Source: Flavobacteriaceae bacterium
GTDB taxonomy: Bacteria; Bacteroidota; Bacteroidia; Flavobacteriales; Flavobacteriaceae
Direction of reading: 5' to 3'
Assembly (NCBI GenBank): GCA_028825365.1
Contig: JAPKAF010000011.1
Span: 1-36,654, forward strand
DNA length: 36,654 nt
In this document: in pieces, positions 1-36,654 of the stretch
How the letters are laid out: each line of letters opens with the position of its first letter
Numbering within the stretch: position 1 is the first letter of the stretch
Translations under genes and position numbers: made by a program
The notes under the pieces: generated by a model
Told to the model about the DNA's origin: nothing
Seen by the model: only the letters and a program-made list of their open reading frames with translations
The model's database searches: none

Positions 1-2
1 AC

Positions 3-722
3 TTTACTTCAGGGTATCAAAATGTCGCTGGTGATACCAGTGCAGATGTTGGAACCGCTGGAAGTGCTACGGCTTTAGGAACACTAACTACGGCGTCAGG
101 AAGAAGCTCCTTTACTTCAAATAAAAATACTACAGCTAGCAATCAAGCCTCTGCTGCGTTAGGTATATCAACCACTGCAGATAATTTTGGAATGCTTGCT
201 ATTGGGGTAAATAATAGTGCTGGACTTGGAGACACCTCAATTGATGCTAATGATTATGGAGGTTATTATTTTGCTGATGGAGAATATACAGGCTCGAATC
301 CGGGGGTAGCTTTTGTTATTGGAAATGGAGATATTGACTCCTCAAGTGGTCTTGCTGGTGCAAATTCGTCTAACGCATTCATAGTTAACTACGACGGGTC
401 CGCTACTCTCTCTGGAGATTTAACAATTAATTCTGATGCAAGATTAAAGTCGAACATAATTACTCTAGGAAGTACATTATCTAAACTTCTTTTAATTGAT
501 GGAAAAAGCTACACAATGAAGACGAATGAATCCATTGTTAAAATTGGACTATTGGCTCAAGAAGTACAAAAAGTATTTCCTGAACTAGTCAAACAAGCTA
601 ATGACACTAAAGGAACATTGTCTGTAAATTATCAAGGAATGATTCCTGTTTTACTTAATGCAATAAAAGAGCAGCAAGCTCAAATTGACATTCTTAAAAA
701 GTTAATTAAAAAAAGTAAATGA
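3..722 (+). CDS. YadA-head-like repeat protein with C-terminal peptidase S74 (intramolecular chaperone) domain, 5'-truncated by window edge
   Basis: Frame open from base 3 with no stop; A/G/S/T-rich repeats (TASGRSS, TASNQASAALGISTTADN) typical of trimeric adhesin heads; NSDARLKSNI start of S74 domain and C-terminal coiled coil (LLNAIKEQQAQIDILKKLIKK). Confidence 0.8.
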   Translation, partial: FTSGYQNVAGDTSADVGTAGSATALGTLTTASGRSSFTSNKNTTASNQASAALGISTTADNFGMLAIGVNNSAGLGDTSIDANDYGGYYFADGEYTGSNPGVAFVIGNGDIDSSSGLAGANSSNAFIVNYDGSATLSGDLTINSDARLKSNIITLGSTLSKLLLIDGKSYTMKTNESIVKIGLLAQEVQKVFPELVKQANDTKGTLSVNYQGMIPVLLNAIKEQQAQIDILKKLIKKSK

Positions 723-2941
723 GATCTTTAATATCCCTGGTTTGCTTTATTTGTTTCAACTTTACTATTAGCTCTCAAGACCTAATAAATGTTAATAATT
801 CTAAACACTTTAATTTAGCCTTAGATTTTGAAACTCGGGCAACAGCTTTGGTTAATCAAATGTCTCTGGAAGAAAAAATCTCTCAATTAGGTAATAATGC
901 TCCTGCTATTCCAAGACTAGGAGTGTTAGAATATAACTGGTGGAATGAATGTTTACACGGGGTTGCTAGAGCTGGAACTGCAACTGTTTTTCCTCAAGCA
1001 ATTGGGATGGCTGCAACATTTAATCCTAGTCTTATAAATGACGTTGCGGTAGTTATTAGTGACGAAGCTCGAGCAAAACATCATAAGGCTATTAGAAATA
1101 AAGATTACAGCCAGTACAAAGGTCTTACGTTTTGGTCTCCAAATATTAATATTTTTAGAGATCCTAGATGGGGACGAGGACATGAAACTTATGGTGAAGA
1201 CCCCTACTTAACTGGGCAAATTGGAACTCAATTTGTTAAAGGACTTCAGGGAAATGATTCTAAATACATGAAATTAATAGCTACTGCTAAACATTTTGCA
1301 GTACATAGTGGGCCAGAATCCGAAAGACATTTTTTTAATGTTAATGTAAATGATAGAGATCTTTGGGAGACCTACTTACCTGCATTTAAAGACTTAATCG
1401 TAGACGCCAAGGCATATTCTGTTATGGGGGCTTATAACAGGGTAAATGGGGAGTCGGCTAGTGCTAGTAAATACTTATTACAAGATATTCTTCGTGATAA
1501 ATGGGGTTTTAAAGGATATGTTGTTTCGGATTGTGGGGCAATCAATGATATTCATGCAAATCATAAAATAGTAAAAACCCCTGCCGAATCTGCAGCACTA
1601 GGAGTAATAAATGGTTGTGATTTAAATTGTGGTGGTATCTACCAAAACAACCTAAGTAATTCAGTAAAACTAGGTTTAATTAATGAAAATGAAATTGATA
1701 CTGCGGTATATAGATTGTTTCTTGCAAGAATGAAGTTAGGAATGTTTGATCCTGCTAAAATTGTTTCTTATGCGCAAATTCCTTTTGACATTAATAACAG
1801 TAAAAAACATGATCAACTATCTTTAAAAACTGCTCTAAATTCAATGACCCTTTTAAAAAATGAAGGAGCTCTGCCAATTAATATAAATGTTATCAAGAAA
1901 ATAGCAGTTGTTGGGCCTAACGCGGATAATATTAACGCTTTGCTAGGGAATTATCATGGTACTCCTTCAAATCCAATTACATTAATAAATGGCTTAAATA
2001 GTTATGTTGGAAAAAGACCTGAAATAACTTACTCTAAAGGGGTAGATTTAGTAAAGAATGGAGTTGAAAGTTTAAACATGTTAGATGATTCAGTTCTAGA
2101 TGATGTTAAAAAAGCTGACTTGGCAATTTTTGTGGGTGGATTGGATGCTACTTGGGAAGGCGAAGAAATGCCTGGAGGAATTAATGTTAATGGGTTTTAT
2201 AATGGAGACAGAACAAAAATAGAATTGCCAGAAATTCAACAAGAAGCAATTAGAAGTATGATAAAAACTGGCACTCCTGTAGTTCTGGTTTTAATGGCTG
2301 GTAGCTCAATTGCGTTAAATGGATTAGAAAAAGAATTAGAAGCAATTTTAATGGCCTGGTATCCTGGGCAAAGAGGTGGTGATGCTATAGCTAGTGTATT
2401 ATTTGGGGATTATAATCCTGGCGGGAAATTACCTGTGACTTTTTATAGTTCAACTTCTGAACTCCCTGATTTTAAAGATTACAATATGCGGGCAGGCAAA
2501 GGATTCACTTACAGGTATTACAATGGAGTGGCGCTTTACCCATTTGGTCACGGATTAAGTTATTCAGATTTTGAGTATTCTAAGCTAAAAATTAATAAGC
2601 GTTCAATTGACGAAACAGAGACCTTTAAAATTTCATTTATGGTTAAAAACATCGGAGAATTTGATGGTGACGAAGTTGTTCAAGTCTATATAAAAGATCT
2701 TGAGTCAGACATACATATGCCGATTAAACAATTGAGAGAGTTTAAGCGTGTGGCAATAAATAAAAGCAATAAAATGTTGGTAGAATTTGAGTTCAGTGCG
2801 ATTGAAGATTTACGCTATTACAATCCTTTGGAACAAAAATACATGGTAGAACAAGGAGCGTTTGAAATTCAAATAGGCTCATCTAGTCAAGATATTCGTT
2901 TAAAAGGAATAATTAATGTTAAGCCTACTCTAAATAAATGA
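719..2941 (+). CDS. Glycoside hydrolase family 3 (beta-xylosidase/beta-glucosidase-like), secreted
   Basis: WWNECLHGVARAG, GRGHETYGEDPYL, KHFAVHSGPE, nucleophile motif GYVVSDCGAI, C-terminal Fn3-like domain; N-terminal signal peptide. Confidence 0.93.
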   Translation: MRSLISLVCFICFNFTISSQDLINVNNSKHFNLALDFETRATALVNQMSLEEKISQLGNNAPAIPRLGVLEYNWWNECLHGVARAGTATVFPQAIGMAATFNPSLINDVAVVISDEARAKHHKAIRNKDYSQYKGLTFWSPNINIFRDPRWGRGHETYGEDPYLTGQIGTQFVKGLQGNDSKYMKLIATAKHFAVHSGPESERHFFNVNVNDRDLWETYLPAFKDLIVDAKAYSVMGAYNRVNGESASASKYLLQDILRDKWGFKGYVVSDCGAINDIHANHKIVKTPAESAALGVINGCDLNCGGIYQNNLSNSVKLGLINENEIDTAVYRLFLARMKLGMFDPAKIVSYAQIPFDINNSKKHDQLSLKTALNSMTLLKNEGALPININVIKKIAVVGPNADNINALLGNYHGTPSNPITLINGLNSYVGKRPEITYSKGVDLVKNGVESLNMLDDSVLDDVKKADLAIFVGGLDATWEGEEMPGGINVNGFYNGDRTKIELPEIQQEAIRSMIKTGTPVVLVLMAGSSIALNGLEKELEAILMAWYPGQRGGDAIASVLFGDYNPGGKLPVTFYSSTSELPDFKDYNMRAGKGFTYRYYNGVALYPFGHGLSYSDFEYSKLKINKRSIDETETFKISFMVKNIGEFDGDEVVQVYIKDLESDIHMPIKQLREFKRVAINKSNKMLVEFEFSAIEDLRYYNPLEQKYMVEQGAFEIQIGSSSQDIRLKGIINVKPTLNK

Positions 2942-5139
2942 TAGTCAATTATATGATATCGATCTCAAAAAAGAGCTTAATAAAAATACTTATTTTAAGT
3001 GTTTTTATTTTGTGTATTACAAGCTTAAAAGCGCAAAGCTTAAATGAAATAGATAAAGCAATTACTATTAAAATAGATAGTATTATAACCCTTTTAACTG
3101 TTGAAGAAAAAATAGCAATGTGCCATGCACAGTCCAAATTTAGTTCTACTGGAGTCCCAAGATTGGGGGTTCCAGAATTATGGATGTCTGATGGGCCACA
3201 TGGGATTCGTGCAGAAATGAATTGGGATAATTGGAACTATGCTAATTGGACAAACGATTACATCACTGCCTTTCCAGCCTTAACCTGTTTAGCAGCCACA
3301 TTTAATCCGGCTTTATCCAAAGATTATGGGGTAAGTTTAGGGGAGGAGGCTAGATACAGAAAAAAAGATGTCTTACTTGGTCCAGGAGTTAACATATACC
3401 GAACTCCTTTAAATGGTAGAAACTTTGAATACATGGGTGAAGATCCGTTTTTAGCATCAACTATGGTTGTGCCTTACATTCATGGAGTTCAACAAAGCGG
3501 GGTTGCAACATGCGTGAAGCATTATGCGCTTAATAATCAAGAACATTCACGGGGTCATATAAATGTTGAGGTTAGTGATAGAGCTTTACATGAGATTTAT
3601 TTACCAGCCTTCAAGGCTGCAATAATAGATGGAGAGTCTTGGTCTATAATGGGTGCGTACAACAAGTTTAGGGGGGAACATTGTTGTCATAATCAAATTT
3701 TACTAAATGATATTTTAAAGGATAAGTGGCGATTTGATGGAGTAGTGATTTCAGATTGGGGAGGAACTCATGATACAGATCAATCTATTTATAATGGATT
3801 AGATATTGAGATGGGGACTCCATCAAATAATAATATCTCAAAAAGATTTCCTTATAATAATAATTTTTTAGGACAGTCTTTTTTAGATAAAATAATTTCT
3901 GGACAGGTTAAAGAGTCTATTCTAGATGATAAAGTAAAGAGGATACTAAGACTAATGTATAGGACGTCTTTAAATAAAGACCGTCCTTTTGGGAGTATCA
4001 ATAATAAGGCACATTCAAACACAGCTTACAAAGTTGCAACAGAAGGAATCGTTTTGTTAAAAAATAAGAATACTCTTTTGCCAATTGATAATTCGTCAGA
4101 TTTAACAATAGCAGTTATTGGAGAAAATGCAACAAAATCAATGACCACTGGAGGTGGTTCTTCAGAATTAAAAGCGGCTAATGAAGTATCTCCTCTTAAG
4201 GGCTTACGCAAAAGGTTTAAAAATGCAAACATTATATATTCTTTAGGATACAGCTCAGAAAATAAGACTAAAAAAGATAAACTAAACTTAAAAAAAGAAG
4301 CAATATCAATAGCAAAAACAGCCGACGTAGTTTTCTTTATTGGTGGCTTAAATAAAAACAATTCTCAAGATTCTGAAGGAGCAGACAGACAGCATTATAA
4401 TCTTCCTTACAATCAGGATGAGTTAATAGAGTCCATCGCTAAGGTTAACAAAAATACAGTAGTCGTTTTAATTAGCGGAAATGCAGTTAGCATGCCTTGG
4501 AGAAATAAAGTAATGTCGATAGTTCAGTCTTGGTATCTTGGCAGCGAAGCTGGAAATGCAATAGCATCAGTTTTAAATGGAGAGGTTAATCCTTCTGGAA
4601 AACTACCTTTTTCATTCCCTAAAAAACTCTCTGATAATGCTGCCCATTTTTACGGAAAATTATCTTACCCTGGCAATGGTGAAACTCAATACTATAAAGA
4701 AGATATTTTAGTAGGGTATCGATGGCACGATACAAAAAGCATAAAACCAGAATTTGCATTTGGATATGGCATGACGTACACCTCTTTTAAATTATCGAAT
4801 ATAATTTCTGACAAAAAGACTTACAATTCAGTAGGTACTATTAAAATAAGTTGCAAAGTAAAAAATACTGGTGATGTTACAGGAAAGGAAGTCATTCAAG
4901 TCTACGTGGGGAAAAAAAATTCAAAAGTAAAAAGAGCACTCAAGGAGTTAAAGGGATTTAAAAAGATTTCAATATTAAAAGGAGGCCTTGAAAAAATTGA
5001 AATTAAAATTGCTGTAGATAAACTTGCTTTTTATGATGAGAAAATTTCTGACTGGAATGTTGAAAAAGGAGATTATATCATTTATGTAGGCAATTCATCA
5101 GATAATATTTCAAAACAGATTCCAATAACAATTATATAA
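2938..5139 (+). CDS. Glycoside hydrolase family 3 (beta-glucosidase-like), secreted
   Basis: MSDGPHGIR, NGRNFEYMGEDPFL, CVKHYALNNQE, GVVISDWGGTHDT nucleophile motif, Fn3-like C-terminus, signal peptide. Start may instead be the ATG at 2953. Confidence 0.93.
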   Translation: MIVNYMISISKKSLIKILILSVFILCITSLKAQSLNEIDKAITIKIDSIITLLTVEEKIAMCHAQSKFSSTGVPRLGVPELWMSDGPHGIRAEMNWDNWNYANWTNDYITAFPALTCLAATFNPALSKDYGVSLGEEARYRKKDVLLGPGVNIYRTPLNGRNFEYMGEDPFLASTMVVPYIHGVQQSGVATCVKHYALNNQEHSRGHINVEVSDRALHEIYLPAFKAAIIDGESWSIMGAYNKFRGEHCCHNQILLNDILKDKWRFDGVVISDWGGTHDTDQSIYNGLDIEMGTPSNNNISKRFPYNNNFLGQSFLDKIISGQVKESILDDKVKRILRLMYRTSLNKDRPFGSINNKAHSNTAYKVATEGIVLLKNKNTLLPIDNSSDLTIAVIGENATKSMTTGGGSSELKAANEVSPLKGLRKRFKNANIIYSLGYSSENKTKKDKLNLKKEAISIAKTADVVFFIGGLNKNNSQDSEGADRQHYNLPYNQDELIESIAKVNKNTVVVLISGNAVSMPWRNKVMSIVQSWYLGSEAGNAIASVLNGEVNPSGKLPFSFPKKLSDNAAHFYGKLSYPGNGETQYYKEDILVGYRWHDTKSIKPEFAFGYGMTYTSFKLSNIISDKKTYNSVGTIKISCKVKNTGDVTGKEVIQVYVGKKNSKVKRALKELKGFKKISILKGGLEKIEIKIAVDKLAFYDEKISDWNVEKGDYIIYVGNSSDNISKQIPITII

Positions 5140-5141
5140 AC

Positions 5142-5161
5142 TGATTTTTGATCTAAAATCA
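5142..5161. terminator. Possible bidirectional hairpin between convergent genes
   Basis: TGATTTT-tgatct-AAAATCA inverted repeat between convergent GH3 and DUF4920 genes, overlapping the DUF4920 stop codon; AT-rich and weak. Confidence 0.4.
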
Positions 5162-5614
5162 ATTTATAATAACTCCATCTGCTAAGAAAGATATTTGGTA
5201 TTCTGGTTGGGTGATTTTTTCAATTTCTTGAAGTGGTTTACCAGCATCCTCTGCATAATGCCTCAAAAGCTCAACACTAATAGTATCATGTTTTGCCTGC
5301 CCCTGCATGATAACTCTTTTATTTTCAGCTCCAGATTTAGGAACAAAAAATCCATAGTCTTTAAACCTGACTAGAATAGTATCTTGGTCTACTTTAACAT
5401 TCATCCAGCATCCTTTTTTAGGGCATGTTGACAAAATAGTACCCTCTATTTTAGTTTCAACATTAACTTGATTTTCAACTAAATTTTTAACTTTGTTAAA
5501 GTCAATAATATTGTTAATTGATATTTTATCTCCGTAAAAATTTAATTCCCTAGGTTGATTTTCATTGCAAGAAAAAAAAGAAAGTATGGTTATATAGATT
5601 ATTAATTTGTTCAT
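5159..5614 (-). CDS. DUF4920 domain-containing lipoprotein
   Basis: CPKKGCWMNVKVDQDTILVRFKDYGFFVP pattern; lipobox-like FFSC near N-terminus. Confidence 0.8.
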   Translation of the reverse strand: MNKLIIYITILSFFSCNENQPRELNFYGDKISINNIIDFNKVKNLVENQVNVETKIEGTILSTCPKKGCWMNVKVDQDTILVRFKDYGFFVPKSGAENKRVIMQGQAKHDTISVELLRHYAEDAGKPLQEIEKITQPEYQISFLADGVIIN

Positions 5615-5637
5615 TTGAAATATATTTATTTGATGTT

Positions 5638-5645
5638 CAAAGATA
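5638..5645 (-). promoter_or_regulatory. Candidate -7 element (TATCTTTG) for the DUF4920 gene
   Basis: Exact match to Bacteroidetes TAnnTTTG on minus strand upstream of start at 5614; no convincing -33 TTG at ideal spacing. Confidence 0.45.
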
Positions 5646-5686
5646 ATTAAACTAAATTTATACTGTAATTCAATAAAACTAAAAAG

Positions 5687-7822
5687 ATGAAACTTAAGTC
5701 ACCCCTAAATCCATTAACAATAATTTGTGGCATTTTATTAATAACTATTTTTTCATGTAATACAAACCCTATGCTAGAAAAGTGGTCCAACAGTGATGCC
5801 AGTTATGGGGGAGTTCCTGCCTTTGATAAAATGAACCCAAATGATGTAAAAGAGGCTATGTTAAAAGGAATGGAATTAAGCCTTAGAGATTATAACACAA
5901 TTGCTAATAATTTAGAGGATCCTACATTTGAAAATACCATTGAAGAAATGGAGAGATCTGGAAAGCTTTTAGATGATGTTTATTCTTATTATGGAATTTT
6001 ATCGAGCAATATGTCAAGCCCTGAGTTTAGAACAATTCAAGGAGATTTAGCTCCAAAACTTTCTGAATACTCGTCTAAAATTAGCCAAAACGAAAAATTA
6101 TTTAAAAGAATAAAAACTGTTTATGACAATTCATTGTTACAACCACTAAAGAGCGATCAACAAAGGGTTTTGGATCTAACTTATAAAAGTTTTGCAATGA
6201 GTGGAGCAGCACTAGATGCAGATAAAAAACAACGATATGCAGAAATTAATCTAGAGCTTTCTAGTTTATATAATGACTTTTCTAACAATGTTTTACACGA
6301 TGAAGAAAACTATGTTACCTATTTAGATGAAACACAACTTGGTGGTTTGTCCGATGGATTTATAAAGTCTGCAAGTAATATAGCTAAAGACAAAGGTTTT
6401 GAAGATAAATATGCAATTACAAATACTCGATCTTCTATGGACCCATTGTTAACTTATTCAACAAATAGAAAAATAAGAGAAGTTGTATGGAAAAACTATT
6501 ATTCAAGAGGGGATAACGGAGATGAGTTTGATAATAATAAAATTATTGCTCAAATATTACGATTAAGAAAAGAACGAGTTAGTTTATTAGGGCATGATAA
6601 TTATGCTCAGTGGAGACTTCAAGACAGAATGGCTAAAACTCCAGAAAATGCAATGGAACTGATGGAAGCGGTATGGCCTGCAGCGATTGCTAGAGTTGAT
6701 GAAGAAGTTGCTGATATGCAAAAAGTTGCTGATGATACCAGTAGCGAGAAAATAACGATAGAACCTTGGGATTATAGGTTTTACTCTGAAAAAGTTAGAA
6801 AAATAAAATATGATTTAGATTCTGATGAAGTGAAACAATATTTACAACTAGATAAATTAACAGATGCTATGTTTTATGTAGCAGGAGAATTATTTAACTT
6901 TAAGTTTACTGCTTTAGAGAAAGGTAAAGTCCCTGTCTTTCATGAAGATGTAAATGTTTGGGAAGTTGAGGACATAACAAGTGGAGAGCATATCGGCTTA
7001 TGGTATTTAGATCCTTACGCTAGACAAGGTAAAAGATCTGGAGCTTGGGCTACAACTTATAGAAGTCACACAACAATGGATGGGAAAACAAATGTATTAG
7101 CCTCTAATAATTCTAATTTTGTAAAACCAGCTCCAGGAGAAGCATTATTAGTTTCTTGGGATGACGCTACAACTTTCTTCCATGAATTTGGCCACGCATT
7201 ACACTTTTTCTCTTCAAATGTAAAATACCCAACTTTAAATGGTGGAGTAAGAGATTATACTGAGTTTCAGTCTCAACTACTAGAAAGATGGCTTTCAACT
7301 GATAGAGTTATAAATCAATTTTTAGTGCATAATAATACTGGCGAACCAATGCCTAAAGAATTAGTAGCTAAAATTAAAAAAGCTTCCACTTTTAACCAAG
7401 GTTTTGGTACGACTGAATATTTAGCTTCAGCTATTATGGACATGAAATTTCATTTAGCGGATCCTGAAAATATTGATGTTGACAAATTTGAAAGAGAAAC
7501 TTTAGCTGATCTTAAAATGCCTTCAGAGCTTCCAATGAGACATAGAACACCACATTTTGGGCATGTTTTCTCTGGTGAAGGATATGCAACTGCTTATTAC
7601 GGTTATATGTGGGCAGATGTATTAACTGCAGATGCATCAGAAGCATTTGCTGAAGCTCCAGGAGGATTTTATGACAAGGATGTTGCTAAAAAATTAGTAG
7701 ATTATCTTTTTGCTCCAAGAAATTCAATAGACCCTGCGGAAGCGTACCGACTATTTAGAGGAAGAGATGCTAAAATAGAAGCATTAATGAGAGATCGTGG
7801 ATTTCCTGTAATGAGTAACTAA
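5687..7822 (+). CDS. M3 family metallopeptidase (peptidyl-dipeptidase Dcp-like), lipoprotein
   Basis: HEFGHALH zinc motif and M3 C-terminal pattern (GYMWADVLTADASEAF); lipobox FSCN. Confidence 0.93.
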   Translation: MKLKSPLNPLTIICGILLITIFSCNTNPMLEKWSNSDASYGGVPAFDKMNPNDVKEAMLKGMELSLRDYNTIANNLEDPTFENTIEEMERSGKLLDDVYSYYGILSSNMSSPEFRTIQGDLAPKLSEYSSKISQNEKLFKRIKTVYDNSLLQPLKSDQQRVLDLTYKSFAMSGAALDADKKQRYAEINLELSSLYNDFSNNVLHDEENYVTYLDETQLGGLSDGFIKSASNIAKDKGFEDKYAITNTRSSMDPLLTYSTNRKIREVVWKNYYSRGDNGDEFDNNKIIAQILRLRKERVSLLGHDNYAQWRLQDRMAKTPENAMELMEAVWPAAIARVDEEVADMQKVADDTSSEKITIEPWDYRFYSEKVRKIKYDLDSDEVKQYLQLDKLTDAMFYVAGELFNFKFTALEKGKVPVFHEDVNVWEVEDITSGEHIGLWYLDPYARQGKRSGAWATTYRSHTTMDGKTNVLASNNSNFVKPAPGEALLVSWDDATTFFHEFGHALHFFSSNVKYPTLNGGVRDYTEFQSQLLERWLSTDRVINQFLVHNNTGEPMPKELVAKIKKASTFNQGFGTTEYLASAIMDMKFHLADPENIDVDKFERETLADLKMPSELPMRHRTPHFGHVFSGEGYATAYYGYMWADVLTADASEAFAEAPGGFYDKDVAKKLVDYLFAPRNSIDPAEAYRLFRGRDAKIEALMRDRGFPVMSN

Positions 7823-7824
7823 AA

Positions 7825-8085
7825 ATGGTAAACATAGAAATTATTGGTCTTATCGCTGCTGCTTTTACGACTTCCTCATTTTTACCTCAAGTAATTAAAA
7901 TTTGGAAAACCAAACAGACTAAAGACATTTCGACTACAATGTATATTGCAATGCTAATTGGAACTGGGTTTTGGCTCTATTATGGGCTGATTATTGGCAG
8001 CTTAGCAATTATAGCGGCAAATGTTGTCTCTGGTTTTCTGGTTTTGTTTGTACTTCTTTTTAAGTTTATCTATAAAACCGACTGA
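7825..8085 (+). CDS. SemiSWEET-type PQ-loop transporter
   Basis: 86 aa, three predicted TM helices, LPQVIKIWKTKQTKDIS PQ-loop motif. Confidence 0.88.
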   Translation: MVNIEIIGLIAAAFTTSSFLPQVIKIWKTKQTKDISTTMYIAMLIGTGFWLYYGLIIGSLAIIAANVVSGFLVLFVLLFKFIYKTD

Positions 8086-8156
8086 TATTTAAAGTATTTT
8101 TTTTAATAATACAAGTCAAAAGACTGTAAGTCATAGCCTTAGACAAATGTTATTCT

Positions 8157-8164
8157 TAAATTTG
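8157..8164 (+). promoter_or_regulatory. Candidate -7 element (TAAATTTG) for the DUF805 gene
   Basis: Exact TAnnTTTG match 23 bp before the ATG at 8187; no convincing -33. Confidence 0.4.
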
Positions 8165-8186
8165 TTTGTAACTTAAATCTAAAAAA

Positions 8187-8579
8187 ATGATTAAACATTA
8201 TTTAAACGTTATACAAAATAATTACGCAAACTTTTCTGGTAGAGCAAGAAGATCAGAATATTGGTACTTTACACTATTTTACACTATCATGCTTTTTCTA
8301 GCAATGTTTCTTGATAGTTTATTAGGGACTACTTTTAATATGGAAATGATGGGGCAAAGTGTAGATCTGGGGTATGGCTGGATATATGTTGCGGTTGGAA
8401 TATTGCATTTTGTACCTAGTCTTGCTGTTTGTGTTAGAAGACTGCATGATGTAGGAAAATCCGGATGGTTTTATTTAATAATTCTAATTCCAATAATTGG
8501 ATTCTTTTGGATTCTTTTTCTTTTTTGCAAAAATGGTAATGAAGGAGATAACAACTACGGGGCAGACCCAAAAGCTTAG
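8187..8579 (+). CDS. DUF805 family membrane protein
   Basis: NYANFSGRARRSEYWYF N-terminus, CVRRLHDVGKSGWF motif, GDNNYGADP C-terminus. Confidence 0.93.
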   Translation: MIKHYLNVIQNNYANFSGRARRSEYWYFTLFYTIMLFLAMFLDSLLGTTFNMEMMGQSVDLGYGWIYVAVGILHFVPSLAVCVRRLHDVGKSGWFYLIILIPIIGFFWILFLFCKNGNEGDNNYGADPKA

Positions 8580-8600
8580 TTTTTACCAAATTTATTGTAT

Positions 8601-8630
8601 AAAAAAACCATCTAATAGATGGTTTTTTTT
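8601..8630 (+). terminator. Rho-independent-type terminator after DUF805 gene
   Basis: aaaaaaACCATCT-aat-AGATGGTtttttttt hairpin with U-tract. Confidence 0.85.
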
Positions 8631-8646
8631 ATTCATATGAATCTAA

Positions 8647-8689
8647 AATAATTTAAGGGGTTGATGCTTTTATCAAATTTTAAATTATT
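8647..8689. repeat. Nested inverted repeat upstream of hmgA operon
   Basis: Outer perfect 10-bp arms AATAATTTAA (8647-8656)/TTAAATTATT (8680-8689) enclosing TTGAT (8661-8665)/ATCAA (8672-8676). Confidence 0.6.
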
Positions 8690-8787
8690 CTGTCAAAAAT
8701 CACAAATAATCTATTTATTTCCCTTTCCATTTTATATAATACATAGATTTAATAACTTAAATTTATGTAATCTGTAATTTTTATAAG

Positions 8788-8817
8788 TTTAAGCTAATTT
8801 CAAATTACTTATCTTTA
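8788..8817 (+). promoter_or_regulatory. Candidate hmgA-operon promoter with embedded palindrome
   Basis: -33-like TTT (8788-8790) and -7-like TATCTTTA (8810-8817), 19-bp spacer, each one mismatch from TTG/TAnnTTTG; spacer contains perfect palindrome TAATTTcAAATTA (8795-8807). Confidence 0.4.
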
Positions 8818-8845
8818 TTGAGCTAAATATTCATAACATCCTGTC

Positions 8846-10009
8846 ATGCCTAGATATCATAAATTAGGAATAATTCCACCAAAAAGACATACCGTCTTTA
8901 AAGACAATAAGGGTAACTTTTATTATGAAGAGCTCTTTGGAACCATTGGTTTTGAGGGAATGTCTTCACTAATGTACCACACCCAAAGACCAACTCAGGT
9001 TAAAGAAATTAGAAAATCATACGATGTTTCGCCAAAAATTGCTGTATCTAAAAACATGAAGGCCTTAAAGCTTAATGGTTTTAAAGCTCCTCCAACTAAT
9101 GACTATCTGGAAAGTAGAAAATGTATTTTAACCAATTCTGATTGTCAAATTATAGTGGCTGCACCAAAAAAATCTTTAACAGAGTATTTTTATAAAAATA
9201 CAGATTCTGATGAGGTGATATTCATTCACAAGGGCTCTGGAAAACTCAGGACAATGCTTGGAAATATTGAATTTAAGTATGGTGATTATTTGGTTATTCC
9301 TAGAGGAATAATTTATCAGATTGAATTTAAAGATGAGGACAATAGACTATTCATAGTAGAATCAAAAAGCCCTGTGTACACCCCTAAAAGATATAGAAAT
9401 TGGTTTGGACAACATGTAGAAGGAGCCCCATATTGCGAGAGGGATCTTCACCCTCCTACTGAGTTAGAGACGAATAATAAAACTGGAGATTTTTTAATTA
9501 AGGTTAAAAAACAGGATATGATTCACGAATATATTTATGCCGCACATCCTTTTAGTGTTGTCGGCTGGGATGGCTATAATTTTCCATATAAATTCTCTAT
9601 ACATGATTTTGAACCAATAACAGGAAAAATTCATCAACCACCTCCGGTACATCAAACTTTTGAAACTAATAAGTTTGTTATTTGCTCATTTGTTCCTAGA
9701 CTTTATGATTATCATCCAAACTCTGTTCCGGCGCCATACAACCACAGCAATATAGATTCAGATGAAGTAATTTACTATGTAGATGGAGATTTCATGAGCA
9801 GAAACGATATTAATAAAGGAAGCATAACACTGCATCCAGCGGGGATACCTCACGGACCTCACCCGGGTGCAATGGAAAAAAGTATTGGCAAAAAAGAAAC
9901 TTTAGAACTAGCTGTAATGGTTGACACCTTTAGTCCGTTAATGGTAACAGAAGAAGCGGTCAAAATTACAGAAGGTTCATACCACACTTCATGGTTAAAT
10001 AAAAAATAA
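8846..10009 (+). CDS. hmgA: Homogentisate 1,2-dioxygenase
   Basis: HmgA-type cupin: DEVIFIHKGSG, GAPYCERDLHPPTE, VVGWDGYNFPYKFSIHDFEPITGKIHQPPPVHQTF, NSVPAPYNHSNIDSDEVIYY; located beside HppD and FAH. Confidence 0.95.
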   Translation: MPRYHKLGIIPPKRHTVFKDNKGNFYYEELFGTIGFEGMSSLMYHTQRPTQVKEIRKSYDVSPKIAVSKNMKALKLNGFKAPPTNDYLESRKCILTNSDCQIIVAAPKKSLTEYFYKNTDSDEVIFIHKGSGKLRTMLGNIEFKYGDYLVIPRGIIYQIEFKDEDNRLFIVESKSPVYTPKRYRNWFGQHVEGAPYCERDLHPPTELETNNKTGDFLIKVKKQDMIHEYIYAAHPFSVVGWDGYNFPYKFSIHDFEPITGKIHQPPPVHQTFETNKFVICSFVPRLYDYHPNSVPAPYNHSNIDSDEVIYYVDGDFMSRNDINKGSITLHPAGIPHGPHPGAMEKSIGKKETLELAVMVDTFSPLMVTEEAVKITEGSYHTSWLNKK

Positions 10010-10018
10010 AAACAATAA

Positions 10019-11179
10019 ATGGAATCAGCAAAAAGTATAGACGAATTACAAAACTTCAATTTTGAAATAAAAAAAATATTTGATGATGCGCAGGATTTTC
10101 TACCTATTATGGGTACAGATTATATTGAGCTATATGTAGGTAACGCAAAACAAAGCGCTCACTATTATAAAACTGCTTTTGGTTTTCAATCCGAAGCATA
10201 TGCAGGACTTGAAACTGGCAAAAAAGACATCGCATCTTATGTGTTAAAACAAGGAAAAATTAGATTAGTCTTAACCACTTCACTTGAAAAAGGAAGCATT
10301 ATAAATGAGCATATTGATAATCATGGAGATGGGGTTAAAGTAATCGCTCTTCATGTTGAAGACGCAACTAAGGCATTTAATGAAACTGTAAAAAGAGGGG
10401 CAAAACCATATTTAGAACCAACAAAAGAGGAAGATGAAAATGGGTCTGTGATTAAGTCTGGTATTTACACCTACGGAGAAACGGTTCACCTTTTTATTGA
10501 GAGAAAAAATTACTCAGGTGTGTTTTTACCCGGCTATTCCAAGTGGGAATCTCATTACAACCCTAAAGATATAGGCTTAAAATATATTGATCATGTCGTT
10601 GGCAATGTGGATTGGGACGAAATGAACATTTGGTGTAAGTTTTACCAGGAAGTTATGGGGTTTGCTCAAATAATATCGTTTGATGATAAAGATATCTCAA
10701 CTGAGTTTACGGCTCTAATGAGTAAAGTAATGAGCAATGGAAATGGCAGAATAAAGTTTCCAATAAATGAGCCTGCAGATGGAATAAAAAAATCTCAAAT
10801 TGAAGAATATTTAGACTTCTATAATGGCCCTGGGGTACAGCACCTTGCTTTGGCAACTGATAATATAGCAGAAACTGTTACTGAAATGAAAAATAGAGGG
10901 GTAGAGTTCTTGTATGTCCCTGAAACATATTATGATGATCTACTAGACAGGGTTGGGGAAATAGACGAAGATCTTAGTACATTAAAAGAGCATGGAATTC
11001 TTATTGACAGAGATGAAGAAGGTTACCTGTTACAAATTTTTACAAAACCCATACTAGACAGACCAACAATGTTTTTTGAGATAATTCAAAGGAAAGGTGC
11101 TCAGTCCTTTGGAAAAGGAAATTTCAAAGCTCTTTTTTCAGCAATTGAAAGAGAACAAAAAAATAGAGGAACGTTATAA
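10019..11179 (+). CDS. hppD: 4-hydroxyphenylpyruvate dioxygenase
   Basis: Two VOC repeats; GPGVQHLALATDNI, LLQIFTKPILDRPTMFFEIIQRKGAQSFGKGNFKALFSAIEREQ signature. Confidence 0.96.
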   Translation: MESAKSIDELQNFNFEIKKIFDDAQDFLPIMGTDYIELYVGNAKQSAHYYKTAFGFQSEAYAGLETGKKDIASYVLKQGKIRLVLTTSLEKGSIINEHIDNHGDGVKVIALHVEDATKAFNETVKRGAKPYLEPTKEEDENGSVIKSGIYTYGETVHLFIERKNYSGVFLPGYSKWESHYNPKDIGLKYIDHVVGNVDWDEMNIWCKFYQEVMGFAQIISFDDKDISTEFTALMSKVMSNGNGRIKFPINEPADGIKKSQIEEYLDFYNGPGVQHLALATDNIAETVTEMKNRGVEFLYVPETYYDDLLDRVGEIDEDLSTLKEHGILIDRDEEGYLLQIFTKPILDRPTMFFEIIQRKGAQSFGKGNFKALFSAIEREQKNRGTL

Positions 11180-11208
11180 TTTAATATTAATCTATTGAAA
11201 TAAAACAA

Positions 11209-12942
11209 TTGAAACTCAATAACGTAACTAAAAAACTACCTAAATATCTACATAAGTTTATTGTAAAACAGCCTTATGAAGAATATACTGCCCAAAATCA
11301 GGCAGTGTGGAGATATGTTATGAGGTTAAACATGAGTTCTCTAAAGAAAGTTGCCCATAGCTGTTATATCGATGGACTAAATAAGACTGGAATTGTTGAA
11401 GATTTTATTCCTGAAATGGAAGGGATGAATAGAATTCTAAAAAATATAGGTTGGGCTGCTGTTTCTGTTGATGGTTTTATTCCTCCTAATGCATTTATGG
11501 AATTTCAATCCTATAATGTTTTAGTTATTTCATCTGAAATAAGAACAATTGATCATATTAAATACACTCCTGCGCCTGATATAATTCATGAGGCTGCAGG
11601 ACATGCTCCAATTATTGCTAATCAAGAATACTCTGAATACTTAAGACGGCTAGGAGAAATTGGGTGTAAGGCTATTTCTTCACCAAAAGATGACGAAATG
11701 TATGAGGCTGTTAGGCTACTTTCTATTTTGAAAGAAAACCCTAATTCTAGTAAAAAAGATATTGAGGAAGCTAACAACAGTGTTAATCGTTTGCAAAACG
11801 AAATGGGCGAGCTTTCTGAAATGGCAAAAATTAGAAACTTACACTGGTGGACTGTTGAATATGGTTTAATTGGAGATCTTAATAATCCAAAAATATATGG
11901 AGCAGGATTATTATCGTCCATTGAAGAAAGTCAAGCGTGTCTTGAAAAAAAAGTTAGAAAGATTCCATACTCAATTGATGCTGCTAATGTAAATTTTGAT
12001 ATTACGAATACACAACCTCAGCTATTTGTGGTCCCTGACTTTTCTAAACTAAGCTTTGTTTTAGAAAAATTTGCAAACACAATGGCAATAAGGACCGGAG
12101 GGTTAAATGGAGTTAGAAAACTAATTGACTCCAAAACAATGGGGTCGGTTGAACTAAGTAGTGGGGTTCAGGTTTCTGGACATTTTACAAATGTTATTCA
12201 AAAAAATAAAAAGACTATCTACTTTAATACTAGTGGAGAAACTGCTATTTCGGTTAACGGAAAAGAATTAATTGGTCACGGGAAAGAATACCACAAAGTT
12301 GGCTTTGGAAGCCCTGTTGGAAAGTTAGAGGGAATAAATATTGCCATCGAAAATATGTCTCCGAAAGATTTAAAGAGAAATGGAATTGTTGAGGGTAAAA
12401 AAGTAATTCTTAATTTCGAAGGAGGTATAAAAGTAGAAGGGGAGATTATTACTGGTAAAAGAGACTTACAAGGAAAAATAATCCTCATTTCTTTTAAAGA
12501 TTGTAGGGTAACCTATTTAGAGAAAGTACTATTTGATCCAAGCTGGGGGGTTTATGATATGGCTGTTGGTGAAAATATAACATCTGCTTTTGCTGGACCT
12601 GCATCAACAGATTCGTTCAGTGATATTTATTCTATTTCAGACAAAAAAACCAATAAAATAATTTACTCAAAAGCTGATCAAGAAATACATAAACTGTATA
12701 AGAGCCTTAGAGTCTTTAGGGAAAATAAAACATTTGACAGTAAGGTTTACACAGATCTTTTTAAAGAAATTAAAGAAAACTGCCCTGATGAATGGCTAAT
12801 CTTATTAGAGCTTTACGAAGTCGTTTATTTTAACGATATAACTTTAGCAAAAGAAGTGCATATAGAGCTAGTTAGACTAAAAAGAAACAAAAATCTTAAA
12901 CAATTAATTTGTGATGGATTAGATTTAATTAAAAAACATTGA
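11209..12942 (+). CDS. phhA: Aromatic amino acid hydroxylase (phenylalanine 4-monooxygenase-like) with long C-terminal extension
   Basis: DIIHEAAGHAP (2-His) and WWTVEYGLIG (Glu ligand) motifs; TTG start; C-terminal ~270 aa not part of the classical catalytic domain. Confidence 0.9.
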   Translation: MKLNNVTKKLPKYLHKFIVKQPYEEYTAQNQAVWRYVMRLNMSSLKKVAHSCYIDGLNKTGIVEDFIPEMEGMNRILKNIGWAAVSVDGFIPPNAFMEFQSYNVLVISSEIRTIDHIKYTPAPDIIHEAAGHAPIIANQEYSEYLRRLGEIGCKAISSPKDDEMYEAVRLLSILKENPNSSKKDIEEANNSVNRLQNEMGELSEMAKIRNLHWWTVEYGLIGDLNNPKIYGAGLLSSIEESQACLEKKVRKIPYSIDAANVNFDITNTQPQLFVVPDFSKLSFVLEKFANTMAIRTGGLNGVRKLIDSKTMGSVELSSGVQVSGHFTNVIQKNKKTIYFNTSGETAISVNGKELIGHGKEYHKVGFGSPVGKLEGINIAIENMSPKDLKRNGIVEGKKVILNFEGGIKVEGEIITGKRDLQGKIILISFKDCRVTYLEKVLFDPSWGVYDMAVGENITSAFAGPASTDSFSDIYSISDKKTNKIIYSKADQEIHKLYKSLRVFRENKTFDSKVYTDLFKEIKENCPDEWLILLELYEVVYFNDITLAKEVHIELVRLKRNKNLKQLICDGLDLIKKH

Positions 12943-12945
12943 TTT

Positions 12946-14181
12946 ATGAATACATGGATTAAAATTGACAAAAACTCTGATTTCAGTATCTATAATTTAC
13001 CTTTTGGAGTATTTTCTGCAAAGTTAAAAACTAAAAGAGTTGGTATAGCTATTGGAAATATGGTTTTAGACTTAGAAGCCATTGGTGCTCTAGGTGTTTT
13101 TGATGAGTTAAACTTTAACAAAAAGGTTTTTGTTTCAGACTCCTTAAACGACTTTATTTCTCTTGGAAAACAAATCACGGTTAAAGTTAGAGAGATCGTT
13201 CAAAATGAGCTTTGTGATAAATCATCTATTTTAACGAGTAATCCTTATGTCTTTTTAAAACAGTCAGATGTCAATATGCATCTGCCAATTAGAATTGGGG
13301 ACTATACTGACTTTTATTCTAGCATAGAACATGCTACTAATATTGGCACAATGTTTAGAGACCCAAAAAATGCACTTCTTCCAAACTGGAAACACCTTCC
13401 TGTAGGATATCATGGAAGAGCATCTTCAATTGTTGTCAGCGGAGAAAACATATACAGACCCAAGGGGCAGGTATTGTTAAACGACAATACGAAGCCAGAA
13501 TTTCAAAAATCATCAAGGGTAGATTTTGAGCTAGAAATGGGGTTTGTAATAGGTAAAAACACAAATTTAGGGGATACTGTTTCTACAAAAGAAGCAGAAG
13601 ATTTTATTTTTGGGAAGGTTTTATTTAATGATTGGTCTGCCAGAGACATTCAAAAATGGGAATATGTTCCATTAGGTCCTTTTTTGGCTAAAAGTTTTGC
13701 TTCGTCTATTTCCCCTTGGATAGTTACACTTGAAGCATTAGAACCTTTCAAAACCATTGGACCAATTCAAGATCCAAAAGTACTTCCATACTTAGGTTTT
13801 GAAGGAGCTAAAAATTATGACATAAACTTAGAGGTATTTATACAGCCTGAAAAACAAAATGAAAAAACAGTTAGTCTTTCAAATTTCAAATTCATGTATT
13901 GGAATATGTGCCAACAAATAGCTCATCATACAAGTAACGGCTGTAATATAAATGTTGGAGACATGATGGCTTCAGGTACGATTAGTGGTAAAGACACAAA
14001 TTCTTATGGCTCAATGCTAGAGTTATCTTGGGCAGGGTCCAAACCTCTTGACTTAGGTAATGGTATTACTAGGAAATTTATTGAAGATAACGATACGGTA
14101 ATAATGAGGGGGTATTGTGAAAAAGGAGATGTTAGAGTTGGTTTTGGAGAAGTAAAAACTAAGTTATTAAAAACTCGTTAA
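12946..14181 (+). CDS. fahA: Fumarylacetoacetase
   Basis: YTDFYSSIEHATNIGTMFRD, LPVGYHGRASSIVVSG, DFELEMGFVIG, FNDWSARDIQKWEYVPLGPFLAKSF, SGTISGK signatures. Confidence 0.96.
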   Translation: MNTWIKIDKNSDFSIYNLPFGVFSAKLKTKRVGIAIGNMVLDLEAIGALGVFDELNFNKKVFVSDSLNDFISLGKQITVKVREIVQNELCDKSSILTSNPYVFLKQSDVNMHLPIRIGDYTDFYSSIEHATNIGTMFRDPKNALLPNWKHLPVGYHGRASSIVVSGENIYRPKGQVLLNDNTKPEFQKSSRVDFELEMGFVIGKNTNLGDTVSTKEAEDFIFGKVLFNDWSARDIQKWEYVPLGPFLAKSFASSISPWIVTLEALEPFKTIGPIQDPKVLPYLGFEGAKNYDINLEVFIQPEKQNEKTVSLSNFKFMYWNMCQQIAHHTSNGCNINVGDMMASGTISGKDTNSYGSMLELSWAGSKPLDLGNGITRKFIEDNDTVIMRGYCEKGDVRVGFGEVKTKLLKTR

Positions 14182-14191
14182 ATTAATATTT

Positions 14192-14818
14192 ATGAATAAT
14201 ATAAAATCAATTGACCCCTCAGAACTAGAAACTAAAGAAGTGCATAAGATACTTTTATCCTCTATAGCTCCAAGGCCTATAGCGTTTGCAAGTACAATAG
14301 ACGCTAAAGGAAGTGTAAACTTAAGCCCCTTTAGTTATTTTAATGTTTTTAGCTCTAATCCCCCTATTTTAATATTTTCTCCATCTAGAAGAGTGAGAGA
14401 CAATACTACTAAGCATACCTTAGAAAATGCTAAAGAAACAAAAGAAGTTGTAATAAATATAGTTAACCATTCCATTGTTGAACAAATGTCTAAATCTAGT
14501 CGTGAATATGATAAAGGGGTCAATGAATTTATTGAAACTGGTTTAACACAAGTACAGTCTTTGAAGGTTAAGCCACCAAGAGTTTTAGAATCACCAATCT
14601 CATTTGAATGTATCGTAAATAATATTGTTTCTCTTGGAGATTCTGGAGGGGCGGGCCAGCTAGTAATAGCTAAAGTAGTTCAGATTCATATTAACAAAGA
14701 CTACTTAGACTCAGAAGGAAATATTGATAGTGAAAAGTTAGATTTGGTAGCAAGAATGGGTGGAGATTGGTACACCAGAGTAAATAAAGACAGTATGTTT
14801 AAAATTCCTAAACCTTGA
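14192..14818 (+). CDS. Flavin reductase-like (FMN-binding split-barrel) protein
   Basis: LLSSIAPRPIAFASTIDAKGSVNLSPFSYFNVFSSNPPILIFSPS motif; MGGDWYTRV C-terminus. Confidence 0.88.
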   Translation: MNNIKSIDPSELETKEVHKILLSSIAPRPIAFASTIDAKGSVNLSPFSYFNVFSSNPPILIFSPSRRVRDNTTKHTLENAKETKEVVINIVNHSIVEQMSKSSREYDKGVNEFIETGLTQVQSLKVKPPRVLESPISFECIVNNIVSLGDSGGAGQLVIAKVVQIHINKDYLDSEGNIDSEKLDLVARMGGDWYTRVNKDSMFKIPKP

Positions 14819-15054
14819 AATTGGAAGAAAAAATAAAACTAATTTGGGACTTCAGAGGACCTAACTGTAGTAAAACTGCAGAACATTATCAAATTCATTT
14901 ATCTGAATTTCTAACTAGTTGTAACACCTCATATTTTGAGTTTGGTGGCAAAGAACTAAACGAACTACATTATATCGTTTTTCTAGTTGTGTCTAAAAAT
15001 ACAATGAAATATTTCAGAGACAAGCTTAAGCCTAACCGTGGTGAGATTGCTTAA
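14815..15054 (+). CDS. Small conserved-looking hypothetical protein (79 aa), end of Phe/Tyr catabolic operon
   Basis: TTG start overlapping upstream stop (TTGA); compact folded-looking composition (EKIKLIWDFRGPNCSKTAEHYQIHL). Start codon uncertain. Confidence 0.65.
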   Translation: MKLEEKIKLIWDFRGPNCSKTAEHYQIHLSEFLTSCNTSYFEFGGKELNELHYIVFLVVSKNTMKYFRDKLKPNRGEIA

Positions 15055-15107
15055 TTAAGTTAAAAACTTACACAACGTGTTAGCTTGTGTTAATTGAACA
15101 ATAATTA

Positions 15108-15608
15108 ATGATACGAAAAGCAACGTTAAAAGATTTAGATGCGATATTAAAAATCACGAAGTCCTGTGCTGAAAAATTGATATCAAAAAATATATTTCAA
15201 TGGAACGACTCATATCCAAGCCGAAAAGCTTTTAAAAATGACATACATAACGATTGGCTATATGTTAGAGAAGAAAAAGGAAAGGTCATAGGTAGTATTT
15301 GTATTTCTGACTTTATGGATGAAGAATATATAGCAGTAAAGTGGCTTTCAACAAATAATAATAATATTTATATTCACAGATTAGCTATTGATCCAACACA
15401 CCAGGGTCAGGGCTTTGCTCAAAAGATGATGAATTTTGCAGAAAATTTTGCAAAGAAAAATGATTATCAATCAATTCGGTTAGATACTTTTTCAATGAAC
15501 TCGAGGAATCAAAGGTTTTATAAACAAAGGGGTTATAAAAAATTAGGCAGTATATTTTTTCCTAATCAAAGTAAAGAACCCTTTTATTGTTATGAGCTTG
15601 TACTATGA
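15108..15608 (+). CDS. GNAT family N-acetyltransferase
   Basis: IHRLAIDPTHQGQGFAQKMMNFAE acetyl-CoA binding motif, LDTFSMNSRNQRFYKQRGYKKLG. Confidence 0.92.
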   Translation: MIRKATLKDLDAILKITKSCAEKLISKNIFQWNDSYPSRKAFKNDIHNDWLYVREEKGKVIGSICISDFMDEEYIAVKWLSTNNNNIYIHRLAIDPTHQGQGFAQKMMNFAENFAKKNDYQSIRLDTFSMNSRNQRFYKQRGYKKLGSIFFPNQSKEPFYCYELVL

Positions 15609-16936
15609 AGTTATTAAAATATAGTCAAATACATAAACTTGCAATACCCGCAGTGATTTCTGGAATTGCAGAACCGATACTATCAATAACAGATACGTTA
15701 ATTATAGGTAACGTAGAGCATAATTCAATGGAGGCTCTTGGCGCTGTTGGGATAGTTGGAACTTTTTTATCAATGCTCGTTTGGGTTTTCGGACAAAAGA
15801 GAAGCATAATTTCTTCAATAGTTTCTCAGGCTGTTGGAGCTAAAAAAATTGAAGAAATAAAGTCATTACCTTCACAAGCAATTTTTATAATTTTATTGCT
15901 TAGTCTTCTAATTATTGGGGTAACATACCCTTTTGCTGAAAACTTATTTGGGTTCTATAATGCTTCAGGATTAGTTTTAGAATATAGTGTAGATTATTAT
16001 AAGATAAGAGTTATTGGAATTCCATTTACGCTAATTACTATTGGAATATTTGGAATATTTAGAGGTCTTCAAAACACAATCATCCCTATGACAATTGCAG
16101 TTGTTGGAACTTTATTAAATATAGTTTTAGATGTGCTATTTGTGTATGGTCTAGAGGGTGTGATTAATCCAATGCATATAAATGGGGCAGCTTATGCTAG
16201 TGTGATTGCTCAATTAATTATGGCTTGTTTGGCGGTGCTATTATTGTATAAAAAAACTAAAATCACATTACAGTTTAGTCTACCTTTTAATAAAAAAATA
16301 AAAGATTTTTTATCAATGTTCTTTGATTTAATCATTAGAACTCTAGCTTTAAATATAGCTTTATATTTTGGCAGCTCTTTTGCTGCAAAATTTGGAAATG
16401 AATTTATAGCCGCCTACACAATAGCAATAAACTTATGGTTTTTAGGAGCATTCATAATTGATGGTTATTCAAGTGCTGGAACAATACTTGCAGGTAAGCT
16501 ATTTGGTGAAAAATCATATAAAATACTTGTTGATCTCGCAATTAAACTCACTATAATTGGTTTTCTTTTAGGGCTATCTATTTTGGGTATTGGAATGATT
16601 TTTTATGATTATATAGGAGCAGTATTTACTCAAGAAGTAGTGGTTTTAAAAGAGTTTTATAATGTTTTATGGATTGTGTTGATAATGCAACCTTTATGCG
16701 GGATTGCATTTATTTATGATGGTATTTTTAAAGGATTGGGGTGGATGAAAGAGCTTAGGAATGTGCTTTTATTCTCAACCTTTATAGTTTTTATACCAAC
16801 TATATTGCTCGCAGACAATTTTGGCTATAAGTTAGAGGGTGTTTTCTTTGCATTTACACTGTGGATGATAGCTAGAGGTGTTTCTTTAATTATTAAATTT
16901 TATAAAACTTGTGTTCCACTTGCACAAAAAATGTAA
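15605..16936 (+). CDS. MATE family efflux transporter
   Basis: 443 aa, ~12 TM, SITDTLIIGNVEHNSMEALGAVGI, IFRGLQNTIIPM motifs. Confidence 0.93.
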   Translation: MKLLKYSQIHKLAIPAVISGIAEPILSITDTLIIGNVEHNSMEALGAVGIVGTFLSMLVWVFGQKRSIISSIVSQAVGAKKIEEIKSLPSQAIFIILLLSLLIIGVTYPFAENLFGFYNASGLVLEYSVDYYKIRVIGIPFTLITIGIFGIFRGLQNTIIPMTIAVVGTLLNIVLDVLFVYGLEGVINPMHINGAAYASVIAQLIMACLAVLLLYKKTKITLQFSLPFNKKIKDFLSMFFDLIIRTLALNIALYFGSSFAAKFGNEFIAAYTIAINLWFLGAFIIDGYSSAGTILAGKLFGEKSYKILVDLAIKLTIIGFLLGLSILGIGMIFYDYIGAVFTQEVVVLKEFYNVLWIVLIMQPLCGIAFIYDGIFKGLGWMKELRNVLLFSTFIVFIPTILLADNFGYKLEGVFFAFTLWMIARGVSLIIKFYKTCVPLAQKM

Positions 16937-16956
16937 ATTTGAATAAAATTAAACAA

Positions 16957-17406
16957 ATGTCAACTATTAGAATTACTAAACGATTTTCATTTGAAGCAGG
17001 TCATGCCCTTTATGGGTATGATGGAAAATGTAAGAATGTACACGGGCATAGTTATAAACTCTATGTTACCGTTATCGGCAGCCCAATAACAGATACATCA
17101 AATGTAAAACTTGGAATGGTGATTGACTTTGGAGATCTTAAAAAGATTGTAAGGCAAGAGATTGTAGATAAATTTGATCATGCTACTATATTTAACAAAA
17201 ATACGCCACATATTAAACTAGCAAAAACCCTTAAAAATGAGGGGCATAATGTTTTATTGGTAGACTACCAACCAACGAGTGAGTGTATGGTTTCAGATTT
17301 TGCTGAGAAAATCTCAAAAAGATTACCAACAAATGTTAAGCTTTACTCTTTAAGGTTACAGGAAACTGAGACTTCTTATGCCGAGTGGATCTCTTCTGAA
17401 AATTAA
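16957..17406 (+). CDS. queD: 6-carboxytetrahydropterin synthase (QueD/PTPS family)
   Basis: FSFEAGHAL, CKNVHGHSY (CxxxHGH), DFGDLKK, DHATIFN, RLQETETSYAEW; start at ATG 16957 (MSTIRITKRF) fits the family better than the listed 16909. Confidence 0.88.
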   Translation: MSTIRITKRFSFEAGHALYGYDGKCKNVHGHSYKLYVTVIGSPITDTSNVKLGMVIDFGDLKKIVRQEIVDKFDHATIFNKNTPHIKLAKTLKNEGHNVLLVDYQPTSECMVSDFAEKISKRLPTNVKLYSLRLQETETSYAEWISSEN

Positions 17407-17420
17407 TTAAAAATTTAAGT

Positions 17421-18176
17421 TTGATAACTTTAGACACAAATAAAAAAATATATTTTGCTTCTGACAATCACCTAGGTAACCCAGATTTTCAGGCTAGTAT
17501 TGGAAGAGAAAAAAAGTTTGTTGCATGGCTCGATGAAATAAAAAGTGATGCAGGTGCTGTTTTTTTACTTGGTGACTTATTTGATTTTTGGTTTGAGTAC
17601 AAGTCTGTAATTCCTAAAGGGTTTGCGAGAACCTTTGGGAAACTAGCTGAAATATCAGACATGGGTATCCCAATTCATTTTTTTGTTGGTAACCATGACC
17701 TTTGGGTAAATGATTATTTTAAAAAGGAGCTAAATATAGAGGTACACCATAGCCCAAAAGAGTTTATTATAAATAATAAAAAGTTTTTTATTGGTCACGG
17801 GGACGGTTTAGGGCCTAAAGACAAATCTTTCAAGCTATTAAAAAAGATTTTTACGAATTCTTTTTATCAATTCTTGTTTAGGTGGATACATCCTGATTTA
17901 GGCATTCCTTTTGGACAATATATGTCTCAAAAAAACAAAGATAAATCACTAAAAAATGATTTAATTTTTAATGGTAATGATGAAGAGTGGCTCACAAAAT
18001 ATTGTAAACTAAAGCTAGAGACAAATCATTATGATTATTTTGTCTTTGGTCACAGGCATTTACCCCTAGACATTAAGCTTAGTGAAACCTCGACGTATTT
18101 TAACCTAGGTGACTGGATAAGTCACTTCACGTATTGTTCTTTTGACGGCAAAGAAATGAAATTGTCAAAATACTAG
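17421..18176 (+). CDS. lpxH: UDP-2,3-diacylglucosamine diphosphatase (LpxH-like)
   Basis: Metallophosphoesterase motifs SDNHLG, LGDLFDFWFEY, VGNHDLW, GHGDGLGP, FGHRHLP; TTG start. Confidence 0.88.
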   Translation: MITLDTNKKIYFASDNHLGNPDFQASIGREKKFVAWLDEIKSDAGAVFLLGDLFDFWFEYKSVIPKGFARTFGKLAEISDMGIPIHFFVGNHDLWVNDYFKKELNIEVHHSPKEFIINNKKFFIGHGDGLGPKDKSFKLLKKIFTNSFYQFLFRWIHPDLGIPFGQYMSQKNKDKSLKNDLIFNGNDEEWLTKYCKLKLETNHYDYFVFGHRHLPLDIKLSETSTYFNLGDWISHFTYCSFDGKEMKLSKY

Positions 18177-19456
18177 ATTCCTTTTTCATCCTCAGTAAGA
18201 TCAAGTTTTCTAAAACTTGGAGAGATAAGTGCTGTAGAAACTGCACTTAACAAAGTAATCGTTCCTCCAAAAACAACCGCAGTTACTGTTCCCATTAATT
18301 TAGCGGTTACTCCACTTTCAAAGGCTCCTAGCTCATTGGATGACCCAACAAAAATAGAATTTACAGATGCCACTCTTCCGCGAAGATGGTCTGGGGTTTT
18401 TAATTGTAAAATAGTCTGCCTAATAACCATTGAAATTCCATCTGTCAAGCCATAAAGAAAAAGAGACAAGACTGACACCCAAAATATGGAGGAAATCCCA
18501 AATGAAATTATGGATATTCCAAAGCCAAATATTGCGATTAATAATTTAGTTCCAGCATTTTTAGTTATCGGTATATATGCTGCAATAAACATAGTTATTA
18601 GCGAGCCAACTGCAGGTGTGGCTCTTAATACTCCGAAAACCTCTGAAGGCTCCATGCCTACAGGAATTTGAATAATTTCTGTAGCATAAATAGGTAGTAG
18701 TGCAATTGCTCCTCCAAATAATACCGCTACCATATCTAAAGTAATTGCCCCCAGAATTGCTTTAGAGTTATAGACAAATGAAACCCCTTCTTTTAAGCTT
18801 TTAAAAATATTTTCGCCAATTTTAGGATTTAAAATTGGCTTTCTTTTGATAAAAAACAGTGTGATTAAGGAAATTAAAACCCCTATTAATACAATACCCA
18901 TAGAGCTATTTACTCCGATCGAGTGTATAGAGAATCCTGCGAATGCTGGGCCTAAAACAACTCCCATTTGCCAAACAGAACTACTCCAGGTAGCTGCATT
19001 GGCGTAAGTGTTTTTCGGTACAATTAGTGCAACTAAAGAAAAAATAGTGGGGCCAAAAAAAGCTCTAATAAAGCCTCCAATAAAAACCAGCATATATATT
19101 AAGTAAAGAATAGTTTGACTTGAAAATAAAGATTCTGATTGTGGACTAGTTACTAAATAAAAACCAACACTAACAGTTAAAAATGCAATGATACAGTAGA
19201 TTAATAAATTCCTCTTTTCTTTTTGATCTACAATATGACCTGCAAAAAGAGCCATAGAAACGGCGGGGACAACTTCCATTAAACCAATTAGTCCTAATGA
19301 GAGTGGGTTTTTTGTAATTTCCCAAACCAACCATTCAACAATTATAAATTGCATTGACCAGGAAAAAACTAATATAAACCTAACAAATAAAAAAATGTTA
19401 AACTCTTTAAATCTAAGAGATGAATATGGGTCAGCTTTAATATTACTATCAATCAT
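18173..19456 (-). CDS. MFS transporter
   Basis: ~12 TM, GLIGLMEVVPAVSMALFAGHIVDQKEKRNLL, RGRVASVNSIFVGSSNELGAFESG motif. Confidence 0.9.
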   Translation of the reverse strand: MIDSNIKADPYSSLRFKEFNIFLFVRFILVFSWSMQFIIVEWLVWEITKNPLSLGLIGLMEVVPAVSMALFAGHIVDQKEKRNLLIYCIIAFLTVSVGFYLVTSPQSESLFSSQTILYLIYMLVFIGGFIRAFFGPTIFSLVALIVPKNTYANAATWSSSVWQMGVVLGPAFAGFSIHSIGVNSSMGIVLIGVLISLITLFFIKRKPILNPKIGENIFKSLKEGVSFVYNSKAILGAITLDMVAVLFGGAIALLPIYATEIIQIPVGMEPSEVFGVLRATPAVGSLITMFIAAYIPITKNAGTKLLIAIFGFGISIISFGISSIFWVSVLSLFLYGLTDGISMVIRQTILQLKTPDHLRGRVASVNSIFVGSSNELGAFESGVTAKLMGTVTAVVFGGTITLLSAVSTALISPSFRKLDLTEDEKGI

Positions 19457-21149
19457 TGTTTTTTATGTCTAATACTTTTAATTGGGTAGACTTTACGCCA
19501 TTCCAGTTGTTTTCGTCAATATTAAATACTGCTTTAAATTCAGCTTTATTTTTTATTAAAGGTAATTTATCTCCTAGGCCAAATCCAATAGATTTAAATA
19601 CAGTAGAATTCTTTTGCAATAAAGATAGCTTTAAATGTTTGTCTTCTTCTCCGACTGTTTTACCGTAGCCGCTATCGGTTAAGTTTTCAGAGCAAAAAAC
19701 TGGTTGTTTATTCGCTGGCCCAAATGGAGCAAACTGTTTTAATATTCTATAAAACTTTGGTGTTATTTCTACTAATTCAATTTTTTCGTCTACCAATATA
19801 ACTGGGCTCAATGATTTTTTATCAATGTTTTTTTCTACATACTCTTCAAAACATTTCTTAAAAGCTAAATAATCTTCTGGTTTTAAAGTTAGGCCAGCAG
19901 CATATTTGTGTCCTCCAAATTGAATTAAGTGAACTTTGCATGCTTCTATAGCATTATACACGTCAAACCCTTTAACGGACCTAGCAGATGCTGCAAGCAC
20001 ATCGTTACTCTTTGTGAAAACTAATGTAGGTTTATAGTATTTTTCTATTAGCCTAGAAGCTACAATTCCAATTACGCCTTTATGCCAATCCTCTTGAAAA
20101 ACGACTGTACTAAAGTTGTTTTGTTCTTTATTATCGACTATTTGTTTTAACGCCTGAGCAGTGATAATCTTGTCCAAGCCTCTTCTTTCTAGATTAAATT
20201 CATCAATTTCTTTTGAAAAAGATATAGCATTATCAAAACTTTCTTCCATTAATAACTCAACAGCATTGTTTCCGTGTTTTATCCTACCTGCTGAGTTAAT
20301 TCTAGGAGCAATAAAAAATGAAACCTCGCTCAAGGTTATTTCTGGCTTATTAATTCCTCTAATTATTGCCTTAAGACCTGTGGTAGGAGAACTGTTTATA
20401 ACCTTTAATCCAAAATGGCATAAAGTTCGATTCTCGCCTACTAACGGGACTAAGTCAGCGCCAATTGCAACAGATACTAAATCTAAATAGCTTTCAACAT
20501 TTGAATCCCAATGCTCTTGTGAAATACTTAGTGCTTGAATTAGCTTAAATCCTATTCCGCATCCGCATAAAAACTTAAATGGATAGTTGCAATCTTTTCT
20601 CAAGGGGTTTAGTACTGCTATGGCCAAAGGGATTGTTTTTCCTGGTTTGTGGTGATCACAAATGATATAATCAATATTTTTTTTATTAGCGTAACTCACT
20701 TTATCCACAGCTTTAATTCCACAATCCAATGCTATAATTAAAGTAAAATCATTGTCTGAGGCGTAGTCAATTGACTTAAATGATATTCCATAACCCTCAT
20801 CATATCTATCCGGAATATATGTCCCAATTTGATTATTTGTATTAGATCTTAAAAATTTACAAACTAAAGCAACTGAAGATGTTCCGTCCACATCATAGTC
20901 TCCGTAAACTAATATATTTTCATTGTTTTTAATAGCTTCCAAAACCCTGTCCACAGCTTTATCCATGTCTTTCATTAGATATGGATCATGTAAATCTTTT
21001 AAAGAAGGTCTGAAGAATTTTTTAGCTTGCTCAAATGTTTTTATTTTCCTTGAAACTAGCAAAGAAGCTACTGTGTTAGAAACATTTAACTGCTTAGAAA
21101 GAGATAGAGTTTCTTTGGATGTATCAATATTGTTAACCTCCCAATTCAT
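19449..21149 (-). CDS. recJ: Single-stranded-DNA-specific exonuclease RecJ
   Basis: VYGDYDVDGTSSVAL, DCGIKA, CDHHKPG (DHH), ASARSVKGFDVYNAIEAC, FGGHKYAAGLT (DHHA1). Confidence 0.96.
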   Translation of the reverse strand: MNWEVNNIDTSKETLSLSKQLNVSNTVASLLVSRKIKTFEQAKKFFRPSLKDLHDPYLMKDMDKAVDRVLEAIKNNENILVYGDYDVDGTSSVALVCKFLRSNTNNQIGTYIPDRYDEGYGISFKSIDYASDNDFTLIIALDCGIKAVDKVSYANKKNIDYIICDHHKPGKTIPLAIAVLNPLRKDCNYPFKFLCGCGIGFKLIQALSISQEHWDSNVESYLDLVSVAIGADLVPLVGENRTLCHFGLKVINSSPTTGLKAIIRGINKPEITLSEVSFFIAPRINSAGRIKHGNNAVELLMEESFDNAISFSKEIDEFNLERRGLDKIITAQALKQIVDNKEQNNFSTVVFQEDWHKGVIGIVASRLIEKYYKPTLVFTKSNDVLAASARSVKGFDVYNAIEACKVHLIQFGGHKYAAGLTLKPEDYLAFKKCFEEYVEKNIDKKSLSPVILVDEKIELVEITPKFYRILKQFAPFGPANKQPVFCSENLTDSGYGKTVGEEDKHLKLSLLQKNSTVFKSIGFGLGDKLPLIKNKAEFKAVFNIDENNWNGVKSTQLKVLDIKNND

Positions 21150-21568
21150 TATTTTAAATTGTGGAAGTGATTAGATGTATTAACCTCAGAAAATTTCCTA
21201 AACATTTCCATAACACCACAATATTTAGTTACAGATAGTTCCACAGCTCTATTAATTTTTTCTTCATCTAGATTAGGTCCATAAAAATGGTATTCTAAAT
21301 TAACCTGTTTATAATACCTTGGGTGTTCGTCTGTTAATTCGGCAGAAGTATTCATTTTAAAATCTGTTAATGTAACCTTCATCTTGTCAAGTATTGAAAT
21401 AACATCTAATCCAGAGCACCCTGCAAGGGAAGATAGCATTAAGACCTTTGGGCCAGAAATATTATCTTCTTCATTCCCTCCAGATCCAAGTGTTAATTTA
21501 GAGTTATTTGGATTTAAAGATTCAAATATTAAATCTCCCTTCCATGATGTTGTTATTTTATCAGCCAT
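21149..21568 (-). CDS. OsmC family protein
   Basis: MLSSLAGCSGLDVISILDKMK and YCGVMEMFRK (two OsmC-type Cys). Confidence 0.92.
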   Translation of the reverse strand: MADKITTSWKGDLIFESLNPNNSKLTLGSGGNEEDNISGPKVLMLSSLAGCSGLDVISILDKMKVTLTDFKMNTSAELTDEHPRYYKQVNLEYHFYGPNLDEEKINRAVELSVTKYCGVMEMFRKFSEVNTSNHFHNLK

Positions 21569-21572
21569 AGTT

Positions 21573-22244
21573 TTATTTGTGTCTTTGAATTATTATTACT
21601 ATTTCCCCTTTGGGTTTATTTATATTAAAATGAGCTTCAAGATCTTTAGAAGTCCCTCTTAAAGTTTCTTCATATAATTTAGAGATTTCTCTAGAAATAG
21701 ACAGCTGAGTTTCTTCACCCAAATAAAGTGAAATATCCTTTAGTGTTTTTAATAATTTATGAGGAGATTCATATAATATAATTGTTCTTTTTTCATCAAT
21801 TAAAAATTTAAACCTAGTTTGTCTGCCTTTTTTAACAGGCAAAAACCCTTCAAAAACAAACTTGTCATTAGGAAAACCTGAGTTTACCAGTGCAGGGATT
21901 AAAGCCGTTGGCCCAGGAAGACAATCAATTTCTATTTCATTCTCTACACATTCTCTTACCAAAAGAAAGCCTGGATCAGAAATTGCAGGGGTGCCTGCAT
22001 CACTGATTAAAGCAATACTAACTCCTGATTTTAACTTCTCTATAATACTTTCTAGTACCCTATGTTCGTTGTGCATATGATATGAAATCATAGGGGTTTT
22101 TATTTCGTAATGGTTTAGCAATTTAATTGATGTTCTAGTGTCTTCCGCAAGTATTAAATCAACATGGTTGAGTGTTTCAACTGCTCTAAATGTAATGTCT
22201 TTTAAGTTGCCTATAGGAGTTGGAACAATATATAGTTTATTCAT
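21573..22244 (-). CDS. rsmI: 16S rRNA (cytidine(1402)-2'-O)-methyltransferase
   Basis: LYIVPTPIGNLKDITFRAVETL, AEDTRTS, ISDAGTPAISDPG, LPGPTALIPAL, YESPHKL. Confidence 0.96.
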   Translation of the reverse strand: MNKLYIVPTPIGNLKDITFRAVETLNHVDLILAEDTRTSIKLLNHYEIKTPMISYHMHNEHRVLESIIEKLKSGVSIALISDAGTPAISDPGFLLVRECVENEIEIDCLPGPTALIPALVNSGFPNDKFVFEGFLPVKKGRQTRFKFLIDEKRTIILYESPHKLLKTLKDISLYLGEETQLSISREISKLYEETLRGTSKDLEAHFNINKPKGEIVIIIQRHK

Positions 22245-22360
22245 GCTTTATATTTATTTAAAACTTTTTAAGATATTATTAAATTGATGAGTGATTTTTG
22301 ATAAATTTACTTTCTCAACTGTTTTTAAAAAAATACCTTAACTAATAATAAAATTACAAA

Positions 22361-22996
22361 ATGTTTCTCGAAAATACTTTGAAATATAATAAACAATTTG
22401 GCTGGATCGAAGTAATCTGCGGCTCAATGTTTTCTGGTAAAACTGAAGAACTCATTAGAAGATTAAAAAGAGCAAAGTACGCTAACCTTAAAGTAGAAAT
22501 TTTCAAGCCGACGGTTGATGTGAGATATGAAAGTGACATGGTTGTGTCCCACGACGAAAATGAAATAAGGTGCACTCCGGTTCCTGCAGCTGCCAACATT
22601 CCAATTTTAGCAGATGACTGTGATGTGATAGGAATAGACGAAGCTCAGTTTTTTGATAATGAAATCGTTAATGTTTGTAATTTTTTAGCAAATAAAGGGA
22701 TTCGGGTAATTGTAGCGGGGCTTGATATGGATTACAAAGGAAATCCATTTGGTCCAATGCCAAACTTAATGGCTACAGCAGAATTTGTAACCAAAGTTCA
22801 CGCAATTTGTACTAGGACAGGAGGCTTGGCTCAATACAGCTATAGAAAAGCGGAGGACGACAACTTGGTATTATTGGGAGAAACAAACGAATATGAACCC
22901 CTAAGTAGGCAAGCGTATTTCAAAGTACACCAAACTAAGTTGAATGAAATAACGGTTAACGATCCTGAACAAATCATAAGTAATAATGATGTCTAA
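22361..22996 (+). CDS. tdk: Thymidine kinase
   Basis: VICGSMFSGKTEELIRRLKRA Walker A, IDEAQFF, GLDMDYKGNPFGPMP. Confidence 0.95.
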   Translation: MFLENTLKYNKQFGWIEVICGSMFSGKTEELIRRLKRAKYANLKVEIFKPTVDVRYESDMVVSHDENEIRCTPVPAAANIPILADDCDVIGIDEAQFFDNEIVNVCNFLANKGIRVIVAGLDMDYKGNPFGPMPNLMATAEFVTKVHAICTRTGGLAQYSYRKAEDDNLVLLGETNEYEPLSRQAYFKVHQTKLNEITVNDPEQIISNNDV

Positions 22997-24095
22997 TAAT
23001 AAAGGTACTTTTATTGAAATTAATTTAAATTCCTTAGAAAGTAACTTTAATTACATTAAGTCAATAGTAGCTAAAAAAACAAAGGTTCTAGCTGTTATAA
23101 AGGCTTCTGCTTACGGAAGTGACCCTGTACAAATAGCTAAGTTTCTAGAAAATCTAAATGTAGATTATTTTGCGGTAGCATATGTGCCTGAAGCGGTAAG
23201 GCTTAGGTTGTCAGGGATTAAAAAGCCAATATTAGTTTTTCATCCCCAGGCGTGTAATTTAAACACTCTAATTCAACATAAATTAATACCTACATTATAT
23301 TCTTTTAAAATATTGGATTTATTTAAGCACGCTTTAATTAAAGAAAAGATTGAAAACTATCCGGTTCACTTAAAAATAAATACTGGGTTAAATAGAATTG
23401 GATTTAATTCAAAAGAAGTCCCTAAACTAATTGATTCAATTAATAATGACGGTCTTATTAAAATAGATGGCATATATTCTCACCTTGCTGCAAGTGAAGA
23501 CAAGCATGAGTTAGGGTTTAGTTTAAAACAAATTAATCTGTTTAAAAAATCTTTCACAAAAATAGTTGAAAACATCAAAAACAAACCTATAATACACGTT
23601 TGTAATACCTCTGGGGCTATTAGTTTTCCTGATGCACACTTTGATATGATTAGGTCTGGAATAGGTCTATATGGATTCTCTAACAAGCTAACTAAGCCAG
23701 GGAATCTTGTGCCTGTCATCAGCTTAAAATCTATAATTTCACAAATTAATGATATAAAAAAAGGAGATAGTGTGGGTTACAACCGAGGCTATATTTCGAA
23801 GGACAAACTAAGGGTTGCCACAATACCCTTAGGGCATGCAGATGGCATTTCTAGAATTTACGGAAACGGAAAAGGTTTTGTTTATATAAATAATAAAAAA
23901 GCAAATATTATTGGAAATGTATGTATGGATATGTTGATGGTTAACGTTTCTAATATTGACTGTAAAGAAGGTGATGAGGTTATTGTTTTTAACGAAAAAT
24001 ACACCGCAGAACAATTAGCGGAATCTGCAGGCACTATTTCTTACGAGCTACTAACAGCTTTGTCCCAAAGAATTAAAAGAAAATTTCTAGATTAA
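22986..24095 (+). CDS. alr: Alanine racemase
   Basis: VLAVIKASAYGSD PLP-lysine motif, HLKINTGLNRIGF, VGYNRGY, GNVCMDMLMVNV. Start 22986 or 22989. Confidence 0.94.
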   Translation: MMSNNKGTFIEINLNSLESNFNYIKSIVAKKTKVLAVIKASAYGSDPVQIAKFLENLNVDYFAVAYVPEAVRLRLSGIKKPILVFHPQACNLNTLIQHKLIPTLYSFKILDLFKHALIKEKIENYPVHLKINTGLNRIGFNSKEVPKLIDSINNDGLIKIDGIYSHLAASEDKHELGFSLKQINLFKKSFTKIVENIKNKPIIHVCNTSGAISFPDAHFDMIRSGIGLYGFSNKLTKPGNLVPVISLKSIISQINDIKKGDSVGYNRGYISKDKLRVATIPLGHADGISRIYGNGKGFVYINNKKANIIGNVCMDMLMVNVSNIDCKEGDEVIVFNEKYTAEQLAESAGTISYELLTALSQRIKRKFLD

Positions 24096-24145
24096 GTATT
24101 TGAATTCTTACTTTTGAAACTTCTTAAGTATTCAAAATTTATTAA

Positions 24146-25135
24146 ATGAGAATAGCAGTAATTGGTGCGACGGGTCTGGTTGGTTCAGTTCTTTTATCTA
24201 TAATGGAGGAAAGAAATTTTCCAGTATCCAAATTAATCCTAGTGGCTTCAAAAAAAAGTGTAGGAAAAAAAATATTTTTCAAATCAGAGGAACACTTAGT
24301 TGTATCAATGGAAAGTGCTATAAATTTAAAACCCCAAATCACACTTTTTTCAGCAGGTAGCGAAACTTCTTTAATGTGGGCGCCAAAGTTCGCATCAATT
24401 GGTAGTGTAGTAATTGACAACTCTTCAGCTTGGAGAATGGACCCATCTAAAAAATTAATTGTGCCAGAAATTAATGCTAATTCATTAACAAAAAAAGATA
24501 AAATAATTTCTAGTCCGAATTGCTCTACAATACAATTAGTTATGGCGCTAAATCCTTTACATACTAAGTATGGCATTAAAAGATTGGTTGTTTCAACTTA
24601 TCAATCTATTACTGGTACAGGGGTTAAAGCAATCAAACAACTAGAAAATGAAATAAATGAAGTTGAAGGTGAAATGGCTTACCCTCATAAAATACACAAA
24701 AATGCTATACCTCAATGCGATGATTTTCTAAGCAATGGTTATACAAAAGAGGAAATGAAGCTGGTTAATGAAACTAAAAAAATATTGAACGACTACTCTA
24801 TATCTATAACTTCTACCGCAGTCAGAATTCCTGTGCTAGGAGGCCATAGTGAGTCTGTAAATATAGAGTTTAACGAAAATTATGAGTTATCTGAACTAAT
24901 AAAGTTGCTTTCAAACACAAAAGGGGTAAAGGTTTCAGATGATATTAAGAAAAACCACTACCCGATGCCTTTATCTTCAGTCGGGTTAGATGATGTTTTT
25001 GTGGGGCGAATTAGAAGAGATGAATCTAGAATAAATTCATTAAATATGTGGATAGTAAGTGACAATCTTCGTAAAGGGGCTGCTCTAAATACAGTGCAAA
25101 TAGCAGAGCATCTTATTGAAAATACAATTAAATAA
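24146..25135 (+). CDS. asd: Aspartate-semialdehyde dehydrogenase
   Basis: VIGATGLVGSVLL, SSAWRMD, SSPNCSTIQLVMAL catalytic Cys, STYQSITGTGVKAIKQL, RIPVLGGHSESVNIEF. Confidence 0.96.
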   Translation: MRIAVIGATGLVGSVLLSIMEERNFPVSKLILVASKKSVGKKIFFKSEEHLVVSMESAINLKPQITLFSAGSETSLMWAPKFASIGSVVIDNSSAWRMDPSKKLIVPEINANSLTKKDKIISSPNCSTIQLVMALNPLHTKYGIKRLVVSTYQSITGTGVKAIKQLENEINEVEGEMAYPHKIHKNAIPQCDDFLSNGYTKEEMKLVNETKKILNDYSISITSTAVRIPVLGGHSESVNIEFNENYELSELIKLLSNTKGVKVSDDIKKNHYPMPLSSVGLDDVFVGRIRRDESRINSLNMWIVSDNLRKGAALNTVQIAEHLIENTIK

Positions 25136-25176
25136 AGGCAGAATATAAAACTCAAAAAAAATTATTAAGGGGTCGT

Positions 25177-26289
25177 TTAAAGTAGCTCTGCTAGTTCAAT
25201 TCCGACGTTTGTACCAATTGCAATGCCCATTCCCCCAAGCCTTACCCCGCAATAAACATTGTTCGATAGTTGTTTTGAAATGGCTGTTTTTTTCTTTCCA
25301 ACACCCATAATACCACTCCACCTTTGTTCAATTTCAAAGTGAGTTTCCGGTAAAATAACCTCTTTTAAAAGTCTTTCTAGTTTAGACTGTATCACTTTTG
25401 TTAACCCAAACTCTGTTGTGTTTTCAGACTGAAAATCTAAGTTCCTGCCTCCTCCTAACAAAATCCTATTATCAATGTTTCTAAAATAATAGTAGCCTTC
25501 ATCTAGGTGAAAAGTTCCAGCAATGTTAAGATTCTTAATGGGCTTGGTAATAAGAACTTGTGCGCGAGCAGGAACAACATTTTCCTGAATTATCGAATTA
25601 GAAAATCCATTTGTTGCAATAAATAACTTTCTACACTTAATAGTGAATTGATTTGTTTTAAGTAAAACAGATGATTTGAGATCTTCAAACCCCTCTAAAG
25701 AAACATTATTAATAATTCTAATTCCACAGCTATGTGCTTTTTTTAATAAAGAATCCATCATCTCGCCAGTATCTATTTGACCTTCGTATTTATTAAAAAT
25801 TAACTTATTTAAAGTGTTATTAAATTTAAACTTATTTTCAACTACATGAAAAACCTCCCCATCAAATAGTGGCCTAATAAGATTATTTACTCGATCTAGA
25901 TTATCGATAGATAAATTGAGTTTTTCTTCTTCATTATGAAGAAAAATTTCGTTTCCTCCAAGCTGTTGATATTTAATCTCCTTGTCCCCTAGAAGCTCTC
26001 TTAGCTTGTTTAGCCCAGACACTCTTTTCTTGATTAATTCAAAAACCTCTTGATCAGAGTGTGATTGTAAATCACTTATAATTTCAGTAAGACTTCCAAA
26101 ACAAGCAAAACCCGCATTTCTTGTACTTGCCCCATAAGGTAGTAGTCCTTTTTCCAGTATTACAATTTTTGAAGCTGGGTGTTTTAATCTTAATTGTAAA
26201 GCACAGCTTAACCCCACTATTCCACTTCCTACGATAACAAAATCTATATTAGAAAGCCAGGTTTTATTTTCCCAATAAGAAAATTTCAT
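25177..26289 (-). CDS. FAD-dependent oxidoreductase (DAO family)
   Basis: DFVIVGSGIVGLSCALQL Rossmann motif, GASTRNAGFACFGS, GYYYFRNIDNRILLGGGR, RLGGMGIAIGTNVG. Confidence 0.9.
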   Translation of the reverse strand: MKFSYWENKTWLSNIDFVIVGSGIVGLSCALQLRLKHPASKIVILEKGLLPYGASTRNAGFACFGSLTEIISDLQSHSDQEVFELIKKRVSGLNKLRELLGDKEIKYQQLGGNEIFLHNEEEKLNLSIDNLDRVNNLIRPLFDGEVFHVVENKFKFNNTLNKLIFNKYEGQIDTGEMMDSLLKKAHSCGIRIINNVSLEGFEDLKSSVLLKTNQFTIKCRKLFIATNGFSNSIIQENVVPARAQVLITKPIKNLNIAGTFHLDEGYYYFRNIDNRILLGGGRNLDFQSENTTEFGLTKVIQSKLERLLKEVILPETHFEIEQRWSGIMGVGKKKTAISKQLSNNVYCGVRLGGMGIAIGTNVGIELAELL

Positions 26290-26321
26290 ATGTGCTTTAA
26301 GTTAAGTGTTCTTCAATCTGG

Positions 26322-27665
26322 TTAATTAGATTCAATTTCAAAATCTTCCATAAATTTGGTTGTATAATTCCCTTCAATATATTTTGGATTATTCATTAAT
26401 TGTCTATGAAAAGGAATTGTTGTTTTAACTCCTTCAATAATAAACTCATTTAACGCTCTTTTCATTTTACTAATTGCTTCTTCTCTTGTTTGAGCGGTTG
26501 TAATTAATTTCGCTATCATAGAATCATAATTTGACGGGATAGTATAGCCGGCATAAACATGAGTATCTAGTCTAACTCCATGCCCACCTGGCAAGTGTAA
26601 GTTTGTAATTTTTCCTGGTGAGGGTCTAAAATTATTGAAAGGGTCTTCAGCATTAATTCGACATTCTATGGAATGTAATTGAGGGTAATAGTTTTTTCCG
26701 CTAATTTCAACTCCTGCAGCAACCAAAATTTGCTCTCTAATTAGGTCAAAATTAATCACTTGTTCTGTTATTGGGTGTTCTACTTGGATTCTTGTATTCA
26801 TTTCCATAAAGTAGAAATTTCTATTTTTATCTACTAAAAACTCTACCGTTCCAGCCCCTTCGTATTTAATAAATTCGGACGCTTTAACAGCAGCTTTTCC
26901 CATTTTCTCTCTTAATTCATCTGTCATAAAAGGGGATGGCACTTCTTCTGTAAGCTTTTGATGTCTTCTTTGTATTGAGCAGTCTCTTTCAGAAAGGTGG
27001 CATGCTTTTCCTTTTGAGTCTCCAATAATTTGTATTTCGATGTGTCTAGGTTCTTGAATTAACTTTTCCATGTACATGTCATCATTTCCAAATGCAGCTT
27101 TAGATTCCTGTCTGGCAGAATCCCAAGCGTCTTTAAGCTCTGACTCATCCATAACCGCTCTCATTCCTTTTCCACCGCCTCCAGCAGTTGCTTTAAGCAT
27201 AACCGGATAACCAGTAGTTTTTGCTGTCTTTTCACATTCAGCAAAGTCTTTAATGATTCCGTCGCTCCCTGGTACACATGGCACTCCTGCTGCTTTCATG
27301 GTTAATTTTGCAGTTGCTTTATCTCCCATTTTTGAAATCATATCAGATGATGCTCCAATAAATTTAATATCATGTTCCTCGCAAATTTTTGAGAATTTTG
27401 CATTTTCAGACAGAAAACCATATCCGGGATGAATCGCATCTGCATTAGTGATTTCTGCTGCTGCAATTATATTTGATATTTTTAAATAAGACTCACTACT
27501 AGGGGCTGGACCTATACAAACGGCTTCATCAGCAAATTTAACATGTATACTCTCCGCGTCTGTTACTGAATAAACAGCTACAGTTTTAATACCCATTTCT
27601 TTACAAGTTCTAATTATTCTAAGGGCTATTTCGCCCCTGTTCGCAATTAATATTTTTTTGAACAT
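26322..27665 (-). CDS. accC: Acetyl-CoA carboxylase biotin carboxylase subunit
   Basis: [56 protein letters not shown]. Confidence 0.98.
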
Positions 27666-27698
27666 AGTTGGTTTTTATTGTTAATCTATATTAATTGA

Positions 27699-28178
27699 TT
27701 AAGAGGGGTCTACTAAAAATAATGGCTGATCAAATTCAACAGGTGAAGCGTCATCTATTAAAATTTTGACTATTTTCCCTGTTACTTCGGATTCAATCTC
27801 ATTGAAGAGTTTCATAGCTTCAATAACACATAGCACATCGCCTTCTGAAATAGAAGAGCCTACTTCAACAAAATTTGATTTGTCGGGAGAAGGTTTTCTG
27901 TAAAAAGTTCCAATAATAGGGGACTTTACAGTTATATATTTTGAGTTTTCATCTTCTTCAACAACTGTATTATCATTTACTACAACGGGAGTTTGTTGCT
28001 CAATTATTGGGTTTTGAATAATTGATTGTTGATGTAACGGAAGGGCCTGAACAATTGTTTGCTTTTCGTTTTTTCCAGTCTTAATGGTGATTTTAATATC
28101 CTCCATTTCTAGTTTCACTTCATTTGCACCAGATTTTGCGACAAATTTTATTAAATTTTGAATGTCTTTAATGTCCAT
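27699..28178 (-). CDS. accB: Acetyl-CoA carboxylase biotin carboxyl carrier protein
   Basis: [24 protein letters not shown] and [10 protein letters not shown] biotinylation motif. Confidence 0.97.
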
Positions 28179-28200
28179 AATATATATTTTAAATTTTTAA

Positions 28201-29199
28201 TTAATTATTATTATAACTCCACTTGAAATAAATAGAGCCCCATGAAAATCCACCTCCAAAAGCCGCAAATATGATATTATCTCCTTTTTTTAGTTTAGAC
28301 TCATAGTCATATAAAAGCAAAGGAATAGTAGCGGAGGTAGTATTTCCGTATTTTTCGATATTAAGCATAACCTGATCAGAAGATAGTTCAATTCTATTTG
28401 CTGTTGCGTCGATAATTCGTTGATTCGCCTGGTGTACTGCAAGCCATTGAACATCTTCTTTTTTTAGATTATTACGTTTTAAAATTTTTGTGGAAACATC
28501 TGCCATATTAAAAACAGCATTTTTAAAAACTGTTTTTCCGTCTTGTTTGATAAACTGCTGCTTGTTTTTTATTGCATGTTCATTTGTCGGGTGGCACGAA
28601 CCGCCAGACTTTACGCCTAGAAACTCTCTTCCTGAGCCGTCAGTTTTAAGGATTTCGTCTTGCATTCCTAAACCCTCAGTGTTTGGCTCGAACAAAACAG
28701 CTCCTGCTCCATCACCAAAAATTATACAGGTAGCGCGATCGGTATAGTCAATCATTGAGGAGTTTTTATCAGCCCCAATAAGTAGCACTTTTTTATAGAT
28801 TCCAGACTCTATATATCTTGCAGCTACAGACATTCCAAAAAGAAAACTAGAACACGCTGCGTCCATATCAAATGAAAACGCATTAATTGCTCCAATTTTA
28901 GATGCGGTATAAGATGCCGTAGAGGCTCCTTGCATATCTGGTGTTGCAGTTGCCACAATTACAAGGTCAATTGTTTTTGGGTCAACATTTTTTTTAGCTA
29001 ATAAATCTTTTGCTGCATTAATGGCAAGAAATGAAGAGCCTAACCCTTCGCCTTTTAGTATTCTTCTTTCTTTGATCCCTGTTCTTGAAACTATCCACTC
29101 ATCATTAGTCTCAACCATTGTTTCTAAATCTTTATTTGAGAGAATATGTTCTGGCACATATCCTCCAACAGCAGTTATAGTAGCATTTAATTTAGTCAT
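28201..29199 (-). CDS. fabH: 3-oxoacyl-ACP synthase III
   Basis: MTKLNATITAVGGYVPEHILSN, DMDAACSSFLFGM catalytic Cys, WLAVHQANQRIID, YGNTTSATIPL. Start trimmed to ATG at 29199. Confidence 0.96.
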   Translation of the reverse strand: MTKLNATITAVGGYVPEHILSNKDLETMVETNDEWIVSRTGIKERRILKGEGLGSSFLAINAAKDLLAKKNVDPKTIDLVIVATATPDMQGASTASYTASKIGAINAFSFDMDAACSSFLFGMSVAARYIESGIYKKVLLIGADKNSSMIDYTDRATCIIFGDGAGAVLFEPNTEGLGMQDEILKTDGSGREFLGVKSGGSCHPTNEHAIKNKQQFIKQDGKTVFKNAVFNMADVSTKILKRNNLKKEDVQWLAVHQANQRIIDATANRIELSSDQVMLNIEKYGNTTSATIPLLLYDYESKLKKGDNIIFAAFGGGFSWGSIYFKWSYNNN

Positions 29200-29215
29200 A
29201 GAAATTAACGTTAAA

Positions 29216-29246
29216 CAAATGTGAATAAAAAATATAAATAAAACAA
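29216..29246 (-). promoter_or_regulatory. Candidate fabH-accB-accC promoter (-33 TTG / -7 CACATTTG, 20-bp spacing)
   Basis: Minus strand: TTG (29246-29244), 20 bp, CACATTTG (29223-29216; one mismatch to TAnnTTTG), then fabH ATG at 29199. Confidence 0.55.
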
Positions 29247-29250
29247 GGAG

Positions 29251-29325
29251 AAAAAGGTTAAAAATGATCAAAAAACGCCCAAAAGCATCCAAAAATGGTT
29301 AAAAATGTCCAAAAATGGTTAAAAA
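29251..29325. repeat. Phased A-tract array (predicted intrinsically curved DNA) upstream of fabH
   Basis: A-runs on + strand at 29251-255, 260-264, 270-275, 281-284, 291-295, 301-305, 311-315, 321-325: successive spacing ~10 bp; includes direct repeat tccaaaaatggttaaaaa x2. Confidence 0.85.
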
Positions 29326-29340
29326 CCAATAAATTGCCAC

Positions 29341-29374
29341 AAAAAAAAACACTCAATAAATGAGTGTTTTTTTT
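29341..29374 (-). terminator. Rho-independent-type terminator after rpmF (palindromic, potentially bidirectional)
   Basis: AAAAAAAAACACTCA-ataaa-TGAGTGTTTTTTTT hairpin with A and T tracts, downstream of rpmF stop. Confidence 0.85.
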
Positions 29375-29393
29375 GTTAAGTAAGTTAAGAGTA

Positions 29394-29594
29394 CTAAGCT
29401 TCAGCTTCTTCTACTGAATTATCAATTAATACATTCCCTCTATAATATAATTTACCTTCGAACCAATGTGCTCTGTGGTATAAGTGAGCCTCACCAGTTG
29501 TAGGGCAAGTTGCGATCTGAGCTTCTGTAGCTTTGTAATGGGTTCTTCTCTTATCTCTTCTTGTTTTTGAGATTTTTCTTTTAGGATGAGCCAT
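29394..29594 (-). CDS. rpmF: 50S ribosomal protein L32
   Basis: [22 protein letters not shown]. Confidence 0.97.
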
Positions 29595-29603
29595 AATTCT
29601 TTT

Positions 29604-30140
29604 TTATTTATCAGTTACTATTTCTTTTAATTTTTCCCAACGAGGGTCTATTTCTCCTTTGTCTGTTGAAATGTTTACTTTTGGACTTAATTCATTTAAT
29701 TTATCCAGTATATCAGATTTTAATGTTCCGTCAAGTACGCCTGGATGAATTCTTTTTTGAGGTATAGAAAGAGTTATAAGTTCATATATAAGTTGCTCAA
29801 CATTAAGTTTGTGCACTTTATGAGGTAAAATTAATACTTCTTCATTCTCATTATTAAATTCTTGTCCAAATTTTACAACTATATCAAAACTGTTATTAAC
29901 ACTCTGTTTAAAGAGCTCATTGGTAATGTCACAATTAATATCAACAGTACCTTTAGATTCTAAATTTAATTCTAATAATGTCGTTTTCTTAACAAGTTTA
30001 ACCTTAACAACAGCGTTGATGTCGTTAAAATCAATAAAATCAATATTCTGAAAGAACGTATTTTCAATATTGTACTCAAAATCATGAAGACCTAACTTTA
30101 GTCCAACAAATTCAATATCGAAATCTTTATTAGGCTTCAT
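29604..30140 (-). CDS. DUF177 (YceD-family) protein
   Basis: Directly upstream of rpmF; VDINCDITNELF and C-terminal DPRWEKLKEI pattern. Confidence 0.85.
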   Translation of the reverse strand: MKPNKDFDIEFVGLKLGLHDFEYNIENTFFQNIDFIDFNDINAVVKVKLVKKTTLLELNLESKGTVDINCDITNELFKQSVNNSFDIVVKFGQEFNNENEEVLILPHKVHKLNVEQLIYELITLSIPQKRIHPGVLDGTLKSDILDKLNELSPKVNISTDKGEIDPRWEKLKEIVTDK

Positions 30141-30160
30141 TGTTATTTATTTCGAGGGTG

Positions 30161-30168
30161 CAAATATA
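30161..30168 (-). promoter_or_regulatory. Candidate -7 element (TATATTTG) for DUF177-rpmF
   Basis: Exact TAnnTTTG on minus strand, ~20 bp upstream of start at 30140. Confidence 0.5.
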
Positions 30169-30183
30169 TAAAATTTCTTTTTA

Positions 30184-31257
30184 TCAGTTAAACTTGCTGT
30201 TCTTTTTATTTTTAGGTAAGCTAAAAAAAGTTAAGGCATTACTGGAAAGTTCATTTTCTTGAGTTCTAGTGAGATAGATTTCTATGGCTGAGAACATTGC
30301 CTTTTTAAAGGATGTCTCATCGGCTACTCCTTTACCTGCTATTTCAAATGCTGTTCCGTGGTCTGGAGATGTTCTAACTATTTCTAAACCAGACGTGTAA
30401 TTTACACCACACCCAAAAGAAAGAGTTTTAAAAGGTATAAGTCCTTGATCGTGGTACGCGGCAATAACAGCATCAAAATTCTTGTAATTTCCTGACCCAA
30501 AAAAACTATCAGCAGCATAGGGCCCATAAATTAGTTTCCCTTTTTCTTTGGCTTTTTCTAAAGCTGGCTTTAAAACCGTGTCATCTTCATTTCCAATAAC
30601 TCCATTATCACCAGAATGAGGGTTAATACCCAAAACAGCAATTTTTGGTTTAGTTATGCTAAAATCTTTTTGTAAGGATTCATAAATCCCGTTAATTTTT
30701 TTTATTACTAGCTCTTCACTTATTAATTCCTTAATTGCACTAACAGGAACATGTTCTGTTAAAAGCCCGATTTTTAGATTATTGGTAACCATAAACATAA
30801 GGCTACTTCCTTCAAACTTGCTGTCTAAATAATCAGTGTGCCCCTTAAAAGTGAAGGTTTCGGATTGGATAGCTTCTTTATTAATAGGTGCTGTAACTAA
30901 AACTTGAGTTAAGTTATTTTTAATATCCTTGGCCGCCATTTCTAATGATTTCACAGCAAGCTCACCAATTTTTAAATCACATTTACCAAAATTAATTTCT
31001 TGTAAAAAAGTCCACGGTTCTATTATATTCAAACAATCAATAAGTGCTTCATTTGGGGATTTAATAACCTTTGTCTTTATATCAAATTTAAAGTGCTCCT
31101 TAAAATAATTCAAATTCCTTAAAGAACAATAAATAACCGGAATGCAAAACTCAAAGATCCTTTTGTCATTGAATGTTTTAAGGACAATTTCAGGCCCAAT
31201 TCCGTTCATGTCACCAATTGAAATGCCTACTTTTAGTTTTTTATTATTTTCCATCAA
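30184..31257 (-). CDS. pdxA: 4-hydroxythreonine-4-phosphate dehydrogenase
   Basis: GISIGDMNGIGPEIVLKTF, TAPINKEAIQ, GHTDYLDSKF, LGINPHSGDNG, AAYHDQGLIPFK, SPDHGTAFEIAGKG. Confidence 0.96.
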   Translation of the reverse strand: MMENNKKLKVGISIGDMNGIGPEIVLKTFNDKRIFEFCIPVIYCSLRNLNYFKEHFKFDIKTKVIKSPNEALIDCLNIIEPWTFLQEINFGKCDLKIGELAVKSLEMAAKDIKNNLTQVLVTAPINKEAIQSETFTFKGHTDYLDSKFEGSSLMFMVTNNLKIGLLTEHVPVSAIKELISEELVIKKINGIYESLQKDFSITKPKIAVLGINPHSGDNGVIGNEDDTVLKPALEKAKEKGKLIYGPYAADSFFGSGNYKNFDAVIAAYHDQGLIPFKTLSFGCGVNYTSGLEIVRTSPDHGTAFEIAGKGVADETSFKKAMFSAIEIYLTRTQENELSSNALTFFSLPKNKKNSKFN

Positions 31258-31317
31258 AATTCTGATAAATCGTTTAATAATATTCAGTAAATTTAATCAA
31301 ATAAAATCTACATAATA

Positions 31318-31905
31318 ATGTTTACAGGAATAATTGAAAGTATAGGGGTTGTGAAGGCAATAAATCACGATAAATCAAATATTAATTTTTGTATAAGCAG
31401 TGATTTAATTAGCGAATTAAAAGTAGATCAAAGCATTTCTCACAATGGTGTTTGCTTGACTGTCGTAAATCTTGAAAAAGACTCCTACACGGTAACTGCA
31501 ATTAAAGAAACGCTTGATAAAACTAACCTTGGAAAACTTAAATTAGGGGATCAGCTAAACTTAGAGAGGTGTTTAAAGGTTGGTGACAGGCTGGATGGGC
31601 ATTTTGTTCAGGGGCATGTAGATCAAATAGCAACCTGCGTTAATGTTGATAATGAAAATGGGAGCTGGGTCTTTACTTTCAAGTATAGCCCACTAAACAA
31701 CAACATTACTATTGAGAAAGGATCAATAACCGTTAATGGGGTTAGCCTTACTGTTGTAAACTCAAAAGAATCTGAGTTTAGCGTTGCTATAATTCCATAT
31801 ACTTTTGACAATACTAATTTTAATAGCTTTAAAGCTGGAACATTGGTTAACCTAGAGTTTGATGTCTTTGGAAAATACATCACAAAACTATATTCAAAAA
31901 AGTAA
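31318..31905 (+). CDS. ribE: Riboflavin synthase alpha subunit
   Basis: MFTGIIESIGVV, SISHNGVCLTVV, LDGHFVQGHVD, GSITVNGVSLTVV. Confidence 0.96.
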   Translation: MFTGIIESIGVVKAINHDKSNINFCISSDLISELKVDQSISHNGVCLTVVNLEKDSYTVTAIKETLDKTNLGKLKLGDQLNLERCLKVGDRLDGHFVQGHVDQIATCVNVDNENGSWVFTFKYSPLNNNITIEKGSITVNGVSLTVVNSKESEFSVAIIPYTFDNTNFNSFKAGTLVNLEFDVFGKYITKLYSKK

Positions 31906-31918
31906 TTTGTAGTTTTAT

Positions 31919-32004
31919 AAAAAACCTAAAAAAAGGCTAAAAAGCTTAAAAAATTGAATAAAACAGCTTAAAATGAGCGTAAAAAATGAAAAAATAGCAA
32001 AAAA
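31919..32004. repeat. Second phased A-tract array (predicted intrinsically curved DNA) between ribE and DUF2911 gene
   Basis: A-runs at 31919-924, 928-934, 939-943, 948-953, 960-963, 970-973, 981-986, 989-994 and 31999-32004: nine tracts at ~8-12 bp, mean ~10 bp. Confidence 0.85.
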
Positions 32005-32104
32005 TAGGATTTTTTCTTTTTACAATATTTGCTCATTAATTCTTATTTATTCTTGCCTACTTTTGTATAGTTACTAATTATGAACTTCTAAATAAAATTT
32101 TGAA

Positions 32105-32112
32105 TATCTTTG
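32105..32112 (+). promoter_or_regulatory. Candidate -7 element (TATCTTTG) for DUF2911 gene
   Basis: Exact TAnnTTTG 13 bp before ATG; an alternative exact match TACTTTTG lies at 32058-32065; neither has an ideal -33. Confidence 0.4.
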
Positions 32113-32125
32113 AAATAAAAAAATT

Positions 32126-32662
32126 ATGAAATATATCAAATACACATTTATCGCTTTATTAATTGCTGTTATAGCTTTTTTCTCATACGGAATGTTGTTT
32201 CCTTCTAGCCCAGGTGGAATCGTGAGTTTTAACGCTGATAATACTACTTTTGAAGTAGAGTATAGCAGACCATATAAAAAAGGGAGATTAATTTTCGGAA
32301 ACGAATCTGATGGTGCACTTGTGCCTTATGCTAAATACTGGAGAACTGGAGCTAATGCTGCTACGACATTTTCAACTAGTGAAGACGTTAGTTTTGGAGG
32401 AGAGCTAGTAAAGGCAGGGAAATACAGTCTTTATACAATTCCAGGTAAAGATTCGTGGATTATTGCCCTTAATTCTGTTAATGATACTTTTTTTGCTATA
32501 GCTGAAGCTGACCAGGCTAATGATGTGTTAAGAGTAACTCAAAACAGTTCTGAGGTTACAGATGTTGTTGAGCAATTTACTATTGACTTTAGTAATGATT
32601 CTATCTCAAGTTATATGAACTTAAAGTGGGACAAAACACTTGTTTCTATCCCATTAAAATAA
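32126..32662 (+). CDS. DUF2911 domain-containing protein
   Basis: VEYSRPYKKGRLIFG, PYAKYWRTGANAATTFSTSEDVSFGGELVKAGKYSLYTIPG. Confidence 0.93.
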   Translation: MKYIKYTFIALLIAVIAFFSYGMLFPSSPGGIVSFNADNTTFEVEYSRPYKKGRLIFGNESDGALVPYAKYWRTGANAATTFSTSEDVSFGGELVKAGKYSLYTIPGKDSWIIALNSVNDTFFAIAEADQANDVLRVTQNSSEVTDVVEQFTIDFSNDSISSYMNLKWDKTLVSIPLK

Positions 32663-32672
32663 AAAAATCTAT

Positions 32673-33845
32673 ATGTTAACTTGGCCAACCTTTAAAAACT
32701 TTTTAAAAGTTATTTTATTTGTACTTTTCACGACAGCTGTTATTTATTTTTCTATTGATCTAGTTCAGGAAAAAAATAATTTAATGGATATAGAGGAGTA
32801 TTCTCCAAACTCTTCATTAGTGGTTGAACAAAACCCTAAATCAAGAGCTAAGTTTCCTTTTGTTGATGTTCATAGTCATCAGTGGAAAATGCCAATTATG
32901 GACTTTACTGAACTTGTTGCTGAAATGGATAGTCTTAACATGGGCTATATGATTAACCTTAGCGGCTCTGGTTTTGGCACTTTTGCGGGGAATCAAGACC
33001 TTATGGATATCTCACTAACAAAATCAATAGAAAATGTGGAGAGTCAGGGCCTCTCTAATAGGTTTGGGGTTTTCGTAAACGTTGATTTCAACAAAATTGA
33101 TGATATAGATTTTGCTGAAAATAATGTTCGTATAATTAAAGACGCTGTTAAACAAGGAGCTATCGGTCTAAAAGTTTACAAAAATCTTGGTTTGAATTTA
33201 AAAGACGCTAGTGGAAACAGAGTTAAGGTAGATGATCCAAGATTAAACCCTATTTGGGAAGTATGTGGAGAGCTTAAAATTCCAGTATTAATTCACAGCG
33301 GGGAGCCTTCTCCGTTTTTTGACCCAATTGACAAATACAACGAAAGGTGGTTACACGCCAGGCAAAAACCTGCTAGCTTTAGAAGCCCTGACAAATACCC
33401 TTCCTTTGATGTTGTTATGCAGGAGCAATACAATATGTTTGAAAACAATCCTAATACAATTTTTATCAATGCACACCTTGGTTGGTACGGAAATGATCTA
33501 GATAAATTAAGCGAACAGCTCAATAATCTTTCAAATGTTTATACAGAAATTGGCGCAGTGATAGCAGAGCTTGGGCGCCAACCAATAAGAGCTAAAAAGT
33601 TTTTTTTAGATCATCAGGATAGAGTGTTATTTGGAAAAGATACTTACAAAAAAAGTGAGTATAATGTTTACTTTAGAATATTAGAAACTGATGATGAATA
33701 TTTTGATTATTATAGAAAGAGGCATGCTCATTGGAAAATGTATGGGTTAAATCTTCCTGACTCCATTTTAAAAAAATTATATTATAAGAACGCTTTAACG
33801 TTGTTTCCAAGTATCCCCTCGGATTTATTTGATGTGAAAAATTAA
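32673..33845 (+). CDS. Amidohydrolase-family (TIM-barrel) metal-dependent hydrolase with N-terminal membrane anchor
   Basis: FVDVHSHQWK, GLKVYKNLGL, IPVLIHSGEPSPFFD, NTIFINAHLGWYGNDL, RVLFGKDTYK. Confidence 0.87.
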   Translation: MLTWPTFKNFLKVILFVLFTTAVIYFSIDLVQEKNNLMDIEEYSPNSSLVVEQNPKSRAKFPFVDVHSHQWKMPIMDFTELVAEMDSLNMGYMINLSGSGFGTFAGNQDLMDISLTKSIENVESQGLSNRFGVFVNVDFNKIDDIDFAENNVRIIKDAVKQGAIGLKVYKNLGLNLKDASGNRVKVDDPRLNPIWEVCGELKIPVLIHSGEPSPFFDPIDKYNERWLHARQKPASFRSPDKYPSFDVVMQEQYNMFENNPNTIFINAHLGWYGNDLDKLSEQLNNLSNVYTEIGAVIAELGRQPIRAKKFFLDHQDRVLFGKDTYKKSEYNVYFRILETDDEYFDYYRKRHAHWKMYGLNLPDSILKKLYYKNALTLFPSIPSDLFDVKN

Positions 33846-34871
33846 ATGAAAGATACGGTTGTCATATTTCTATGCTTAACTCTTAGCTTAAGTGCAAGTT
33901 CTCAAAATTTTGAAGACATAGAGTTCCTTTTGCTAGCCTCTAAAGAAGACCAAAACTTAATTTTTAAAGAATACTTTGGTCCGGTTGTTAGCAGTGTTAA
34001 TTACGGAATGGCTAGCGGCTGGTATAATACCGCAAAAACCCATAAGAAGTTAGGCTTTGACATTACCTTATCATTAAACTCTTCTTTTATTCCTACTTCT
34101 GCAGAAACCTATTCAACCTCAGGGCTTACTAGCATTAGCTCTTCTTCAGAACAACTGCCTACTGTGCTTGGCGGCAGCACAAACGAAACAATGTCTATCA
34201 GCTTGTTTGGCCAAGGTTCTGTCCCAGAACTAAATGCTTCTTTCATAGCTCCATCAGGAATTAAAGATGACTTGCCATTAAGCATCATTGCAACCCCTAG
34301 TGTTCAAATAGCGCTCGGGCTTCCATACAAAACAGACCTAATAGTTAGGTATATCCCTGTAAGATCAAATAAAAATACGTCCGTTGGCTTAAAAGGAATT
34401 GGCATAAAACACAATCTACTTCAGCACTTTGGTCCTGCCGACAAGATACCACTTATTGACCTATCGTTATTGGCCGCATACAGTACGTATTCGATTGATT
34501 ACAATATTCAGAAAACCTCTAATTTAGATGGGGCTAACCAGCAGGCACTAATCAGTATGGATAGTTATGTAATTAAACTAATTTCTTCCATTGATATTAA
34601 GTTATTGAATCTGTATGCTGGCTTGGGATACTCAAGATCTATTTCAGATTTAAAAATTCTAGGATCATACAACTTGCCATATACTATTGCTGATACATCA
34701 GAGCAAATCATCGTTAACGTAAGTGATCCTTTAATTGTTAATTGGGACAAAGAATCTATTAGCGGGAATGCGGGTATTAGCTTTAAATTACCTGGGATAA
34801 AAATCTTTGCAGACTACACTGTTCAAAAATACAATTCTGTTTCGGTTGGAATATCTTTAAGTGTTCGGTAG
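33846..34871 (+). CDS. Outer-membrane beta-barrel-type protein (DUF6588-like)
   Basis: Signal peptide, alternating beta-strand composition, GIGIKHNLLQHF pattern. Confidence 0.7.
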   Translation: MKDTVVIFLCLTLSLSASSQNFEDIEFLLLASKEDQNLIFKEYFGPVVSSVNYGMASGWYNTAKTHKKLGFDITLSLNSSFIPTSAETYSTSGLTSISSSSEQLPTVLGGSTNETMSISLFGQGSVPELNASFIAPSGIKDDLPLSIIATPSVQIALGLPYKTDLIVRYIPVRSNKNTSVGLKGIGIKHNLLQHFGPADKIPLIDLSLLAAYSTYSIDYNIQKTSNLDGANQQALISMDSYVIKLISSIDIKLLNLYAGLGYSRSISDLKILGSYNLPYTIADTSEQIIVNVSDPLIVNWDKESISGNAGISFKLPGIKIFADYTVQKYNSVSVGISLSVR

Positions 34872-34875
34872 AATA

Positions 34876-35028
34876 TTAAGATTTATTTATTTCTTTTTTT
34901 AGCTCTTTAATTCTACTTATTCTCATTGATGTTTTAAGGTCAGGGTTATGCCCTTCATTTTTAAAATCTCTACTAACTCTTTTTTGAAGCTGATGTAACT
35001 TGTGTGCTAATTTTCCTTTTAAAGTCAT
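34876..35028 (-). CDS. Small ORF (50 aa), hypothetical
   Basis: Manually translated from minus strand: MTLKGKLAHKLHQLQKRVSRDFKNEGHNPDLKTSMRISRIKELKKEINKS*; below the ORF-track size cutoff; 43 bp downstream of the ParB-like gene, same strand. Confidence 0.6.
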   Translation of the reverse strand: MTLKGKLAHKLHQLQKRVSRDFKNEGHNPDLKTSMRISRIKELKKEINKS

Positions 35029-35071
35029 GCTGAAAGATTTATAGTTATATAATAATAACTACAAGATCAGC

Positions 35072-35518
35072 TTAATTATTGCCTTTTAATTTAAACAAGC
35101 TTGACAATAATATAATTGGCTCCCAATTCTTGGTTGATGAGGAGTAAAATATATGTCTTGTGCTTTTTGGCGTAAGTAGGTTGTTCGTTTCTCCGTGTTT
35201 AACAATTTGATTTTTAGTTATTTTCTCTTCATAGTCGGTCTTAATTTGATCTGAACTATAATCTAAAAGTGTAACGGGGATTTGCTTGTACCCAAGTTTC
35301 TTCAAAGCAAAGTATCTGTGGTGTCCGTCAATAATTACAAATGACTTACTACAGCACAAAATTGAAGAAATAATGATGTCATTATTATTAAAAGATTCAA
35401 TATATTTTATAAGCTTATTTGCTTTTGGTTCAATTATTTGCTCGTGAGTGATTAACTTTTCAACATTGATTAATTTAACTCCGGTTATAATTTTCTTGTC
35501 AAATTCTACAGAATGCAT
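35072..35518 (-). CDS. ParB/Srx-fold protein (possible SerK/SbnI-like free-serine kinase)
   Basis: VIIDGHHRYFALKKLGYKQIPVTLLDY motif; C-terminal LLTPKSTRHIF; lacks any ParB HTH/CTP-domain length (148 aa). Confidence 0.65.
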   Translation of the reverse strand: MHSVEFDKKIITGVKLINVEKLITHEQIIEPKANKLIKYIESFNNNDIIISSILCCSKSFVIIDGHHRYFALKKLGYKQIPVTLLDYSSDQIKTDYEEKITKNQIVKHGETNNLLTPKSTRHIFYSSSTKNWEPIILLSSLFKLKGNN

Positions 35519-35536
35519 AGCTTTTAATTTTATTTG

Positions 35537-36654
35537 TTATTGCGGCATCAAATCTAGTTCTTTATCTGGAATTCTCAAATAACTTTTTTGTTTTATTTTT
35601 TCCATTTGATCGAGCTGGTCTTGACCAAATTCTGACTTATTGGCGTTAAAAATCACTCTCCATATTTTTCCTTTTTTAGACTCTGAGATATACAAAGAGC
35701 CATCAGGTCCTTGCGCTAGGCCCATGGGTCTATATTTAGAATCTTCCATTTGCGTAACAAGGTCAGTTCCGGTAAACCCATCTGCAAAAACTTCCCAATT
35801 CCCTTTAGGTTTACCATTTTCAAATGGAATAAAAGCTACGATATAACCTGCTTGAGGATATGGTGACCTATTGGTTGAGCCGTGAAAGGCAATAAAGGCT
35901 CCGTTTTTATACCTTTCAGGAAACTGATTTCCTGTATAAAACATCAAATCGTTAGGCGCCCAATGTGCGGGGAGACCCATGATCGGGTCTGTATAACCTT
36001 TAGCCTCTTGGTTGCCTTTACCACCATACTCTGGGGCCAACATTCTTTTATTTTTAAAATGGTCGTAGTAAGTGTAGGGCCATCCAAAATCATCGCCTTC
36101 TTTAATAAGCATAAACTCTTCAGATGGTAAAACACTGTTTTGCCATTTACTGTAGTAGTCTGGAGCGTGGCCATGAAGGTAGTCCCTTCCGTGATTTACA
36201 GCATAAAGGTTGTCTTCTTTTTCGTTCCAGGAGATCCCTACAATACTTCTAAGACCTGTAGCGAATCTTACTCCGTCAGACTGTCTTTGGTCTAATTTAT
36301 TTTCATCAAATTTCCATACTCCACCAAGAATATTTAGTTGTGAGCAAGGGAACTCTCCTTTTACAACAGCATCTGGATCGCCTGCCGTTAATCTTAAATC
36401 TTCACACGAGTTTGTTGGAGCGCTAAATGTAACATACATGCCTCCTTTATTATCAAAAGCTAATGACTTTGCATTGTGCCACCTAATAGGGTATTCGTCA
36501 ACCATGATAACCTCTGGCTTCCCTTTTGGAATAAGATTTCCTTCATCTAGTTTTTGTCTATAAACAACTAATTCAGAGCTATAATATAAATATCCATTAT
36601 GGATTTTCATTTCTGTTGCAAACCTTCCGTCATTTGGATAATCACCAAACCTCT
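35537..36654 (-). CDS. PQQ-dependent sugar dehydrogenase-like (glucose/sorbosone dehydrogenase family), 5'-truncated by window edge
   Basis: GLRSIVGISWNEKEDNLYAVNHGRDYL, GDDFGWPYTYYD, YRPMGLAQGPDGSLYISESKKGKIWRV; frame stays open past the listed ATG (36610) to the edge (RFGDYPNDGRFATEMKIHNG). Confidence 0.88.
   Translation of the reverse strand, partial: RFGDYPNDGRFATEMKIHNGYLYYSSELVVYRQKLDEGNLIPKGKPEVIMVDEYPIRWHNAKSLAFDNKGGMYVTFSAPTNSCEDLRLTAGDPDAVVKGEFPCSQLNILGGVWKFDENKLDQRQSDGVRFATGLRSIVGISWNEKEDNLYAVNHGRDYLHGHAPDYYSKWQNSVLPSEEFMLIKEGDDFGWPYTYYDHFKNKRMLAPEYGGKGNQEAKGYTDPIMGLPAHWAPNDLMFYTGNQFPERYKNGAFIAFHGSTNRSPYPQAGYIVAFIPFENGKPKGNWEVFADGFTGTDLVTQMEDSKYRPMGLAQGPDGSLYISESKKGKIWRVIFNANKSEFGQDQLDQMEKIKQKSYLRIPDKELDLMPQ

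Follow-up and report, generated by a model that had tools for sequence, protein, structure and literature searches.

The 36,654-bp stretch of DNA analyzed here (the window), from a marine member of the Flavobacteriaceae, contains an array of A-tracts, repeated once per helical turn, upstream of the putative promoter of the fatty-acid synthesis genes fabH-accB-accC. Phasing of the tracts, predicted curvature, conservation of the curvature in most of the sampled Flavobacteriaceae, and a rotational lock of the bend to a putative -7 box were all computed from the sequences. Judging from the sequence, the array is probably a curved structural promoter element for fabH-accB-accC, whose bend would aid initiation, and such an element is most likely conserved across much of the sampled Flavobacteriaceae. 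We infer the use of the putative box as the start site, an effect of the curvature on transcription, the sign of that effect (activation), and the partner.

The window, contig 21, was taken from a 1.43-Mb assembly, 73% complete, of a Flavobacteriaceae genus sampled as five species, two others of which are the uncultured Flavobacteriaceae FRAM18_bin211 and AG-313-E13. The genes fabH (3-oxoacyl-ACP synthase III; 28201..29199; Pfam ACP_syn_III and ACP_syn_III_C), accB (biotin carboxyl carrier protein; 27699..28178; Biotin_lipoyl) and accC (biotin carboxylase; 26322..27665; Biotin_carb_N, CPSase_L_D2 and Biotin_carb_C) all lie on the minus strand, with gaps of 22 bp between fabH and accB and 33 bp between accB and accC. 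Upstream of fabH on the same strand is rpmF (ribosomal protein L32; 29394..29594; Ribosomal_L32p), and the array, referred to as array 1, is located inside the 194-bp gap between the two genes. Because rpmF ends in an intrinsic-terminator-like hairpin (29342..29374, minus strand, from the sequence and its predicted fold), which is followed by a T run and lies between rpmF and array 1, fabH probably requires a promoter of its own. A search of positions 29000-29700 against Rfam at a permissive threshold returned only weak, implausible matches, all under the gathering scores. A link to the replication origin was also considered, and the fabH coordinates were seen to vary among single-contig genomes. 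A scan of viral contigs for FabH found no relative.

A candidate for this promoter had been proposed in the preliminary description, namely a minus-strand TTG at 29244..29246 as the -33 element, 20 bp from a -7-like box, CACATTTG, at 29216..29223. Both positions and the 20-bp spacing were confirmed, and the candidate gains support from the other species: the TTG is retained in all five, 19-20 bp from the box, and either CACATTTG or CACTTTTG is found at -24 from the ATG in each of them. For Flavobacterium psychrophilum, the published sigma-A box reads TAnnTTTG and spans -12 to -5, and leaders have a median length of 24 nt (PMC9723704). CACATTTG is one letter off this Flavobacterium sigma-A consensus, the window's genus having CAnnTTTG. 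Measured by the F. psychrophilum ruler, the putative fabH start would be near 29211, giving a leader of 12 nt.

Array 1 (29251..29325) consists of eight phased A-tracts with A on the plus strand, so that on the coding strand of fabH the tracts are T-runs, as had been noted. The eight A-runs were found exactly where they had been described, starting at 29251, 29260, 29270, 29281, 29291, 29301, 29311 and 29321, and both reported copies of tccaaaaatggttaaaaa are present, 20 bp apart. The array does lie beyond the TTG, at a distance of 4 bp rather than the 5 bp originally given. The count of eight also proved incomplete: two further in-phase tracts (29227-29232 and 29240-29243, within 29227..29243 on the minus strand) reach into the promoter spacer, and the full chain comprises ten A-tracts from 29227 to 29325 with a mean spacing of 10.39 bp. 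Tandem Repeats Finder (TRF) reported a period-20 array spanning exactly 29251-29325. When phasing was compared with shuffled sequence, as the preliminary description had recommended, none of 2000 dinucleotide shuffles equalled the array in phase score or in chain length. When the tracts were retained and the spacers randomly re-partitioned, none of 5000 trials reached the phase score and one reached the chain length, and in shuffles of the whole window the longest chain never exceeded five. The A-tracts therefore recur at the helical period beyond chance, a property of curved-DNA promoter elements. A pattern of five A4 tracts stepped by 10 bp was matched exactly at only two places in the whole assembly, array 1 and a second array, array 2 (31918..32007, plus strand, with A on the plus strand), directly downstream of ribE. 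The earlier observation was thus confirmed as real and as understated.

Curvature was predicted with three models (Bolshoy wedge, roll/tilt and AA-wedge), and by all three, array 1 was found to be strongly curved, arrays 1 and 2 ranking as the top two sites in the window. With the Bolshoy wedge model, the curvature was 172 degrees per 75 bp for array 1 and 179 degrees per 75 bp for array 2, these absolute angles being in model units set by the wedge, roll/tilt and twist values used. When the same model was applied to about 560 readable kb of the assembly, sampled by stretches and excluding short contigs that read as N, the arrays held the first two places and the next site reached 135 degrees. 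As a model prediction, then, the curvature of array 1 is strong relative to other genomic DNA, as in a curved-DNA promoter element.

Both arrays were detected in all five species of the genus, one between rpmF and fabH and the other after ribE, and in every sampled set, ranging from 10 kb in one species to about 560 kb in that of the window, they were the two most curved sites. The repeat units are different, being aaccatttttgg in the window and gactcttttt in one sister species. In array 1 of three close sister species, 4 of 54 columns were variable in the tracts vs 17 of 46 in the spacers (Fisher p=0.0004), with zero indels across the 100 bp compared. The tracts change more slowly than the spacers among these three species.

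Across the family, 102 rpmF-fabH regions of Flavobacteriaceae, mostly from genomes with the closest FabH, gave a median curvature of 159 degrees per 75 bp and a median z of 4.9, with z>2 in 94% of them; the corresponding values for 87 control intergenic regions of similar length were a median of 72-73 degrees and z of about 0. A model-free spectrum of AAA/TTT positions in the rpmF-fabH regions rose to 5.9 times the shuffled level at 10.25-10.5 bp, and the control regions ranged from 0.9 to 1.25 between 9 and 12.5 bp (about 1.1 at 10.25-10.5). An equal 10-bp periodicity in composition-matched shuffles had been named beforehand as evidence against the array, and the shuffles did not show it. A comparison of related fabH upstream regions, for which the preliminary description had suggested an alignment, revealed a family-wide conservation that had been missed there, the curvature being kept in most of about 100 genomes. 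In 17 of 20 loci of 5 kb, the strongest bend was at the rpmF-fabH gap, and among four genomes of other genera sampled over 100 kb each, fabH clearly topped all sites in two and did not in the other two. An extreme array was found directly before fabH in a small Flavobacteriaceae genome, G008 (locus L267, G008:C12:66303-67300), at 222 degrees per 75 bp and with the exact tract pattern; it is possibly an independent expansion.

The feature is not universal. In five genomes of a single Flavobacteriaceae genus, g53 (L291-L295), the rpmF-fabH order is kept and curvature is absent from the gap (z <=0.9), which makes this genus a natural negative control; two more family members likewise lack the feature (z 0.5 and 1.2). 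Among 36 fabH upstream regions from outside the family, where fabH is often not behind rpmF and where order- and phylum-level members were few, z never exceeded 2.4 and curvature never exceeded 123. Since g53 and the genomes outside the family do without it, the curve is no general requirement for the expression of fabH.

The direction of the bend was found to follow the putative -7 box. In a first set of regions (n=39; the window's genus, Lutibacter, Lutimonas, Aureibaculum, Tenacibaculum and others), a -7-like box (TTACTTTG, TACTTTTG, CACATTTG or similar) is located 24-82 bp before the ATG. The bend is centred about 57 bp farther upstream than this box (interquartile range 54-64). A fixed distance from the curvature centre to the ATG was considered and rejected, because the centre moves with the box. 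With box patterns picked by eye from the same regions as those analyzed, and with the box itself omitted from the sum, the bend directions agreed at R 0.91 in the frame of the box, and at 0.43 and 0.44 in the frames of the ATG and the rpmF stop. These sequences are related, and nominal probabilities overstate their independence. This caveat is answered in part by thinning the set to 13 divergent sequences, which gave R 0.88 (box), 0.38 (ATG) and 0.23 (rpmF stop), and in part by the window's genus, whose tracts are composed differently. Between 36 and 90 bp upstream of the box, that genus has T-runs alone on the coding strand and the other first-set genera have a mixture of A- and T-runs; the mean direction is -67 degrees in both. 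The regions are nonetheless partly homologous (about 50% identity when aligned on the box, 0.32 when shuffled), so that the locking is partly inherited. In first-set genera other than the window's, part of the bend comes from the runs of the rpmF terminator. The -7 box bears a T-run as well and could itself belong to the array.

A second set (n=49; Winogradskyella, Algibacter, Bizionia, Lacinutrix and others) has its candidate box, TTAATTTG, near -100, with the curve on the downstream side of the box. The bend is again locked (R 0.84) and faces the same side as in the first set (-77 vs -70 degrees), the lock being less discriminating here, with a nearly constant spacing from box to ATG (ATG 0.59, rpmF stop 0.67). 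Relative to the putative box, the helical phase is thus fixed in both sets, as in a curved-DNA promoter element. The DNA upstream of ordinary intergenic TAnnTTTG boxes, from the five genomes of the genus and from family samples, shows only a weak tendency to bend in a similar direction (R 0.21-0.23, p 0.002-0.03), and coding controls point in other directions. The fabH promoter therefore has the appearance of an extreme instance of a mild rule.

At the level of sequence, the original suggestion of intrinsic curvature linked to the fabH-accB-accC promoter has strong support from the three models, the roughly 100 genomes and the lock to the -7 box. The UP-like element or nucleoid-protein site that had also been suggested is a hypothetical reading. 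In the proposed mechanism, A-tracts placed once per turn would bend the DNA that precedes the -7 box, out to about 110 bp, the bend being strong, planar and directed to one fixed side of the promoter. Upstream DNA would thereby be presented to RNA polymerase, through wrapping, contacts with the alpha-CTD, or both, and initiation would be favored. A single HU/IHF-family protein may assist the bending, and transcription of fabH-accB-accC would be raised or tuned as a result. An alpha-CTD was found in four of the five genomes of the genus, which are incomplete, and one HU/IHF-family protein per genome in all five species. The curve downstream of the box in the second clade is at odds with a simple upstream-element model.

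Curved promoters are already known, and the aspect of interest here is a direction that is conserved despite changing letters and a changing side of the box. In Escherichia coli, activation of glpFK by an A-tract bend at the 3' end of IS5 depends on the correct helical phase and falls with mutation of the tracts (PMC2753651). In-phase A-tracts are located upstream of the promoter in that system (PMC2753651) as in the present one. However, the IS5 bend is transposon-borne and helped by IHF, whereas array 1 is native and family-conserved, belongs to a putative Bacteroidota sigma-A promoter, and may affect transcription. Judging by title, Jauregui et al. 2003 and Kozobay-Avraham et al. 2006, both cited in PMC4060949, are said to describe curvature conserved upstream of orthologous prokaryotic genes. 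As far as titles allow comparison, those studies and the present one share the retention of curvature rather than letters in regulatory regions; here, a single operon is followed, the direction is referred to a -7 box, the mixture of A- and T-runs varies, and the curve shifts from upstream to downstream. The UP element is an A+T-rich site for the alpha-CTD that lies ahead of core promoters in bacteria. Array 1 resembles it in having A/T tracts upstream of the -35/-33 region, but extends over about eight helical turns, far longer than an UP element, and alpha-CTD contact would be hypothetical in this case. At Shigella virF, promoter curvature bears on regulation in a manner dependent on H-NS. 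The likeness to virF lies in the promoter curvature and the difference in H-NS (PF00816), for which zero matches were found in the five genomes of the genus, 64-82% complete, so that H-NS-bound curved DNA is not indicated. Literature searches for a curved promoter in Flavobacterium or at fabH returned no matching description.

What else could account for such arrays? They may be sites for a nucleoid-associated or bent-DNA-binding protein, either of the HU/IHF family or an unknown minor-groove binder, which would serve chromosome organisation, or repression or insulation of the promoter, with an indirect link to RNA polymerase. The HU/IHF-family gene in all five genomes would fit this reading, as would array 2, present 2.6 kb away in all five species, and a curve that lies upstream or downstream of the box depending on the clade. 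Against it, the -7 box rather than the ATG or the rpmF stop sets the direction of the bend, a lock that would be needless for pure packaging; H-NS is without a match in the genus, and in the Flavobacteriaceae read outside the genus, no comparable array directly follows ribE. We regard this explanation as rather unlikely. Far more improbable, and already disfavored, is a neutral by-product of replication slippage, in which a 10/20-bp unit expanded in a very AT-rich genome and whole-unit duplication kept the register. The units do look locally homogenised (an 18-mer occurs twice, gactcttttt is repeated in a sister species, and the TRF period is 20), and the longest arrays are those of small AT-rich genomes, namely the window's genus and G008. 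However, the bend is conserved and box-locked in most sampled genera, where there is no obvious tandem repeat, tracts are conserved over spacers with zero indels among the three sisters, and the genome, equally AT-rich elsewhere, contains nothing comparable.

Very little weight can be given to an action of the tracts in RNA, as U-rich repeats in the fabH leader (in the second clade) or behind the rpmF transcript, with effects on translation, pausing or termination. In the second clade, the tracts come after the candidate box at about -100 and before the ATG and hence would be transcribed, but the array of the window's genus is upstream of the putative start site, the variable mixture of A- and T-runs outside the genus would change the RNA while leaving the DNA bend, and Rfam offered no plausible match. 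A cluster of 10-bp sites bound by some sequence-specific regulator of lipid synthesis is scarcely credible. In its favor, the repeated units in the window share a similar core; yet units differ between the arrays, between species of the genus and in G008 (aaccatttttgg, gactcttttt, catttttacc), so that the unit of a sequence-specific operator array is not conserved between copies or species, and the T-run and spacing alone persist.

With array 1 read as a curved promoter element, it is possible, though we suggest this tentatively, that selection keeps promoter geometry and not sequence: a bend toward one face of the -7 box, built from varied mixtures of A- and T-runs and shifted upstream or downstream, as if the DNA were pre-wrapped on RNA polymerase. 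The same tentative suggestion extends to a possible thermometer. A-tract bending weakens with warmth, and such a promoter could therefore also serve cold-water bacteria as a thermometer that controls fatty-acid synthesis without a protein, a further and speculative step. To our knowledge, Bacteroidota promoters have been little studied. In a central-pathway promoter, curvature, face and distance to a putative -7 box can now be traced through about a hundred natural variants, which opens the old question of bend direction as a promoter signal to direct test. What A-tract periodicity does in bacterial chromosomes has been called unclear (PMC3940949).

Array 2 was absent from the preliminary description. 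It was considered as a conserved partner of array 1 outside the genus, and this idea was dropped, since the other Flavobacteriaceae that were read contain no array directly after ribE. In 5-kb loci of several other genera, weaker secondary curvature peaks were observed 20-400 bp beyond ribE. Relative to nearby weak boxes, the phase of array 2 is -95 to -114 degrees in four species of the genus, and the window disagrees. A gene for an SGNH-type hydrolase, an assignment that is a reading of the open frame (18166-18930 of L177 in the sister locus), follows ribE in four species of the genus. Its frame begins in or just after array 2, as read fully in one species and by sequence in three. In the window, where 31905-32126 contains no SGNH-type hydrolase gene after ribE, array 2 remains and DUF2911 comes next.
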